NCBI GenBank assembly: GCA_017959005.1
Contig: JAGDBO010000001.1
Location: 155,596-219,595, forward strand
DNA from: Bacteroidales bacterium
GTDB taxonomy: Bacteria; Bacteroidota; Bacteroidia; Bacteroidales; UBA932
Length of the DNA stretch: 64,000 nt
Reading direction: 5' to 3'
Part shown: in pieces, positions 1 through 64,000 of the stretch
Layout: every line of letters starts with the position of its first letter
Position numbering within the stretch: the stretch's first letter is position 1
Made by a program: the position numbers and the translations under genes
The notes under the pieces: generated by a model
The model's database searches: none
What the model was told of the DNA's origin: nothing
Seen by the model: only the letters and a program-made list of their open reading frames with translations

Positions 1-1
1 T

Positions 2-214
2 CCAAATTTCTTCCCAAATCTGGAGAGAGCCCTTGGCAGAACGCCAACCATTGCATACCAGAAACTGGCAGCGCTTCTCTACCTCAACCTCAATAATCAG
101 GAGATTGCTAAAGCCTTGGGTATCAGCAAGGAGAGCGTTGGTCGCAGCAAGCGCCGCCTTCGCGCCTCCCTCAACTTAGATCAAGACCTGCAAGGTTTTA
201 TTTCAACACTGTAA
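2..214 (+). CDS. C-terminal end of a HTH transcriptional regulator (partial)
   Basis: Only the last 70 codons lie in the window; the frame is open from base 2 to a TAA at 212-214. The visible part contains a helix-turn-helix of the LuxR/GerE or sigma-region-4 kind: LNLNNQEIAKALGISKESVG followed by a basic recognition-helix end (RSKRRLRASL). Bacteroidetes regulators with an N-terminal sensor or repeat domain often end this way, but the upstream domain is outside the window, so the signal sensed is unknown. xpt begins 3 nt after the stop, so the two may be co-transcribed. Confidence 0.7.
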   Translation, partial: PNFFPNLERALGRTPTIAYQKLAALLYLNLNNQEIAKALGISKESVGRSKRRLRASLNLDQDLQGFISTL

Positions 215-217
215 ATT

Positions 218-799
218 ATGAAGGAACTTAATGACAGGATAATGAAAGATGGCCGTAGCCTCGGCAACGGCATCATAAAAATGGACCGTTTTTTAAATCA
301 TCAGATAGATCCAAAGCTTATGATGATGGCGGCGCAGGAACTTGTGAACCGTTTTGCAGAGAACAAAAGAATCAACAAGATTCTTACGGTTGAGGCTTCC
401 GGTATTGCTCCCGCCATTCTAATAGGATATCTGATGAAACTGCCGGTTGTCTTTTGCAAAAAGGCCCATCCGTCAACAATGAGTGACTTCTACAGTGCTA
501 AGGTTCACTCGTTTACAAAGCAGAATGAGACTCATATAATTGTTGCTAAAGATTATCTCACCCCAAAAGATCACGTGCTCTTTATTGATGATGTGTTAGC
601 ATTTGGATGTTCGGGTACGGGGATTGTAGATTTATGTAATCAGGCGGGGGCAACCATTGAGGGAATGGGCTTCCTTGTTGAGAAATCTTTTGAAGGTGGC
701 CGTCATGCTCTTGAGCAAAAGGGTGTTACCCGCATTGAATCATTGGCAATAATTGAGTCTTTGGATAATAATAAAATAAAGATAAAAGCTACCAGTTAA
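218..799 (+). CDS. xpt: Xanthine phosphoribosyltransferase
   Basis: Converts xanthine and PRPP to XMP in cytoplasmic purine salvage. The 193-residue length matches the Xpt family. The PRPP-binding signature is at residues 122-130 (FIDDVLAFG) followed by CSGTG, and the family N-terminus LNDRIMKDGRSLGNGIIKMD is present. The ATG lies 3 nt after the preceding stop and the next gene starts 13 nt downstream, suggesting one transcript with the GH3 lipoprotein gene. No purine riboswitch can sit immediately upstream because the regulator coding region occupies that position. Confidence 0.93.
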   Translation: MKELNDRIMKDGRSLGNGIIKMDRFLNHQIDPKLMMMAAQELVNRFAENKRINKILTVEASGIAPAILIGYLMKLPVVFCKKAHPSTMSDFYSAKVHSFTKQNETHIIVAKDYLTPKDHVLFIDDVLAFGCSGTGIVDLCNQAGATIEGMGFLVEKSFEGGRHALEQKGVTRIESLAIIESLDNNKIKIKATS

Positions 800-812
800 A
801 AATTCAGAGATT

Positions 813-1973
813 ATGAACCGCTTATCTTTAAAAAATCTTTTCATCATTCTGGTGTGCCTCATTTTAACGGCATCCTGTTCCAAGCATAATCCATCAAAAC
901 ACAAAGATGATATTGAGAAGCAGATTTCCTCAATGACCCTGAGGGAGAAAGTTGGACAGATGTTTTTTGTCCGCCCTGAGTCTCTGGCACCTTCCATTGT
1001 GTGGACAAAGTACACAGACTTAGTGGATTACTCGCTTCAAGAGGTGACTTCTGAGATGAAGAGTGTCAACAAAAATTATCCTGTTGGCGGGGTGATTCTC
1101 TTTGCTCACAATATTAAAGATGAGACACAGCTCTCCCAATTCATAAAGCAGATAAGAGCTCTTAACGGACGTCCCGTTTTATGTTTGGATGAAGAGGGTG
1201 GACGTGTAGCCCGCATTGCCAACAATGGTAATTTCAACGTTGAAAAATTTGAATCTATGGCAGCCATAGGTGCAACAGGAAATCCTGCCAACGCTCTCTA
1301 CTGCGGCAAGACCATTGGCACATATCTGAAAAAGTATGGCATTGACATTGACTTTGCTCCCGTTGCGGATGTGAATACAAACCCAGACAATATTGTAATT
1401 GGAAACCGCGCGTTCAGTGATGATCCTGCCATTGCCGTCCCTATGGTTACCAACTACTTACAGGGATTGAGCGAGGCCGGTATTGTTGGATGTGTAAAGC
1501 ACTTCCCTGGCCACGGAGATGTAAGTGCAGATACTCATTACGGTTATGCACAGAGTATGAAGAGTTGGAGTGAGATGCTCACCTGTGAGATGGTTACTTT
1601 TAAGGCGGGTATATCCTGGGGTTGCCGTCTGATTATGACAGCTCACATTGCTGCTCCTAATGTTACAGGCTCTGATATTCCCTCCACAATGTCCAGCATC
1701 ATACTGCAGGATAAACTGCGCAACGAACTAGGTTACAAGAATTTAATTGTGACGGACGCTATGGATATGGGAGCAATTATGAACCAGTATACCAATGAAG
1801 AGGCTGCGGTTGGAAGTATCAAGGCCGGAGTGGATGCAGTACTCTGTCCAAAGGATTTTATGAAAGCTTTTGATGCAGTTGTTTCTGCGGTTGAAAGAGG
1901 AGAAATAAGTGAAGAGCGTATTAACCAGAGCGTTCGCCGCATACTTGAACTGAAAAAGTCCATCCAACATTGA
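813..1973 (+). CDS. GH3 beta-N-acetylhexosaminidase-like lipoprotein (NagZ-like)
   Basis: Predicted glycoside hydrolase family 3 enzyme removing terminal N-acetylglucosamine-type sugars, possibly from peptidoglycan or host glycans. An N-terminal signal ends in a lipobox (LTASC, Cys22), so it is membrane-anchored, unlike cytoplasmic E. coli NagZ. The bacterial NagZ signature KHFPGHGD is at residues 229-236, with the companion D-T-H at 240-242 that supplies the Asp/His general acid-base dyad. The likely nucleophile is Asp315 in VTDAMDM. The 386-residue protein is one (beta/alpha)8 domain without the second domain of larger GH3 enzymes. It follows xpt by 13 nt. Confidence 0.88.
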   Translation: MNRLSLKNLFIILVCLILTASCSKHNPSKHKDDIEKQISSMTLREKVGQMFFVRPESLAPSIVWTKYTDLVDYSLQEVTSEMKSVNKNYPVGGVILFAHNIKDETQLSQFIKQIRALNGRPVLCLDEEGGRVARIANNGNFNVEKFESMAAIGATGNPANALYCGKTIGTYLKKYGIDIDFAPVADVNTNPDNIVIGNRAFSDDPAIAVPMVTNYLQGLSEAGIVGCVKHFPGHGDVSADTHYGYAQSMKSWSEMLTCEMVTFKAGISWGCRLIMTAHIAAPNVTGSDIPSTMSSIILQDKLRNELGYKNLIVTDAMDMGAIMNQYTNEEAAVGSIKAGVDAVLCPKDFMKAFDAVVSAVERGEISEERINQSVRRILELKKSIQH

Positions 1974-2005
1974 GGCTCCAAACCTTTGATTATTCAAACT
2001 TTTAT

Positions 2006-2013
2006 TATATTTG
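2006..2013 (+). promoter_or_regulatory. Bacteroidetes -7 box TATATTTG upstream of tRNA-Ser
   Basis: Perfect TAnnTTTG match; a TTTG at 1985-1988 lies 17 nt upstream as a possible -33 element. Transcription would start near 2020, about 23 nt before the mature tRNA. Confidence 0.65.
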
Positions 2014-2042
2014 CATCCCCGATTGAGCCAAGCTCATCTGAT

Positions 2043-2130
2043 GGTGAGGTGGGAGAGTGGCTGAATCCAGCAGTTTGCTAAACTGCCGAACCGGTTTTCG
2101 GTTCCGCGAGTTCGAATCTCGCCCTCACCG
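2043..2130 (+). tRNA. tRNA-Ser(GCT)
   Basis: 88-nt class II tRNA. The 7-bp acceptor stem is GGTGAGG (2043-2049) with CCTCACC (2123-2129) and discriminator G2130. The anticodon stem GCAGT/ACTGC encloses loop TTGCTAA with anticodon GCT, which reads AGC/AGT. A long variable arm (ACCG/CGGT) and a T arm GCGAG-TTCGAAT-CTCGC are present. The 3' CCA is not encoded. It has its own promoter and a terminator starting 8 nt downstream. Confidence 0.97.
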
Positions 2131-2137
2131 CAAAAAG

Positions 2138-2167
2138 AGAGTTGTCTGCGTGACAACTCTTTTTTTT
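2138..2167 (+). terminator. Intrinsic terminator after tRNA-Ser
   Basis: Perfect 9-bp stem AGAGTTGTC/GACAACTCT with a 5-nt loop, followed by an eight-base T run. It lies between the tRNA and the next gene's promoter. Confidence 0.88.
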
Positions 2168-2168
2168 G

Positions 2169-2176
2169 TATCTTTG
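2169..2176 (+). promoter_or_regulatory. -7 box TATCTTTG for the acyl-CoA ligase gene
   Basis: Perfect TAnnTTTG directly after the terminator T run, 15 nt before the ATG at 2192. It argues against any start codon upstream of 2192. Confidence 0.7.
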
Positions 2177-2191
2177 TCTCAAACCGAACCT

Positions 2192-3811
2192 ATGAAAGAT
2201 TACCTGCAGACGCTTGAAGGTACTGTCCGCAATAATTGGAACCTGGCGGCAGTAGCTGATTACGGCGGAGAATCCTTCACTTATGGAGAGCTTGCCACAA
2301 ACATTGAGTCCATTTGGCTTTTCTTTGAGAAGGTAGGCATTAAAAAAGGAGATAAGATTGCGATATGCGCCAGAAATTCAGCGCGTTGGGCTATATCCTT
2401 TTGGGCCGTAAACACATACGAGGCTGTCGTAGTTCCGCTTCTTGCGGAATTCCATCCGGACAGCATAACTAATCTGGTTAATCACTCTGAAAGCGTTTTG
2501 CTTTTTACGGACAGTGATATTTGGAGTAAGTTGGATCCCCACTCAATGAATAGGCTCAAAGCAGCAATAAACGTTGGGGATCTTTCCGTTTTGTGGTCAG
2601 GGGAGGAGGCTGTTGCTCAAGCTTGGGAAGAGAAAGGAAAGTTTTTGAGGGAAAAATATCCGGATGGGTTCAAGCCGGAAAATGTAAACTACCCTTCTGA
2701 CAATTTCTCAGAACCTGCAATAATTAACTATACATCAGGTACATCCGGAGACCCTAAGGGCGTAATGCTGACTTACGGGGCAATGAGTGATATTGACGAG
2801 TTTTCCAATGAGCACTTCCCGAATACTCCGGGCCAGACAATGGTATCTATGCTACCTCTGGCACACATGTATGGCCTTGCCATTGAGTTTTTGCATCCTA
2901 ATGTGGATGGCGTAACCGTTTATTTCCTTGGCAAGACTCCATCTCCTACAACTCTTCTTGCCGCCATGAAGGAGGTTAAGCCTTATATGGTTATTACGGT
3001 TCCTCTGGTGATGGAGAAGGTCTATTCAGGTTCTATAAAGCCGGCGCTTGACAAGGTTAAGTTCCTATTGGCTATTCCTATAGTTAAAAATCTGATTTAC
3101 AGAAAGGTATGCAATAAACTCATGGAAGCGTTCGGCGGAAATGTAGGCTGCTTCATTATGGGTGGAGCTCCTCTTAAACCGGAAGTGGAAAAGTGCCTGA
3201 AGAAAATCCGCCTTCCATTTACCGTTGGTTACGGAATGACAGAGGCTTGTCCGCTGCTTGCATACGTGTGGTGGACTAAGTTTGTTCCGGGATCCTGCGG
3301 TGTACCGGTTCACGAGCTTAGAATAGATTCAGATGATCCTCAGCATATTCCGGGAGAGATTCAAGCCAGAGGAGCCAATCTTACAATTGGCTACTATAAG
3401 AATCCTGAGGCCAATGCCCTGGCCTTTACTGATGACGGATGGTTCCGTACCGGAGATCTGGGAATCATAGATAAAAACAACAATGTTTTCATTCGCGGAC
3501 GCATTAAGTCTATGATTCTTACCGCTTCCGGACAGAACATCTATCCGGAAGAGATAGAAGCCGTTCTCTCCTGCAATCCGTTTGTTGCAGAAAGCGTGGT
3601 TGTTGAAAGGGGTGGCAAACTGATAGCTCTGGTTTACCCTGAAATTCCGGAAGATACAGATCCTAAGGTTATTGAAAACCTTCCTAAGGATATTGCAGAC
3701 CTTGCAAACGAGTCTCTGCCTAAATATAGTCAGATAGCAAAGGTGGAGATAGTGGACACTCCGTTTGAGAAGACTCCAAAGATGAGTATCAAGAGATACC
3801 TGTACAAGTAG
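2192..3811 (+). CDS. AMP-dependent acyl-CoA synthetase (long-chain fatty-acid ligase type)
   Basis: Activates a carboxylate, most likely a fatty acid, through an acyl-adenylate to a CoA thioester. The ATP/AMP loop TSGTSGDPKG is at residues 181-190. The family motifs GYGMTEACP and FRTGDLG, the hinge RGRIKSMILTASGQNIYPEE and a final basic segment TPKMSIKRYL, where the family's catalytic Lys lies, follow in order. At 539 residues it is slightly shorter than typical FadD. The frame is open upstream to 2057, but that extension would run through the tRNA, its terminator and the promoter; ATG 2192 is the supported start. Confidence 0.9.
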   Translation: MKDYLQTLEGTVRNNWNLAAVADYGGESFTYGELATNIESIWLFFEKVGIKKGDKIAICARNSARWAISFWAVNTYEAVVVPLLAEFHPDSITNLVNHSESVLLFTDSDIWSKLDPHSMNRLKAAINVGDLSVLWSGEEAVAQAWEEKGKFLREKYPDGFKPENVNYPSDNFSEPAIINYTSGTSGDPKGVMLTYGAMSDIDEFSNEHFPNTPGQTMVSMLPLAHMYGLAIEFLHPNVDGVTVYFLGKTPSPTTLLAAMKEVKPYMVITVPLVMEKVYSGSIKPALDKVKFLLAIPIVKNLIYRKVCNKLMEAFGGNVGCFIMGGAPLKPEVEKCLKKIRLPFTVGYGMTEACPLLAYVWWTKFVPGSCGVPVHELRIDSDDPQHIPGEIQARGANLTIGYYKNPEANALAFTDDGWFRTGDLGIIDKNNNVFIRGRIKSMILTASGQNIYPEEIEAVLSCNPFVAESVVVERGGKLIALVYPEIPEDTDPKVIENLPKDIADLANESLPKYSQIAKVEIVDTPFEKTPKMSIKRYLYK

Positions 3812-3813
3812 AA

Positions 3814-4632
3814 CTACCTTATAGTCTTGATGTTAGCCTTTTTACTCCAACCCGTATAGGCGGTGTTCTGATCCTCTTTTGAGATATTTATCTCTGTGTT
3901 GACAGGGCGTTCGGCATCTTTGGTGGAGTGCATAAACAACCATTCATACACCTTTTCCATGTAGAAGTATCTTGCAAGATATGAGTGAGATGCACCAATT
4001 ATCCATTCATAACGCAAGCGGGAGTTAAGATGCTTTTCTTCCAGTTCCTTTACTACAACCTGAGAGGCTTTTACGCTAACACGCTTATCTGCAGTGCCGT
4101 GGATTATCCACAGCGGAACCTCTCCCATACCTGTTATATCCTTCTTTGTAGTTCCGCCGCAAAGTGCAATGGCTGCAGCCACCCTGTCCGGACAATCTGC
4201 TACAAAATCAAGTGTTCCATATCCGCCTAAACTCATTCCCAGAACATAGACTCTGGTGGTATCATAAGGAGACTCTTCTTTCAAGTAATCCAGTATTGCG
4301 CAGAGTTTCTTGGGGTTCCACGTCTCTCCGGGGTTCTGAGGTGCCAGTACAATGGCCGGTATTTTTCTTCCTCTCTCCAACGCATCTATTGTTCCATAAC
4401 GGCGAACTTTCTCCAGGTCTTTTCCGCAAAGACTTCTTCCGTGAAGGAAGACCACCAGCGGAAACTCTTTTGCTGTAGTATCCTGTTTATCATAGCCATC
4501 CGGAGTATAAAGCCAAAAGTTGTAACTTCCTGCAACTTTATTTTTCATTGCTCTGAGCAGCGGCTCCGTTTGTGCTCCGGCAATACAAGGGAACGCACAG
4601 ATTATAAACAACAGCAATATCTTTCCTTTCAT
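3814..4632 (-). CDS. Secreted alpha/beta-hydrolase (esterase/peptidase-like)
   Basis: A cleavable signal peptide is followed by an alpha/beta-hydrolase core. The oxyanion-hole region is VVFLHGRSLCG and the nucleophile elbow LGMSLGGYG has Ser134. Asp182 (HGTADKR) and His216 (GASHSY) complete a plausible triad. The fold resembles the phospholipase/carboxylesterase and feruloyl-esterase-like hydrolases common in Bacteroidetes; the substrate cannot be named. It is the last gene of a minus-strand set, 11 nt after the PQQ-like gene, and converges with the acyl-CoA ligase (stops 2 nt apart). Confidence 0.82.
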   Translation of the reverse strand: MKGKILLLFIICAFPCIAGAQTEPLLRAMKNKVAGSYNFWLYTPDGYDKQDTTAKEFPLVVFLHGRSLCGKDLEKVRRYGTIDALERGRKIPAIVLAPQNPGETWNPKKLCAILDYLKEESPYDTTRVYVLGMSLGGYGTLDFVADCPDRVAAAIALCGGTTKKDITGMGEVPLWIIHGTADKRVSVKASQVVVKELEEKHLNSRLRYEWIIGASHSYLARYFYMEKVYEWLFMHSTKDAERPVNTEINISKEDQNTAYTGWSKKANIKTIR

Positions 4633-4643
4633 TCTCTTCTCTC

Positions 4644-6215
4644 CTATTTGATTACGAATTTGAAGATGCCGTTCACGCGGGAGCCCACAATGGCAGCGTT
4701 TCCAACAACGGTTGGGGAAGACTCAAAGTTGTAAGCCACTTTCCTTGAATAAATTACAGTTCCCGTCTTGGCTTCTATAAGATAGATAACACCATCTCCG
4801 TCTCCGGTGAAAATATACATCTTGTTCTCTTTGTCATAAAAGGCAACAGGAGAAGACCAGCAGAACTGGCTCAGCGGAATCTGATAGATAACTGAACCGT
4901 CTTTGGTGGAAAGGGCAAACAATTCTCCATTTGTTTTGGCAGCCTTCTGACGGCAAACATTTGCAAAAATCATCTCTTGGCAATCACCATTTCCTAACAG
5001 CGGAGTAGAATACATTCCTCCGTCCATGATTTTTTCTCCATGCTTTAAGCGGCGGCAATGTATCTTCTGCTCCCAAATTAAAGAACCATCTAATCCATTG
5101 AGTTTTACAAAGTAACAGAGACCGTCCATTCCCTGGTGGTCTACCTCGCTTGCGGTATAAATGAACGGGGTGTCATTCTCTATGCGGCATACAACGGTTC
5201 CGTCTGAGTCATCATGGTTGCTGTAATGCCAAACGGGTTTCATGGTGTTCAGATTAATGCAGAGAATATTTCCATTGTTATCCTGAAACCATCCGTAGTT
5301 TCTCCAAATTGCTATGCTTGATTCCACTCCCGGAGCAGCACCGCCAACCTTGTAACGAAGTGTCTGAAGCAGGTTGAGTTTACCCTGCTCCCTGGAAAAT
5401 TTGTAGATGCTTCCGTTTTCTCCGGGCCATATAAGATAACCGCCGGCAACAACCGGAGAGGAGTCAAACGCTCCCCACTTTCTCCACGCCTTATAATCTG
5501 AGAATCTGTATGTTATCCTATGCTTAAGAAGATCTACACAGAGCAGATTCATTGGTGTTTCTCTAGAGACTCCGTGTCCAATATAGAGGTTCTTGAACTC
5601 CGGGTCTAAAGATGGTGAACCCTTAATGGTGTTTTGAACATCCAAGTCTGAACGGGTACGTTTTCCGGTGTTGAAATCTAAAAAGTATGCCTTTGCATTC
5701 AGAGATGTGAATATGATTTCCTCTCCGCTTTCAAGGGCAGAGGGAAGAAGAACACCCGCCTTACGGAAATTCTCCACATCCTCTTTGCTCCAGTGAACAT
5801 AAATAGGCTGGCCTGTCCAACCGGTGCCTCCGCCCCAGTTTCCAAACTTGGTTTCAAAGTTGTCCTCCGGAGTTTTAAACGTCCATGCAATCTCAACAGT
5901 ATCTGGTCTTTTCTCCAGCTTTCCTCCAAACGAGGCGTTGCGCAGCAGATTCCTTCTGAAGGTGAAGGTGGAAAAATCTGATGCATACCTGTCATCCAAA
6001 TCCTGCAGATAATAGGTAAGGGTATCTTTCTGTTCTACAACAAAATAGACCTTTTGCGCGGAAGTGTATGCGGTATCAGGTAGGAAAAGTTTTTCTATGG
6101 GTACCTGCTCAAGTGTGTCTGTAACAGGTAGTTCCTCCTGTACAGCATTTCTGTTAGTACACCCGACATAAATCAAACTCAAGGCCGAGAATAACAAAAT
6201 AGAGTACGCTCCCAT
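4644..6215 (-). CDS. PQQ-like beta-propeller lipoprotein
   Basis: 523-residue predicted lipoprotein (lipobox IYVGC, Cys19). The body has recurring PQQ/pyrrolo-quinoline-type propeller blades, seen as repeated Gly-Asp-Gly turns and strands such as IYLIEAKTGTVIYSRK, GSLIWEQKI and LICINLNTMKPVWHYSN-like elements. These proteins are usually scaffolds or binding proteins rather than quinoenzymes, and no other catalytic signature is visible. It lies between the PD40/SPOR gene (14 nt upstream) and the esterase (11 nt downstream), suggesting one envelope-related operon. Confidence 0.75.
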   Translation of the reverse strand: MGAYSILLFSALSLIYVGCTNRNAVQEELPVTDTLEQVPIEKLFLPDTAYTSAQKVYFVVEQKDTLTYYLQDLDDRYASDFSTFTFRRNLLRNASFGGKLEKRPDTVEIAWTFKTPEDNFETKFGNWGGGTGWTGQPIYVHWSKEDVENFRKAGVLLPSALESGEEIIFTSLNAKAYFLDFNTGKRTRSDLDVQNTIKGSPSLDPEFKNLYIGHGVSRETPMNLLCVDLLKHRITYRFSDYKAWRKWGAFDSSPVVAGGYLIWPGENGSIYKFSREQGKLNLLQTLRYKVGGAAPGVESSIAIWRNYGWFQDNNGNILCINLNTMKPVWHYSNHDDSDGTVVCRIENDTPFIYTASEVDHQGMDGLCYFVKLNGLDGSLIWEQKIHCRRLKHGEKIMDGGMYSTPLLGNGDCQEMIFANVCRQKAAKTNGELFALSTKDGSVIYQIPLSQFCWSSPVAFYDKENKMYIFTGDGDGVIYLIEAKTGTVIYSRKVAYNFESSPTVVGNAAIVGSRVNGIFKFVIK

Positions 6216-6229
6216 CTCTCTGCTTCTAT

Positions 6230-8221
6230 CTATAAAACCTGTTCTACGGAGATTTTGCCGGATTTAGTCTCTTCCAGTTTCTTTGCAACGCCGTCTGCCT
6301 CTTCTTTGGATGAGAACGGGCCAACTATGTATTTGGTACCCTCTGCTGAGGTAACCTTGGCCATATCCTTGCCGGTGGCAGATTTAATAGTGTGCAGTAA
6401 AGCTTCAGGTAAGCGCTCCAATCCGCTGATTACTACGTTATATGCACCTGCTGGCTCTGCCTTGGATTTTTTGGCTGCCTGTGCCTCCTCCTTTCTGGCG
6501 GTTGCCAGAGGATAGGCCTTGCCCTCCTTAAGGGCTGTAATCTGTGCGGTTGAGAAGAGTTTTTTTACCTTGGAGAGTTGTTTCTGAGCCTCTGAATATT
6601 TGGTGAAAGCGCCTGCGCTATAGACGTAGCGGCCGTTCTGCTCCTTTTCAAATACAGGAGAGAGCCCCTTGAAACTTGCTACGTTGGCAGGCTTTACGGA
6701 ACTCATAAAGCGGATCTGATAGAGTATGCCGTCCGGAAGGTCTTCCCATTCTGCCAGCCACCCCTTCTTTAAAATCTTAAAGGTGAGGTCTTTCTTAGGG
6801 CGCTGCAGGTTGAAACTCTCTATGTCTGTAACTTTTGCCCTATCATTGAGCATGTTGGAAGGGTTGAAGTCTTCATCCTCATCATCATCTTCCTGCACAT
6901 TGAACTCTTCTCCAAGTTCAATATCTCTGCTTGAAGGAACAACCACACCGGAATTAAAGAACTCCTCCTCCATTTTTCTCAGTGCCGTTTCACTCTCTCT
7001 AATCTGCTGGCGCAGAGCAAGAAGTGCGTTCTCGTCATCTGTTATGATTTTGGTGATTTTAGCAACGGAGTCTTTTCTTATCTGAACCATAACGGAGTCT
7101 TCAGTTGCACGCAGTCTCTCTTCAACTTCCGTATAAAGATCACGGGTACTCTGCTGCCGAGCAACCATCTGCTTCTCCCTCTTTTTGAGGTTTCTGCAAC
7201 GCACGCTCTCTCTGGTGTAATTCTGTGTCTTTACAACCGTTGCAGAATCCATAGGGGAGTTGACTTTTGTCTGATCTACCTCTTTGAGGGCTTTATTAAT
7301 CTCTGCGTTGGTGATGGAATCTCTCTCCTTGTCTGTGGTGGTTCTTACGGCACCCCTTAAGCGTGCAATGTTGGCAGCCTCTTTTGCAGATAGAGCTTTG
7401 GTAATAGGATCCGGCTGGTAATCAACAACGTATGTAACTATCATAGTTGTGCTGTAGAGCGGAGAGTTTGGGTTATCCAGAAGGCGGGTGGAGGAGAAAG
7501 CCGCATAACGGCTATCCGGAGTTACGTAGAAAAAGAAATCATCTCCCGGAGAGGAGTAAGGGAAGCCCATATTCTGTGCCGGCCCCCAATCCTTCTTCTC
7601 TTCATCCCAACTGCAGACATAGAGGTCATATCCGCCGGCACCGGAGTGGCCGTTGGAGGAGAAGTAGAACTTTTTACCGTCCGGAGAGACAAAAGGAAAA
7701 AGCTCGTTGCCCGCGGTGGATATATTGCCGGAGAGTTTTTGTGGGATACTCCAAACACCATCCGCACCCTTAACGGTTCTGTATATGTTCCAACTCCCAT
7801 TAACTTCTTTTGCACTGTAATAGAGGGTGTTGGTGTTGTTTGCAAGGTAGAGGGTATCACTGGTGGTGTTGAGCCCTTCCGGAGAGTGAATGAATCCGCC
7901 GGCAATGTTTATGTTGGGATAGTAGAGGAAAAAGTCCCTCTTATCCATAGTCTTACGGGTAACCACGTTTGGCTCGGAGACAAAACGGAGCATCTCTTCT
8001 CCGTTCTGGCAGCAGATAATCTTCATATCCAGAGTCCTCTTCTGTGCAGGCTCCGCCTTTGCGGCCAGCCTCTCATATATGGAACGGGCCTCCGCAAAGT
8101 TGTAACTTCTGTAGAGAGAGTCTGCTACCCTCTCACTCTCCTGAGCGTTTTGCGCCTTTGCCGGTGCGGCAAACAGAAGTGCCACAAGGGGCAGAATCAT
8201 CATCGCGATAGTTTTCTTCAT
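6230..8221 (-). CDS. Periplasmic PD40 beta-propeller / coiled-coil / SPOR-like protein
   Basis: 663-residue secreted protein (signal peptide ending near AKAQN). In order it has a short TPR-like helical segment (about 25-90), WD40-like PD40 blades (about 120-250; YFSSNGHSGAGGYDLYV), a long charged helical/coiled-coil region (about 300-440), an acidic stretch rich in Asp/Glu and two SPOR-like segments (about 520-663; YVYSAGAFTKYSEAQKQL and YIVGPFSSKEEADGVAKKL). SPOR domains bind denuded peptidoglycan glycan strands, so a cell-wall-associated role is inferred. The frame is open further upstream to 8407, but that would overlap both divergent promoters; the ATG at 8221 gives a proper signal peptide. 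Confidence 0.78.
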   Translation of the reverse strand: MKKTIAMMILPLVALLFAAPAKAQNAQESERVADSLYRSYNFAEARSIYERLAAKAEPAQKRTLDMKIICCQNGEEMLRFVSEPNVVTRKTMDKRDFFLYYPNINIAGGFIHSPEGLNTTSDTLYLANNTNTLYYSAKEVNGSWNIYRTVKGADGVWSIPQKLSGNISTAGNELFPFVSPDGKKFYFSSNGHSGAGGYDLYVCSWDEEKKDWGPAQNMGFPYSSPGDDFFFYVTPDSRYAAFSSTRLLDNPNSPLYSTTMIVTYVVDYQPDPITKALSAKEAANIARLRGAVRTTTDKERDSITNAEINKALKEVDQTKVNSPMDSATVVKTQNYTRESVRCRNLKKREKQMVARQQSTRDLYTEVEERLRATEDSVMVQIRKDSVAKITKIITDDENALLALRQQIRESETALRKMEEEFFNSGVVVPSSRDIELGEEFNVQEDDDEDEDFNPSNMLNDRAKVTDIESFNLQRPKKDLTFKILKKGWLAEWEDLPDGILYQIRFMSSVKPANVASFKGLSPVFEKEQNGRYVYSAGAFTKYSEAQKQLSKVKKLFSTAQITALKEGKAYPLATARKEEAQAAKKSKAEPAGAYNVVISGLERLPEALLHTIKSATGKDMAKVTSAEGTKYIVGPFSSKEEADGVAKKLEETKSGKISVEQVL

Positions 8222-8259
8222 CTCTTTGCTCTTTTCAAAAGGGAGCCAAATGGCTGTAA

Positions 8260-8267
8260 CAAAGGTA
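8260..8267 (-). promoter_or_regulatory. -7 box TACCTTTG for the PD40/SPOR operon
   Basis: CAAAGGTA on the plus strand reads TACCTTTG on the minus strand, 38 nt upstream of the ATG at 8221. Confidence 0.6.
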
Positions 8268-8297
8268 TGAAATAGTTTATTTTTTACGAAAAAATTG

Positions 8298-8305
8298 TAA
8301 ATTTG
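8298..8305 (+). promoter_or_regulatory. -7 box TAAATTTG for secDF
   Basis: Perfect TAnnTTTG, 28 nt before the secDF ATG. It forms a compact divergent promoter pair with the box at 8260-8267. Confidence 0.68.
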
Positions 8306-8333
8306 CGGCCTATTATCAAAACTGTAATTAAAA

Positions 8334-11300
8334 ATGCAAAACAAAGGACTCTTTAGAGCATTGGCAATCCTGATTGCGCTGGCGTGCTTGTACCAGTTGT
8401 CATTCACGTTTGTAACAAGAAATCAGGAGAAGAAGGCGGAGGCGTTTGCAGCCAAAGCTGTTGAGATAGAGAAGAATAAGCCTGAGTTCGCACAGGTGTC
8501 AGACCTGAACAAGGCATTCTATCTAGACTCACTTCAGAAAGTTAAAAACAGATATTACCTAGATTCAATCACAGCAAAGAAGGTCTATCTCGGATACACT
8601 TATAAGGATGTAAAGGAGAAGGAGATCAAACTTGGTTTGGACCTGAAGGGAGGTATGAACGTAATGATGCAGGTTCAGCTCAGGGATTTGGTTAAGGCTC
8701 TTGCCAACAATAACCAGAGCGAGGAGTTTACAAAGGCCCTCAACCTTGCAACAGAGAGAGAAGTGACTAGCCGCCAAGACTTTATCACCCTCTTCAAGCA
8801 GGCTTGGGATGAGGTTGCTCCTACCCAGAGACTCTCTACCATCTTTGGAACATACGAGATGAGAGACAGAATCACTCCTGAGACCTCAAATGAGGAGGTT
8901 ATCTCAATCATCCGCAAGGAGGCAGAGAGTGCAATCTCCAACTCATTCAACGTGCTCCGCAGCCGTATTGACCGCTTTGGTGTAACCTCTCCTAACATTC
9001 AGAAACTCGGCAACTCCGGAAGAATTCTTGTGGAACTTCCGGGTGTTAAGGAGCCAGAGCGTGTTAGAAAGCTTCTCCAGGGAACTGCTTCATTGGAGTT
9101 CTGGCCTACATTTGAGGGCAGCGAGGTTTACGGTGCTCTTGCACAGGCAGACGCTTTGCTGAGAGATATGAACGCTGCCGAGGCTGCAGTTGAGGATAGC
9201 GTAGCGGTTACCAAAGACTCTACCAGCATAGCAGAGATGATTAAGCAGGAGATTAGCGCAACAGACTCACTCTCACAGGATGAGGTTGCTTTTGCAAAAC
9301 AGCATCCACTGCTCTATCTCCTCCGTCCTCAGGTATTCCAGGGACAGATTGCTCCGGGTCCTGAGATGGGACGCGCTCACTACAAGGATACTGCAATGAT
9401 TAACAAGTATCTGAGTATGCCTCAGGTTAAGGCCGTTCTTCCTGCAGACCTGGTTCCTATGTGGACCGTTAAGCCTGTAGATGACGCAGATACTTATTAT
9501 GCTTTGATTGGTATAAAGAACTCATCCAGAGACGGTAAAGCTCCTCTGGACGGAAGCTGCATTACAGATGCAAGCATCTCTTACCAGCAGAGCGGCGGAC
9601 TCCCTGGCGTAAGCATGTCTATGAACCCTGAGGGTGCAAAGACCTGGGCAAGACTTACTGCAGACAACATTAAGAGAAGCATTGCTGTTGTATTGGACGG
9701 AATGGCATACTCTTATCCAACAGTAAAGAATGAGATTACCGGCGGTAACTCTTTGATTGACGGACGTTTCACTATTGATGAGGCAACAGACCTTGCAAAC
9801 GTTCTCAAGTCCGGTAAACTTCCTGCACCGGCAACCATTCTTCAGGAGCAGGTTGTTGGTCCTTCACTCGGACAGGAGTCTATCAACTCAGGTATGATTT
9901 CATTCCTGATTGCCTTTATCCTGGTTCTCCTTTACATGCTCTTCTTCTATAGAGGCGCAGGAGTTGCTGCTTGTATTGCTCTGATTTGCAACGTGGTATT
10001 CCTTCTTGGATCTCTCGTTTCAATGGGTGCGGTACTTACACTCCCTGGTATTGCCGGTCTGGTACTTACCCTGGGTATGGCGGTAGACTCCAACGTCATC
10101 ATCTACGAGCGTATCAAAGAGGAACTTAGAAGCGGTAAGCAGCTCCGCCTTGCTATTAAAGACGGTTACAACAACGCTTACTCAGCAATCTTGGACGGTA
10201 ACATTACAACCATCATCGTAGGTATTGTACTGGCAGTATTCGGTACAGGTCCTATTCAGGGATTCGCAACCACCTTGATTCTTGGTATCATCACCTCACT
10301 CATCACTTCAATCTTCATTACAAGATTGTACTTTGAGGGTCGTCTTTCCAGAAACAAGAACATTACATTTGAGGGCAAAGCAACTCGCAACTTCCTTACA
10401 AATACAAAGATAGACTTCATTGGCTTGAGGAAGACCACTTATGTAATTGCTCTTGCTGTTATTATCACCTGCCTCGGTTTCATCTTTACAAAGGGCTTCA
10501 CTTACGGTGTAGATTTCACCGGAGGTCGTACCTATGTTTTGAGATTTGACAAGATGGTTTCCGCAGACGATGTTCGTAAGGCAGCAACCGCAGAATTCGG
10601 TGAGAGTGTTGAGGTTAAGCAGTTTGGTTCCGGCAGCCAGATGAAGGTTACCACCAAGTACAAGATTAACGACAACTCTCAGGAGGTTGATCAGGAGGTA
10701 GAGAGCAAACTCTACAATGCTTTGAAAGGCTTCTTTGAAACTCCTCTTACTCAGGAGCAGTTTACAACAACCGTAGACAACCCTAACGGTATTGTAAGTT
10801 CAGATAAGGTTGGTCCTACCATTGCAAATGACATGAAGAGAAAGGGCACATATGCAGTTATCATTGCATTGATTGCCATCTTCCTCTACATTGCAGGACG
10901 TTTCTCCAACTGGTCTTGGGGTGCCGGTGGTATTGCCGCATTGGCACACGATGCAATCATTGTAATAGGCTTCTACTCAATCTTTACCGGAATCCTGCCA
11001 TTCTCATTGGATGTTGATCAGACATTCATTGCGGCTGTGCTTACCATCATCGGTTACTCCATCAACGATACGGTGGTTATCTTTGACCGTATCCGTGAGT
11101 ACAAGAGGCTCTACCCTAAGAGAACTCTTAAGGAGAACATCAACGGTGCGGTAAACAGCACACTGGCAAGAACTTTCAACACTTCAGGTACAACTTTGGT
11201 TGTATTGCTGGCAATTGCAATCTTTGGCGGTGACACCATCCGCGGCTTTGCAGTAGCTCTTGCAATAGGCGTTATTGTGGGTACATTCTCATCAGTATTC

Positions 11301-11363
11301 GTTGCAACTCCAATCATGTACGACATCAACAAGAAGAAGGTTGAGAAAGTTGTTAAAAAGTAA
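8334..11363 (+). CDS. secDF: Fused protein translocase subunit SecDF
   Basis: Inner-membrane accessory of the Sec translocon that uses the proton-motive force to promote late protein export. The 1009 residues contain both halves in one chain: SecD (lead TM, then LGLDLKGGMNVMMQV, P1 periplasmic region and a TM bundle with TLGMAVDSNVIIYERIKEEL) and SecF (TYGVDFTGGRTYV, then TIIGYSINDTVVIFDRIREY). Both signature families are complete. A long acidic, Ser/Thr-rich stretch around residues 280-320 enlarges the periplasmic domain. A terminator follows the stop. Confidence 0.96.
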   Translation: MQNKGLFRALAILIALACLYQLSFTFVTRNQEKKAEAFAAKAVEIEKNKPEFAQVSDLNKAFYLDSLQKVKNRYYLDSITAKKVYLGYTYKDVKEKEIKLGLDLKGGMNVMMQVQLRDLVKALANNNQSEEFTKALNLATEREVTSRQDFITLFKQAWDEVAPTQRLSTIFGTYEMRDRITPETSNEEVISIIRKEAESAISNSFNVLRSRIDRFGVTSPNIQKLGNSGRILVELPGVKEPERVRKLLQGTASLEFWPTFEGSEVYGALAQADALLRDMNAAEAAVEDSVAVTKDSTSIAEMIKQEISATDSLSQDEVAFAKQHPLLYLLRPQVFQGQIAPGPEMGRAHYKDTAMINKYLSMPQVKAVLPADLVPMWTVKPVDDADTYYALIGIKNSSRDGKAPLDGSCITDASISYQQSGGLPGVSMSMNPEGAKTWARLTADNIKRSIAVVLDGMAYSYPTVKNEITGGNSLIDGRFTIDEATDLANVLKSGKLPAPATILQEQVVGPSLGQESINSGMISFLIAFILVLLYMLFFYRGAGVAACIALICNVVFLLGSLVSMGAVLTLPGIAGLVLTLGMAVDSNVIIYERIKEELRSGKQLRLAIKDGYNNAYSAILDGNITTIIVGIVLAVFGTGPIQGFATTLILGIITSLITSIFITRLYFEGRLSRNKNITFEGKATRNFLTNTKIDFIGLRKTTYVIALAVIITCLGFIFTKGFTYGVDFTGGRTYVLRFDKMVSADDVRKAATAEFGESVEVKQFGSGSQMKVTTKYKINDNSQEVDQEVESKLYNALKGFFETPLTQEQFTTTVDNPNGIVSSDKVGPTIANDMKRKGTYAVIIALIAIFLYIAGRFSNWSWGAGGIAALAHDAIIVIGFYSIFTGILPFSLDVDQTFIAAVLTIIGYSINDTVVIFDRIREYKRLYPKRTLKENINGAVNSTLARTFNTSGTTLVVLLAIAIFGGDTIRGFAVALAIGVIVGTFSSVFVATPIMYDINKKKVEKVVKK

Positions 11364-11383
11364 GAGTTAAAATTGCGTTTGAA

Positions 11384-11418
11384 AGGGGGATGGCTTAACG
11401 GCCACCCCCTCTTTTTTT
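11384..11418 (+). terminator. Intrinsic terminator after secDF
   Basis: The stem AGGGGG-A-TGGC / GCCA-C-CCCCT has one mismatch and a six-base loop and is followed by seven T. Confidence 0.82.
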
Positions 11419-11455
11419 ATTGGAGGTTTTACCCTTTAGTTACGGTGATTTTTTA

Positions 11456-11463
11456 TAAATTTG
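11456..11463 (+). promoter_or_regulatory. -7 box TAAATTTG for rnr-gpmI-dnaE
   Basis: Perfect TAnnTTTG, 21 nt before the rnr ATG. No terminator is visible between rnr, gpmI and dnaE (gaps 10 and 11 nt), so it may drive all three. Confidence 0.65.
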
Positions 11464-11484
11464 TAGAGTTATACCAAAAATTTT

Positions 11485-13668
11485 ATGAGTAGAAAGAATT
11501 CAAATAGGAATAGAAAAAAAACTAAGAAGGAGAGAGGTTTGACAATGGGGAGAAGGGCTGAAAGAAGGGGCGTTACGGGCGGAAGCCGCAGGGTTTTTGA
11601 AGAGGTTGAGGGACTTCTGGAGATTGCATCGGGAGGATACGGATTTGTAAGGTTGGCGCCAAAAGAGGGGAATGCTGCTGTTCCTAAGAAAGATGAGAGA
11701 GAGGATGTGTTTATTCCTATCGGGAAACTGAGAGGGGCGCTAAATAATGATACCGTTAGAGTTGCCATTACAAAGCCGGATCAGGCTAAGGGCAAGGAGG
11801 GTGAGGTTGTTGCTATAGTTCAAAGAAGCACAAGGCCATACGTAGGTATACTTCAGATTTCAGGTAAGCATGCCTGGGTGATTATTGAAAGTAAGAGCAT
11901 GCCTTATGACATTGAAGTTCCGGTGGAGAGCGTAAAGAAAGAGTGGCAGGGATTGAAGGTTGCAGCACTTGTAACGGAATTTCCTAGAGGGTTCCAAACA
12001 CCTGTGGGCAAGATAGTTGACGTGCTTGGAAAAGCCGGAGACAATGATACCGAGATGCACGCTATTCTCTCAGAATACGGCCTTCCTTACAGGTTCCCTT
12101 CTGAAGTTGAGGTTGAGGCTTCAAAGATTCCGGTTAAGATTACAAAGGCGGATTTGGAGGGAAGAAGAGATTTGCGCAAGGAGTGCATCTTTACAATTGA
12201 CCCTGCAGACGCCAAGGATTTTGATGATGCCGTTTCATTCAAAGTTCTGGAAAACGGAAACTTTGAGATAGGTGTTCATATTGCGGACGTCTCTTACTAC
12301 GTTAAGCCTAAAACGCTGTTGGACCGTGAGGCTTACGCCAGAGCCACCAGCGTCTATCTTGTAGACAGAACCATACCTATGCTTCCGGAAGCGCTCTCAA
12401 ACAACCTCTGTTCACTGCGCCCTAACGAGGATAAGTTATGCTTCTCTGCAATCTTTGAAATGGACTCATCTGCAAGGGTTTTGAAGCAGTGGTTCGGACG
12501 CACGGTAATTAACTCCTCTTTCCGTTTTGCATACGAAGAGGCGCAGCAGATTATAGACAGAGAGGGTGATATGAAAGATTACACTCCTGTGATGCCGGAA
12601 GGGGAAACTCCTTCTACTGAGGTTGTTACAGCAGTACTTGAGCTTCATAAGATTGCAACGGTGCTGAGGAAAAAGAGATTCAAAGCGGGTTCTATAAGCT
12701 TTGAAAGACCTGAGATGAAGGTGATTGTAGATGAGACCGGAAAACCTGTAGATGTTGTTCAGAAGGTTACTAAATCTGCCAACTGGCTCATTGAGGAGTT
12801 TATGCTTCTGGCAAACAAAGCGGTTGCTACTCACGTTACAAAGGAGATAAGAAAAGAGGCTCCTACATTTGTATACAGAGTTCACGATGAGCCTAATATG
12901 GAGAAAGTTGCGGAACTCAAGACCTTTGTAAAACACTTTGGTTACAAGATGGAGGCGGCTGATACTCCTAAGCAGCTTGCCAAATCTCTGAACAAACTTG
13001 TTGAGCAATTGAGAGGAAAACCTGAGTGTGATACCATAGAACTTCTGGCACTCAGATGCATGGCCCGCGCCCAGTATTCTACCAACAATATAGGCCACTA
13101 CGGACTTGGATTCCAGTATTATACACACTTCACTTCTCCAATCAGAAGATATCCGGATATGATGGTTCACCGTCTGCTCTCACGTTATCTGGAGGGTGGC
13201 AAAAATGCAGACAAGCAGATGTATGAAGAGTACTGTCTGCACTCCTCTCAGCGGGAACAGGTTGCCACTGAGGCGGAAAGAGCCAGCATAAAGTATAAGA
13301 TGGCGGAGTATATGAAGGAGAGAGTTGGGAAGATTTATGAGGGAACAATAAGCGGAGTTACTGAGTGGGGACTCTATGTTCAGATAGAACCGGAGAAGAT
13401 TGAGGGTATGATTTCTCTCAGAGAGCTGGAGGATGATTACTACCAGTTTGATGAGAAAACATACAGCGTTAAGGGCAAATCTTCCGGCAAGAAATATACT
13501 CTTGGTGACCGCGTAAAAGTTAAGGTTGAGCGTGTTTCTCTGGAGCAGAAAACCATTGATTTCTCGCTGGTTGTAGAGGAGGATGTGGAGCCGGTAGAAA
13601 AATACGGCTTAGCGGAAAGAGAGCAGGAAACGGGTGGTAAAAAAAGAAAAATTAAAAGAAACAGATAA
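11485..13668 (+). CDS. rnr: Ribonuclease R
   Basis: Processive 3'-5' exoribonuclease acting on structured RNA. A very basic N-terminus (residues 1-40) precedes cold-shock/OB segments (about 45-220), the RNB catalytic domain with the metal-binding cluster [12 protein letters not shown] near residue 245 and the signature [18 protein letters not shown], and a C-terminal S1 domain ([20 protein letters not shown]). The lysine/arginine-rich tail is typical. Length 727 matches the family. The stop lies 10 nt before gpmI. Confidence 0.95.
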
Positions 13669-13678
13669 AGATTATAAG

Positions 13679-15211
13679 ATGGGAAAGAAAGTTTTATTAA
13701 TGATTCTGGATGGATGGGGAATCGGAAAAGAGGATTCTTCAAATGCAATATTCACTCAAGGTCAGCCAAATATTGATGCACTGAGAGCAAAGTATCCGCA
13801 CTCACAGCTTATGGCTTGCGGAGAGGATGTTGGTCTTCCGGAGGGTCAGATGGGAAACTCTGAAGTTGGACACCTGAACATTGGTGCCGGCAGAGTGGTT
13901 TATCAGGATCTTGTAAAGATCAACAAGGTGTGCCGTGAGAAGAAAATGCTGGAGAACAAAGAGATAAAGGGTGTAATGGAGTATGCTCGTGGAAAGGGTG
14001 AAAATCAGGCGCATGCACTGCATCTGCTGGGCCTTGTATCCAGAGGCGGAGTGCACAGTTCTCTGGAACATCTCTTTGGATTTTTGGATGCGGCAAAGGA
14101 GAGCGGACTTACAAAAGTTTACGTTCACTGCTTTATGGACGGAAGAGATACCGACCCAAGAAGCGGTAAGGGGTTTGTTGCGGAGTTGGAAGAGCATATG
14201 AAAAAGAGTTGTGGGTCTGTTGCATCTGTATGCGGAAGATTTTACGCTATGGACAGAGACAAGCGCTGGGAGAGAATAAAGGAGGCTTATGATCTTCTTG
14301 TAGAGGGCAAAGGTGCAAAGTTCGCCTCAGCAACCGAGGCTATACAAGCGTCTTATGCTGAGGGCGTTACAGATGAGTTTATAAAACCGGTTTCTATTAG
14401 AAAGGCAAGCGGAGAACCAGTTGCAGTCATTAAGGAGAATGATGCCGTTATCTTCTTCAACTTCCGCAATGACAGAGCACGCGAGATGACAGCCGTTCTT
14501 ACTCAGAAAGATATGCCGGAAAATGGAATGCATACCATTCCGCTCTACTACTGCTGCCTTACCCCTTATGATGACGAGTTCAAAGGACTGCACATTCTCT
14601 TTGACAAGGAGCACGTGCAAAATACTTTGGGTGAGGTTGTTGCAAATGCCGGTAAGAACCAGTTGAGAATTGCGGAGACGGAAAAATATGCACACGTTAC
14701 CTTCTTCTTCAACGGCGGAAGAGAGGAGCCTTTCAAGAATGAGGATAGAATTTTGGTTGCCTCTCCAAAGGTTGCTACGTATGATTTGCAGCCGGAGATG
14801 AGCGCTCCGGAGGTAGCAGAGAAACTCATAAAAGCTATCGAGAGTAAAAAAGAGGATATGATTATTCTCAACTTTGCAAATGGTGATATGGTTGGCCATA
14901 CCGGTGTGTATGAGGCAATTAAAAAGGCTGTTAGGTGTATAGACGGTTTGGTTGGAAAGGTTGTTGCGGCCGCAAAAGAGAACGGTTACTCTGTTCTTAT
15001 TACCGCAGACCACGGCAACGCAGACTATGCTGTAAATCCGGACGGATCTCCTAATACCGCCCACTCTCTCAACCCTGTTCAGTTCATTGTTGTAGATGAT
15101 GATGTTAAGAGGGTTGAGAATGGAAGATTGTGTGACATTGCTCCTACTATCCTCCGTCTGATGGATATTCCTCAGCCGGAAGAGATGACAGGAAAGTGTT
15201 TGATAAGTTAA
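13679..15211 (+). CDS. gpmI: 2,3-bisphosphoglycerate-independent phosphoglycerate mutase
   Basis: Interconverts 3- and 2-phosphoglycerate in glycolysis using two Mn ions and a phosphoserine intermediate. The N-terminal [11 protein letters not shown] metal site, the nucleophile serine in [26 protein letters not shown], and the distal metal ligands [12 protein letters not shown] and ITADHGNAD are all visible. Length is 510 residues from ATG 13679. An in-frame upstream ATG at 13634 would overlap rnr and adds a non-homologous lysine-rich tail, so it is not preferred. Confidence 0.95.
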
Positions 15212-15222
15212 TGTAAGGGGTT

Positions 15223-18200
15223 ATGAGTCTGCCGTTTGTACACCTTCATCTTCACAGTCATTACTCCATTCTGGACGGAATGGGTAAGGTGGAAGAGTAT
15301 GCAGCAAAAGCCATAGAGTATGGTATGCCTGCAATTGCTCTTACTGACCACGGAGTTATGTATGGTGTACCGGATTTTCTTGAGGCCGTTAAGAAGGCGG
15401 AGGAGAAGAGCGGCAAAACCCTTAAGCCAATAATTGGTTGTGAAGTTTATGTTGCTCCGGAGAGCCGTCACATAAAGAAAAAATATACGGACCGCCGCAG
15501 CGCATACCATTTGATTCTTATTGCAAAGAATATTGAGGGCTATCACAACCTTATGAAACTCACCTCAATAGGTTATGTGGAGGGTTTCTACAACCGTCCA
15601 AGAATAGACCTTGAGGTATTGGAGAAATATCATCAAAATCTTATCTGCTGCTCCGCCTGTCTTGCGGGAGAGATTCCACAGGCTTTACTGAGAGGAAATA
15701 TTGAGGAGGCGCGTAACACAGCAATGTGGTACAAGAATCTTTTTGGATATGATTTCTACTTTGAGATTCAGAACCACAAGTGTGAAATTCCGGGGAGAAG
15801 CAATGAGGTTTTTGAGGCGCAGCAGAGAATAAACCCTGTTCTGTATCAACTCTCTGAGGAGCTGGGTATCAAGTGTGTAGCCACCAATGACTGTCACTTT
15901 GTAAACAAAGAAGACGGTCCGGTTCATGAGGTTTTAATTAGCGTCAACACCCGCCGTACAGCGGAGAATGCCGGTACTATGCTCTACACTCAGCAAGAGT
16001 ATTTTAAGACTGGAGAGGAGATGGCGGCTCTCAATCCAGGCCATCCTGAGGTGATTGCCAATACTCTGGAGATTGCAGATAAGGTAGAGCGCTATGAGAT
16101 AAACATAAAGCCTATTCTTCCTCATTTTGAGATACCTAAAGAGTTTGCAGATTCCAATGACTATCTGCGTCATTTGGTTTACGAGGGGGCAAAAAAGAGA
16201 TATGACAACATACTTCCATCCATAAGAGAGAGAATAGATTTTGAGTTGGAGACAATTAGGAGAATGGGATTCCCGGATTACTTCCTAATTGTTCATGACT
16301 TTATAAATCACGCCCGTTCCGTAGGTATCTGGGTTGGTCCGGGAAGAGGTTCCGCTGCCGGAAGTGTTGTGGCTTACTGCCTTACTATCACCAATATAGA
16401 CCCTATCAAGTATGACCTCCTGTTTGAGCGTTTCCTCAATCCGGACAGAATCTCCATGCCGGATATTGATATAGATTTTGAGGAGGAGAGACGCCAGGAA
16501 GTTTACGAGTATGTGGAACAGAAGTATGGAAAGGATCACGTATCTCACGTTGTAACTTTTGGTACAATGGCAACCAAGCAGTCCATTAAGGATGTGGCAA
16601 GAGTTGAGAACGTTCCTATTCCGGTTGCCAACCGTTTGGCTGCAATGATTCCTTCCAGAAGGTTCCAAGAGACTGTAAAAGTGAAAGATAAGGACGGCAA
16701 GGAGGTGGAAGAGGTTAAGGAGTATGATCCTAATTTTACCAACTGTCTGAAGTTTGTGCCGGACTTTAAGAAGGAGTTTGACTCTTCGGATCCTGTTATC
16801 AGAGAGACTCTTCATTATGCAAGAGATCTTGAGGGAACCATCCGCCAGTCCGGAGTTCACGCCTGTGCGGTCATCATTGGTCCTCACAACCTGATGGAGC
16901 ATATACCTATCTCAACCTCCAGAGTTATAGAGGGTTGGATTTCTCAGTTCGAGGGTAAGTACATAGAGGGAGTGGGTATGCTCAAGATGGATTTCCTGGG
17001 CCTGAGGACACTTTCAATACTTAAGGAGACAAAGAACAACATCAAAGCCCATCGCGGAATAGATATTGACGTAGATAAAATTCCTCTTAATGACAAGGCA
17101 ACATTCCGCCTTTTCAGCAAGGGTGACACCATTGCAACGTTCCAGTTTGAAAGTCCGGGTATGCAGAAGTGGCTCAGAGAGTTGCGCCCATCCAGATTTG
17201 AAGATCTGATTGCAATGAATGCGCTCTACCGTCCGGGTCCTATGCAGTACATTCCAAAGTTTGTAAACAGAAAGAACGGGCGTGAGAAGATAGAGTACGA
17301 GCTTCCGGAGATGGAGGAGATTCTGGCAGACACCTACGGCATTACGGTATATCAGGAGCAGGTGATGCTTCTCAGTCAGAAGCTTGCAAAGTTTACCAAA
17401 GGTGAAGCGGATACCCTGCGTAAAGCAATGGGTAAGAAGGATATATCCAAGATGCTCAAATTGGAGGAGAAGTTCCTTGGGGGCGGAAGTGACAACGGAT
17501 TCAATAAAGAACTTCTTCAGAAAATCTGGAACGATTGGAAGGAGTTTGCAAAGTATGCGTTCAATAAATCTCACTCTACCTGCTATGCGTGGATAGGTTA
17601 TCAGACCGCCTATATGAAGGCTCACTATCCGGCTGAATTTATGGCGGCTAACCTTACCAAGCAGTTTGCAGATACGAAGGAGATTACGGTACTTATGGAT
17701 GAGTGCCGCAGAATGGGTTTGAGCGTTCTGGGTCCGGATGTAAACAGCGGTGGTGTAAACGCTACCGTTACCGGTGACCGTGAGATAAGGTTTGGTCTGG
17801 CTGCTATCAAAGGTCTGGGAACCGGTGCTGCCGAGGAGATTGTAAAGAATGCTCCTTACAAGGATATCTTTGATTTTGTTGAGAGGGCAAGCCGCACCAA
17901 TATGAACCGCAAGACTCTGGAGTCTTTGATTTATGCCGGCGCCTTTGATTCCTCATTCCCACAAATCCGCAGAGATCAATATTTTGCAGCCAACTCCAAG
18001 GGTGAAATCTTCTTGGACTCTCTCCTCAAATATGCTCAGGATGTAAGTTCTATGGATAACAGCGTGGGCTCTCTCTTTGGTGAGGCAGATGAGGGATTCC
18101 AACTCAAAAAACCTGATATTCCTGCGGTTAGAGGAGAGATGGATATGATTGCATATCTCAAGCGCGAGCGTGAACTTGTGGGAATGTATATCTCATCCCA

Positions 18201-18891
18201 TCCTCTGAGCAGTTACAAATTTGAACTTGAAAATTTCTGCACCATTACTCCGGGTGAACTTGACACTCTGCTTCAGGATTCCCAGCAAAACGCAGACGGT
18301 CAGGAGTTTTACGTTGGCGGTCTGGTAACCGGAGTAGAGGAGAGGCTCTCCAAGCAGAACAAACCTTTTGCAACTTTCACCCTGGAGGATTTCTCCTCCG
18401 GAACCAAGTTCACTCTCTTTGGGCAGACCTACGAGCAGTACATGAACTACATCAAGGATGGCAGCGCCATTATCCTTAAACTCAAGATTGAGCGCAGGCG
18501 TTCAGACAACACTCTGACCTCCAAGATAGAGGCAGTGCGTTACCTCGCCAATGTTAAGGAGAAGGGACTCTTGTCTCTGGAACTTACCGTTCCATCTAAG
18601 TTGATAACCAAAGAGTTCCGTGTTGAACTGGTGAACCTTCTTAAAGACAGCAAACGTTCTACAGATGCTATAACTGCACAAAGCTCAGCAGAGAACGCCA
18701 CCAGCGCCGTTACCACTCATACCGTAATAGAGGGTCAGACTCCTGTCAAACTTAAAATCGTTGAAGAGGAAAAGGGCTTTACCCTGGATTATGATACCAA
18801 GTTCAAGGTCAATGTAGACAACACCCTACTTGCAGCACTGGACAAAATGGGTGTCTCCTACAAGGGCAACGTCAACCCTGCACTCTTCTAA
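15223..18891 (+). CDS. dnaE: DNA polymerase III alpha subunit
   Basis: Replicative polymerase catalytic subunit, 1222 residues. The N-terminal PHP domain begins HLHSHYSILDGMGKVEEY. The family C palm/finger region includes GPGRGSAAGSVVAYCL and the catalytic aspartates in PDIDIDF near residue 415. YRPGPMQYIPKFVNRK and a C-terminal OB-fold nucleic-acid-binding region (about 1010-1090; FYVGGLVTGVEERLSK) follow. There is no intein or proofreading exonuclease domain. It starts 11 nt after gpmI. Confidence 0.96.
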   Translation: MSLPFVHLHLHSHYSILDGMGKVEEYAAKAIEYGMPAIALTDHGVMYGVPDFLEAVKKAEEKSGKTLKPIIGCEVYVAPESRHIKKKYTDRRSAYHLILIAKNIEGYHNLMKLTSIGYVEGFYNRPRIDLEVLEKYHQNLICCSACLAGEIPQALLRGNIEEARNTAMWYKNLFGYDFYFEIQNHKCEIPGRSNEVFEAQQRINPVLYQLSEELGIKCVATNDCHFVNKEDGPVHEVLISVNTRRTAENAGTMLYTQQEYFKTGEEMAALNPGHPEVIANTLEIADKVERYEINIKPILPHFEIPKEFADSNDYLRHLVYEGAKKRYDNILPSIRERIDFELETIRRMGFPDYFLIVHDFINHARSVGIWVGPGRGSAAGSVVAYCLTITNIDPIKYDLLFERFLNPDRISMPDIDIDFEEERRQEVYEYVEQKYGKDHVSHVVTFGTMATKQSIKDVARVENVPIPVANRLAAMIPSRRFQETVKVKDKDGKEVEEVKEYDPNFTNCLKFVPDFKKEFDSSDPVIRETLHYARDLEGTIRQSGVHACAVIIGPHNLMEHIPISTSRVIEGWISQFEGKYIEGVGMLKMDFLGLRTLSILKETKNNIKAHRGIDIDVDKIPLNDKATFRLFSKGDTIATFQFESPGMQKWLRELRPSRFEDLIAMNALYRPGPMQYIPKFVNRKNGREKIEYELPEMEEILADTYGITVYQEQVMLLSQKLAKFTKGEADTLRKAMGKKDISKMLKLEEKFLGGGSDNGFNKELLQKIWNDWKEFAKYAFNKSHSTCYAWIGYQTAYMKAHYPAEFMAANLTKQFADTKEITVLMDECRRMGLSVLGPDVNSGGVNATVTGDREIRFGLAAIKGLGTGAAEEIVKNAPYKDIFDFVERASRTNMNRKTLESLIYAGAFDSSFPQIRRDQYFAANSKGEIFLDSLLKYAQDVSSMDNSVGSLFGEADEGFQLKKPDIPAVRGEMDMIAYLKRERELVGMYISSHPLSSYKFELENFCTITPGELDTLLQDSQQNADGQEFYVGGLVTGVEERLSKQNKPFATFTLEDFSSGTKFTLFGQTYEQYMNYIKDGSAIILKLKIERRRSDNTLTSKIEAVRYLANVKEKGLLSLELTVPSKLITKEFRVELVNLLKDSKRSTDAITAQSSAENATSAVTTHTVIEGQTPVKLKIVEEEKGFTLDYDTKFKVNVDNTLLAALDKMGVSYKGNVNPALF

Positions 18892-18925
18892 CCCAGCCCT
18901 CATAGCCCGCCATCCGGAATTTTGT

Positions 18926-18933
18926 TATATTTG
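18926..18933 (+). promoter_or_regulatory. -7 box TATATTTG for the Ig-like/kelch lipoprotein
   Basis: Perfect TAnnTTTG 21 nt before the ATG at 18955. Confidence 0.62.
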
Positions 18934-18954
18934 TAACAAACAAAACAATATAAT

Positions 18955-20898
18955 ATGAAACGTCTTTTATTCTTTTCCACGGCAGTTCTCTGCGCCGTGC
19001 TGTTTGTTTTATCTTGTGATAAAAGCTCCAGTGTAAAGGTTATTGGAGTCACTCTTTCTGAGACAAACATCTCCATTGTTAGGGGAACCAGCAAAACTCT
19101 TACAGCAAAGATTGTCCCTGAAAATGCAGACAACCAAAATGTAACTTGGAAATCTGCAAATACAGATATTGCAACTGTAGATGCCGGCACGGTAAAGGGT
19201 GTTGGTGTTGGAAAGACCAACATTACGGTTGCTACGATAGAGGGAGACTTCCGCGCAATATGTGAGGTTACAGTAACTTCTGATGTTGTAAACGTTACCA
19301 GCGTAACCTTAGACAAACCTTCCTTGGATATGGTGGAAGAGGATGAAGTTCAGCTTACTGCAACAGTTACACCTGCCAACGCAACAGACAAGAGCGTTAC
19401 TTGGGAGAGCAGCGCTCCTACAATCGCAACCGTTACCAACGGTTTGGTTAAGGCTGTTGCTGAGGGTAATGCAACCATCACCGTTAAGACAACTGACGGC
19501 GGCAAAACCGCAACCTGCGCAGTGACAGTTGCTCACAAAGTTATACACGTTGAGTCTGTCTCTTTGGATAAGACAGAGCTTAATATGTCTATAGATGACG
19601 AAGAGACCTTGACCGCAACCGTGCTTCCTGCAACAGCAGATGATAAATCTGTTACCTGGGAGAGCAGCAATTCAAATGTTGTAACCGTTACAGACGGTGT
19701 GGTAAAGGCTGTTGATAATGGAGAGGCAACCATCACCGTCAAGACAAAAGACGGCGGCAAAACCGCAACCTGCAAAGTAACCGTTGCACCACCTACCATA
19801 AGCTTTACAAAGATGGCCATCACTCAGCTTCCGGATATGCTTGAGCCTAAGAGCGATCACTCTGTATTTGTTGCAAACGGAGAACTTGTAGTTGCGGGAG
19901 GTCACACAACCGGTTTTGTAATCTCCTCTGAGGCTGAGTATTATAGCGGTGGCTCTTGGCACACAATGACTATGAAGGCTCCTCACGATTTCCCATTCGG
20001 CCTTCTGCTTTCTAACGGTAAGTTTATGATTGGCGGCGGCGCCTCTAGTAATTACGGCGTTGGCGCAAGCACTGCCGTAGAGACTTATGACCCTACAACT
20101 CACGAGTTTACAACTTTTGCCAGCCTGGTTAACCCACGTTTGATGGGCCGCGCCATTGAACTTGCAAACGGAGAGGTTGTGGTTTCCGGAAACTGGTATA
20201 CTACCAACAGCATAGAGGTTTACAAACCTTCAGACAACAAGTTCCATCATCTGGTATATACATCATCCAACATGTATCAGCCATATGTATTCCGCATTGC
20301 CGCCAACCAGTCAATGGCATTTGGTCCTGCAAGCAACCAGGGTGAGGTTTACAACGGAGAAGACTTCTACACTGAAACTCTTGCAGCCTACTCTTCCTAC
20401 ACTCCTATAATCTCTGCAGGCAACCAGTTGATGGACCAGTACCTTATAGGCAACTATGCAACAGATGATTACAGGTATCTCATATTGGGAAAGAGCTCTG
20501 CCGGCAAATTCGGTCTTATCCTTATAAACGGCAAGACCGCCACTGTTGTTCCTACAGACGTTGAGATTCCAACCACATACAACAACGAGCCTCTTTACTA
20601 TGCCGGTCCTATTGTAGACAGGAGCAAGAACATTGCCTACCTGGTTGGTTCCAACTCCGGCACAACAGTTACCTTTATAGTTGTCGCGATAGATTACTCT
20701 AAGATAGCCACAACGGGCGGAAAGGCCGAGCTTAAAGGCTATTACAGTGACCCTGTTACAAACGCCGCTCCTGCCTCCGGCTCTTCAATGACCCTTATGC
20801 CAGACGGTCAGATTGTGCTTACCGGTGGTATCTATAACAGCAACTACACACCGTTCAAGACTGTCTACACCCTGGCACCTTGGGCCATAACCCCATAA
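18955..20898 (+). CDS. Surface lipoprotein with three BIG2 Ig-like domains and a kelch-like propeller
   Basis: 647-residue predicted lipoprotein (lipobox FVLSC, Cys21). Three tandem bacterial Ig-like (BIG_2) domains occupy about residues 25-280, each built on V-x-L-x-x-x, LTATV-P, VTWESS, IATV and a closing TITVKT-DGGKTATC-VTV. Residues 285-640 form a kelch/galactose-oxidase-like propeller with repeats such as NGELVVAGGH, NGKFMIGGGA, NGEVVVSGN and DGQIVLTGG. The Ig domains probably project the propeller from the outer membrane; the ligand is unknown. The second and third Ig repeats are also similar at DNA level. Confidence 0.8.
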   Translation: MKRLLFFSTAVLCAVLFVLSCDKSSSVKVIGVTLSETNISIVRGTSKTLTAKIVPENADNQNVTWKSANTDIATVDAGTVKGVGVGKTNITVATIEGDFRAICEVTVTSDVVNVTSVTLDKPSLDMVEEDEVQLTATVTPANATDKSVTWESSAPTIATVTNGLVKAVAEGNATITVKTTDGGKTATCAVTVAHKVIHVESVSLDKTELNMSIDDEETLTATVLPATADDKSVTWESSNSNVVTVTDGVVKAVDNGEATITVKTKDGGKTATCKVTVAPPTISFTKMAITQLPDMLEPKSDHSVFVANGELVVAGGHTTGFVISSEAEYYSGGSWHTMTMKAPHDFPFGLLLSNGKFMIGGGASSNYGVGASTAVETYDPTTHEFTTFASLVNPRLMGRAIELANGEVVVSGNWYTTNSIEVYKPSDNKFHHLVYTSSNMYQPYVFRIAANQSMAFGPASNQGEVYNGEDFYTETLAAYSSYTPIISAGNQLMDQYLIGNYATDDYRYLILGKSSAGKFGLILINGKTATVVPTDVEIPTTYNNEPLYYAGPIVDRSKNIAYLVGSNSGTTVTFIVVAIDYSKIATTGGKAELKGYYSDPVTNAAPASGSSMTLMPDGQIVLTGGIYNSNYTPFKTVYTLAPWAITP

Positions 20899-20908
20899 CC
20901 CACGCCCG

Positions 20909-21097
20909 CTCAAATACTTTGAGGAGTATATGAAGAAAGGCTGCTATCCATTCTCTTTAGAGCCTGAGTTTGAGACCCGTTTGCGTCAGATCATTAACAC
21001 AACAGTGGAGATGGACAAACTCTACCTACACAATCCTAACATGGCATACGCTTTTGATAACCAGATTCCGCTTTGGATGTTCGGGTTCCTGTATTAG
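20909..21097 (+). pseudogene. Remnant of a DUF4143-type AAA ATPase
   Basis: An open fragment reads LKYFEEYMKKGCYPFSLEPE then RLRQIINTTVEMD, matching from memory the stretch after the ATPase core in Bacteroidetes AAA/DUF4143 proteins. It jumps directly to KLYLHNPNMAYAF, which belongs much nearer the C-terminus, and ends in a stop. The Walker region and the middle of the protein are missing. No credible start is present; it lies just after the kelch lipoprotein. It is most likely a gene worn down by 5' loss and an internal deletion. An intact DUF4143 ATPase of a different subtype is at 48373-49746. Confidence 0.6.
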
Positions 21098-21104
21098 AAA
21101 TTTG

Positions 21105-21112
21105 TATCTTTG
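21105..21112 (+). promoter_or_regulatory. -7 box TATCTTTG for the MenA-like gene
   Basis: Perfect TAnnTTTG 21 nt before the ATG at 21134; it begins 7 nt after the ATPase remnant. Confidence 0.65.
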
Positions 21113-21133
21113 TGACAATGGCAGAAAGTTGCA

Positions 21134-22033
21134 ATGTATAAGCTGAAACTCAAAGATGTTATAAATATTGCTGCGCCTCATACCTGGCCCGGATCTGTTG
21201 CACCGGCAACTGTGGGGTTGGCTATAAGTTACACAATACAAGGCACTTTAGATCTTGTAATGGCATTGTGTCTCTATGCCATTGTTATATTGATGCAATC
21301 TGCCGTTAACACCTTTGATGACTATTCAGATTTTGCAAAGGGCACGGATACTTTGGAGAACTCCCCGGATGCATACGATGCGGTGATTGTTTACGGAATG
21401 AGTCCTAAGTGGGCTCTGGCTCTGGGCTTTATCTTTCTCTTTATAGCGCTATTTCCTGCCATTTATGTTGTAAAAGTCTGCGGCTGTACTCCTTTGATTA
21501 TAGGCGCAGTAGGAACCGTTGTTCTCTTCTGGTATGCGTTTGGAAAATGGTCTATCTCTTACCTGCCGTTAGGAGAACTCTTTTGCGGATTTGTGATGGG
21601 AGGACTGATTCCTCTGGCCGCTGTCTATCTCCAGACAAAACAACTCTATTGGTTTGTTCTGGTACAAGCCATTCCTCCAATTTTGGGTATGGCTGTAAAT
21701 ATGTTCTCCAACAACGGCTGTGATATTGCAAGGGATATTCCCGCCGGACGTAAAACCCTGGCCTGTCTTCTTGGGGCGGAACGCAGTGCCAGACTCTACC
21801 GCATAATGCTTGTAATATGGGTATTATCTCCGGTGGTGCTTTTTATTGTGCAGTCTATGTGGACCTCTGTTTTGGTATATATCTGCGCATGCCTGGCCTT
21901 TACCCACCTGATTAAGCGCCAGCTTTCATTGGACCTGGGCCCGGAGACCAGAGAGTCTATAATGACCGGAGCCACTACCCTGGTTTCCCTAATAGGCTTC
22001 TCCTACTCCATAGCAATGGTTTTAGGTTGTTAA
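21134..22033 (+). CDS. UbiA-family prenyltransferase, MenA-like
   Basis: Integral membrane prenyltransferase of 299 residues with about eight to nine TM segments. Both Asp-rich Mg/diphosphate motifs are present: NTFDDYSDFAKGTD (residues 59-72) and NNGCDIARDIPAGRKTLA (193-210). The second closely follows the MenA pattern NNxxDxxxDxxxGKxTLA, so attachment of a polyprenyl chain to 1,4-dihydroxy-2-naphthoate for menaquinone is the likeliest role. No other men genes are nearby, so another aromatic acceptor is possible. The nitroreductase gene follows by 21 nt. Confidence 0.78.
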   Translation: MYKLKLKDVINIAAPHTWPGSVAPATVGLAISYTIQGTLDLVMALCLYAIVILMQSAVNTFDDYSDFAKGTDTLENSPDAYDAVIVYGMSPKWALALGFIFLFIALFPAIYVVKVCGCTPLIIGAVGTVVLFWYAFGKWSISYLPLGELFCGFVMGGLIPLAAVYLQTKQLYWFVLVQAIPPILGMAVNMFSNNGCDIARDIPAGRKTLACLLGAERSARLYRIMLVIWVLSPVVLFIVQSMWTSVLVYICACLAFTHLIKRQLSLDLGPETRESIMTGATTLVSLIGFSYSIAMVLGC

Positions 22034-22054
22034 TAAATCATAAGAAAAAACGAT

Positions 22055-22684
22055 ATGAAAAAGATTATTGTATTGGTTGCCGTTATGGCAATGGTTTTGG
22101 TGAGCGGTGGTAATGCTTTTGCTCAGACAAAAAACTCTGCTGCACTGGATGTTATAATGTCCAGAGCCAGCGTACGTAACTTTACCGGTGAGGCGGTAAC
22201 AAAGGAGCAGTTGGAGATTATTCTTAAGGCAGGAATGGCGGCTCCTACTGCAATGAACATTCAGCCTTGGCGTTTTGTTGTGGTAACTGATAAGGATAAG
22301 ATTGCAGAGGTGTTCGGTGCCGGACCTAGAAGCGGAATGTTCAAGACCGCGGGTGCTGTGATTGTTGTTTGCGGAGAGACAACTGTTAAGAGAAAACCGT
22401 TCGGGCAGCCGGATGCTCCTGAGCAGGAGATGCCAAATATGTTCTGGTATGAAGACTGCTGCGCTGCGGCAGAGAATATCTTGCTGGCAGTTCACGCTTT
22501 GGGGCTTGGTGCTGTATGGACAGCGGGTTATCCTGCAGAGGAGAGAGTTGCACCTATCGCGGAGAAGTTAGGTATACCAACTGGTGTTGTTCCGCTCTGC
22601 ATAATCCCAATTGGAGTTCCAAAGGAGAAACCTACTCCAAAAGACAAGTGGAAACCGGAAAACATCCACTGGGAAAAGTGGTAA
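22055..22684 (+). CDS. Exported nitroreductase-family flavoprotein
   Basis: 209 residues. The FMN-dependent nitroreductase core begins after the signal: VIMSRASVRNFTGEAVTKEQ, then AAPTAMNIQPWRFVVV and the C-terminal GLGAVWTAGY. Unusually it carries a clear N-terminal signal peptide (residues 1-24, ending NAFAQ), which predicts export; most family members are cytoplasmic. The physiological substrate is unknown. It probably forms a transcript with the prenyltransferase gene upstream, which hints at quinone chemistry but does not prove it. It converges with the DUF1016 gene, stops 12 nt apart. Confidence 0.85.
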   Translation: MKKIIVLVAVMAMVLVSGGNAFAQTKNSAALDVIMSRASVRNFTGEAVTKEQLEIILKAGMAAPTAMNIQPWRFVVVTDKDKIAEVFGAGPRSGMFKTAGAVIVVCGETTVKRKPFGQPDAPEQEMPNMFWYEDCCAAAENILLAVHALGLGAVWTAGYPAEERVAPIAEKLGIPTGVVPLCIIPIGVPKEKPTPKDKWKPENIHWEKW

Positions 22685-22696
22685 TAACAAAAATGC

Positions 22697-24145
22697 CTAC
22701 AAAGGGTTAGATCCTTGCACCTCCTTCATCTTCTTGAAGTCCTCTTCCGTAATATTCTCCAATAGATATTTGCGGATATCTTCTTCTGTTGGCAATTGCA
22801 AGCGGTATTTGCTAACGAAGAGATTTGGAGAAAGTCCCTCTATGGCGTAACGCACTGTTGTTTCGCCAAAGTCTGTGCAAAGCAACAGGCCAATTGGCGG
22901 ATTGTCATCCTCCTGCATAATCTCGTGTTTGTAGTAATTCACATAGAGGTTAAGTTGAGATGCATATTCCGGCCTAAAGCGGTCAATCTTTAAGTCAATG
23001 ATAATGTGACACTTCAGTATGCGGTGGTAAAAGATAAGATCTGCCTTATAGTAGTCTTGATCTATAAGGATACGCTTCTGCCGGTATTCAAAACAAAAAC
23101 CTCTACCCATTTCTTGGAGGAATCTCTGAAGATTATTTAAAATTGAAGTCTCCAACTTTGATTCAGTATAGATATCCTGCTGCTCCAACCCCAGAAATTC
23201 CAATGTGACAGGGTTGTGGAGAATATCACGAGGTGTAACTTGTTGCGCTTTCTTAGATGTCAATCTTTGTAATGACTTCTTATCTTTCGATAGGCCCATG
23301 CGTTCGTAATATTGTGAAGACACTTGACGGTCTAATTCTCTACTTGTCCAACATCCCCGTATAGCTTCTTGCTCATAAAAAGCTCGCTTCAAGGGGTCTT
23401 CAATACTTGTCAAATAAGCTATACAAGTATAATTCAGTCTATAGAAGAGTTTATCTGCTGGCGTTGCCCATTTTTTCGATTGAGCTAGTGCAAATTGATG
23501 ACTTATTAGCTCTTGATTATTAGCTCTTTGCAATTTGGCAATCAGTGATTGCCAAATTGAGGAGACTCCTATATCCGATATTGGTAAACTGTTTCTTTGA
23601 AGATAAGACCCTACCTCATAAATCAACTGCGAATAGACCTTATATATGCGGCGATAAATACGTAAACTACGCGGTTCAAATCCCTTGCGATTAATTTTTT
23701 TCGACAAACGGTCGATAAGTTTCTCGCCATACTTGGCGCGGTCCTTACCACTCTGCTCATACTCTACGATATAGTACCCTACCAGCCAATTGCGAGCGGT
23801 TAACGAAAGGTTGATGGCGTGGGCGGCCTGTTCTTGTAGTATGTCATGAACAAGGTTAATCCGTCCCACTAATGACTCAAATGTCATATTGTCCTCTAGG
23901 CTAGATTCTTCATAGGGAACTATCGGAAACTCATTAAGATCCGGCTCTTCTACATATCCAATCAACATAAGAAACGGCACTCCTAGTACCGCCGAAGCTT
24001 TTTTGATGGTCTCAAAATTCTTGGTCTTAAACAACGCCTTTACATTTTGCTTTCGGATACCCATCCTCCTGGCAAATTCGCTTTTGCTCATCCCTATCTG
24101 CTCTAATAGGGCTTCTCCTTTTGCTTCAAAATAGATTTGATTCAT
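22697..24145 (-). CDS. XRE-type HTH fused to a DUF1016/YhcG PD-(D/E)XK nuclease-like protein
   Basis: 482 residues. Residues 1-60 look like a Cro/C1 HTH (MSKSEFARRMGIRKQNVKAL). Residues about 85-240 match the DUF1016 N-terminal helical domain (ARNWLVGYYIVEYEQSGKDR). The C-terminal half holds the YhcG-type PD-(D/E)XK nuclease fold (about 310-450), with KADLIFYH followed by IIIDLKIDRF supplying the D...D-x-K residues and QLNLYVNYY. DUF1016 proteins are often found near restriction-modification loci; none is seen here. More AT-rich codons than neighbours suggest acquisition. The N-terminal HTH fusion is unusual for the family. Confidence 0.75.
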   Translation of the reverse strand: MNQIYFEAKGEALLEQIGMSKSEFARRMGIRKQNVKALFKTKNFETIKKASAVLGVPFLMLIGYVEEPDLNEFPIVPYEESSLEDNMTFESLVGRINLVHDILQEQAAHAINLSLTARNWLVGYYIVEYEQSGKDRAKYGEKLIDRLSKKINRKGFEPRSLRIYRRIYKVYSQLIYEVGSYLQRNSLPISDIGVSSIWQSLIAKLQRANNQELISHQFALAQSKKWATPADKLFYRLNYTCIAYLTSIEDPLKRAFYEQEAIRGCWTSRELDRQVSSQYYERMGLSKDKKSLQRLTSKKAQQVTPRDILHNPVTLEFLGLEQQDIYTESKLETSILNNLQRFLQEMGRGFCFEYRQKRILIDQDYYKADLIFYHRILKCHIIIDLKIDRFRPEYASQLNLYVNYYKHEIMQEDDNPPIGLLLCTDFGETTVRYAIEGLSPNLFVSKYRLQLPTEEDIRKYLLENITEEDFKKMKEVQGSNPL

Positions 24146-24159
24146 TTTTTCTGTTTTTG

Positions 24160-24167
24160 CAAAAGTA
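24160..24167 (-). promoter_or_regulatory. -7 box TACTTTTG for the DUF1016 gene
   Basis: CAAAAGTA on plus reads TACTTTTG on minus, 14 nt before the ATG at 24145. Confidence 0.55.
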
Positions 24168-24253
24168 ATAAAAAATAATTACTGCAATTGAAATTTGACG
24201 GTAGATAAAGGCCTAATTCAGAATTATTAAACAGAAGTGGTAACAACAAAGAG

Positions 24254-25375
24254 TTAAGACTTATTCATACGGTTAAGTACCGCATAATAAGACTGGCGGG
24301 AGTTAAAGCCGGAGGCTTCCAAAGATTCCTGCATTGTTGATGTTGGGTGGTCTTTGTGATAACTCTCTACATGTTTCAATCTCAATGTGTTAACGTAAGA
24401 GAAAAATCCACCGTATTCAGATTTTATCAGCCCGGCAACATATGAACGGTTGTAACCGCTGCGGTCTGCAACATCTTGAAGTGTAAGATGCGGATCAAGA
24501 TAGGCCTCTTGTTTTTCCACAACAATCTTTATTGCAGAGAGAATCTCTTTGCGTTTATTTTGGGAGATAGAACGTTGGTAAAGAAGCTCTTTAACCTCTT
24601 CTTTATCTTCTTTTTTTCCATCCTCCGCGATAGTTTCAATCTCCTTATCTTTTTTACAAGGGCGGTTGCGGTGCGGGTGCAGAGCGGTAATGAGGAAGAT
24701 TATCATTGATACGGCAAGGAATAATATCAACAGTTCCATTGCAAGGCGACTGCCGGAAAGGGCTGCACTCCAGCATAATACAATATTCACCAGCACCATA
24801 GTCAGCCACTTTCTTGCTGCAACTACCGGAAAATCAGCGGGGTTGGAGAAGACGTCCTCATCAAATCGCTTTGCCCAATTGTAAACTATAACAATGGCAT
24901 AAATGCAACCAACCGTCATAATAACCCCAAAAGCATATATTACACAAGAGGCTGTATATGAGCTAATAATGTTTTCAATAGGTTTATTCAGCCACACCGT
25001 CAGGACAAAAAATGCAACAAGTGCAAGAGCCACCGGAAGTCCGGTGATTATCATAATCACTCTCCATTTTTTCCAATGCATCACATTCCCAAAATATGAG
25101 AAGAGCAAAATGGTAAAATGGAACAGCGTAACCGGTAAAAAGTAGAACCTTACCAAGTAATGGGTATTATGGTTTTCCGGGCAGATGGCGTAGGGTATCA
25201 AAAACAAGGCATTCAAGCCGAGTGCTGTTACAAACGGCCTTCCGGGAAAGTAATAACAGGGGTCCTTTTCGTATGGCCTGCACATGTGAAACCAACGTAT
25301 GGCAGCCATTATCACACAAGTGGTGATGTAGATTGTTGCGGCCAAATCTCCGGTATATGAAAAGGTGTTTGTCAT
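24254..25375 (-). CDS. Membrane-anchored AraC-family transcriptional regulator
   Basis: 373 residues. The N-terminal 230 residues contain about six to seven hydrophobic TM helices. After a charged lysine/glutamate linker (about 235-265) comes a C-terminal AraC-type double HTH (about 275-373): LTLQDVADRSGYNRSYVAGL and FFSYVNTLRLKHVE, then MQESLEASGFNSRQSYYAVL. The membrane half probably senses a signal and the HTH binds DNA. It is divergent from the 44-residue ORF and the BspA-like lipoprotein gene, across a phased TTGAC array that is its most obvious candidate target. Confidence 0.83.
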   Translation of the reverse strand: MTNTFSYTGDLAATIYITTCVIMAAIRWFHMCRPYEKDPCYYFPGRPFVTALGLNALFLIPYAICPENHNTHYLVRFYFLPVTLFHFTILLFSYFGNVMHWKKWRVIMIITGLPVALALVAFFVLTVWLNKPIENIISSYTASCVIYAFGVIMTVGCIYAIVIVYNWAKRFDEDVFSNPADFPVVAARKWLTMVLVNIVLCWSAALSGSRLAMELLILFLAVSMIIFLITALHPHRNRPCKKDKEIETIAEDGKKEDKEEVKELLYQRSISQNKRKEILSAIKIVVEKQEAYLDPHLTLQDVADRSGYNRSYVAGLIKSEYGGFFSYVNTLRLKHVESYHKDHPTSTMQESLEASGFNSRQSYYAVLNRMNKS

Positions 25376-25383
25376 TTGAGAAA

Positions 25384-25391
25384 CAAATTTA
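25384..25391 (-). promoter_or_regulatory. -7 box TAAATTTG for the AraC-type regulator
   Basis: CAAATTTA on plus. The box ends only 8 nt before the ATG at 25375, so the mRNA may be leaderless or nearly so. Confidence 0.55.
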
Positions 25392-25407
25392 ACAAAAAAG
25401 CCGGTTT

Positions 25408-25474
25408 TTGACTCTGCATTGACATTGTTAACTCAGGGTTGACTCCCTCTTGACGGATTCTTGACACCGTTGAC
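25408..25474 (+). repeat. Phased direct-repeat array of TTGAC
   Basis: TTGAC occurs at 25408, 25419, 25439, 25450, 25461 and 25470, with TTAAC at 25428. Successive spacings are 11, 9, 11, 11, 11 and 9 bp, close to one DNA helical turn. The array lies between the divergent AraC-type regulator and the small-ORF/lipoprotein operon, immediately upstream of the probable -7 box at 25487. AraC proteins bind pairs of half-sites about 10-11 bp apart, so these are likely operator half-sites. The last copies may double as the -33 element. Confidence 0.6.
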
Positions 25475-25486
25475 GCACGCACTAAT

Positions 25487-25494
25487 CATATTTG
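25487..25494 (+). promoter_or_regulatory. Probable -7 box CATATTTG for the small ORF/BspA-like operon
   Basis: One mismatch to TAnnTTTG, 38 nt before the ATG at 25533. A weak box would suit an activator-dependent promoter. Confidence 0.4.
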
Positions 25495-25532
25495 TGCATT
25501 AAAAAAACGATCAACAATTAAAACACAACATT

Positions 25533-25667
25533 ATGAGAAAAAAACAGGTTTATCAGCAACCCCAAATCAAGGTTCTGACAATTCACACAGAAAGTCTTCT
25601 GGTTGGCTTTAGTGGCGGAGGCTATGGCGGGCAACAAAGTTTAGATTGGCCATCTGGTGACGAATAA
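25533..25667 (+). CDS. 44-residue small protein, fimbrillin-linked family (function unknown)
   Basis: ATG at 25533 to TAA at 25665-25667. It has no signal peptide: a basic start (MRKKQ), then QPQIKVLTIHTESLLVGFS and a Gly-rich acidic tail (GGGYGG ... SGDE). The 48-residue ORF at 48110-48256 shares the core P-[QE]-[IV]-x-V-L-x-I-x-T-E-S-[LI]-[LI] and a GGG-containing tail. In both cases the next gene is a fimbrillin-domain lipoprotein, here 21 nt downstream. The shared core and order make this a genuine gene rather than leader noise. The function is unknown; a peptide precursor, a chaperone or a regulator of the lipoprotein are all possible. Confidence 0.7.
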   Translation: MRKKQVYQQPQIKVLTIHTESLLVGFSGGGYGGQQSLDWPSGDE

Positions 25668-25688
25668 CAATTAAAGGAGAAACACATT

Positions 25689-28595
25689 ATGAAAAAGATT
25701 TTTAGACTTTTTGCATCAGCGATGCTTCTTTCAGGACTTTTTATAGTATCCTGCACCAAGGAAGATATAGCGAACCTTTCTCCAGATGAAGAGGATGGTA
25801 TTCAAGCTTACACTTTGACAATTAAAGCTACCAAAGAAAAGACTCCGGGCACAAAGGTACTGGAACTTGGTGGGGCCGACAATAAAACGCTTTTTAAAAA
25901 ATGGGCTGTAAATGACGAAGTTTCAGTTTATAAGGGAGATGTTTTTGCTGGAACTTTGACGGCAACAACCGTATCTGCAGATGGTTCAGACGCCACCCTT
26001 ACCGGCCAACTTACACATACGACTATCAATCCGGGAGATGCTCTTTTAATGAAATACAGCAGCCCTAATTATAGTACTCAGAACGGTACCCTGGAAGGTA
26101 TTTCTGCAACATGTGATTATGCCGAGGCCAACGTAACTGTAGCAACAATAGATGGTAGCGGAAACATTACTACCACTTCTGACGCCATCTTCAGCAGTCA
26201 ACAGGCCATTGTAAAGTTTACGCTGAAAGATGAAGCGGGAAATCTTGTTCCTGTAACCAAACTCACAATTAAAATAGAGGAGACATCCAACAAGGTAGAG
26301 GTAACTCCAGCCTCAGGAACGAGCGAGCTGTATGTAGCTCTTGCAGGTGTCTCCTCAAAAGGTCTCATTCTTGAGGCTACAGGCTCGGACGGTTATAACT
26401 ATTCTTTCCGTAAAGCAGATGTTACCTTTGAAACATCCAAATACTATGGTGTAAATGTGAATCTTTTCTGTGCCAATACAACCCCACTTACCCTTATGGC
26501 AAAGGGGAATGGTACGATAACATTCAAACTTAGAGACGTTTCCAGTATAAATCCGATAACTTACCGCAAAAATAATGGAGCTCCGGTAGAAATACCCAAG
26601 GGAACCACCGTTATTTCCGTAGAAACAGGAGATAAGGTCTCATTTTATGGCAATAACGCCGCTTACGGTGATTATTCTTCTGGCAATAAGTCTAATATTA
26701 CAAGTTCTGTGGACTGTTCTATATATGGCAACATAATGAGTCTTATAGACGAGAACAACTTTGCAACACTGACAACCCTTACTGATGCAAGTACTTTTGT
26801 TTATCTCTTCCAGAATAATACACACTTATGTAATCATGCCTGGAAGGAACTTGTACTTCCGGCAACAACTGTTAATAAGTACAGTTATTATCTAATGTTT
26901 GGAGGTTGCACTAAGCTTACTTCTGCTCCGTCACTTCCTGCAACAACCTTGGATGACCACTGTTATAAGGAAATGTTCCTGAATTGCACCGGCCTTACCG
27001 AAATACCAACCACCTTACCTGCAACAAGCTTAGCAATATACTGTTACAATAACATGTTTAAGGGTTGTACTAACATTACCAGTGCTCCGACACTTCCTGC
27101 TACATCTTTGGCACACTCTTGTTACCTGGGAATGTTTAGCGGATGTACTAACCTTGCGGCTACTCCGGCTCTTTCTGCAACGACCTTAGCACCTTATTGT
27201 TATAATGACATGTTCAACGGCTGTACAACAATTACCACCGCTCCAACTCTTCCGGCTTTAACAATGGAAACCTTCTGCTATAAGGGGATGTTCCAGGGAT
27301 GTACAAATCTTACAACAGTTCCGGCTCTTCCGGCCATGGCATTAGCAAATTATTGTTATCAAAATATGTTCTTTGGTTGTACCAAAATAACCACCCCTCC
27401 GTCACTTCCGGCCACCACATTAGTACAGAGTTGTTATGCGGAGATGTTTTATAACTGTACTAATCTTGCTACGGCTCCAACCCTTCCAGCAACAACTCTG
27501 GCACCAGCTTGTTATATAGGAATGTTTGAAAACTGTACCAAGCTTACGGCAACACCCGCTCTTCCCGCTACCGCCACAGAAACAAACTGCTACTTTGGAA
27601 TGTTTTCCGGTTGTACTAACCTTACCTCAATTCCTTCAACTCTTCCGGGGGGCGATTTGGCCTTTTGCTGCTATAAGGAGATGTTCAAGGATTGCAAAAA
27701 GATTACCACAGCACCATCCTTTACGGCAACATCTACGCAGCTTCAGTGTTGTTATGGAATGTTTTCCGGTTGTACGAAACTCTCTACTGCCAACATAAGT
27801 TTTGACTGCGGAAGTGGAAAAATTGCCATGGGTGCATGTTACGAAATGTTCTATAATTGTACATCTCTTACCACCGGACCAACTACCATCACAGCATCCG
27901 AGGTTGAGAGTTCTGGCTGCTATAGAATGTTTGCGGGCTGTGAAATACTTACCACATTTCCAACAACACTTCCGGCTATGACCATTGGCGGATCTGGTTA
28001 TTGCTTTATGTTTTACAATTGCAAAAAGATGGAAACGGCTCCAACTCTACCTGCAACAACACTGGCGGGTTCTGCTTATGAAGGAATGTTTATGAATTGT
28101 ACTAAACTTGAGAACGTTCAAAACAGCCTCCCTGGACAAACACTAAAAAGATACACTTACGCGTCCATGTTTAATGGATGTACAAGCTTAGAGACAGCCC
28201 CGGCTATTGCCGCTACCAGTATGGAGGAGAATTATAACTGCTGGAGTATGTTTTCCAACTGTACAAAACTTAGGAACGTTCCGGCTCTCCCAAATATAGC
28301 CTTAACCACACGCTGCTATCAATTTATGTTTAGCGGCTGCACCAGTCTTGAAACGGCACCCGTTCTTCCATCTGAAACGTTGGTAGAGGCTTGTTACCGC
28401 AGTATGTTTAAAGGTTGTACGAATTTGAATTATGTTAAATGTCTGGCAACCAGCATTTCTGCCGAAGATTGTACTGAAGAATGGTTGTCCGGTGTTGCGG
28501 CAACTGGAACGTTTGTAAAGGATCCGTCAACAACCACATGGGGTAGCGGAATAAACGGAATTCCATCCGGCTGGACGGTTGAAGATAACTCATAA
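25689..28595 (+). CDS. BspA-like repeat surface lipoprotein with N-terminal fimbrillin-like domain
   Basis: 968 residues, lipobox FIVSC (Cys22). Residues about 35-270 resemble a fimbrillin/Mfa-like domain (KKWAVNDEVSVYKGD). From about residue 370 to 940 there are 20 repeats of roughly 23-30 residues around CY-x-x-MF-x-x-C-T-x-L-T-x-x-P-x-LPATTL, a BspA/DUF285-type leucine-rich pattern. Each unit keeps MF and nearly all keep the flanking cysteines, so a cysteine ladder is likely. BspA-type proteins bind host matrix proteins or other bacteria; adhesion is inferred here. It is downstream of the 44-residue ORF and ends at a terminator. Confidence 0.8.
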   Translation: MKKIFRLFASAMLLSGLFIVSCTKEDIANLSPDEEDGIQAYTLTIKATKEKTPGTKVLELGGADNKTLFKKWAVNDEVSVYKGDVFAGTLTATTVSADGSDATLTGQLTHTTINPGDALLMKYSSPNYSTQNGTLEGISATCDYAEANVTVATIDGSGNITTTSDAIFSSQQAIVKFTLKDEAGNLVPVTKLTIKIEETSNKVEVTPASGTSELYVALAGVSSKGLILEATGSDGYNYSFRKADVTFETSKYYGVNVNLFCANTTPLTLMAKGNGTITFKLRDVSSINPITYRKNNGAPVEIPKGTTVISVETGDKVSFYGNNAAYGDYSSGNKSNITSSVDCSIYGNIMSLIDENNFATLTTLTDASTFVYLFQNNTHLCNHAWKELVLPATTVNKYSYYLMFGGCTKLTSAPSLPATTLDDHCYKEMFLNCTGLTEIPTTLPATSLAIYCYNNMFKGCTNITSAPTLPATSLAHSCYLGMFSGCTNLAATPALSATTLAPYCYNDMFNGCTTITTAPTLPALTMETFCYKGMFQGCTNLTTVPALPAMALANYCYQNMFFGCTKITTPPSLPATTLVQSCYAEMFYNCTNLATAPTLPATTLAPACYIGMFENCTKLTATPALPATATETNCYFGMFSGCTNLTSIPSTLPGGDLAFCCYKEMFKDCKKITTAPSFTATSTQLQCCYGMFSGCTKLSTANISFDCGSGKIAMGACYEMFYNCTSLTTGPTTITASEVESSGCYRMFAGCEILTTFPTTLPAMTIGGSGYCFMFYNCKKMETAPTLPATTLAGSAYEGMFMNCTKLENVQNSLPGQTLKRYTYASMFNGCTSLETAPAIAATSMEENYNCWSMFSNCTKLRNVPALPNIALTTRCYQFMFSGCTSLETAPVLPSETLVEACYRSMFKGCTNLNYVKCLATSISAEDCTEEWLSGVAATGTFVKDPSTTTWGSGINGIPSGWTVEDNS
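26840..28430 (+). repeat. DNA encoding 20 tandem MF-x-x-CT repeats
   Basis: Twenty in-frame units, each with an ATGTT(T/C) codon pair for MF followed by a TG(T/C)AC(T/C/A) Cys-Thr codon pair in most units. DNA identity between units is moderate, so the array is old rather than freshly amplified. Unit length varies, with several longer ones. Confidence 0.7.
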
Positions 28596-28630
28596 CGTTG
28601 TTTAAATAGAATCCGGGAGAAACCCGGGAG

Positions 28631-28659
28631 AACGGGAGGCCTTAAAACCTCCCGTTTTT
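28631..28659 (+). terminator. Intrinsic terminator after the BspA-like gene
   Basis: Perfect 9-bp stem AACGGGAGG/CCTCCCGTT with an 8-base loop, then a T run. Confidence 0.85.
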
Positions 28660-28679
28660 AGTTTTTTAGGTATCTTTTG

Positions 28680-28687
28680 TATCTTTG
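28680..28687 (+). promoter_or_regulatory. -7 box TATCTTTG for the suf operon, abutting the start codon
   Basis: Perfect TAnnTTTG whose last base is 6 nt before the ATG at 28694. The transcript would begin at or within a few bases of the start codon, leaving no room for a riboswitch or ribosome-binding site. Confidence 0.62.
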
Positions 28688-28693
28688 CGGCCT

Positions 28694-29704
28694 ATGGCAG
28701 AAAAGAAGAAAATTACACGTACGGAGATTAAAGAGTTGGGAAGGGTGAAGGCACTGGAGCAACTCTTTAAGGAGAGCGGTTTGGAGAACGGTGAGGTTGT
28801 CACTCTTTCTGGAAAGGAGGAGAAGAAAAACTACAACTTTGTTAGTTGTAACAAGATGATGCTGGAGGGAGTAGATTTTGACCTTACCTACGTTCCACTC
28901 AAGTACCTGGGATACAAGGCCGCCCTGCTGGGGATAGGAACAGTCTATTCCAAGGGTTATGCGCCTTATTCTCTGAGCTTTACAATTGGAGTCTCCTCAA
29001 AGTTCAGCTTTGAGCACATCTCTGATCTGTGGGCCGGGATTCGCTCTGCCGCTAAGATTCACTCAGTGGAGAAGATAACCTTTGACCTTACCCCGTCAAT
29101 GAGCGGTCTTATGATAAGTTGCACGGCAACCGGAAGGGAGTTGGCCTCCGTTACTGAGAAGTTCCCAAAGGTGAGCGCAAACTCACTTATCTGCATAAAC
29201 GGAAATCTTGGAAGCGCCTGCATGGGCTTCTATGTTCTGGAGAGGGAGAAACAAGCCTTTACCGGAAAACAGCCGGATTTGGCCAAGTATAAATATCCTC
29301 TGAGCCAGTATCTTACACCGGAGATAGAGCCGGGTATCATCTCCTCTTTTGCCGAGGCGGGAGTATGGCCTTCTGCCGGCTACTTTATGACACGCGGCCT
29401 GGGAGATGCCGTTAAGCAGCTCTCAAAGGATCTGGGCTGCGGCGCAGACATCTACCTGGACAAGATTCCGGTGGCACCTGAGGCCAGAACGGTATCTGAA
29501 GAGATTGGAATAGATATAGTTACCGCTATTGTAAACGGCGGGGATGACTATCGTCTGCTCTATATCTTCCCTCTTGAGGCTCACGATAAGATTCGCAAGG
29601 AACTTCCATTTTTGGAGGTTGTAGGACATACCACAAAGGAGGGGTGCTATCTGGTGTCTCCGGATGGCAACCGCCTGGAAATTAAAGCACAAGGCTGGCA
29701 ATAA
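28694..29704 (+). CDS. ThiL-like (AIR-synthase fold) protein lacking catalytic residues
   Basis: 336 residues. It aligns by eye over its whole length with Bacteroidetes thiamine-monophosphate kinase: LEGVDFDLTYVPLKYLGYKA, then a GIRSAAKIHSVEKI segment, VLEREKQAFTGKQPD, and NGGDDYRLLYIFP near the end. Each Asp-bearing active-site motif expected of ThiL is altered: the GDDAAV region is a Lys/Glu-rich loop, TTD is SCN, SD-I-Y-A-M is GTVYSKG, GGDTT is TFDLTP, and SDGL is TRGL. Kinase activity is therefore doubtful; it may be a regulatory or structural paralogue. It heads the suf operon with no gap before sufB. Confidence 0.72.
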   Translation: MAEKKKITRTEIKELGRVKALEQLFKESGLENGEVVTLSGKEEKKNYNFVSCNKMMLEGVDFDLTYVPLKYLGYKAALLGIGTVYSKGYAPYSLSFTIGVSSKFSFEHISDLWAGIRSAAKIHSVEKITFDLTPSMSGLMISCTATGRELASVTEKFPKVSANSLICINGNLGSACMGFYVLEREKQAFTGKQPDLAKYKYPLSQYLTPEIEPGIISSFAEAGVWPSAGYFMTRGLGDAVKQLSKDLGCGADIYLDKIPVAPEARTVSEEIGIDIVTAIVNGGDDYRLLYIFPLEAHDKIRKELPFLEVVGHTTKEGCYLVSPDGNRLEIKAQGWQ

Positions 29705-31138
29705 ATGACAGATCAGAAGGATATACTGGGCGGAATAGCCTCCAAAGAGTACAAGGAGGGATTCGTTACCGAGGTGGAGCAGGAGTTTGCACCTAAGGGG
29801 CTTAACGAAGATATTATCCGTCATATATCCGCAAAGAAGGGCGAGCCTGAGTGGCTGCTGGAGTTCCGCCTTAAAGCCTTCCGCAAGTGGCAGACCATGA
29901 AGGTACCAAAGTGGGGCCACATTAATCTTCCCGATATTGATTACCAGGATATAATCTACTTTGCCGCACCAAAAAAACAGAGTGCGGACAAGTTGGACCC
30001 GGAGCTGGAGGCAACCTTTGAGAAACTGGGAATTCCACTTAAAGAGAGGAATGTTCTTGGAGGTGTTGCGGTAGATGCAGTCTTTGACTCCGTCTCTGTA
30101 AAAACCACATTCAGAGAGACTTTGGCAGAGAAGGGAATAATCTTCTGCTCCTTCTCCGAGGCGGTAAGAGATTACCCGGATCTTGTTAAAAAATACCTTG
30201 CAAGCGTAGTTCCCGTTGGAGACAACTACTTCTCCGCACTCAACTCCGCAGTCTTTACTGACGGCTCCTTCTGCTACATTCCAAAGAACACCCGCTGCCC
30301 TATGGAACTCTCCAGTTACTTCAGAATCAACGCACAGGGAACAGGGCAGTTTGAAAGAACACTTATAGTTGCAGATGAGGGAGCATATGTAAGTTATCTT
30401 GAAGGATGTACCGCACCAAAAAGAGATAGCGTTCAACTGCACGCAGCAGTTGTGGAGATAGTGGTGAAGGCGGATGCTGAGGTTAAATACTCCACAGTTC
30501 AGAACTGGTACCCGGGAGATAAAGAGGGTAAGGGCGGTATCTATAACCTTGTGACTAAGAGGGGAATATGTGAGGGCGCCAATTCCAAATTGTTCTGGGC
30601 GCAGGTAGAGACCGGCTCTGCAATCACATGGAAATATCCGAGTACCATACTCAAGGGAGACAACTCCGTTTCTGAATTTTATAGCGTTGCCGTAACCAAC
30701 AATTATCAACAGGCGGATACGGGAACCAAGATGATACACATAGGCAAGAATACCCGCAGTAGAATTGTAAGTAAGGGTATATCTGCAGGTTACAGCGAGA
30801 ATAGTTACCGCGGAATGGTGAAGGTGATGCCGGGAGCAACCGGAGCGCGCAACCATTCTCAGTGTGACTCTCTGCTTTTGGGAAGCAAGTGCGGAGCACA
30901 CACTTTCCCGCATATTGAAAGTGCAAATCCTACGGCAATTGTAGAGCACGAGGCCACAACTTCAAAGATAGGAGAGGACCAGCTCTTCTACTGCACCCAG
31001 AGAGGCATAACCCCGGAAGATGCTGTAGGACTGATTGTTAACGGCTATGCCAGAGATGTTTTAAATAAACTCCCGATGGAGTTTGCAGTAGAGGCGCAAA
31101 AACTTCTGCAGGTTTCATTGGAGGGCAGTATTGGTTAA
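29705..31138 (+). CDS. sufB: Fe-S cluster assembly protein SufB
   Basis: Scaffold subunit of the SufBCD complex that assembles Fe-S clusters. Length 477 is normal. Family signatures include YCYIP-type [43 protein letters not shown] (seen as two adjoining stretches) and the C-terminal QCDSLLLGS with [19 protein letters not shown]. The ATG immediately follows the stop of the ThiL-like gene, so translation is probably coupled. Confidence 0.96.
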
Positions 31139-31145
31139 ATGATTT

Positions 31146-31889
31146 ATGATGAGCGAGATTTTGACGGAACAGTTTAACGAGATTTTTTTCAATCTCTTCA
31201 GCCTCAAACACGAGTTGTTTGAGTTTATGGGACAGAGCGTAAGCACGCTGGAGGTGATTTCCACAGTTACCGGTTTACTCTGTATCTTTTTGGCTGTAAA
31301 GGGTAAGGTAGCCAACTTCTGGATAGGGTATCTTTACAACATTTTCCTCTTCCTTCTCTTTTTGCAGGCAAGAGCCTATTCAAGTATGATACTCCAGCCA
31401 ATCTCTCTGATTATCAACTTTTACGGGCACTATAGATGGACGCATCCAAAGGAGAATGAGAAGGATGCCAAACAGGAACTCAAGGTTACAATCTTCAACA
31501 ACGGACAGAGAGCAGTTGTGTTGGGGGTTGTGCTTATCTTCACCTTTGTGTGGGGCTATATTCAAAGCAGAATAGATACCTGGTTCCCTGCAATATTTTC
31601 ACAACCAGCAAAGGTGCCTTACTTTGACGCCTTTGTGCTTGGCATGGTACTTATGGCACAGTATCTCTCAGCTCAGAAGAAGTTGGATTGCTGGGGTTGC
31701 TGGATGGTTGCAAACGTCTCAAACATAATACTTTGCCTGAGAGTTGGACTGGGAATTATGCCAATAGTTTACGGCATTTACATAATACTTGCAATTGGAG
31801 GATTCTTCACTTGGAAGAGGATGTATGAAAAACAGCATTATCTGGATCTGAGAGAAGAGGTTTTGGAAAGACAGCGTTCTAAAAAATGA
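31146..31889 (+). CDS. pnuC: PnuC-family vitamin transporter inside the suf operon
   Basis: 247 residues, about seven TM helices, with PnuC hallmarks: an early ...STVTGLLCIFLAVKGKVANF segment, NFYGHYRWTHPKE and a W-rich later region (CWGCWMVANVSNI). PnuC proteins take up nicotinamide riboside by facilitated diffusion; relatives PnuT and PnuX carry thiamine and riboflavin. The gene sits between sufB (7 nt) and sufC (6 nt), behind a ThiL-like gene, so thiamine as substrate is a reasonable but unproven alternative. Confidence 0.85.
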   Translation: MMSEILTEQFNEIFFNLFSLKHELFEFMGQSVSTLEVISTVTGLLCIFLAVKGKVANFWIGYLYNIFLFLLFLQARAYSSMILQPISLIINFYGHYRWTHPKENEKDAKQELKVTIFNNGQRAVVLGVVLIFTFVWGYIQSRIDTWFPAIFSQPAKVPYFDAFVLGMVLMAQYLSAQKKLDCWGCWMVANVSNIILCLRVGLGIMPIVYGIYIILAIGGFFTWKRMYEKQHYLDLREEVLERQRSKK

Positions 31890-31895
31890 GGCCTT

Positions 31896-32645
31896 ATGGA
31901 AAATTTACTGGAAATAAAGAACTTACACGCCAAGATAGGTGAGAAGGAGATTCTTAAGGGAATAAACCTTACCATTAAACCCGGAGAGGTTCATGCAATA
32001 ATGGGACGCAATGGAAGCGGCAAAAGTACCCTCTCTGCAGTATTGGCGGGCAACCAAAATTACACCGTAACAGAGGGAAGCATAACCTATCTAGGTAAGG
32101 ATCTTCTGAAGATGTCTCCGGAGGAGAGAAGTTGGGCGGGCATTTTCCTTGGCTTCCAGTATCCGGTTGAGATTCCGGGAGTTACAAACGTCAACTTTAT
32201 GAAGACAGCGGTTAACGAACACCGCAAACAGAATAATCTTCCACCACTCTCCGCAGCGGAATATCTGAAGATGATGAGAGAGAAGATGGCATACGTGGAG
32301 ATGGATCCTTCATTCTCATCCAGAGGCGTGAACGTTGGTTTTTCCGGAGGAGAAAAGAAGAGAAATGAGATATTCCAGATGGCAATGCTTTCACCTCGTC
32401 TGGCAATACTGGATGAGACGGACAGCGGACTTGATGTAGATGCTTTGAGAATTGTTGCAAACGGAGTAAACCGTCTTAAGAGAGAGGATAACGCTTTTGT
32501 GGTAATTACTCACTATCAGCGTCTTCTGGATTATATTGTTCCGGACATTGTTCACGTTCTCTACAAGGGAAAGATTGTAAAGACCGCAGGCAAAGAGTTG
32601 GCGGCAGAGGTAGAAAAACACGGTTACGAAGAGTTTGAAAAGTAA
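31896..32645 (+). CDS. sufC: Fe-S assembly ATPase SufC
   Basis: ABC-type ATPase of SufBCD, 249 residues. Walker A is GRNGSGKST, the ABC signature is FSGGEKKRNEI, Walker B is LAILDETDSGLD and the switch histidine is in VITHYQR. PEERSWAGIFLGFQYPVEIPG is the SufC-specific Q-loop region. It ends 3 nt before sufD. Confidence 0.97.
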   Translation: MENLLEIKNLHAKIGEKEILKGINLTIKPGEVHAIMGRNGSGKSTLSAVLAGNQNYTVTEGSITYLGKDLLKMSPEERSWAGIFLGFQYPVEIPGVTNVNFMKTAVNEHRKQNNLPPLSAAEYLKMMREKMAYVEMDPSFSSRGVNVGFSGGEKKRNEIFQMAMLSPRLAILDETDSGLDVDALRIVANGVNRLKREDNAFVVITHYQRLLDYIVPDIVHVLYKGKIVKTAGKELAAEVEKHGYEEFEK

Positions 32646-32648
32646 CAG

Positions 32649-33635
32649 ATGGCAGAGTTTAAATACATACCGCAGAGTGAGATTTTCAACTGCAGCGTAG
32701 AACTTTCCGGTGCAAAGAAGTTCTATGTTCTGGATGGAAAACCTATGGGCTTTTCTGCAAAAGATGAGGTCATAGAAATTCCTTCTGAAGGAGATCTGCT
32801 CACTCAGGTGATATTTGTAAGAACAACTCCGCATCCGTCATCATACAAGGTTAGAATCTTCTGTCCTGCAGGAAGTTCCAGAGCCGTCATTCTCTGCGCC
32901 CACACCACTGGAACGGATAGATATGTAACGGAAGAGAGCGTGGAGATTGTAATGGAGGAGAACTCCAATCTCTCACTTATTGTTATGCAGAACGAGAACG
33001 GGGCCTCCTCTCACCACTCAACATTTGAGATTACTCAGAAGAGTTCTTCCTCCGTCTCAATGAACATAATTACTCTCCACGGCGGAAACATTGCAAACAG
33101 AGTTAACTGCTCACTTAACGGAAAGAGAGCGGAGGTACAGCTTTCAGGTCTCTATCTTGCCGGCGGAGAGCAGAATATAGATACCACAGTAAACCTGCGT
33201 CATAACAGCGGAGAATGTACAAGTAATCAGCTCTTTAAAGGAATACTGGGAGGCAATGCAAGGACCAGTTTCATGGGAGAAGTTTACGTTGCAAAAGATT
33301 CACAAAAGACGGAGGCTTATCAGGCAAACAACAACCTTCTTGTTTCAGATACTGCAAGAGCAATTTCAGATCCTCATCTTGTCATTTATGCAGATGACGT
33401 TAAGTGTTCTCACGGCTCAACCGTTGGAAGTCTTGCAGATGAAGAGTTGTTCTATATGCGTTCTCGCGGAATATCGGAGCCTGAAGCAAAACTGCTTCAG
33501 CAGCAAGCTTTTGCGGGCGCAGTACTTGAGAAGATATCTAACGTTGAAATTAGAGAACGCCTCAGCCGTCTGGTAGAGAGAAGACTGAGAGGAGAAGACA
33601 CTCTCTGCACCGGATGTGCAAAGAGATGTTGTTAA
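32649..33635 (+). CDS. sufD: Short SufD-like Fe-S assembly protein
   Basis: SufD pairs with SufB on the SufC dimer. This protein has the beta-helix core (YLAGGEQNIDTTVNLRHNSG, TEAYQANNNLLVSD) and the conserved DVKCSHGSTVG with its histidine, then the C-terminal helices (ELFYMRSRGISEPEAKLL). At 328 residues it is about 100 shorter than usual and lacks most of the N-terminal helical domain. The tail ends CTGCAKRCC, four cysteines in nine residues, which I do not recall in standard SufD and might bind metal. Confidence 0.9.
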   Translation: MAEFKYIPQSEIFNCSVELSGAKKFYVLDGKPMGFSAKDEVIEIPSEGDLLTQVIFVRTTPHPSSYKVRIFCPAGSSRAVILCAHTTGTDRYVTEESVEIVMEENSNLSLIVMQNENGASSHHSTFEITQKSSSSVSMNIITLHGGNIANRVNCSLNGKRAEVQLSGLYLAGGEQNIDTTVNLRHNSGECTSNQLFKGILGGNARTSFMGEVYVAKDSQKTEAYQANNNLLVSDTARAISDPHLVIYADDVKCSHGSTVGSLADEELFYMRSRGISEPEAKLLQQQAFAGAVLEKISNVEIRERLSRLVERRLRGEDTLCTGCAKRCC

Positions 33636-33650
33636 CAAAATAGTACAGTT

Positions 33651-34964
33651 ATGAACATTGGAATAGTAGGAACCGGTTATGTAGGTCTTGTTACCGGAGC
33701 ATGTTTCTCAGCAATGGGAATGAATGTGACCTGCATAGACATTGACCAGAAAAAGATAGAGGCCCTTAAGGCTGGAGAGATACCAATCTATGAGCCTGGT
33801 TTAAAGGATATTGTAAAGAAGAATACCTCCAATGGACGTCTTCATTTCTCTACATCTCTGAAGGATGTTTTAGACTCTCTTAATGTTGTCTTCATTGCAG
33901 TTGGAACTCCTCCGGGAGAGGACGGAAGTGCAGACCTCAGTTATGTTCTCAACGTTGCTTCCGAGTTTGGCCGCAACATAAAAAAATATACACTCCTGGT
34001 TGTTAAGAGCACCGTTCCGGTCGGTACAAATCTTAAGGTAAAACAGAGAGTGGAAGAGGAGTTGGAAAGAAGAGGTGAGAAGATTGAATTTGATGTTGCA
34101 TCCAACCCGGAGTTCCTTAAGGAAGGTGCTGCTATTAAGGACTTTATGTCTCCGGACAGAGTAGTTGTTGGAGTAAGCAGCGAGAAGGCCCGCCACATAA
34201 TGGAGAAGATTTACAAGCCGTTCCAACTCTCCAACTACAGAATAATCTTTATGGATATTATGAGTGCGGAGATGACTAAGTACGCCTCCAACTCAATGCT
34301 TGCAACAAGAATCAGTTTCATGAATGAGATTGCACGCTTGTGCGAGGTTACCGGAGCTGATGTTGAGAAGGTGAGAGCCGGTATGGCGGCAGACTCCAGA
34401 ATAGGAAACAAGTTCCTCTATCCGGGTTGCGGATACGGCGGAAGCTGCTTCCCTAAAGATGTTAAGGCGCTCATAAGAACCGGAGAAGAGAACGGCTATA
34501 AAATGCGAGTTATCAGCGCGGTAGAAGAGGTGAACGAGGCGCAGAAAAAGGTAGTCTTTGAAAAACTTAATGCAGCGCTCGGCTCTCTTAAGGGCAAGAC
34601 TGTTGCACTCTGGGGACTCTCCTTCAAACCGGAAACGGACGATATGCGAGAGGCACCTTCCGTTGTAATTGCAAACCTTCTCTTGGAGGCGGGAGCAACT
34701 GTAAGAGTTTATGATCCAATCGCGATGGATGAGTGCAAAAAGCGCTATCTGAAAGAGAGAGTTTACTACAGCAAAGATATTTTTGATGCCGTTACAGGTG
34801 CTGACGCTCTGGCACTTATAACCGAGTGGAAGGAGTTCAGAGTTCCCGCTTGGGACAAGGTGAAATCCTTAATGAAGGGCAACGTGATTGTAGACGGCAG
34901 AGATATCTACACCCCCGCAGAGATGCGCTCCCTCGGATTCTCCTACTACGGAATAGGAAGATAA
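33651..34964 (+). CDS. ugd: UDP-glucose 6-dehydrogenase
   Basis: Oxidises UDP-glucose to UDP-glucuronate with two NAD molecules, for surface polysaccharides. The N-terminal Rossmann motif is GIVGTGYVGLVTGACFS; STVPVGT and the catalytic cysteine in GCGYGGSCFPKD are present, followed by the C-terminal UDP-binding domain (LWGLSFKPETDDMREAPS). Length 437. It follows sufD by 15 nt and precedes a strong terminator, so it seems to be the last gene of the suf transcript despite its unrelated function. Confidence 0.95.
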   Translation: MNIGIVGTGYVGLVTGACFSAMGMNVTCIDIDQKKIEALKAGEIPIYEPGLKDIVKKNTSNGRLHFSTSLKDVLDSLNVVFIAVGTPPGEDGSADLSYVLNVASEFGRNIKKYTLLVVKSTVPVGTNLKVKQRVEEELERRGEKIEFDVASNPEFLKEGAAIKDFMSPDRVVVGVSSEKARHIMEKIYKPFQLSNYRIIFMDIMSAEMTKYASNSMLATRISFMNEIARLCEVTGADVEKVRAGMAADSRIGNKFLYPGCGYGGSCFPKDVKALIRTGEENGYKMRVISAVEEVNEAQKKVVFEKLNAALGSLKGKTVALWGLSFKPETDDMREAPSVVIANLLLEAGATVRVYDPIAMDECKKRYLKERVYYSKDIFDAVTGADALALITEWKEFRVPAWDKVKSLMKGNVIVDGRDIYTPAEMRSLGFSYYGIGR

Positions 34965-34981
34965 TAAGGTATGGTATCAAT

Positions 34982-35019
34982 AAAAATGGAGGGAACCTTG
35001 CGGTTTCCTCCATTTTTTT
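34982..35019 (+). terminator. Intrinsic terminator after ugd
   Basis: The stem AAAAATGGAGG-G-AACC / GGTT-T-CCTCCATTTTT has one mismatch and a 4-nt loop, with a seven-base T run. The A run on the other side could also serve the convergent aminotransferase gene. Confidence 0.85.
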
Positions 35020-35111
35020 GATACTAAAACCTAAACCTACACTATATAGATGCAAGTGACCCCCGTTTTGTTGCACGGCGGTAAAATTTACCCGAAAGCG
35101 GGGGATGCGGC

Positions 35112-36293
35112 CTAGGCCTCCTTTAGGAAGTTAATAACCTCGTTTACAATCAGTTCTATAGACTCAGCGGTGATTGTAGGATTCATCGGGAGGGAGAGAA
35201 CGTGCGCTGCCAGGTACTCGGAGTTGTGTAGGGAGTCCGCTGCGCTTTTGGAGAAATCCTCCCTTCTTAAGGCTATATTTTGGAAGGCCTCCTGGTCACT
35301 CAGCGGGAGCGGATAGTAGATCATGCTTGCAATTCCCTTCTCTGCAAGGTGTTGTCTGAGAGCGTCTCTTTTGTTATCCTTGATAATCAGTGTATACTGG
35401 TGGTAGGTGTGGGTTGAAAACTCCACCTCCTTAGGGGTGTAGAGATATTTGTTCTGAGGGTCCGCCTTTGTGAAGAGGGTGGTATAAAGTGCTGCGGCCT
35501 GGCGTCTTTTAGCCAGGTAACCATCGAGATACTTGAGCTTTACGTTGAGCACTGCAGCCTGAATGGTATCCAGTCTGGAGTTAACACCAATCACTTTGTG
35601 GTGGTACTTTTTCTCCTGCCCGTGGGAGGCAATCATTCTGATTCTCTGAGCCAGAGCGTCATCATTGGTAAAGAGGGCACCGCCGTCTCCCATTGCGCCG
35701 AGGTTCTTTGTGGGGAAGAAGGAGGTGCACCCTATATTCCCGATAGTGCCCGCCATCATCTCCTCTTCTCCCACCTTGTACTTTGCTCCCAGTGCCTGGG
35801 CGCAGTCTTCCACCACCTTGAGGTTATACCTATTTGCCACAGCCAGCACTGCATTCATATCCGAACACTGGCCAAAGAGGTGGACGGGGACTATGGCTTT
35901 TGTATTATCGTTTATAAGTTCCTCTACCTTTTCCAGAGAGACAACACCGTCTGTATTGAAGGTTCTCGGGTTTACGTCATACATTACGGGGATAAGCTTT
36001 AGCAGTGCAATCACCTCAGCGGTAGCTACATAGGTGAAAGCCGGAACCAGTACCTGATTTCCCGGTTTCAAATCTAAAGCCATTAGGGCAATCTGAAGGG
36101 CGTCCGTTCCGTTGGCGCAGCCAATGACATGTTTGACGCCAAGGTAACGCTCAAGGTTCCTCTCAAAGAGTTCAACCTCCTCTCCGTGAATGAAGGCGGA
36201 GGAATCTATCACTTTGTTAATTGCCGTCTCAATTTCCCCTCTTATAGCGTTATGCTCTTTAGAGAGTTCTATCATCTGAATTTTGTTTCCCAT
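35112..36293 (-). CDS. DegT/DnrJ/EryC1-family nucleotide-sugar aminotransferase
   Basis: PLP-dependent aminotransferase of 393 residues that aminates a keto-sugar nucleotide. Family features are GCANGTDALQIAL, VLVPAFTYVATAEV, the Asp of VEDCAQALGA and the PLP lysine in SFFPTKNLGAMGDGGA. The order and length resemble WbpE/WlbC enzymes that act on UDP-3-oxo-GlcNAcA, which would fit a neighbour making UDP-uronic acids (ugd, convergent), but the exact sugar is inferred only. Standalone gene with its own promoter. Confidence 0.9.
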   Translation of the reverse strand: MGNKIQMIELSKEHNAIRGEIETAINKVIDSSAFIHGEEVELFERNLERYLGVKHVIGCANGTDALQIALMALDLKPGNQVLVPAFTYVATAEVIALLKLIPVMYDVNPRTFNTDGVVSLEKVEELINDNTKAIVPVHLFGQCSDMNAVLAVANRYNLKVVEDCAQALGAKYKVGEEEMMAGTIGNIGCTSFFPTKNLGAMGDGGALFTNDDALAQRIRMIASHGQEKKYHHKVIGVNSRLDTIQAAVLNVKLKYLDGYLAKRRQAAALYTTLFTKADPQNKYLYTPKEVEFSTHTYHQYTLIIKDNKRDALRQHLAEKGIASMIYYPLPLSDQEAFQNIALRREDFSKSAADSLHNSEYLAAHVLSLPMNPTITAESIELIVNEVINFLKEA

Positions 36294-36311
36294 AACAGTG
36301 TTTCTCTAAGG

Positions 36312-36319
36312 CAAAGATA
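36312..36319 (-). promoter_or_regulatory. -7 box TATCTTTG for the aminotransferase
   Basis: CAAAGATA on plus, 18 nt upstream of the ATG at 36293. Confidence 0.65.
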
Positions 36320-36375
36320 CACTTAAAAAGAGAATATACCTATTACTGGGGATTGCACAAAAAGAGCGGCATGGG

Positions 36376-36383
36376 TAACTTTG
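36376..36383 (+). promoter_or_regulatory. Possible distal promoter box TAACTTTG for the TonB operon
   Basis: Perfect TAnnTTTG about 200 nt before the TonB receptor ATG. Together with TATCTTTA at 36530-36537 (last base off consensus, 42 nt before the ATG) it gives two candidate starts in the 286-bp intergenic region, which holds no gene that I can see. Confidence 0.4.
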
Positions 36384-36529
36384 CAGTGTGAAAGGGGATG
36401 AAAATGTAACAATTGGTTATAAATTAAAAATGTTTATAAGTTGCAGATGGATTGTGCATTACAAAGATTGATCGGATAAAATCGTAAAAAATTGTTAATG
36501 AATTTAACTATCGTGAGAGAAAAAAGTAT

Positions 36530-36537
36530 TATCTTTA
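36530..36537 (+). promoter_or_regulatory. Probable proximal -7 box TATCTTTA for the TonB operon
   Basis: One mismatch to TAnnTTTG, 42 nt before the ATG at 36580, in a strongly AT-rich stretch. Confidence 0.45.
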
Positions 36538-36579
36538 AATCGCCATTAGAATCAACACAATAAACCAAATAATTAATCT

Positions 36580-39456
36580 ATGAAGGTAACTAAGTTAAAA
36601 TTCAGTGGCTTGTTCCTGGCAGCAGCTCTGCTTCTCTTTTGTAGTAGCAGCTGGGCTCAGCGTCAGAAGACGGTATCTATAAGCGGTACTGTCACAGAGC
36701 AGGCAGGAGATGCAAAAGCAGCCCCAATTCCTTACGCAACGGTTCAGGTACCGAACGCAGGAGTTTCTGCTATTGCAAATGAGAGGGGAGAGTATACCAT
36801 CAAGAGTATAGCTCCCGGAACTTATGAGTTTATAGTTTCATCATTGGGTTATGAGACTCTGACTCTTAAGGTTACGGTCGTAGCGGCAAAGCCGGTTTAC
36901 GATTTTTCTCTTAAAGTTGCCGACTTCCGTTTGGACGATATCACAGTTACGGCTGAGGCGTCCAAGACAGGATCTGCAACGGCGTCAAAAATCAACCGTA
37001 CAGCAATTGAGCACATTCAGGCAAGTTCATTGGCAGACGTTATGATGCTGCTTCCTGGTGCGGACGTTACATCATCCACTTTCAAACCAGACCTCCAGGG
37101 AGTTAAGACTCTCTCAGTAAGAGGTGGTAGCGCAATGGGAACAGCAATCATCATGGATGGCGCTCCTATTTCCAATGCTGCCAACATGCAGACAATGAGT
37201 GCCGCTATAGGTGGTGCAAATCCAGGTGGCGGCGGACAGACTCCTACTTCAGGTATTGACCTTAGAACCATTACCACAGATAACGTTGAGTCTGTTGAGG
37301 TTATCCAGGGTATTGCTTCTGTTGAGTACGGAGATGCTGCAGCAGGAACCGTTATTGTAAATGCAAAGAGCGGTGTTGAGCCTCTGACAATCAAGTTCAA
37401 TACAAACCCTAACATTTACGCAATAGGTGCTACTCACGGAGTTAGCCTCGGTTCAAATGCAGGTTACATCAACTACGGTGTAGATTACGCTTACTCTGTT
37501 GCAGACCCAAGAGAGAGTTATGACAAATATAGAAGAGCTACCGGAAGAGTTGCTTACGCAAACACCTTCTTTGGCGGCAAGTTCTATACCAATACCGCTC
37601 TCTCATTCCTCTGGACAAGAGACAAGGCAGAGCCTAACCCTGATGATGATTCTGACTACACTACATCTAACCGCAGAGACCGCGGAGTGCGTATTACACA
37701 CAACGGCGAGATCAGAGTTAACAAAGGTTGGTTCAAGAATGTAAAGTACACTCTTTCATTTAATTATACAAATCGTAGAAGTTACTTCCAGGATCAGGGT
37801 ACCAACGCAGACGTTGCTTACTCTTACTCAAAGATTGACGGTTCAGTTCTCTCTTCAAGACCTGGCACAAGAATCTTTGACGATACAGGAAAAGAGTTGA
37901 CTTACTTTGGTCCTAACGGTGAACTTGTAAATGACAAGAGCTGGATCACTCCTGCTTCTTACATGTATGAGTACAACGTTTACGGTAAAGAGCTCAACAC
38001 CTTTGCAAAAGTTATGGTAAACTTTGCAGGTAAATTGGGCGCAACCAACCACCACATTATTATTGGTGCAGACTGGCACAATGACGGTAACAGAGGTAAA
38101 GGTAAAGTATTCGACTATGACTTCCCTCCTTACAGATCAGTATCTTACCGCTTTGCTACTCAGAGAGAGCGTCCTTACAAGGATATTCCTTTTATGAACA
38201 AATTCTCTGCTTGGGCACAGGAAGATTTCAGATGGGAGGTATTCAACCGCGAGCTTAAGATTGTTGCCGGTATGCGTTATGACAAAGTTTGGAACGTAGG
38301 TGACGCATTCTCTCCAAGAGTAAATGCATCATTTGAGATTGTCCCTGGAGCCCTCTCTGTAAGAGGTGGTTACGGAGTTAGCGTAAGCGCTCCTACTATG
38401 GCTTACGTCTACCCGGACAACGCATACTTTGATATGATCAACTTCAACAACTCACTTCAGACAACAGTTCCTGATGCACAGAAGTTCCAGTTGATTACAA
38501 CTCACGTTTATGATATCAAGAACAACAATCTGAGCCTTTCAAAGCAGAAGAAAGCAGAGGTTGGTCTTGACTTCAGAATCAAGAAGGTAAAGGTTGCAGT
38601 TACAGGTTACAAGGATTGGAACCACAACGGTTACACCTTCTCTTCCGGTCTCAATGACTACGGTTATGTAAACTGGAACAGATATTCTGCAACTACTTAT
38701 CCTGCAGACGGAACCACTCTTCCTACTCTCCACTTGGAGAATGACGGAAAGGTATTCCTCCAGTACACAACTCCTCACAACAATCTCTCTTACGAGCAGA
38801 AGGGTGTTGAGTTTGTTATTGACTTTGGAAGAATCAATGCAATCCGCACATCATTCCTGGTTAACGGTGAGTTCTATGACTACAAGGCATGGAATAACGG
38901 TTGGTTGTTCTACAACAAGAACGGCAGCGAGGAGGCTAATATGGGTATCTACTCACGCAAGGCTTCTTCCGGTGTTGCGCGCGAGCAGAACTTCATTACC
39001 AATTTCATTGTTACTCACAACATTCCAAAGATTGGATTCGTAATCTCTATGACAGCTAACGTTAACTGGAGATACAAGGGATGGACTACCTACGCAGCTT
39101 GCGATACTATTCCTCAGATGTATCTCTCAATTGCAGACGGTCAGGTTCACGACTTCAATCCTGAGTGGGCTAATCCAAAGAACGCAGATTATGACAAGTG
39201 GCTTCCAATTCTCAGAAACGAGACTAACGGTGCTATTGCTAAGAACCGTAAGGAGAGAGAGAAAGCCTACAATCCTGTACTCTGCATCAATGTAAACGTT
39301 ACAAAGCAGTTCAAGTATTTTGACGTTTCATTCTTCGCTAACAACATGTTCAGATCTACACCTCTCCAGTCTCTGAAGAAGAGTCCGGGAGACAAGGTAA
39401 GACGCAACCCGAATGTATTCTTCTTCGGACTGCAGTTGACTGCTAAGATTAAATAA
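36580..39456 (+). CDS. TonB-dependent outer-membrane receptor
   Basis: 958 residues. A signal peptide (to about residue 27, SSWAQ) is followed by a carboxypeptidase-regulatory-like domain (about 30-110; ISGTVTEQAG ... GEYTIKSIAPGTYEFIVSSL), a plug domain (about 130-270; LADVMMLLPGADV, LSVRGGSAMGTAIIMDGAPI, VEVIQGIASVEYGDAAAGTV) and a 22-strand-type barrel. It has SusC-like N-terminal architecture but no SusD follows. Instead it heads a five-gene operon with a DUF4876-like lipoprotein, a DUF6850-like barrel and two C25-like proteases. The substrate is unknown; a peptide or metal-bearing ligand is plausible. Confidence 0.9.
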   Translation: MKVTKLKFSGLFLAAALLLFCSSSWAQRQKTVSISGTVTEQAGDAKAAPIPYATVQVPNAGVSAIANERGEYTIKSIAPGTYEFIVSSLGYETLTLKVTVVAAKPVYDFSLKVADFRLDDITVTAEASKTGSATASKINRTAIEHIQASSLADVMMLLPGADVTSSTFKPDLQGVKTLSVRGGSAMGTAIIMDGAPISNAANMQTMSAAIGGANPGGGGQTPTSGIDLRTITTDNVESVEVIQGIASVEYGDAAAGTVIVNAKSGVEPLTIKFNTNPNIYAIGATHGVSLGSNAGYINYGVDYAYSVADPRESYDKYRRATGRVAYANTFFGGKFYTNTALSFLWTRDKAEPNPDDDSDYTTSNRRDRGVRITHNGEIRVNKGWFKNVKYTLSFNYTNRRSYFQDQGTNADVAYSYSKIDGSVLSSRPGTRIFDDTGKELTYFGPNGELVNDKSWITPASYMYEYNVYGKELNTFAKVMVNFAGKLGATNHHIIIGADWHNDGNRGKGKVFDYDFPPYRSVSYRFATQRERPYKDIPFMNKFSAWAQEDFRWEVFNRELKIVAGMRYDKVWNVGDAFSPRVNASFEIVPGALSVRGGYGVSVSAPTMAYVYPDNAYFDMINFNNSLQTTVPDAQKFQLITTHVYDIKNNNLSLSKQKKAEVGLDFRIKKVKVAVTGYKDWNHNGYTFSSGLNDYGYVNWNRYSATTYPADGTTLPTLHLENDGKVFLQYTTPHNNLSYEQKGVEFVIDFGRINAIRTSFLVNGEFYDYKAWNNGWLFYNKNGSEEANMGIYSRKASSGVAREQNFITNFIVTHNIPKIGFVISMTANVNWRYKGWTTYAACDTIPQMYLSIADGQVHDFNPEWANPKNADYDKWLPILRNETNGAIAKNRKEREKAYNPVLCINVNVTKQFKYFDVSFFANNMFRSTPLQSLKKSPGDKVRRNPNVFFFGLQLTAKIK

Positions 39457-39476
39457 CTATTAAGATGAAGGCTATT

Positions 39477-40760
39477 ATGAAAAAGATATATGCATTATTG
39501 ATTTCCGTGGTGTTTGTATCATTCCTTGCCTCATCCTGCATAGATATGATGAAGGATGTAAAGGATGTTGAAAAGATAGAGCCTATCTCAGTATCCTTTA
39601 AGGTTTGCGCTGCAACAGGTTTCATCCCTAAGGGCGGTTCAGTAACTCCTGATCCTAACTTCAATACGCAGGGTGTTACCGTTACCTTTACAAACGTAAA
39701 GACCGGACAGGTTTTCACCACAACCACAAACTCCAACAGCGTTGCAACTACAGACGTAGAGCCGGGCGTTTACTCAATAGGCGTATCCGGTACTGCAACT
39801 CATGAAGGTTATAAGTATTTTATCAACGGCAACAAGCCGGCTGTATCTCTCTATAAGACAGTAACTCCTGAGGAGGCAGCATCTAGAGAAGACCTTACTC
39901 TGGTTGTTCGTCCTGCAAAGGTTGGTTCTCTCTGTATCAGCGAGATTTACTACTGCGGAGTTGCAAGTTACTACTTCAGAGATCAGACCTATCAGTTCTA
40001 CAACAACGGAACAGAGACTATCTATCTGGATAACATGTGCTTTGCACAGCTCCATCCTAACATTGCAACAGCAAACCTGCCAACCTGGCCGGATTCAGAC
40101 GGAGAAGGAAACTATGTTTACAGTATGATGGTATGGCAGTTTGCCGGCAGCGGAACAGACTTTCCACTTGCTCCGGGTGAGAGTATAGTAGTTTCTCAGG
40201 AGCCTAGAGATCATACAACTAACAACCCTAACTCTTATGACAATTCTAAGAGTGAGTGGCAGACTTGGACAGGAAATGCATCCAGATACAATCCGGACGT
40301 TCCTAACATGACCTGCATTTTCTACACTACTTGGAACAGTATGCAGTGGCTGACCTCCGTATTCGGAGCTGCTTTCTGCGTATTCCAGGCACCTAAGGGA
40401 ACCGTAGTTGACGAAGCCTACTATAAGGATCCTGCTCACTATCAGACAGAGGTAAACATGACAGCCAAGTATGCAAAGATTCCTGCAGACTGGGTTTTGG
40501 ACGGTGTTGAGCTTCTTACAAATATGAGCTCTCTCCATATGAAACGTATCCCTGGATTCGTAGATGCAGGTGGTACTTCCGTAGAGGCTACATATTGCGG
40601 TAAGACCGTATCCAGAAAGGTAATAGGAAGAAATGCAAACGGCACTCCTATCTATCAGGATACTAACAATTCAACTGACGACTTCCAGGTTAACGACCAT
40701 CCAATGCTCCGCAGAAACGGAGAGTTGGTTCCACCTTGGAGTCCGGCTTTAGCATTTTAG
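39477..40760 (+). CDS. DUF4876-like lipoprotein
   Basis: Predicted outer-membrane lipoprotein (lipobox FLASSC, Cys21 from ATG 39477; an in-frame ATG at 39465 adds four residues). An N-terminal Ig-like/Cna-B-like region (about 30-140; VTVTFTNVKTGQVFTTTTNS) precedes a region starting SLCISEIYYCG that resembles lamin-tail-like folds (QFYNNGTETIYLDN). The assignment to DUF4876 is from recollection of the family's place after a TonB receptor and before a DUF6850 barrel. It may be the extracellular lid or binding partner of the receptor, in the position SusD takes in SusCD pairs. Confidence 0.7.
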   Translation: MKKIYALLISVVFVSFLASSCIDMMKDVKDVEKIEPISVSFKVCAATGFIPKGGSVTPDPNFNTQGVTVTFTNVKTGQVFTTTTNSNSVATTDVEPGVYSIGVSGTATHEGYKYFINGNKPAVSLYKTVTPEEAASREDLTLVVRPAKVGSLCISEIYYCGVASYYFRDQTYQFYNNGTETIYLDNMCFAQLHPNIATANLPTWPDSDGEGNYVYSMMVWQFAGSGTDFPLAPGESIVVSQEPRDHTTNNPNSYDNSKSEWQTWTGNASRYNPDVPNMTCIFYTTWNSMQWLTSVFGAAFCVFQAPKGTVVDEAYYKDPAHYQTEVNMTAKYAKIPADWVLDGVELLTNMSSLHMKRIPGFVDAGGTSVEATYCGKTVSRKVIGRNANGTPIYQDTNNSTDDFQVNDHPMLRRNGELVPPWSPALAF

Positions 40761-40797
40761 TACCAGTTTTTAATGTAAAATTTAGATGAGTAGTATT

Positions 40798-42438
40798 ATG
40801 AACAAGATATTTAAGAAAGCAGTTGTATTGTTAGCCGCCCTGTTTGTAGTTACCTATGTATCTGCACAGAACGAGGGATCCAAGGCTGCAATTGAAAGAG
40901 CTGCGCTTGAGAACATCTGGTTGTCAAATACTGAGAATGCGGCCGGCGGTATGGTGGATGCACCAGCACTTATGGCAAATGCATATTTTGGATTTGATCA
41001 TACCAAAGGAGACTTCAAGAGAACTCAGGTTGGTAACAAGATAAACTCCATCTCTTTCCACACAGACGGAGGTGGTATTTATGAGAATATAGGCGGTATG
41101 TTTATTTGGGGAGATTTCACTTACACCAAGGATGCAATTGCCGGTGCAAGATGGAATGCAACCCTTGCTAATCCGCTCAGAGACATGCCTTTCTTTGTTG
41201 CAGACGAGAATGTCAGCAAGTGGAGAAATCAGAACTACAATATGGGATTCAAGGTGGGTGCGCCTCTTTTCCGCGGCCGCCTGGTTGTTGGTTTCACAGG
41301 TTACTATGAGGCCGGCATTGCTGCAAAGCAGTTGGATCCTCGTCCTATTACAAGAGTTTCAAACCTCAATGTTGTTCCTGCAATTCTCTTCAGAATCAAT
41401 GACAAGAACACCATTGGCGCAGACTTCCACTATACCAGCTATCGTGAGGACGGTTCTGCAGAGAACATTATCCACCTCAGAGATCAGAAAGGTTGGGAGA
41501 TGGTTGCTCCTGGTTTCTTCAATGATGGTCTAATTGCCTCATTTGGTGGCATTAACAAGCTCCGTAACTACAACGCCAACGCTTTGGGCGGCGGCCTGCA
41601 GTATAGCTTCATTGGAAAGAAATTCAAGATTCTGGCTACTGGAGATTATCTCTACAGAGTTGAGGATGCTCTTTGCAACTACACCAAACCTCAGATGTCA
41701 GGTACCGTTAAACATACAACATGGTCTGCAGCTTTGGCAGCTCAGTTCAACCTCACAGAAGAGGACCGTTTCTTTGTTAAGGTGAAACATTCAAACAAGG
41801 ATTATCGCGGAATTGAGTACTTCCAGACTTATGACAATACCTATGAGGTTCAGTCATATATCACAGATGCTGAGTTTGAGCGTTCTAAGTTCACAACCAA
41901 GGTTGAGAAGGTCAATATTGACTATTTGAAGACCAATGGCGGTGACGCTTACACCTGGAAAGTTGGTGTTGAGGGATCTTACACTCGCGATGGTTTCTGG
42001 TACTATGTACCTGCCTCTTCCCGTAAGGTTAACACTCTCTTCTTGGGAGCAAACGGATCTTACAACTTTGAGATTAACGATGTTAACGCAGTAACACTTG
42101 ATGTTAACGCAGGTTTCAGTAAGAACAAGAAAGGTACATTTGATTACAATGGAGTAAAGCTTGGAAACAAGGCCTTTACAGAGTTCGCTCTGATAGACTT
42201 CATGTACATGTGTGCAGATTACTCACAGATGGGATTCAATCTGACTTACTCTTTCAAGGGTATCAAGAGTCTTTCATCTCTCTTCTGCTCAATTGGTTAT
42301 CAGCACATTCGTCCTGAGACCGTTGAGGATATCAGAGGCGTGAAGGATTTCCCTATGGAGATTAAAGAGATTTCTGACACATACCGTTTCTTCAAGAGAA
42401 GAGATGTTATCTCCTTCAAGGTGGGTATCACCTTCTAG
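40798..42438 (+). CDS. DUF6850-like outer-membrane beta-barrel protein
   Basis: About 546 residues from ATG 40798 (40786 is an alternative). A signal peptide (VVTYVSAQN) is followed by alternating amphipathic strands ending in an aromatic/hydrophobic C-terminus (SFKVGITF), as expected for an outer-membrane barrel. The conserved early stretch includes ALENIWLSNTENAAGGMVD. The family label DUF6850 is from memory of this gene order. No channel ligand can be inferred. It lies 37 nt after the DUF4876-like stop and 27 nt before the first C25-like protease. Confidence 0.68.
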   Translation: MNKIFKKAVVLLAALFVVTYVSAQNEGSKAAIERAALENIWLSNTENAAGGMVDAPALMANAYFGFDHTKGDFKRTQVGNKINSISFHTDGGGIYENIGGMFIWGDFTYTKDAIAGARWNATLANPLRDMPFFVADENVSKWRNQNYNMGFKVGAPLFRGRLVVGFTGYYEAGIAAKQLDPRPITRVSNLNVVPAILFRINDKNTIGADFHYTSYREDGSAENIIHLRDQKGWEMVAPGFFNDGLIASFGGINKLRNYNANALGGGLQYSFIGKKFKILATGDYLYRVEDALCNYTKPQMSGTVKHTTWSAALAAQFNLTEEDRFFVKVKHSNKDYRGIEYFQTYDNTYEVQSYITDAEFERSKFTTKVEKVNIDYLKTNGGDAYTWKVGVEGSYTRDGFWYYVPASSRKVNTLFLGANGSYNFEINDVNAVTLDVNAGFSKNKKGTFDYNGVKLGNKAFTEFALIDFMYMCADYSQMGFNLTYSFKGIKSLSSLFCSIGYQHIRPETVEDIRGVKDFPMEIKEISDTYRFFKRRDVISFKVGITF

Positions 42439-42465
42439 TTAGAAACATTGTAGTATTTTAAAATA

Positions 42466-44658
42466 ATGAGATTTAGCTATATCAGGAGCATATTTTTGCT
42501 CTTGCTTATGACTCTTCCCGCAACCCTGGCTGCTCAGCAATTTGAGCAGCCGGCGGTTTCCGGTAAGAGTTCTTTCGCTGTTATCACAGACAGTAAGACC
42601 AAAGCTAACTGTGCCGCCGAAATTGCAGAATACAAAGGCGTTATAGAGAGCGAAGGTCTTCCGGTCTTTGTGGTATGGGCAGATTGGGAATCTCCGGAGC
42701 AGGTGAAGGGAGTACTTCAAAAACTCCATCGGGAAAAGAATTTGGAGGGTGCCGTTTTTATTGGTGAGGTACCTATCGCGATGGTGATGAAGGCTCAGTT
42801 CATGACCTCCGCCTACAAGATGGATGAAAGACACTATCCTCTTGAGACAGTGGCTGTTCCGTCTGACAGGTTCTATGACGATTTCGATCTGACCTTTGAA
42901 AAAATAAAGGACTCTACAAAAGGGCTGAAACATTTCTACAACCTCTCTCCAAAATCTAAACCTTACATTGAGTGTGACATTTACACTGCAAGAATTCCGG
43001 CTCAGATGAGCAACGGTGACCCTTACACTCAGATATCCGCATATCTGAAAAAGGCGGTTGCAGCTCATAAGGAGAATAACAAGTTTGACAAGTTTATCTC
43101 CTACACCGGACATGGTTCATACTCCAACTCAATCACCGCTTGGAGAGCCGAGCAACAGATTGTAAACGAGCAGTTTGGAACTGAGTTTAAGAACAACGGC
43201 AACGCCCGCTTTATCCGTTACAGTATGGCGGACTATATGAAGCCGTTTGTGATTAAGGAGCTCAGAAGAGAGGATGGAGATTTGATGGTTTTCCACGAGC
43301 ACGGAGATTACTTCAGAATGTATCTTGCCGGTTATCCGGAGGATAGAGAACCTCAGGAGTATCTGCACAACGTTCTGCGTACTTACGCTCGCAGAAACTT
43401 GAAGCGTGCGCAGGAGAATGCAGAAAAGTGGGGCCTTGATTCCACCTGGTACTCAGACTATAAGGACCCTAAGAAGGTTGCCGAGGATTCACTTTTGGAT
43501 CTTAAGACCGGTATTATTCTGGAGGAGATTAACGATATTGCTCCTAATGCCAGAATGGTCATTTTTGACGCCTGCTACAACGGAGATTTCCGTAATCCGG
43601 ATTTCATTGCAGGTAAGTTCATTATGGCTTCCGGTAAGTGCGTTGTGGGCTTTGGAAACAGCGTGAACGTGCTGCAGGACAAGTCCGCTTTTGACCTTCT
43701 GGGACTTCTCAGAGATGGGGCGAGAGTTGGCCTTTGGTCTCAGCATATCAACATTTTAGAGAGCCACGTAATTGGAGATCCTACCTTCCACTTTACTCCG
43801 TATGATGAGAGTGAAGATATCAATGATTTTCTGCTGAACAATGACATCAACTTCTGGGCAGGAGTTCAGGAGGATGAGTTCAGACTCTCACTTGAGGGAG
43901 CAGAGGTAAATCCAGATGTTCAGAACTTTGCAATGATGAAGCTTGTGGAGGGAGATTATCCGGGCATTTCGGATAAACTGCTTGCAATCTTTAAGGAATC
44001 TCCTTATGCGGTTGTAAGATACAACGCTCTTTATCTGTTGCAGAAGTTGAATGACGCCAACTTTAGGGAGGCTCTTAAACTTGCCGTTACAGACAGTTAC
44101 GAGTACATCAGAAGAATTGCGGTTACCAGAATGGGAGCCATTGGCGCTGAGGAGTTTTTGCCTTATCTGATAGATGCTTACGTCAATGACGTGCATGCTA
44201 CAAGAGTTGTCTTCAACTGCACCTCTTCACTTCTCTGCTTTGACGTAGAGAAGGCAAAGGCTGCAATTGAGGAGTACTTTAAGGATAAGACCTACTACAA
44301 TGCTGCTAAGGATAAAGAGTTCCTGCTCAAGCTGGTAGAGGACAATCCTGGCGCCTCTTCAATAAGCGCCATAACCAACAAGGGCAAGAAGTCCGGAACC
44401 AGAGTTTCATACATTCAGTTTTTGCGTAACCGTCAGTATCACCAGAACCTTGAGCAGTGCATTAAGGTGATGGAGGATCCTACTGACGACGAGTTTGTAA
44501 GAACGCTTATGGCCGAGTCACTGGCTTGGTGGAGACTCTCTTACAAGAAGGATGAGATCATTGCATCTTGCAAAAAACTTCTAGCAGACAAGAACACTCC
44601 GGAGCAGATGCGTCCTGCATTGGAGAGTGCATTAACAAGACTCACATCAAAAAAATAG
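42466..44658 (+). CDS. Gingipain-like (C25-type, caspase-fold) protease with HEAT repeats, paralogue A
   Basis: 730 residues, signal peptide ending LAAQQ. Residues 30-450 look like a C25/caspase-fold peptidase: LEGAVFIGEVPIAMV, SDRFYDDFDL, then SYTGHGSYSN (His216), FHEHGDYF (His279) and VIFDACYNGDF (Cys370). His216 or His279 with Cys370 would form the His/Cys dyad; gingipains have GHG and ACVNG at equivalent motifs. Residues about 480-730 are helical HEAT-like repeats. There is no obvious type IX secretion C-terminal domain. It is 27 nt after the barrel gene and 9 nt before its paralogue. Confidence 0.75.
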   Translation: MRFSYIRSIFLLLLMTLPATLAAQQFEQPAVSGKSSFAVITDSKTKANCAAEIAEYKGVIESEGLPVFVVWADWESPEQVKGVLQKLHREKNLEGAVFIGEVPIAMVMKAQFMTSAYKMDERHYPLETVAVPSDRFYDDFDLTFEKIKDSTKGLKHFYNLSPKSKPYIECDIYTARIPAQMSNGDPYTQISAYLKKAVAAHKENNKFDKFISYTGHGSYSNSITAWRAEQQIVNEQFGTEFKNNGNARFIRYSMADYMKPFVIKELRREDGDLMVFHEHGDYFRMYLAGYPEDREPQEYLHNVLRTYARRNLKRAQENAEKWGLDSTWYSDYKDPKKVAEDSLLDLKTGIILEEINDIAPNARMVIFDACYNGDFRNPDFIAGKFIMASGKCVVGFGNSVNVLQDKSAFDLLGLLRDGARVGLWSQHINILESHVIGDPTFHFTPYDESEDINDFLLNNDINFWAGVQEDEFRLSLEGAEVNPDVQNFAMMKLVEGDYPGISDKLLAIFKESPYAVVRYNALYLLQKLNDANFREALKLAVTDSYEYIRRIAVTRMGAIGAEEFLPYLIDAYVNDVHATRVVFNCTSSLLCFDVEKAKAAIEEYFKDKTYYNAAKDKEFLLKLVEDNPGASSISAITNKGKKSGTRVSYIQFLRNRQYHQNLEQCIKVMEDPTDDEFVRTLMAESLAWWRLSYKKDEIIASCKKLLADKNTPEQMRPALESALTRLTSKK

Positions 44659-44667
44659 GAGGGGGTT

Positions 44668-46941
44668 ATGAAAAGAATATTTTTGATTGCAGTTTCTATA
44701 TTTCTGACCGTCAGTCTGATGGCGCAGAATATAAAGATTGAGAAACCTACCTCCAAGAAGGGGAATACGTTTGCAATAGTTATTGACAACACAACATTCT
44801 CCAAGACTCAGAGTCAGGTTTACGCCTACAGAGATGCGCTCCAGAAGGAGGGGCTCTCAACTTACATCGTTTCAGGTGATTGGGAGAGTCCGGAGCAGGT
44901 AAGAGAGGAGCTCAAAAAGCTCTACAAGAAGTCCAAGAACTTTGAGGGCATTGTGCTCATCGGTGACATTCCTGTTGCTATGGTGCGTAACGCACAGCAC
45001 ATGACAACCGCCTTTAAGATGGATGAGGTTAAGTTCCCAAAGAACGAGTCTTCAGTGGGTTCTGACCGTTTCTATGATGATTTGAATCTTGAGTTTGAGT
45101 TCATTGAAAGAGATACTGTAGATACAGATTTCTTCTACTACAACCTTAAGACGGATTGCGCTCAGCACCTCAACCCAACTTACTACTCCGGCAGAATCAA
45201 GTATCCTAAGATGCTTGGCGGAGATAAGTACGAGGCTATTGCACGCTTTCTTGAGAAGGCTGTAGCAGCTAAAGAAAACCCTGAGGTTCTAGATAATATA
45301 GTAACCTTTGCAGGTCACGGATACAACAGTGACTGTCTTATCACCTGGATGGATGAGAGCATTACCGTTGAGGAGAACTTCCCGTTCCTTAAGAACAGCT
45401 CAAGGAACTTTAAGCAGCTCAACTTCCGCCATGAGGATTATATGAAGTACCGTCTCTTTGACGAGTTGCAGCGTCCTGAGGTAGACGCCATCTTCTTCAA
45501 CGAGCACGGCTCCATAGACAAGCAGCACATTTCCGAGTTCCCTGCTAAGGAGACTCCGCAGGATTATGCAGAGAAGTACCGCCACGGATGGGGCTGGAAC
45601 AAAGGCCCTTACGATATCCTTAAAGCGGAACTCAACAAGCGTAAGAAGGCGGGTGCTACCGAGGCAGAACTTGCAGAGTTTGAGAAAAATCTCAAGGATA
45701 CTCTCAAGAGGGATTTCCACGTAACGGACAAGTTTTTTGAGGCTTGGGACAAGGAGCAGAAGATGACTGCAGAGGAGAGGAAAGAGGCTCAGGCAAAGGC
45801 TAAAAAGGAGAAAAATGAGATCATTATCACATTGGAAGACCTTAAGCCTATTGCAACTCAACCTTACTTTGTAATGTTCAACGCCTGCTACAACGGCTCA
45901 TTCCACCGTCCGGGAAGCATAGGTGCCTACTACATCTTTGGAAAGGGCAGAACCGTTGCTATTCAGGGTAATACGGTGAACGTGCTCCAAGACCGCTGGA
46001 CTTATGAGGATGTTGGTATCATCTCTCTGGGCGCCAGAGTTGGTGAGTACAACCGCCTGGTTGCTACGCTTGAAGGACACATTGTAGGAGACCCTACATT
46101 CCACTTCAACTCCAAGGGAGAGACCTTCCGCGGAGAGATTGCAGCCAATGCAAACAACGTCTCTTACTGGAAGAGCAAACTCCTAGACAAGTATGCTCCG
46201 GTACAGAGCGTTGCCCTTAGAAAACTGGTTGAACTCAAAGCCATTACACCGGCAGAGCTTCTTCAGACTATGAAGGAGAGTACCTTTGGTACGGTAAGAA
46301 TGGAGTGCCTCAAACTTCTTAGCCGCAGCAATGACAACGATGCTTTTGTTGAGGCTTTAACACTCGCGATAAAAGATAATTACGAGGTTGTAAGAAGAAT
46401 GGCCGCTTCACTCATCGGGAAAAATGGAGACCCTCGCCTCAGCGATGCGCTTATGAGCGAGTACCTCAACTTCCCTGAGCAGAAGAGAGTTCACTACAAC
46501 TCTTCCGGAGACTTCCTCACTATGCAGGAGAAAGAGCTTTTGGAGGCAGTAGAAAAGGCCAAGCCTTCAATGACCTACCTCAACAATGACGAAGTTGCAA
46601 ATGACGCCATTAAGGAGATTAAACGCAACACCAAGAGGAGAGAGGCCACCGTTAAGGAGATAATGGATAAAACCGTCAAAAAATCAGAGAGAATCTCAGA
46701 TATCCGCATGACTCGCAACTATAATATGCACGAGTTCATTCCTCAGTTCATACAACTGGTTGCAGATAAGGAGAACGACCTTGAGATTCGTCTCAACATG
46801 GCGGAGGCCCTTGGTTGGTACATCTACTCTTACCGCAAGCAGGAGATCATTGACGGCTTCAACAAGATCCTCAAAGAGCAGAAGGACCTTGAGCCACAAC
46901 TTAAGGCAGAGATGGTTCAAACCATCAACCGTCTAAAGTAA
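44668..46941 (+). CDS. Gingipain-like (C25-type, caspase-fold) protease with HEAT repeats, paralogue B
   Basis: 757 residues, signal peptide ending LMAQN. Same layout as the preceding gene: FEGIVLIGDIPVAMV, SDRFYDDLNL, FAGHGYNSD (His217), FFNEHGSID (His280) and MFNACYNGSF (Cys407), then HEAT-like repeats from about 490. A Lys/Glu-rich helical insertion (about 318-385) separates the His and Cys motifs and is much less charged in paralogue A. Divergent sequence with retained His and Cys suggests two proteases of different specificity. It is the last gene of the TonB operon; a terminator follows. Confidence 0.75.
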   Translation: MKRIFLIAVSIFLTVSLMAQNIKIEKPTSKKGNTFAIVIDNTTFSKTQSQVYAYRDALQKEGLSTYIVSGDWESPEQVREELKKLYKKSKNFEGIVLIGDIPVAMVRNAQHMTTAFKMDEVKFPKNESSVGSDRFYDDLNLEFEFIERDTVDTDFFYYNLKTDCAQHLNPTYYSGRIKYPKMLGGDKYEAIARFLEKAVAAKENPEVLDNIVTFAGHGYNSDCLITWMDESITVEENFPFLKNSSRNFKQLNFRHEDYMKYRLFDELQRPEVDAIFFNEHGSIDKQHISEFPAKETPQDYAEKYRHGWGWNKGPYDILKAELNKRKKAGATEAELAEFEKNLKDTLKRDFHVTDKFFEAWDKEQKMTAEERKEAQAKAKKEKNEIIITLEDLKPIATQPYFVMFNACYNGSFHRPGSIGAYYIFGKGRTVAIQGNTVNVLQDRWTYEDVGIISLGARVGEYNRLVATLEGHIVGDPTFHFNSKGETFRGEIAANANNVSYWKSKLLDKYAPVQSVALRKLVELKAITPAELLQTMKESTFGTVRMECLKLLSRSNDNDAFVEALTLAIKDNYEVVRRMAASLIGKNGDPRLSDALMSEYLNFPEQKRVHYNSSGDFLTMQEKELLEAVEKAKPSMTYLNNDEVANDAIKEIKRNTKRREATVKEIMDKTVKKSERISDIRMTRNYNMHEFIPQFIQLVADKENDLEIRLNMAEALGWYIYSYRKQEIIDGFNKILKEQKDLEPQLKAEMVQTINRLK

Positions 46942-46965
46942 CCGCGCCGCCCGGCCACAACCGTT

Positions 46966-46996
46966 AAACGGAGAGCATCACCGCCCTCCGTTTTTC
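46966..46996 (+). terminator. Intrinsic terminator of the TonB/C25 operon
   Basis: Perfect 8-bp stem AAACGGAG/CTCCGTTT with a 12-base loop, followed by TTTCTTT. Confidence 0.72.
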
Positions 46997-47003
46997 TTTG
47001 TAT

Positions 47004-47040
47004 AAAAAAGTGCGGCAAGCCGCCTGGCCCGCCGCACATC
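47004..47040 (-). terminator. Intrinsic terminator of the fimbrillin-like gene
   Basis: The stem GTGCGGC/GCCGCAC (47010-47016 with 47031-47037) is followed on the minus strand by six T. It lies 25-30 nt past the stop at 47065. Confidence 0.82.
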
Positions 47041-47064
47041 ATAAAACATATATCACCCTTTTAA

Positions 47065-48081
47065 TTAAGGCATATCAACCTTTGTAAACTCAGGATTGCC
47101 ATCTGAATCTGAGTCTGTTACATGAATCTTCATACAGTAAACTTTTCCTCCCTGGATGACAGCGCTGGCACTAATGCTACCGGTTGTTGTATAATTAGTT
47201 TCCTCACTTCCCAATTTCTTAGAAAAGTGTAAAGTGGAACCACCGAGTTTTTGTTCTGGATTTACAGTCATATTGTCTGCAGGGATGGTAAAGTACCTGT
47301 ACCCATTCGCATCTACAGCATCGCTGAGTTTTGCTTCCGAATCAAAGTAAATTGGACAGAAGAAGGTTAAACTAAAGTTTGAGGTTTTTGTTATTGGGGT
47401 GTAGCAGTCAACATATTTTGAACCATCCAAAACCATTCTGAGATAAGAACTGGACGGATAAGTTATATCAGCGGCGGGATCAATCTCGAACTGCACGGCC
47501 AGTACGGAAGTAACCCAGTGAAGGCTTCCTTCTAAATCCAGCGTGCTACCTCCAGGGAATGGTATCTCTTTAACATCAGTTTCTGCAATCATTCCCATAT
47601 TGTTAATCTGATTGATCATTGATGAACTGTAATTAATATAAGGGAGACCATTATATATGGTGAATTGATGCCAATACTCATTCCAAGCTCCTTTACCAAG
47701 AGCTACACAATACTTGAGATTCTTACTAGGATCAAAACCGCTGAAATCCAAAGCTCCAAAGAGTGGAGATACATCGTAAGTAGTCAGTCCTTCCGCTGCC
47801 GCATGCAACTCTACTGTTTTATAAATATATTTGCTTGTCCAAGATGCATTATCTCCCTGGAAAACGAATAGAGTAAGTTTATCACCCTCTTCCCAAGTTA
47901 CTGTCATTCCGCTAATAGGGTTTGCGGCATCCTTAAGAGTGAAGTTACACTTTGTAAGAGTTGGATTAATAGAGACGGAAAGATTTACTTTTACCATCTT
48001 GCTATTATCCTTCTTTACATCCTCTTTACTGCAAGCCATTGCAATGATGGCGATGGCTGCAAGAATAAAATATTTCTTCAT
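47065..48081 (-). CDS. Fimbrillin-like (Mfa/FimA-type) lipoprotein
   Basis: 338 residues, lipobox AIIAMAC (Cys17). The N-terminal part resembles fimbrillin-like domains: VKVNLSVSINPTLTK, then GMTVTWEEGDKLTLFVFQGD, the W..GD pattern also seen in the BspA-like protein at 25689. Such proteins are type V pilus subunits or pilus-derived surface proteins in Bacteroidales. No usher, anchor or tip genes are nearby, so a free-standing surface lipoprotein is more likely than a complete pilus. It follows the 48-residue small ORF by 28 nt. Confidence 0.75.
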   Translation of the reverse strand: MKKYFILAAIAIIAMACSKEDVKKDNSKMVKVNLSVSINPTLTKCNFTLKDAANPISGMTVTWEEGDKLTLFVFQGDNASWTSKYIYKTVELHAAAEGLTTYDVSPLFGALDFSGFDPSKNLKYCVALGKGAWNEYWHQFTIYNGLPYINYSSSMINQINNMGMIAETDVKEIPFPGGSTLDLEGSLHWVTSVLAVQFEIDPAADITYPSSSYLRMVLDGSKYVDCYTPITKTSNFSLTFFCPIYFDSEAKLSDAVDANGYRYFTIPADNMTVNPEQKLGGSTLHFSKKLGSEETNYTTTGSISASAVIQGGKVYCMKIHVTDSDSDGNPEFTKVDMP

Positions 48082-48109
48082 AATCTTTTCAATTCTTAAC
48101 AGTTAAACA

Positions 48110-48256
48110 TTACAACCAGAAACCGCCACCTAAATCACCAGGGATATCATCCGGTTTGCTTGTACAAATAATAGACTCCGTCTTAATCTCCAAGACGGAT
48201 ACCTCAGGCGCTAAATAGTACGCAAGGATTTCATTTTCATTTTTTAGTTTTTTCAT
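48110..48256 (-). CDS. 48-residue small protein, fimbrillin-linked family (function unknown)
   Basis: ATG at 48256, a basic start (MKKLKN), then LAPEVSVLEIKTESIICTSK and a tail containing DLGGGFWL. It shares the core P-[QE]-[IV]-x-V-L-x-I-x-T-E-S-[LI]-[LI] with the 44-residue ORF at 25533-25667. It likewise has no signal peptide and directly precedes a fimbrillin-domain lipoprotein gene. The frame extends upstream to 48307, but MKKLKN gives the family-like start. It has a textbook promoter. The function is unknown. Confidence 0.7.
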   Translation of the reverse strand: MKKLKNENEILAYYLAPEVSVLEIKTESIICTSKPDDIPGDLGGGFWL

Positions 48257-48337
48257 AGTTTTAAAAAACACCTGAAAATGGAAGGCGCTGATTATTAAGT
48301 TAAACAATTAGTTGGTTTACCAAGAGAAAAACCAAGA

Positions 48338-48368
48338 CAAATGTATTAATTCCTGAGTGAAAAAGCAA
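48338..48368 (-). promoter_or_regulatory. Complete Bacteroidetes promoter for the small ORF/fimbrillin pair
   Basis: On the minus strand TTG (48368-48366), a 20-nt spacer, then TACATTTG (48345-48338), both consensus elements at normal spacing. Start near 48331 leaves a leader of about 75 nt before the small-ORF ATG. Confidence 0.72.
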
Positions 48369-48372
48369 GAGA

Positions 48373-49746
48373 TTACTCTGGATTGTCTAATTGAGAAAGG
48401 GCATATAGAGGAATAATCCTTACGTGTCTTATGGCGCCATTTGCTTTTGAATCCTCATAATCGAACTCGCCAAAATTCTCCAAAGAGCAACGAACTGCTC
48501 GAGAAAGATTCTTTTCCCGCATAAAAACCCAAAGGCTTTTCATACCTCCTTGTACTCCGGACTTTACCTCAAATGGTAATACTTTCATATCTTTTGGAAG
48601 AAGATAATCTATTTCTGCCAAAGCATTCTTTGCCAACCTTACCCAATAAAACAAATCGTGATGAATATTAGGAGAGAGATAACGCAGCAGCTCCAACCCT
48701 GCCAACATTTCTGCAACGGGTCCTTTGTTTACCAAATCAGAAGCCGACGCCGTAAGAATCTGAGTGGTAATAATTTTAGAGTTATCCATTGTTATGTTAA
48801 GAAGCCTTAGCATTAGCCCGGTATCCAGTAACATCATCTTACGAATGCAATTGTCTGATTCTGATCCCAACAGAAGTCCGTTGCCGTTTGTATGTGTAAC
48901 GGGTATCAGAATGCTTGCTTTAATTAGCAGATTCAAAGCTTTTTTAACATCAGCAATCTTGTAATTACCCGGAACTTGTGAATAGACAAACTTTTTGGTT
49001 GTTTGAACGGCGGCACTTCTCATTGTGGCAGTTAAGAGTTGTGGATCAACCTTCTTTTTGTATTTTGGAAAATCTGCCTCATAGCCGGAGATGATATCAT
49101 CTTGAATTTCCTGACATTGCAGAAAGTCATGTGTTTCAACCCATTTGCTAACAGATTCCGGCATTCCCCCAACCAGCATATAAGTACGAATCAGTTCCAC
49201 TAATTTGTTATGCAAAATGTCTGGTAACGGTTGGTTATAGTTTGCTTTGTTTCTTCCTTCCAGTAAAAGATTTTCACCGTTTGCCAGCAAAAACTCATCA
49301 AAGGACATAGGATACATAAACATAGAATGTATGCGTCCAACTCCGAACGTAGGAATATCCTCTAAAGCAAATTCTAATAACGAACCGGCCGCAATCACAT
49401 GTAAATCCGGCATATCCTCTTTGAAAAAGCGAAGAGCCATAATGGCCTCCCGGCTTTCTTGAATTTCATCTATGAACAGAAGCGTCTCCTTTGGAATAAT
49501 TGGAGTACCGTACATAGCAGCCATCTGTGGAACAATACGATTTACATCCAAATCGTTCTTGAAAAGCTCTTTGTATATGGGCAGCCTCTCTAGGTTAATC
49601 TCAACATAATACTTAAAAGATTCCCCAAGATGACGTATAGCCGTAGACTTGCCAACCTGCCTCGCTCCACGCAAAAGGACGGGTTTATGGACGCTCCGTT
49701 CCGCCCACTCTTTAAGGTATCTGTCTATGATTCTTTCACAATACAT
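48373..49746 (-). CDS. AAA ATPase with DUF4143 domain
   Basis: 457 residues. Walker A GARQVGKST (27-35, Lys33) and Walker B LLFIDEIQES (about 88-97) are present, as are the sensor-like HVIAAGSLLEFAL and the Bacteroidetes family stretch PMSFDEFLLANG. The C-terminal part (DUF4143) resembles a nuclease-like fold (LPKDMKVLPFEVKSGVQGG: E-x-K). These ATPases occur in many copies in Bacteroidetes genomes and their role is unknown. Its own promoter is at 49770-49777; upstream lies a 33-bp-spaced repeat. Confidence 0.85.
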   Translation of the reverse strand: MYCERIIDRYLKEWAERSVHKPVLLRGARQVGKSTAIRHLGESFKYYVEINLERLPIYKELFKNDLDVNRIVPQMAAMYGTPIIPKETLLFIDEIQESREAIMALRFFKEDMPDLHVIAAGSLLEFALEDIPTFGVGRIHSMFMYPMSFDEFLLANGENLLLEGRNKANYNQPLPDILHNKLVELIRTYMLVGGMPESVSKWVETHDFLQCQEIQDDIISGYEADFPKYKKKVDPQLLTATMRSAAVQTTKKFVYSQVPGNYKIADVKKALNLLIKASILIPVTHTNGNGLLLGSESDNCIRKMMLLDTGLMLRLLNITMDNSKIITTQILTASASDLVNKGPVAEMLAGLELLRYLSPNIHHDLFYWVRLAKNALAEIDYLLPKDMKVLPFEVKSGVQGGMKSLWVFMREKNLSRAVRCSLENFGEFDYEDSKANGAIRHVRIIPLYALSQLDNPE

Positions 49747-49769
49747 ACAACTTCCTGATTTTGATAGGA

Positions 49770-49777
49770 CAAAGATA
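49770..49777 (-). promoter_or_regulatory. -7 box TATCTTTG for the DUF4143 ATPase
   Basis: CAAAGATA on plus, 23 nt before the ATG at 49746. Confidence 0.65.
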
Positions 49778-49794
49778 GGAAATTAAAATTTTCT

Positions 49795-49873
49795 AAACAA
49801 ATAATTTAGCAAAAAGTGAAAAAATCCAAAGAAATAATTGGGCGTTTTTTGATATTTTCCAAACAAATAATTT
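49795..49873. repeat. Three 13-bp direct repeats at exact 33-bp intervals
   Basis: AAACAAATAATTT at 49795-49807, AAAGAAATAATTG at 49828-49840 and AAACAAATAATTT at 49861-49873. Spacers are exactly 20 bp. The outer copies are identical in 18 of 19 bp when extended 6 bp leftward. The array lies upstream of the ATPase promoter and ends 21 bp before the permease stop. Confidence 0.65.
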
Positions 49874-49893
49874 GATTGGCGGGGCCTTGCAAA

Positions 49894-51129
49894 TTATTTT
49901 ATAGAGCGGCTTGGAAGGTAAGCCATTATGAAGCCAATGGCGGAGACGGAGAGGAGGGTTATTAAAACATCTGAGGCTTTAACCAGAACCGGGTAGTGGT
50001 CAATGACAAAATTGCCCGGGAGCGGCACAACACCGAATGTGCCTTGAATCCAGCAGATTATAAGCCCAAGAATTATTCCGGGAACAGCGCCTGCCATACA
50101 GATTAGCCAGCCGTGAAGCAGAAAACTTCTTCTTACCGTTGCTGTAGTTGCACCCATTGCCTTGTATGTGGAAATGTCTCTTTTCTTGTCAATTATGAGC
50201 ATTGAAAGAGAAGCAAAGATGTTGACGGAGATTATGATTGTAACAAAAATCAGAATCATATAAACTGCAAATTTCTCCGCTCTCATCATCTTGTAAACGG
50301 TCTCGTTCTGGCGGAATCTGTCCTTTACAACATACTCGTCACCAAGAAGTTGCTGAAGTCTCTTTGTAAGCTTTTTCTCTCTGACGGAAAGACTTCTGCC
50401 CTGAGGTGAGGAGGGTGAAAGATAGGCCTCAATCTTGCTGCACTCTGCGTCATCCAACTCCATAAGTTCTTTTGAAACACCCAGTGGAACAAATACCAGA
50501 TTGCTCTCTTCGTTTTTTGGGAGAAGAATTGTTGCAGATGGTAGAATAGTCTCACTCTGAAGAGATTCCATTGGCATAATCAGAGAGATATCTTCTGTTC
50601 TGGAAGGAAGATATATCTCCAGCGGAGTGGAGAATGAGGGCTTGAGCATAAGTGTTGCCGCAAGCATATCATCTACAACAGCACGGTTAAGTTCTCCAAA
50701 CTGAAGGGTAAAATCACCCTGGTCTGTATTGGAGGTAACTCTTGTAATCTCCTGATATGAAACGGGTACTCCCTTCATTCTTGCAATGGACTGGATGTTG
50801 TCATACTGAACGTAAACAGTCTCCTCTGCAACAGGGAAAACGTATGTGGAATCTGAAAATGAGGAGAGTTCCCTCATTGCTTCCTGAATCTTTTGTTCAG
50901 AAAGATTTACCGTCTTTCCCTTTGATGGAGTAATTATGTAATCCGGTGAATAACTGGTATATGAAGACTCCACAAGTGAGTCAAATCCGTTATAGACGGA
51001 GAGAATTACAATCAACGCCATGCATCCGATGCCTATAGCCACCGCACTTACAATGGATATTATATTTATCACATTGCGGTTACTTTTTGAAAAAAGATAA
51101 CGGCGGGCTATAAAGGAAGGGAAATGCAT
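49894..51129 (-). CDS. LolC/LolE-like ABC transporter permease
   Basis: 411 residues with the LolC/E plan: N-terminal RRYLFSKSNRNVINIISIVS, one TM helix (about 20-45; a stretch with VILSVYNGFDSLV), a large periplasmic MacB-type domain, then three TM helices of an FtsX-like domain near the C-terminus (VTIIISVNIFASLSMLIIDKK, DISTYKAMGA). It probably releases lipoproteins from the inner membrane with a LolD-type ATPase encoded elsewhere. The start overlaps the rbfA stop by one base (TAATG), so the genes are translationally coupled. Confidence 0.86.
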   Translation of the reverse strand: MHFPSFIARRYLFSKSNRNVINIISIVSAVAIGIGCMALIVILSVYNGFDSLVESSYTSYSPDYIITPSKGKTVNLSEQKIQEAMRELSSFSDSTYVFPVAEETVYVQYDNIQSIARMKGVPVSYQEITRVTSNTDQGDFTLQFGELNRAVVDDMLAATLMLKPSFSTPLEIYLPSRTEDISLIMPMESLQSETILPSATILLPKNEESNLVFVPLGVSKELMELDDAECSKIEAYLSPSSPQGRSLSVREKKLTKRLQQLLGDEYVVKDRFRQNETVYKMMRAEKFAVYMILIFVTIIISVNIFASLSMLIIDKKRDISTYKAMGATTATVRRSFLLHGWLICMAGAVPGIILGLIICWIQGTFGVVPLPGNFVIDHYPVLVKASDVLITLLSVSAIGFIMAYLPSRSIK

Positions 51130-51479
51130 TATGAATCCCTCTTTAGCACGTCATCTATATGCTGTGCATAATCCAGTGTGGTGTCTTCAAAGAAGGAGAG
51201 TTCCGGAACAATCCTCAGCTGCTTGGCAACAATATATCCCAAATCTCCGCGGATGCTCTTGGCTTTTTCCTCCAGAATCTCCATTACCCTCGCCCTTTTC
51301 TCTGAAGGGAAGGTGCTTATAAAGACCTTAGCATAAGAGAGATCCGGGCTCATTCTAACTTCGCTCACGGTAACAAGTGCACCCTCAAACATAGCCATCC
51401 CCTTGCCGCGGATAATCTCGGCAAGATGTCTCTGTACCTCTCTCTGCACTTTTTGAACTCTTTTGCTAATCTCTTCCAT
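51129..51479 (-). CDS. rbfA: Ribosome-binding factor A
   Basis: 116 residues from ATG 51479, normal for RbfA, a KH-type 30S maturation factor that binds near 16S rRNA helix 1. MEEISKRVQKVQREVQRHLA, SEVRMSPDLSYAKVFIS and LRIVPELSFFEDTTLDYAQH are typical. The frame extends to 51542 but the extra residues overlap tyrS. The ATG is one base from the tyrS stop and the stop overlaps the permease start. Confidence 0.94.
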   Translation of the reverse strand: MEEISKRVQKVQREVQRHLAEIIRGKGMAMFEGALVTVSEVRMSPDLSYAKVFISTFPSEKRARVMEILEEKAKSIRGDLGYIVAKQLRIVPELSFFEDTTLDYAQHIDDVLKRDS

Positions 51480-51480
51480 G

Positions 51481-52773
51481 TTATTCAAATTTGAGGATGT
51501 AATAGTTCTTCTTGCCCTTCTGAACAAGCACATATTTTCCATTTACAAGATGCTCCTCGGAAAGGGTTCCGGCAATATCTGTAAATTTCTCTTTGTCTAT
51601 ACTTAATCCGTTGGACTGTATCATCTTACGGCACTCACCCTTTGAAGGGAATACCTGAGAGTCAACTGCCAGAAGATCCAAAATATTGGTTGAGAGTTTT
51701 TCCTTTGGAAGTGCAAATTGAGGCACACCGTCAAATACTGCAAGGAAGGTCTTCTCATCCAGTTTCTGAAGAGCCTCTCTTGTAGATTTTCCAAAGAGAA
51801 TATTGGAAGCATCCAAAGCCTTCTCATACTCGGCCTCTCCGTGAACCATAATTGTAACCTCCTTTGCCAGAAGCTTTTGCAACCTTCTCTGACCGGGATC
51901 TTCTCTATGCTCAGCAATAGCATTCTCAATGACATCCCTTGGAAGCATTGTGAATATTTTAATGTAACGCTCTGCGTCAATGTCACTTACATTAAGCCAG
52001 AACTGATAGAAGGTGTAAGGAGATGTGTACTCTGCACTCAGCCAAACATTACCCTTCTCTGTCTTTCCGAACTTTGTTCCGTCTGCCTTTGTAATAAGCG
52101 GGCAGGTAAGAGCAAAGGCCTCTTTGCCCAAAATGCGGCGGATAAGTTCGCTGCCGGTAGTGATGTTACCCCACTGGTCACTTCCGCCCAACTGTAACAC
52201 GCAGCCCTTGTTTTTGTAGAGCCAGAGATAGTCATAACCCTGGAGCAATTGGTAGCTGAACTCGGTAAAGGACATTCCCTCACGAGAATCCGTAGCCAAA
52301 CGCTTCTTAACGGAGTCTTTGGCCATCATATAGTTCACGGTAATGTGCTTTCCAATATCTCTGATGAAGTTGATGAAAGTGTAATCCTTCATCCAGTCAT
52401 AGTTGTTCACAAGTTCCGCCTTGTTAGGAGCATCGCTCTCAAAATCCAAAAAGCGGCCCAGCTGCGCCTTAATGCACTCCACGTTGTGACGCAAGGTCTC
52501 CTCATCCAGCAGATTTCTCTCTGAGGATTTCATTGAAGGGTCTCCAATCATACCCGTAGCGCCGCCCACAAGGGCAAACGGCTTGTGGCCGCACTTTTGG
52601 AAGTGTTTAAGTATCATAACGCTTACCAGGTGTCCAATATGCAGGGAGTCTGCCGTAGGGTCTATTCCCACGTATGCGGCCTGAGGGCCTTCCATAAGTT
52701 TCTCCTCTGTTCCGGGCATAATGTCCTGGATCATTCCTCTCCATCTGAGTTCTTCTACAAAATTCTTCATCAT
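51481..52773 (-). CDS. tyrS: Tyrosyl-tRNA synthetase
   Basis: Class I synthetase charging tRNA-Tyr, 430 residues (an alternative start one codon in). The HIGH motif is in DSLHIGHL, the tyrosine-binding region is [12 protein letters not shown], the KMSKS equivalent is KFGKT, and a C-terminal S4 RNA-binding domain occupies about residues 355-425. It is first in an operon tyrS-rbfA-permease, with a -7 box (TACTTTTG) at 52808-52815 on the minus strand. Confidence 0.96.
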
Positions 52774-52807
52774 ATCAGGTATTAATGATATTTTCCTATT
52801 AACGGGG

Positions 52808-52815
52808 CAAAAGTA
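52808..52815 (-). promoter_or_regulatory. -7 box TACTTTTG for tyrS-rbfA-permease
   Basis: CAAAAGTA on plus, 34 nt before the tyrS ATG. It is divergent from and only 12 bp away from the box at 52827-52834. Confidence 0.6.
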
Positions 52816-52826
52816 GGAAAAATCGC

Positions 52827-52834
52827 TATCTTTG
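52827..52834 (+). promoter_or_regulatory. -7 box TATCTTTG for the S37-type peptidase
   Basis: Perfect TAnnTTTG, 28 nt before the ATG at 52863. Confidence 0.66.
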
Positions 52835-52862
52835 GAAATAGTTGTAATGAAAGAGCTTCAGT

Positions 52863-54287
52863 ATGATATCTAAAAAATTTCTCTTTGCCGTTGCGGCATT
52901 TCTGCTTTTGATGGTTTCCGTTAACGGTTACAGCCAGGAAGATTCACTGCGCTATCAGGCGGGTCCTATGTTTGCCGCCTCTAATCCGGACTCTTTGGTT
53001 GTGGATGACCTTTTGTGGATTAACCGCTACGTCATGCCGGACCAAAATTGGGGCAGAATATCTGACATTCAAAAACTTCCGGTTTCAAAGGCCCTTGCTT
53101 CCAAGATTAAGAGCAAGTACCGTTTCTTCATAACTCAGCCTATAGACCATCACCATCCGGAACTTGGAACCTTCAAACAGATGGTGATTGTAGCTTTCAA
53201 TAATTTTAAAGGACCTAATGTTCTCATAACTGAAGGCTATACAGCAAAATCCGGCTATAATCCAAGATATGCAGAAGAGATTGCATACCTTCTGGACGGT
53301 AATATCATTCAGGTAGAACACCGTTATTTCAGCGAGAGCGTGCCGTTTATGCAGGATGATTCCACCATAACCTGGGAAAACCTGAATTGGGACTATTTGA
53401 CCTCCGAACAGGAGGCGGCGGACCTCCATAACATCAGAAGGGCAATGGGCCGTATTTTGAACGGAAAATGGATTGCTACGGGCATAAGTAAGGGCGGACA
53501 GAACTGTATGACATATACAATGTTCTACCCTAAAGACGTGGCCGTTTCCGTCCCTTACGTAGGACCGGTTGCAAGAGCCGTGGAGGATGGACGTCATGAG
53601 CCGTTCCTTAGAGATTCCACCGGAACAAAAGAAGACCGTGAAATTCTCTTCAACTTCCAGATGGAGGTTCTCAAAAGAAGAGAGGTAATGGAGAAGATGC
53701 TTGCAGAATGGTCTGAGAAGAACAAAGTCACTTACAACATCTCTATTCCTGAAGTGTTGGATTACTGCGTATTGGAGTTCCCGTTCGCCTTCTGGCAGTG
53801 GGGCAGAAAGACCGCAACCGTTCCAAAGACAGATAGTTCTGATGAAGATATCTTCAAGTTCTTTATTATGGCGGTTGGACCGGATTACTTCCAAAGTTGG
53901 GATGATAATTCACCGTTCTTTGTTCAGGCAGCCAAAGAGTTAGGATACTATGGCTATGACACCAAGCCGTTCAAAAAGTATTTGAAAATTAAATCTTCAA
54001 AGGGTTACCTCAGAAAGATTTTCCTTCCTGGAGGACGCAAGTTCAAGTTTGACAAGAGTTTATACAACAATATCACAAACTTCATTGCTACAACGGATTC
54101 CAAGATGATGTTCATCTATGGAGAGTGGGATCCTTGGTCTTCAGTAAGGCCGCTCAGTCCGGGTCATGACAACATCAAATTCTTCATTGCTCCGGGCGGA
54201 AGCCACCGTGCAAGAATCTCCAACCTCCCACCAGAGATGAGAGACGAGGCTATAAAGATTCTGAAAGAGTGGTTGGGAATTAAGTAG
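52863..54287 (+). CDS. Secreted S37/S28-type serine peptidase (tripeptidyl/prolyl peptidase-like)
   Basis: 474 residues, signal peptide ending NGYSQ. Alpha/beta-hydrolase-type serine peptidase: QPIDHHHPELGTFKQ is the family N-terminal motif, GISKGG holds the nucleophile Ser209, YGEWDPWSS (about 418-426) the Asp and GGSHRAR (about 450) the His. The pattern matches peptidase family S37 (PS-10) and is related to S28. It would release short peptides from protein N-termini in the periplasm. Convergent with ispE, stops one base apart. Confidence 0.87.
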   Translation: MISKKFLFAVAAFLLLMVSVNGYSQEDSLRYQAGPMFAASNPDSLVVDDLLWINRYVMPDQNWGRISDIQKLPVSKALASKIKSKYRFFITQPIDHHHPELGTFKQMVIVAFNNFKGPNVLITEGYTAKSGYNPRYAEEIAYLLDGNIIQVEHRYFSESVPFMQDDSTITWENLNWDYLTSEQEAADLHNIRRAMGRILNGKWIATGISKGGQNCMTYTMFYPKDVAVSVPYVGPVARAVEDGRHEPFLRDSTGTKEDREILFNFQMEVLKRREVMEKMLAEWSEKNKVTYNISIPEVLDYCVLEFPFAFWQWGRKTATVPKTDSSDEDIFKFFIMAVGPDYFQSWDDNSPFFVQAAKELGYYGYDTKPFKKYLKIKSSKGYLRKIFLPGGRKFKFDKSLYNNITNFIATTDSKMMFIYGEWDPWSSVRPLSPGHDNIKFFIAPGGSHRARISNLPPEMRDEAIKILKEWLGIK

Positions 54288-54288
54288 T

Positions 54289-55128
54289 TTAGCGGGGGAA
54301 GAGGGCGTAGATGGCGGAGCCGCTGCCGGTCATGGAGACGTAAGAGGCTCCAATCTCTTTGAGGGAATCTTTAACTTTCTGCAGCTGAGGGAATTCCTTA
54401 AATACGGGAGCCTCAAAGTCATTTACCACTGCACCATCCCACTCTGATACGGGTTTTGTAATAAGCTCCGCGATAGGCACATACGGCTCTCTCTTATCTC
54501 TCTTTGGAACAATGGAGTAGGCGTGGCCCGTGGAGACAAAGCAGTCACTTGAGAAGACAATCTCCACACGGTAGTTCTTAACAAGATTATCTACAGTCTT
54601 AACAACGTTCTCTCCAAAGCTCTCATCCAGAGGGGTTAAGACCTCTCCCCTTCCTGTAACCAGCATTGGTTTGTTCTCTACAAAGAAAGGACAGTCACTG
54701 CCCAGCTGTGCAGCAAACTCCAACATTTTCTCTTTGGAAATCTTAAGGTTGCAGAGTGTGTCAATTGCTTTGAGAGTGCAGACTCCGTCACTGCTTCCGC
54801 CGCCAAGTCCGGCACCTACGGGGAGGTGTTTTTCCAGAGAGATTGTCATAGGAGGAAGAGAGTAAACAGCATCTAAAAGTTTGTATGCTTTAACGCAGAT
54901 ATTCTCCTCCGGATTACCCGGATATTCCAAGCCGCTTTGCAGCATCACAATCCCGCTATTGCTCTCGTTTCCAAGGGAAACGGTAAGCACATCGGGAGAA
55001 AGAGAGCTGTTTTCCGGTCCTACCGGAAAGAAGATGCTCTCCAGATTGTGAAAGCCATCCGCCCTCTTTTGAAAAACATAGAGGCCGATGTTAATTTTTG
55101 CAGTTGGATATAGGGTAATCTGCTTCAT
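54289..55128 (-). CDS. ispE: 4-diphosphocytidyl-2-C-methyl-D-erythritol kinase
   Basis: GHMP kinase of the non-mevalonate isoprenoid pathway, 279 residues. The N-terminal YPTAKINIGLYV, the ATP-binding LPVGAGLGGGSSDG (about 106-119) and the C-terminal SMTGSGSAIYALF are diagnostic. It starts immediately after the C69 dipeptidase stop (no gap) and is last in a four-gene minus-strand run from gldE. Confidence 0.94.
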   Translation of the reverse strand: MKQITLYPTAKINIGLYVFQKRADGFHNLESIFFPVGPENSSLSPDVLTVSLGNESNSGIVMLQSGLEYPGNPEENICVKAYKLLDAVYSLPPMTISLEKHLPVGAGLGGGSSDGVCTLKAIDTLCNLKISKEKMLEFAAQLGSDCPFFVENKPMLVTGRGEVLTPLDESFGENVVKTVDNLVKNYRVEIVFSSDCFVSTGHAYSIVPKRDKREPYVPIAELITKPVSEWDGAVVNDFEAPVFKEFPQLQKVKDSLKEIGASYVSMTGSGSAIYALFPR

Positions 55129-56481
55129 CTACCTTTGAAGTTGACGGTCCTGATGCTCTATCACTCTGAAGATTCTGTGCTGAATTTTGCGGTTCTCTTT
55201 CTTCACTTCATCAATCTTGTTGGTATAATCTTCAGCAAGTTCATTCCACTTGTCTACAAACTTCCAGTATGCTCCGTCCGGATAGTTCTTGCGCTTATCT
55301 TTGGCGTCTGTAAAGTGCTTTTCCTCAGCCTCTTTCCAGCTCTCAAACCTTGCCCATTTAGGACCCTCTTTTCCTATTCCCAACCTCAGCGGAATAAAGA
55401 AGTTGGAGCAAGGATGGCCAGGTGCAACCCAGGCAATACAGCCACTCTCCAGGTTCATCCAACTTCTTAACTGGAAGATAGTTGAAAGAATGGTGGCTTC
55501 CGAGCAGACTCTTGCAGGATGTTTGGTCTGGCCCTCAGTTACAGCATCGTGAAGAGATAGCATGTTTATAAAGTCCTGAACATCAAGTTTGCGCGCTGGT
55601 GTGAACATTGGCTCTACTCCGTAAGGATCATATGGATAAGTGCCGTCCGTCAGATAGTCAATCACCAACTTGTGACGTATTGTGTTGCCCTCTCTTGTGA
55701 TGAGAGCGGGATCACTATAGGCCAAACGGAAGTTGAACTCACGGCGTGAAGCAGGGTCAAACCAACCTCTCTCAATGGCGTAATCCTCAATATCTTTGGA
55801 GCCCATAAAGTTAGCAGTATCAGAGAGATCCACGTGCGTAATGGTGTAGTAGTTAGGGATGGCCATCACCTTGTCATCCGGAACTCTCATAGCAACCCAG
55901 TGGCGTCCTCTTACAACAGAAACAATCCAACCCTCGTTAGGATCTGCAACGGAGTAAGTTCTGCCGCTGCCGGTATAGCCGTACTGCTCAACACATTCGC
56001 CAATGATTTTCACAGCATCTTTAGCACTCTTTGCAAACTTGGCAACGTTCATTCTCACCTCATACAAAACGCCGCCGTCCGTGTAATCTTTTCTATCCTC
56101 TCTGGAGTTGCAACCGTCTGATGCAATGCAGACTCCGTGCTCATTGATAGCCGCATCCGCCACACTCATTCCCGGGAATTCAAACCAGATATATTTGGCT
56201 TTCAGAGCGCCAGCCTTAACCTTGGAAGCGGGAGCTTTTAAGAAGCCCTCTCCAGCCTTTTCTACTCCGGACGGAACAACGTAAATGTTTAGCATCTGCT
56301 CTCCGGAATCATCTTCGTTATGGCCGAATATCACACTGCCGTCTTTTGTCGCATTCTTGCCGGCAATAATTGCAAAGCAGTTAAAACCCTCTCCGTCAGG
56401 ACTCTGTACAAAGGCATCCGCGCTGTATGATGCAAACAATATGAGCGTTAAACTCAGAACTATTCCAAAATATTTTTTCAT
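55129..56481 (-). CDS. C69-family dipeptidase
   Basis: 450 residues. An N-terminal signal or propeptide precedes the Ntn-hydrolase nucleophile, most likely Cys35 in GEGFNCFAIIAGKNATKDGS; GHNEDDSGEQ is the family motif. C69 enzymes cleave dipeptides and are frequent in peptide-using gut Bacteroidales. Late features include GCIAWVAPGHPCSNFFIPL. It directly abuts ispE and lies 15 nt after the phosphopantetheinyl transferase gene. Confidence 0.9.
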   Translation of the reverse strand: MKKYFGIVLSLTLILFASYSADAFVQSPDGEGFNCFAIIAGKNATKDGSVIFGHNEDDSGEQMLNIYVVPSGVEKAGEGFLKAPASKVKAGALKAKYIWFEFPGMSVADAAINEHGVCIASDGCNSREDRKDYTDGGVLYEVRMNVAKFAKSAKDAVKIIGECVEQYGYTGSGRTYSVADPNEGWIVSVVRGRHWVAMRVPDDKVMAIPNYYTITHVDLSDTANFMGSKDIEDYAIERGWFDPASRREFNFRLAYSDPALITREGNTIRHKLVIDYLTDGTYPYDPYGVEPMFTPARKLDVQDFINMLSLHDAVTEGQTKHPARVCSEATILSTIFQLRSWMNLESGCIAWVAPGHPCSNFFIPLRLGIGKEGPKWARFESWKEAEEKHFTDAKDKRKNYPDGAYWKFVDKWNELAEDYTNKIDEVKKENRKIQHRIFRVIEHQDRQLQR

Positions 56482-56496
56482 ACTATTTGTTTTTTG

Positions 56497-57204
56497 TTAT
56501 CCAACCATCCAAACCAATACGTGGTTTTCAAAGACCTCATACTGCATAGTGAACTCCTCCTCCTCGTTCTGCTCCTCTCCGTCCTCATCTACAATATGCT
56601 CACTCTTAGGGTATTTGAACACTACGTCTATCTCTCCCTCATCCTTTACGTTGAAGTGTTCAACCTCCATATCCTCAGAGAAATCTACGTTGTGTCTTCC
56701 CATACGTTTGTAAAGCGCCTCCTTTGCACACCAGTAGATTGCAAGCTGAGTGTTTCTCTCCTCCATCTTCTCCGGATCTTCATCTTTCTCAATAAGATCC
56801 TCTCTCTCATCATCGTTGAGTGCTCTCTTCTCCACGGCGGTAAAGTCTCTCTTTATACTCTCAACATCTATTCCAACATCCTCGGTAGGGTGAATAGTCA
56901 CCGCTGCAAATTTATCCGTATGAGTAATGCTTATGTGAGTACTGTCATTCTCAATATATGGGCTGCCGTTCTCATGGTGACCAATATGCACAGGCTCTTC
57001 AAAGAGGCTCTGTACCAGCGCAATAACGGCAAGCTTTTCCCGTCTGTGCTGCTCGCTTTTGTAAAGAGAAATCTCTTCCAGTTCCTCTTCTCTGTCCTCT
57101 TCATCCTTGTTGATAATCTCCAGTAGTTCCTTCTCGCTCTCTGAGATTTCCCAAACGGCAATCACCGCTCCGTTCTTTAATTCTTTTTTAAGATATATTC
57201 CCAT
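56497..57204 (-). CDS. 4'-phosphopantetheinyl transferase superfamily protein
   Basis: 235 residues. Transfers the phosphopantetheine arm of CoA to a carrier protein. The two signature motifs are GIDVES (Asp113, Glu115) and WCAKEALYK (Glu162, Lys166), with the upstream SITHTDKFAAVTI. It is larger than AcpS and of the Sfp/HetI type. Two unusually acidic stretches (about 33-45 and 215-226) are present. No polyketide or peptide synthase is nearby, so acyl carrier protein is the default substrate. It is 15 nt after gldE. Confidence 0.88.
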   Translation of the reverse strand: MGIYLKKELKNGAVIAVWEISESEKELLEIINKDEEDREEELEEISLYKSEQHRREKLAVIALVQSLFEEPVHIGHHENGSPYIENDSTHISITHTDKFAAVTIHPTEDVGIDVESIKRDFTAVEKRALNDDEREDLIEKDEDPEKMEERNTQLAIYWCAKEALYKRMGRHNVDFSEDMEVEHFNVKDEGEIDVVFKYPKSEHIVDEDGEEQNEEEEFTMQYEVFENHVLVWMVG

Positions 57205-57219
57205 TTTTCAAATTATAGT

Positions 57220-58299
57220 CTAGTTCTGTTGTGTGTCACTCTCATCCGTAATCTCTCCCACAATCTCCTCAAGTATATCTTCCATTGTCACAATTCCGTC
57301 CATTCCCCCGTATTCATCTATCACGATGGCTAAATGCAACCTCCTCTTTCTCAGCTCTTCCAACAGATCGTTGATTTTCATTGAGCCCGGCACAAAGTAG
57401 GCCTGGCGGATATGTTTTCTCCAATCAAACTTACCGCTGCGGCTCATAATGTAAGGGAGCATATCCTTAATGTAGAGGAAGCCGCGGATATCATCCAGGT
57501 TGTCCTTGTAAACCGGAAGGCGGGAGTAACCGCACTCGGTTGCAATGGATATAACCTCCTCGTTTGTCATCTCCATATTCAAGGTCTCCACCTCAATTCT
57601 CGGCTTCATAATCTGAGAGACGCTCTTCTTAGGCAGGGAGAGAATCTTGTTAAGCAGACTCTTCTGCTTAACATCCTCAGCCATAGTCATTTCTACTGCG
57701 CCGCTCAGCATCTTGTAAGCCTTCTCCTCTTCCTCTTCAGTAAGGGCTTTGTTGCGGCGTCTTCCCTCAATCACCTTGTCCGTAAGTTTGTCCAACGGTA
57801 CGGTAACAATCTTCAAAAGTGACAGCATGCCGCTGGTAAACTTTGCAAACTTTACCGGAGATCTTGTTCCAATGAGTTTAGGCATTGCCTCTCCAAAGAG
57901 CACCAGAACAAAGGTTACTACAACGGTGCAGATTAGAAACTCCAATACCGGATAGCCGGTAAAATCAAAGAGGCGGGTAAGCAGCAGAGAGGTAAGCAGA
58001 ACTATTAAAATGTTTACCAGATTGTTAGCCTGAAGTATAATGCTCAGCAGTCTGTTAGGCTGATCCAACAGATTCATTACCAGATGACTGGAGGTGTCCG
58101 TTCCCTCCTTCAGTTTCTGTTTCTCTTTAGGGGAGAGTGAGAAATAGGCCGCCTCGCTTCCGCTCATAAGGGCAGAGCAGAAGAGCAGCAATACAATGCA
58201 AATAGCTATAAAAATGTTACCCCACAAATTTCCCGAAAGGGGAGGCACATCTTCCGCAGCGGAAGTAAGGAGTAATATTAACAGATTGGGAGGTTCCAA
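57220..58299 (-). CDS. gldE: GldE-like CNNM/CBS membrane protein
   Basis: About 359 residues. The N-terminal CNNM (DUF21) membrane domain with about four TM helices includes LMSGSEAAYFSLSPKEKQKL; a cytoplasmic CBS pair follows (VSQIMKPRIEVETLNMEMTN, LHLAIVIDEYGGMDGIVTME). It ends without a long CorC_HlyC domain. Members of this type are named GldE in Bacteroidetes and are required for gliding in some, but also occur in non-gliders as ion transport or homeostasis factors. The open frame reaches ATG 58365, upstream of the promoter box at 58326-58333; the TTG at 58299 is a better start and gives LEPPNLLILLL as N-terminus. Confidence 0.82.
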   Translation of the reverse strand: MEPPNLLILLLTSAAEDVPPLSGNLWGNIFIAICIVLLLFCSALMSGSEAAYFSLSPKEKQKLKEGTDTSSHLVMNLLDQPNRLLSIILQANNLVNILIVLLTSLLLTRLFDFTGYPVLEFLICTVVVTFVLVLFGEAMPKLIGTRSPVKFAKFTSGMLSLLKIVTVPLDKLTDKVIEGRRRNKALTEEEEEKAYKMLSGAVEMTMAEDVKQKSLLNKILSLPKKSVSQIMKPRIEVETLNMEMTNEEVISIATECGYSRLPVYKDNLDDIRGFLYIKDMLPYIMSRSGKFDWRKHIRQAYFVPGSMKINDLLEELRKRRLHLAIVIDEYGGMDGIVTMEDILEEIVGEITDESDTQQN

Positions 58300-58325
58300 T
58301 TCTCTAAAGTGTTGGTTATCGGATG

Positions 58326-58333
58326 CAAATATA
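58326..58333 (-). promoter_or_regulatory. -7 box TATATTTG for the gldE-PPTase-C69-ispE run
   Basis: CAAATATA on plus. It falls inside the longest open frame of gldE, which argues for a start at TTG 58299. Confidence 0.6.
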
Positions 58334-58387
58334 TAAAATGTTTTAGCAATTAAGAATAAATGCAACGCAATAGTTTGACAATTAGTA

Positions 58388-58432
58388 TAATAAAGAAAAG
58401 CGGTCCGTTGTTTTTGCCGGACCGCCTTTGTG
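58388..58432 (-). terminator. Intrinsic terminator after groEL
   Basis: The stem GCGGTCCG/CGGACCGC (58400-58407 with 58418-58425) is followed on the minus strand by CTTTTCTTTATTAT. Confidence 0.8.
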
Positions 58433-58468
58433 TAACTTTTTAAAACTCAGGGATGTGCGCTGCACGGA

Positions 58469-60118
<1,650 letters not shown>

Positions 60119-60122
60119 TCAA

Positions 60123-60398
60123 TTAACCGATTACTGCAAGAACATCACTCTGACGCATGATCATATAGACCTTTCCGTCTGGGGAATTAACCTCAGTACC
60201 AGCATATTTGCCGTAGAGAACAACGTCTCCGACCTTGAGCTCCATAGGCTCATCCTTCTTACCCGGGCCGGCTGCAACAACCTTACCCTCTTGAGGTTTT
60301 TCCTTTGCGTTATCCGGAATAATGATTCCGCTTGCTGTTTTCTTCTCGGCCTCTTTAGGCTCAATAAGAACTCTGTCTGCTAATGGTTTTATTGTCAT
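60123..60398 (-). CDS. groES: 10-kDa co-chaperonin GroES
   Basis: 91 residues. [21 protein letters not shown] is the N-terminal family signature, with a mobile loop around residues 18-30 and [14 protein letters not shown] near the end. A -7 box TAAATTTG at 60426-60433 on the minus strand precedes it. No CIRCE inverted repeat is visible upstream, so HrcA-type control is not supported by the sequence. Confidence 0.97.
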
Positions 60399-60425
60399 AA
60401 TCCTATTTTTTAATTGTTATTTAAT

Positions 60426-60433
60426 CAAATTTA
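60426..60433 (-). promoter_or_regulatory. -7 box TAAATTTG for groES-groEL
   Basis: CAAATTTA on plus, 27 nt before the groES ATG. Confidence 0.6.
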
Positions 60434-60509
60434 GCCCCTTTTCGGGCGCGCAGTAGAGTAGGGCAAAGGGTGTGCCAGCCCGCCCAACTGCCATTTTGGC
60501 GGATTTTTA

Positions 60510-60517
60510 TATCTTTG
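60510..60517 (+). promoter_or_regulatory. -7 box TATCTTTG for tadA
   Basis: Perfect TAnnTTTG, 19 nt before the ATG at 60537. Confidence 0.66.
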
Positions 60518-60536
60518 TGGAGGAAAAAGGTAAAAG

Positions 60537-61013
60537 ATGGATATAGAGCAGCTGAAAATAGATGTGGATTTTATGATGCAGGCGCTGAAGGAGGCGCAGG
60601 CAGCAGCAGATGAGGGTGAGGTGCCGGTGGGGTGCGTTATTGTGGCAGAGGAAAACGGCTCCGGGAAGAAAGGAGCGGGGAGGGTGATTGCCAGGGGGCA
60701 TAATCTGATACAGATGCTGAAGGACCCAACGGCGCATGCGGAGATGCAGGCAATAACGGCGGCTTCTGCTCATCTGGGAGGTAAGTATCTGGACAGATGC
60801 ACTCTGTATGTGACTGTGGAGCCTTGTCCTATGTGTGCTGCGGCTCTCCGTTGGGCGCAAATAGGTAGGGTGGTCTATGGTTGCAAGGATCCTAAGCGCG
60901 GCGCATCTTTGTTTTCTCCGTCATTATATCATCCTAAAACAGAGGTTGTTGGAGGAGTGCTGGAAAAAGAGTGCCAGGAGATGATGACTTCCTTCTTTAA
61001 GGTAAAACGGTAA
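60537..61013 (+). CDS. tadA: tRNA-specific adenosine deaminase TadA
   Basis: 158 residues. Deaminates the wobble adenosine of tRNA-Arg(ACG) to inosine. The zinc site is HAE (PTAHAEMQA) and PCPMC (VEPCPMCAAAL); GEVPVGCVIV is the N-terminal motif and CKDPKRGA follows. A short Gly/Lys insertion (NGSGKKGAGR) interrupts the strand after CVIVAEE. The relative guanine deaminase is less likely given the C-terminal KRGA region. Confidence 0.9.
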   Translation: MDIEQLKIDVDFMMQALKEAQAAADEGEVPVGCVIVAEENGSGKKGAGRVIARGHNLIQMLKDPTAHAEMQAITAASAHLGGKYLDRCTLYVTVEPCPMCAAALRWAQIGRVVYGCKDPKRGASLFSPSLYHPKTEVVGGVLEKECQEMMTSFFKVKR

Positions 61014-61141
61014 CTCATTCATAATAAAGCATCATAGGGCTTTGTTCAGGTCTGCTCTTTAATGGATTATATAGTTTTGGCAACATCAGCAGTTTAGGCA
61101 GCAATGATTGCGGGGCGTTTTGGGTATAACCATTTTTTGCT

Positions 61142-61149
61142 TATTTTTG
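61142..61149 (+). promoter_or_regulatory. -7 box TATTTTTG for tRNA-Gln and the following lipoprotein
   Basis: Perfect TAnnTTTG ending 9 nt before the tRNA. No other promoter lies between it and the lipoprotein ATG. Confidence 0.62.
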
Positions 61150-61158
61150 CCGACCCAT

Positions 61159-61229
61159 TGAGATATGGTGTAATGGTAGCACAACAGATTTTGGTTCTGT
61201 TTGTCCAGGTTCGAATCCTGGTATCTCAA
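61159..61229 (+). tRNA. tRNA-Gln(TTG)
   Basis: 71 nt. Acceptor stem TGAGATA/TATCTCA (61159-61165 with 61222-61228), discriminator A61229, D stem GTG/CAC, anticodon stem ACAGA/TCTGT with loop TTTTGGT (anticodon TTG, reads CAA/CAG), T arm CCAGG-TTCGAAT-CCTGG. CCA is not encoded. The lipoprotein ATG begins at 61232, leaving 2 nt. Confidence 0.97.
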
Positions 61230-61231
61230 CT

Positions 61232-62209
61232 ATGAAAACCCTGCCTCTCATAATGGTGTGTCTGGCACTTTTTGCAGGATGCAAGCGGGGTGCAGATAAC
61301 AATGCAACTCCCTATCAGACAAATATTTTCCCAAGTGTAAAGGTTCCTGTGGCAATAAAGAGCAGTAGAACTCTCTCTGCCGAGTATACGGCTAAACACT
61401 ACTGGGATGAATTCTTGAGCAGAGACCGTCTTCTGAAACTTAAACCCACAAAAGATACCGCAGAAATCCTGGGTGTGAGCCGTGCTATCTTTTCAGAATC
61501 ATTTAAGAACTACATAGCGTTGTTGGAGAATGTAAATGACTCTGTTGCCGTTAGTTCTATGACCGGCCTTGTTGAGCGTGCAGTTGCAATGGCGGAGAAG
61601 GGGATGCCAAATTTCTTTGGAACCATAATGGCGGAGAGTGAGAAACTTCTTTTCAACTCTGCCTCCCCGATGATGAATGATGAGCTCTATCTTCCTGTTC
61701 TGCAGGGGATTCAGAAATGCAAGACTATACCTCAGCACGTTAAAGCCTCATACGCATATCAGCTCTCTATCTGCAACCTTAACCGTGTGGGAACGGTAGC
61801 CTCTGACTTTAAGTTCTCTACGGGTTACGGCATAAAGAATATGCACTCCATAAGTGCAGATTACCTGCTGATTTTCTTCTTCTCTCCGGACTGCGGCAAC
61901 TGCCGTCAGACGCTGGAAATGATGAAGAAATCTGACTTTATTATGAACCTTGTTGGAGCGGGCAAGATGAAGATTCTGGCAATGGCTCCGGAGGCTGAAA
62001 GCCAGATGTGGAGAGAGAGAAGAAGCGAGTTCCCTACGGACTGGATTTATGCGTGTGATGCAGATGGAACATTCTCTAACGGAGATGTTTACGTAATCAG
62101 AGCAATCCCGGGAATCTATATCCTTGATTCACAGAAAAAGATAATTGTAAAAGACGGTTCTATCCAACACGTTCTCCGTGTTTTAAGTGACATCGGAAAA
62201 GATTTCTAA
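61232..62209 (+). CDS. Thioredoxin-like lipoprotein (DUF5106-like), directly after tRNA-Gln
   Basis: 325 residues with an N-terminal lipoprotein signal (LALFAGC, Cys17), which fixes the start at 61232. The middle (about 45-200) is helical and resembles DUF5106, which often precedes thioredoxin folds in Bacteroidales. Residues 200-325 form a thioredoxin-like domain with a CGNC redox motif (Cys221, Cys224) after LLIFFFSPD and the cis-Pro region IRAIPGIYIL. A periplasmic disulfide or redox role is inferred. It can only be transcribed through tRNA-Gln unless an unrecognised promoter lies within the tRNA. Confidence 0.8.
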   Translation: MKTLPLIMVCLALFAGCKRGADNNATPYQTNIFPSVKVPVAIKSSRTLSAEYTAKHYWDEFLSRDRLLKLKPTKDTAEILGVSRAIFSESFKNYIALLENVNDSVAVSSMTGLVERAVAMAEKGMPNFFGTIMAESEKLLFNSASPMMNDELYLPVLQGIQKCKTIPQHVKASYAYQLSICNLNRVGTVASDFKFSTGYGIKNMHSISADYLLIFFFSPDCGNCRQTLEMMKKSDFIMNLVGAGKMKILAMAPEAESQMWRERRSEFPTDWIYACDADGTFSNGDVYVIRAIPGIYILDSQKKIIVKDGSIQHVLRVLSDIGKDF

Positions 62210-63366
62210 TTTGAACCTGGAAGGAAGCCGATGCCATGCTCCTCATCGTTAGGCCCTGGAACTAGCAAGATGTCCGGATTACAGCGAATTCCGTAACTAA
62301 CATCTCTAACACGTCCAGATTGAGGTTCCAAAATACCTTGCTCCTCAAGATCCTTGATATCACGAAGGGCGGTGTCCGGAGAGACTTTGCTATGCTTTGC
62401 CCAGTTCTTTGTGGTCAGTTTGCCTGAATATCCATCCAGATAAATGTTGAGGATATCACGCTGACGATTCGAAAAATGTATCTGGGCGTGTGTTTGCCAG
62501 AAGATAGTTTTATTCAGCACGGCAGATAGCATCTCATCCGAGTTGGCAATGGCTCTGAGCATGCAGTCCAAATACCACTCCAACCAAAGCGTGATATCAC
62601 AGCTTTGGTTTTGCGAACGCTCAAGGACATCATAGTATGACTTCTTGTCTATGTTAATCTGGCGTGACATACTGAAGAATCGCATAGGGCTTCCGTCGGC
62701 CTGGGACAACACCATGTCTGCAATTGCTCTTCCAATACGTCCGTTGCCGTCATCAAAAGGATGGATGCAGACAAACCATAGGTGAGCGATGGCAGACTTG
62801 ACATAGTCGGCCGGTATATCTGAAGAGTTGAACCAGTCCAGAAAAAAGGCCATCTCGCCAGGAACCTTCTCCGGTCCCGGAGCCTCATAGTGGACTTTCT
62901 CGCGCCCAAGCATGCCGGAAACGACTTTCATCTCGGCGCTGCGGTACTTTGCCACGTCAATGGTAATCATGCCGCTTCTGCCATTAGGGAAAAGACAGTT
63001 GTGCCAGCCAAAGAGACGGTCGTCCGTCAGAGGTGCCTTGAAGTTAGAAGTGGCATCCATCATCATCTCAACAATACCGTCGATATAGCGCGATGAGTCG
63101 GTCTCATTCGTGATAGCCACGCCAAGTTTTCTGGCAACGGAAGAACGCACCTGATCTGTATTCAGCGTCACGCCTTCAATTTCTGAAGAAGCAACAATAT
63201 CATGGGTAATAGTCTCCACCACTGCCTTCTGCTTTGCATCTAAGCCTATTGCACTTAGCCTGCCGGATAGGTAGCCAGCCGCTTTGTTAACGGCCAGCAG
63301 TTTCTCGGTTATCTTTGCATTGTCCCATGTAAAATGAGGCCAGTTGTCTGATTGATGGATGTACAT
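62206..63366 (-). CDS. Fic-family protein (DUF4172-type), likely AMP-transferase
   Basis: 386 residues from ATG 63366 (MYIHQSDNWPHFTWD is the usual DUF4172 start; the frame runs on to 63417 across the promoter). The Fic active site HPFDDGNGRIGR is at 202-213. An inhibitory-helix motif of the (S/T)xxxE(G/N) type, SSEIEG at 60-65, marks a class II self-inhibited Fic. A winged-helix-like segment is at about 320-370 (LTTKNWAKHSKVSPDTALRD). Target unknown; no separate antitoxin is needed or seen. Its stop overlaps the lipoprotein stop by 4 nt. Confidence 0.88.
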   Translation of the reverse strand: MYIHQSDNWPHFTWDNAKITEKLLAVNKAAGYLSGRLSAIGLDAKQKAVVETITHDIVASSEIEGVTLNTDQVRSSVARKLGVAITNETDSSRYIDGIVEMMMDATSNFKAPLTDDRLFGWHNCLFPNGRSGMITIDVAKYRSAEMKVVSGMLGREKVHYEAPGPEKVPGEMAFFLDWFNSSDIPADYVKSAIAHLWFVCIHPFDDGNGRIGRAIADMVLSQADGSPMRFFSMSRQINIDKKSYYDVLERSQNQSCDITLWLEWYLDCMLRAIANSDEMLSAVLNKTIFWQTHAQIHFSNRQRDILNIYLDGYSGKLTTKNWAKHSKVSPDTALRDIKDLEEQGILEPQSGRVRDVSYGIRCNPDILLVPGPNDEEHGIGFLPGSN

Positions 63367-63384
63367 ATGCTCATCTAATTTTTG

Positions 63385-63392
63385 CAAAGATA
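63385..63392 (-). promoter_or_regulatory. -7 box TATCTTTG for the Fic gene
   Basis: CAAAGATA on plus, 18 nt before the ATG at 63366. It supports that start over the open-frame start at 63417. Confidence 0.65.
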
Positions 63393-63619
63393 AACATTTG
63401 CGGCGAACAAACCGCAAAATTTGCGGCTTATTTACCGAATTGTTATAAAAATATTGAGAATGAAAGTGGGAACAAAAAGAATATCACGCTCGGTTTGAGC
63501 GGGTTAAAGGTGGTGCTGGGAAAATATGAACCCTGTTCCAATTGAGTCTCTTCAAGTCACCAAAAACGGCCATAACTGACTTATTTCCAATAATATTTAT
63601 TTCTTTCAGTTTCTTTGCG

Positions 63620-63627
63620 TATCTTTG
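63620..63627 (+). promoter_or_regulatory. -7 box TATCTTTG, possible integrase promoter
   Basis: Perfect TAnnTTTG. It would give a leader of about 235 nt to the integrase ATG; the first two CGTGTCGG copies lie just after the expected start site. Confidence 0.45.
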
Positions 63628-63641
63628 CATTAAGTTAAAAC

Positions 63642-63828
63642 CGTGTCGGAAAACGTGTCGGTCTAACTTGAGCAAAAAATGCATTAGAATGCGCTGAAAC
63701 GTGTATTAGCGGCTATTGCAGTTGTCAAAGAACACGCAAATTTAAGAAAATGAATTGAAATAACCAAATATTTGACCGTGTCGGACCAGGCAAATCACCG
63801 TGTCGGTAATCCCTCTCGACCGTGTCGG
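63642..63828. repeat. Five copies of CGTGTCGG upstream of the integrase
   Basis: Copies start at 63642, 63654, 63777, 63799 and 63821. Four are preceded by C (CCGTGTCGG, itself CCG/CGG around TGT). The last three are exactly 22 bp apart (two helical turns) and the first two are 12 bp apart. This looks like recombinase or excisionase arm-type sites, or operators. Confidence 0.65.
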
Positions 63829-63867
63829 AAAAAGACATAAACCCTGCTTTAATAACACAACCCCTGT

Positions 63868-64000
63868 ATGAAAGCAAGATTCAACGTAAAGCCAGAAGTT
63901 AACAAAGCCGGCGAAGCCCCCATCCGGGTTTCCCTCTTCATCCGCGGTACTCGTATGATGCAGAGCATCGGCTTCACCATTGACCCTAAACAATGGAACC
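63868..64000 (+). CDS. Tyrosine recombinase/phage integrase, N-terminal part (cut by window edge)
   Basis: The first 44 codons read MKARFNVKPEVNKAGEAPIR, then a strand RGTRMMQSIGFTIDPKQWN. This matches the arm-type DNA-binding domain of Bacteroidetes integrases (pattern: MKxxFxxR-K-x-GEAPIxLRI ... ISTGIxVxPKxWN). The catalytic domain lies beyond the window. It suggests that a mobile element starts here and continues rightward. Confidence 0.72.
   Translation, partial: MKARFNVKPEVNKAGEAPIRVSLFIRGTRMMQSIGFTIDPKQWN

Follow-up and report, generated by a model that had tools for sequence, protein, structure and literature searches.

Background

To our knowledge, nutritional import of whole proteins across the bacterial outer membrane has one well worked-out example, namely ferredoxin uptake by the Fus system. 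According to PMC6793856, some FusA gene clusters carry other proteases. Closer in gene content to the locus described here is the operon BT1933-39 of Bacteroides thetaiotaomicron, which appears in Table 5 of PMC10434189 as rising 3.5-7.4x upon iron depletion and whose contents are given there as an IS256 transposase, hypothetical proteins, a HEAT repeat protein, a DUF4876 protein and a TonB receptor. Its response is modest beside those of hmu (up to 290.8x) and BT2063-65 (489-676x) in the same paper. Two further DUF4876 operons, PG1019-22 and BT3625-33, are iron-induced 20.8-214.5x and 36.7-128x, respectively, and are known here from table rows that list no protease.

Here we describe an operon from a 64,000-nucleotide stretch of a Bacteroidales genome (the window), in which a TonB-dependent receptor, a DUF4876 lipoprotein and a DUF6850 protein (together the core) are followed by two paralogous putative cysteine peptidases, P1 and P2, of what we call the P family. 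The operon is conserved, the catalytic motifs of its P proteins are intact, these proteins fall into orthogroups, and modules are exchanged around the core.

Results and discussion

Operon architecture and control elements

All five open reading frames are present on the plus strand, confirming the operon as real, and are separated by gaps of 8, 25, 27 and 9 nt, in order (Table 1); an earlier note on this DNA had the five genes right but placed the gaps at 8-37 nt. The terminator that it reported after the last gene was recovered as a hairpin with an 8 bp stem, a 12 nt loop and a T-rich tail, which is missing from our automated scan because the latter allows loops of at most 8 nt. Of the upstream promoter claimed in the same note, we retrieved a weak candidate -7 element, the surrounding stretch of which is conserved in two near relatives (L045 and L046). 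Across the loci, TAnnTTTG is found upstream of 36/67 versus 8.8 expected from mononucleotide shuffling, a promoter-like enrichment, and a crude search of the same upstream regions found no clear operator, including any of the iron type.

Table 1. Coordinates of the operon features, as positions of the window
Feature	Position	Strand	Basis or remark
TonB-dependent receptor, 958 aa	36580..39456	+	CarbopepD_reg_2 then Plug (Pfam)
DUF4876 lipoprotein, 431 aa	39465..40760	+	Pfam DUF4876 E 1.4e-46
DUF6850 protein, 550 aa	40786..42438	+	Pfam DUF6850 E 4.8e-80
P1, clan CD / C25-like cysteine peptidase (predicted), C-terminal HEAT repeats, 730 aa, signal-peptide-like N-terminus	42466..44658	+	
P1 presumed catalytic His279 codon, HG motif	43300..43302	+	alignment
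P1 presumed catalytic Cys370 codon, DACYNG motif	43573..43575	+	alignment
P1 HEAT_2 match, aa 503-578	43972..44199	+	Pfam
P2, paralogue of P1, 757 aa	44668..46941	+	ORF, Pfam, alignment
P2 presumed catalytic His280 codon	45505..45507	+	alignment
P2 presumed catalytic Cys407 codon, NACYNG motif	45886..45888	+	alignment
P2 HEAT_2 match, aa 530-596	46255..46455	+	Pfam
Terminator-like hairpin AAACGGAG...CTCCGTTT, then TTCTTT	46966..46999	+	read by eye
Candidate -7 element TATCTTTA, one mismatch to Bacteroidota TAnnTTTG	36530..36537	+	weak

Conservation and copy number

The order receptor-DUF4876-DUF6850-P recurs in 72 of 80 named relatives, the other eight being cut at the contig start. Neighborhood comparison thus finds the homologues linked and not scattered, in agreement with the dedicated co-operonic system that the earlier note had postulated, and the five-gene operon is a conserved Bacteroidales locus present in gut and rumen members of the order. 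In a sample of the order, DUF4876 occurs in 11/11 P-bearing genomes versus 37/284 P-less ones (Fisher p about 7e-10, uncorrected for relatedness; G147, with a weak partial match at E 1.5e-4, was left out of the P count); the linkage of the two is beyond chance. P genes are also found away from the core, as orphans in the window genome, G323 and G331 and as a five-gene cluster adjoining an S9 gene in L197, while in L037 the P gene lies beyond three opposite-strand genes.

The operons carry one to four P copies. In a tree from which proteins shorter than 500 aa were dropped, the copies standing first downstream in the named loci all group with the window P1 in a single clade (76/76, support 1.0). 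P1 and P2 are members of old positional orthogroups. This single clade leads us to reject a recent tandem duplication in the window genome, and the age of the orthogroups, together with the variable copy number, speaks against the two-step cascade special to this genome that had earlier been suggested. The named and G loci overlap, with pairs apparently from the same contig (e.g. L072/L209, L077/L033, L091/L032, L093/L211, L109/L200 and L075/L199), and the 229 rows of the P alignment therefore include a few genes twice and relatives that are non-independent.

The P family proteases

The presumed catalytic histidine, in an HG motif, is present in 229/229 alignment rows and the presumed catalytic cysteine, mostly in a DAC or NAC context, in 228/229. 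We take the combination of HG and Ala/Ser-Cys to be the mark of clan CD. The His-to-Cys spacing is 91 residues in P1, 127 in P2 and 40 in a compact paralogue from the same genome, and both P1 and P2 have HEAT_2 matches in Pfam, a feature unmentioned in the earlier note. The Pfam Peptidase_C25 model gave no match in P1 or P2 at E<=0.1 and matched 3/19 family members at E<=1; a third paralogue of the window genome lies above its cut-off (29.3 vs 23 bits), with a match spanning its His286 and Cys326, and L035 lies just below. Comparison of P with a PorU-like C25 set using hhalign gave no support (a narrow set, with 11/20 loci of usable length), and a PDB profile search with P returned HEAT-type repeats only. 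Based on this distant evidence, we regard P1 and P2 as probable clan CD/C25-like peptidase domains with HEAT-repeat tails and predicted proteolytic activity. The label "gingipain-like" has the same distant basis, namely the nearly invariant clan CD motif and the C25 matches of other family members.

By a crude rule, 202/229 P rows have a signal-peptide-like N-terminus. No T9SS C-terminal sorting domain was found in P1 or P2 (Pfam and NCBIfam, E<=0.1), and we accordingly reject them as T9SS cargo. Lipobox-like matches occur in 5/208 P proteins, of which about two look real by eye, namely upstream-type copies in L109 and L059. Because the sorting tail is absent and a lipobox nearly always missing, a periplasmic location of P1 and P2 appears likelier than a surface one. 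A search for PorU-like C25 proteins found none in the window genome and none in its genus, versus matches in 21/24 genomes of other families; as this search missed the weak paralogue of the window genome, only strong PorU-like matches are excluded. The C25 matches in the genus (2/37 genomes) coincide with P genes. In a search for SprA, as a sign of T9SS, the control set was itself without any match.

The receptor, DUF4876 and DUF6850 proteins

Among the domain matches of the window receptor there is no STN (N-terminal signaling) domain. In a single-sequence PDB search (7 sequences), its plug region weakly resembles the ferric enterobactin receptors PfeA and PirA, and FusA is not listed at E<=0.01 (its presence in the database being unconfirmed). 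Cys25 of the DUF4876 lipoprotein is invariant in the 16 aligned members, 9/16 of which, the window protein not among them, have a lamin-tail-domain match; DUF4876 itself is found in 16/16, and the SusD family is absent from the 17 families listed for this set. The alignment matches PDB entry 4q1z over its full length (E 9.4e-135). This entry is named "Putative lipoprotein", a name that gives no function, and a literature search with its code found no paper carrying it. Since the acidic pair at +3/+4 of the classic lipoprotein-export pattern is seen in 0/66 DUF4876 lipoproteins, their surface exposure stays a prediction; 47/66 have at least two acidic residues in +2 to +7. The DUF6850 protein is probably an outer-membrane barrel, and no convincing solved relative of it was found.

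Exchange of modules around the core

DUF4876 occurs without P in 37/48 DUF4876 genomes of the order sample, and the full three-gene core is present in 43/53 further DUF4876 loci (L124-L176). Its commonest partner, in 31/63 DUF4876 order loci, is a module comprising an ABC ATPase and its partner, DUF4857 and often a PepSY_TM protein. An M16 or S46 protease lies beside the core in 8/63, with M16 in 4/63 and S46, on the same strand, in 5/63; the window operon has no M16 gene. In a further 15/63, some of them contig-cut and L037 among them, the fetched stretch holds neither an own-strand protease nor the ABC-type module. An S9 gene ends 6-18 nt before the operon in six loci (L201, L203, L204, L205, L209 and L210).

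The M16 gene directly follows the core in L143, L174 and L175 (gaps of 44, 5 and 55 nt) and lies further downstream in L161, and all four proteins retain HxxEH. The best solved match of the L143 protein is 9ldy, "Peptidase, M16 family" (3.4e-105), then PqqL, 6ofs (9.3e-61), with which it aligns nearly end to end, and then 6b03, "Putative zinc protease" (8.5e-49), presumably FusC. The receptor PqqU is, we assume, the same protein as YddB. The latter is grouped with Fus in PMC6793856, and the cargo of PqqU is PQQ, a small cofactor (PMC12124388), so that association with M16 is no proof of protein import.

In a receptor tree built with 58 of the 63 order loci (L163, L149, L159, L160 and L176 were left out) plus four named P loci and the window, a branch with SH-aLRT 99 separates a side on which 16/21 rows have P, M16 or S46 from one on which 5/42 do. 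Taken singly, the M16 and S46 labels are unclustered (4 and 3 changes versus 3.9 and 3.0 when shuffled), and a second P group (L035, L039-L041) is nested inside the ABC side.

Proposed function

A Bacteroides xylanisolvens locus (L083) has a layout matching BT1933-39, and from this gene order in a relative we take BT1933-39 to be the apparent equivalent of the P-type operon. As this equivalent rises on iron depletion, iron is likely as the nutrient. The statement that this combination has no characterised function stands insofar as the sections of PMC10434189 at hand offer no mechanism, and is to be qualified in that an apparently homologous operon belongs to an iron stimulon.

In light of the above, we propose, with about even confidence, that the operon specifies a TonB-dependent import system whose own periplasmic proteases cut the cargo to release a nutrient, with iron or an iron cofactor as the likeliest. 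On the cell surface, the receptor, probably with the DUF4876 lipoprotein, would bind a putative protein or peptide cargo, which would then pass through the receptor with energy from TonB; the DUF6850 protein would be an accessory component of the outer membrane. P1 and P2, joined by P0/P3 copies in many relatives and an S9 peptidase in some, would then cut it in the periplasm, and the cleavage would release iron or the cofactor, in a mode like that of Fus ferredoxin uptake with another protease class. Processing of the imported ligand, one of the roles contemplated in the earlier note, is hence the best-supported one, with activity, cargo and location all as predicted from sequence. In a more specific form, which we advance tentatively and consider somewhat doubtful, the receptor core would pull a protein or peptide that carries iron or a cofactor, still intact, across the outer membrane, and a relay of ancient, separately maintained C25/HEAT cysteine peptidases (P1, P2 and P3/P0) would draw it in and dismantle it in the periplasm. 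A caspase-fold enzyme would thereby have come to the role of FusC independently, with M16, S46 and S9 peptidases substituting or assisting in sister lineages.

Among the alternatives, the system may supply the cell with nitrogen or amino acids from peptides or proteins, or may take up a cofactor other than an iron one, with the P proteins digesting imported peptides. This is unlikely, if with some claim: the S46 and S9 families, among whose members are dipeptidyl peptidases, are associated with the core, the apparent B. thetaiotaomicron equivalent is only modestly induced and the crude search found no iron-type operator, but the strong iron induction in print of the PG1019-22 and BT3625-33 table rows points the other way. 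Extracellular digestion by the P proteins of a protein from host, plant or microbe, with import of the product through the receptor, is quite unlikely. Gingipains and other C25 enzymes are typically secreted or displayed on the cell surface, and the two convincing lipoboxes would suit such a role; however, the missing T9SS tail of P1 and P2, the lack of a strong PorU-like C25 match in the genome and genus and the scarcity of lipobox-like matches all weigh against it and against the surface role assigned to the proteases in the earlier note.

Gingipain-type and PorU-type C25 enzymes mature surface proteins, and this, with the strict co-operonic order beside the core, could suggest that the P proteins activate by cleavage the products of the genes beside them, be it lipoprotein, receptor or barrel. 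As DUF4876 is commonly found without P, the core does not require them for its maturation, and we reject the other role contemplated in the earlier note, processing of the lipoprotein or barrel, as an obligate one. A maturase of any kind is improbable in view of the many full cores without P, their ABC/DUF4857/PepSY, M16 or S46 partners, and P copy numbers that reach four in an operon, which is odd for a single maturation step. Finally, both HEAT repeats and clan CD peptidases are known from defence systems, and one very weak PADLOC match (E 0.0024) covers the HEAT part of the window P2. That the presumed caspase-fold/HEAT proteins form a defence or cell-death module lying by chance behind a phage- or bacteriocin-receptor operon is nevertheless exceedingly improbable, given their signal-peptide-like N-termini, their strict linkage to the core, no other PADLOC match in the three proteins scanned, and M16/S46 proteases beside the same core elsewhere.

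If the locus indeed imports whole proteins with the help of a caspase-fold protease, this would give a role to the widespread DUF4876, DUF6850 and HEAT protease genes, all of unknown function, would imply that peptidases of unrelated families can occupy the protease slot of such systems, and would mean a further way of pirating iron in the gut.

Comparison with known systems

As in SusCD pairs, a TonB receptor adjoins a lipoprotein gene, but the lipoprotein is of the DUF4876 type, lamin-tail-bearing in part, and not of the SusD family. Like gingipains and PorU, the P proteins combine HG and AC catalytic motifs, with one paralogue above the Pfam cut-off, and differ in their His-Cys spacings, HEAT-repeat tail and lack of a T9SS tail. 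BT1933-39 shares with the window a TonB receptor, DUF4876, a HEAT repeat protein and hypotheticals; its table row and a figure comparison (BT_1938-9) carry no protease nature, orthogroups or mechanism. Operons of the BT3625-33 type share the receptor-DUF4876-DUF6850 core and have, instead of P, the ABC/DUF4857/PepSY module, which may stand for reductive handling in place of proteolysis. With the Fus system for plant ferredoxin and other protease-associated importers, as portrayed in PMC6793856 and PMC6071955, the locus shares the clustering of a TonB-dependent receptor gene with a protease that is periplasmic in Fus and presumably so here; the iron-dependent expression recorded there for PqqL and the M16 proteases in four relatives of the window core extend this likeness. 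Unlike Fus, the window system has C25-like cysteine peptidases with HEAT repeats in several copies, and adds to the receptor a DUF4876 lipoprotein and a DUF6850 protein.

Conservation of the operon and its putative protease genes

The receptor, DUF4876 lipoprotein and DUF6850 genes (the core) are followed in the window by P1 and P2, two members of a family (P) of putative cysteine peptidases with HEAT-repeat tails, on contig C6 of a 1.8 Mb genome that is 86% complete. Genes 96-97% identical to P1 occur in three Bacteroidales bins, and by title two of these come from water buffalo rumen (L045) and reticulum (L046). In a scan of genome_contigs, where 84,980 species have a single genome each, 530 stretches encoded relatives; the best 80, kept as top matches to P1 and hence a biased sample, are all from Bacteroidota by title, including Bacteroides xylanisolvens, Phocaeicola, Alistipes, Prevotella, Proteiniphilum and Heminiphilus. 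Receptor, DUF4876 and DUF6850 genes followed by two to four P genes were observed in 72 of these 80 loci (the other eight are cut by the contig start), with median gaps of 13, 18, 30 and 6 nt, and 21 of the 72 have one or two extra P genes ahead of the receptor. Across an even sample of 295 Bacteroidales genomes, P was matched in 12 (one match being weak and partial) and DUF4876 in 48, including all of the other 11 P-matching genomes. P lies inside the operon in 10 of these 11; in the exception, G142, three opposite-strand genes and one more separate P from the core, and another P copy stands at a contig start. Within the window genus, P was matched in 30 of 39 genomes.

Features of the window operon and of selected loci
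Feature	Location	Strand	Remarks
Operon, five ORFs	window 36580-46941	+	gaps 8, 25, 27, 9 nt; Pfam: gene 1 CarbopepD_reg_2 and Plug; gene 2 DUF4876; gene 3 DUF6850; genes 4, 5 HEAT_2
DUF4876 gene	window 39465-40760		lamin-tail-domain signal in 9/16 relatives, best 1.3e-6
Hairpin with T-rich tail	window 46966-46999		3' of last operon stop; by-eye reading
Strong hairpin	window 47010-47037		z -4.1 for the folded stretch; reads as terminator of the next gene
Next gene past operon	window 47065-48081	opposite	weakly fimbrillin-like; own hairpin
Third P paralogue of window genome	L031:10689-12794 (G000:C19:32688-34694)		stands alone; flanked, by eye, by DNA-methyltransferase-like and ribosomal str-type genes
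M16/S46 locus of a same-family genome	L143:4607-17957		core, then M16, 4Fe-4S membrane-type protein, S46 peptidase
Tandem P locus of a genus genome	L197:6246-17643		five P directly 3' of an S9 peptidase gene

The DUF4876 family has a solved relative (PDB 4q1z), on which our literature search found no paper. In L083, L119 and L039 the receptor gene is split over two or more open frames.

In a FastTree phylogeny of 229 P sequences, the first downstream copies of the 80 loci all fall (76/76) in one clade, which counts 84 rows, window P1 among them, and has support 1.0; the second copies fall in two clades, one holding window P2. A further clade unites all 22 upstream copies with 24 of the 28 third-of-three copies; the remaining four cluster with the window genome's orphan on contig C19. 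Where an operon of the order sample has just one P gene (L035, L036, L039-L042), that gene belongs to this upstream/third (P0/P3) clade and is neither P1 nor P2. By this placement P1 and P2 are old family members that were kept separately rather than products of a recent duplication.

The P proteins as putative peptidases

An HG followed by a DAC/NAC-type motif is the signature of clan CD, and most P proteins show HG and then DACYNG, DACFNG or NACYNG. The P1 columns H279, G280 and C370 are invariant across the 19 first homologues; in the larger alignment, H and G are each present in 229/229 rows and C in 228/229, the lone exception being in L093. In an earlier GHG of P1, position 216 is H in only 133/229 rows, which makes H216 an improbable catalytic residue. 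A HEAT_2 match (E<=1) was found in 16 of 19 P members. P1 and P2 gave no C25 match in Pfam; the C19 paralogue scores 29.3 bits against Peptidase_C25 (cut-off 23), in a match spanning its His286 and Cys326. These residues are 40 positions apart in this compact protein, as against 91 in P1 and 127 in P2. Based on this score and the longer spacing in P1 and P2, the P family looks like a C25-like branch carrying an insertion.

Signal-peptide-like N-termini were found by a crude rule in 202/229 P rows, and a lipobox-like match in only 5/208. The domain search found no T9SS tail in P1 or P2. A search for PorU-like C25 peptidases gave matches in other families (21 of 24 genomes) but none in the window genome, an absence that covers only strong matches since the weak C25-like C19 paralogue was missed; in the window genus it matched 2 of 37 genomes, both hits coinciding with P genes. 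On these grounds the periplasm would be the likeliest site of the P proteins.

Alternative modules around the DUF4876 core

We then fetched every DUF4876 place listed for the order sample; not counting the window, 64 loci were assigned to classes, and one of these lacked DUF4876. The other 63 comprise 31 with an ABC/DUF4857/PepSY module, 15 with neither kind of module found, nine with P, four with S46, three with M16 and one with both M16 and S46. The ABC-type loci (within L124-L172), which combine the core with an ABC ATPase, its partner and DUF4857, often with PepSY_TM and a small lipoprotein-like protein, are a protease-free form of the system. M16 genes with an intact HxxEH lie directly 3' of DUF6850 in L143 (44 nt), L174 (5 nt) and L175 (55 nt), and that of L143 can be aligned over almost its whole length with 9ldy, PqqL and 6b03. 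The four genomes with M16 at a DUF4876 locus have 4, 7, 8 and 9 M16 matches genome-wide; a rough approximation (7 per 3000 genes, 53 loci) gives 0.06 adjacent cases by chance. Several loci (L138, L143, L162, L164, L167, L169, L172, L175) also encode a membrane-type 4Fe-4S protein (Fer4_5) close to the core, hinting at electron supply.

In the window genus, the operon is preceded at 6-18 nt by the end of an S9 peptidase gene in L201, L203, L204, L205, L209 and L210, which are near kin; no such gene adjoins the operon of the window. The number of S9 matches is 10-13 in each of seven genus genomes, versus 6 in the window genome. S9 also occurs within the stretch of 14 of the 80 P1-matching loci, on the opposite strand in 11.

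In a 63-row receptor tree (from a quick search, with SH-aLRT as the sole support measure), one branch with support 99 separates 21 rows, 16 of them from loci with P, M16 or S46, from 42 rows of which 5 have such a peptidase. The rest of the 21-row side consists of four rows without a module, two of these on a very long branch, and one ABC row. Label changes number 3 for P (12.8 in shuffles) and 9 for ABC (21.1); singly, M16 (4 versus 3.9) and S46 (3 versus 3.0) do no better than shuffles. A second P group of receptors (L035, L039-L041) nests among the ABC-side rows, a position that favours either a second gain or an ancient loss.

Proposed function and comparison with known import systems

The core is made up of the TonB receptor, its lipoprotein and the DUF6850 protein, and the variable part of the locus presumably determines the fate of the cargo after import. 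Four unrelated peptidase families occur at the locus, and the receptors tend to separate according to whether a peptidase accompanies them. The most economical interpretation is that the cargo of this receptor branch must be cut.

Iron is a likely nutrient, because operons with DUF4876 are listed as induced on iron depletion by Lewis and Gui 2023 (PMC10434189): BT1933-39 rise 3.5-7.4x, PG1019-22 20.8-214.5x and BT3625-33 36.7-128x. From the Bacteroides xylanisolvens layout (L083) we infer that BT1934-1937 would be the P and DUF6850 genes. Two expression tables for P. gingivalis likewise include DUF4876 genes (PMC10470040, PMC10101095). In the literature covered, mostly outside subscription journals, text on DUF4876/DUF6850, BT193x, PG1019/1020, C25-HEAT-TonB, PepSY/DUF4857 and protease-associated import gave no published mechanism for the operon; the related material consists of expression tables and work on PQQ and the ferredoxin uptake system, Fus (PMC6793856, PMC6071955, PMC12124388).

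Against the proposed mechanism, P also occurs apart from the core: on C19, at the equivalent orphan place in G323 (L207) and G331 (L208), and in the tandem array of L197, whose fetched stretch holds no receptor core. PqqU is the YddB once grouped with Fus. As PqqU imports PQQ (PMC12124388), a protease adjoining a receptor gene need not mean protein import.
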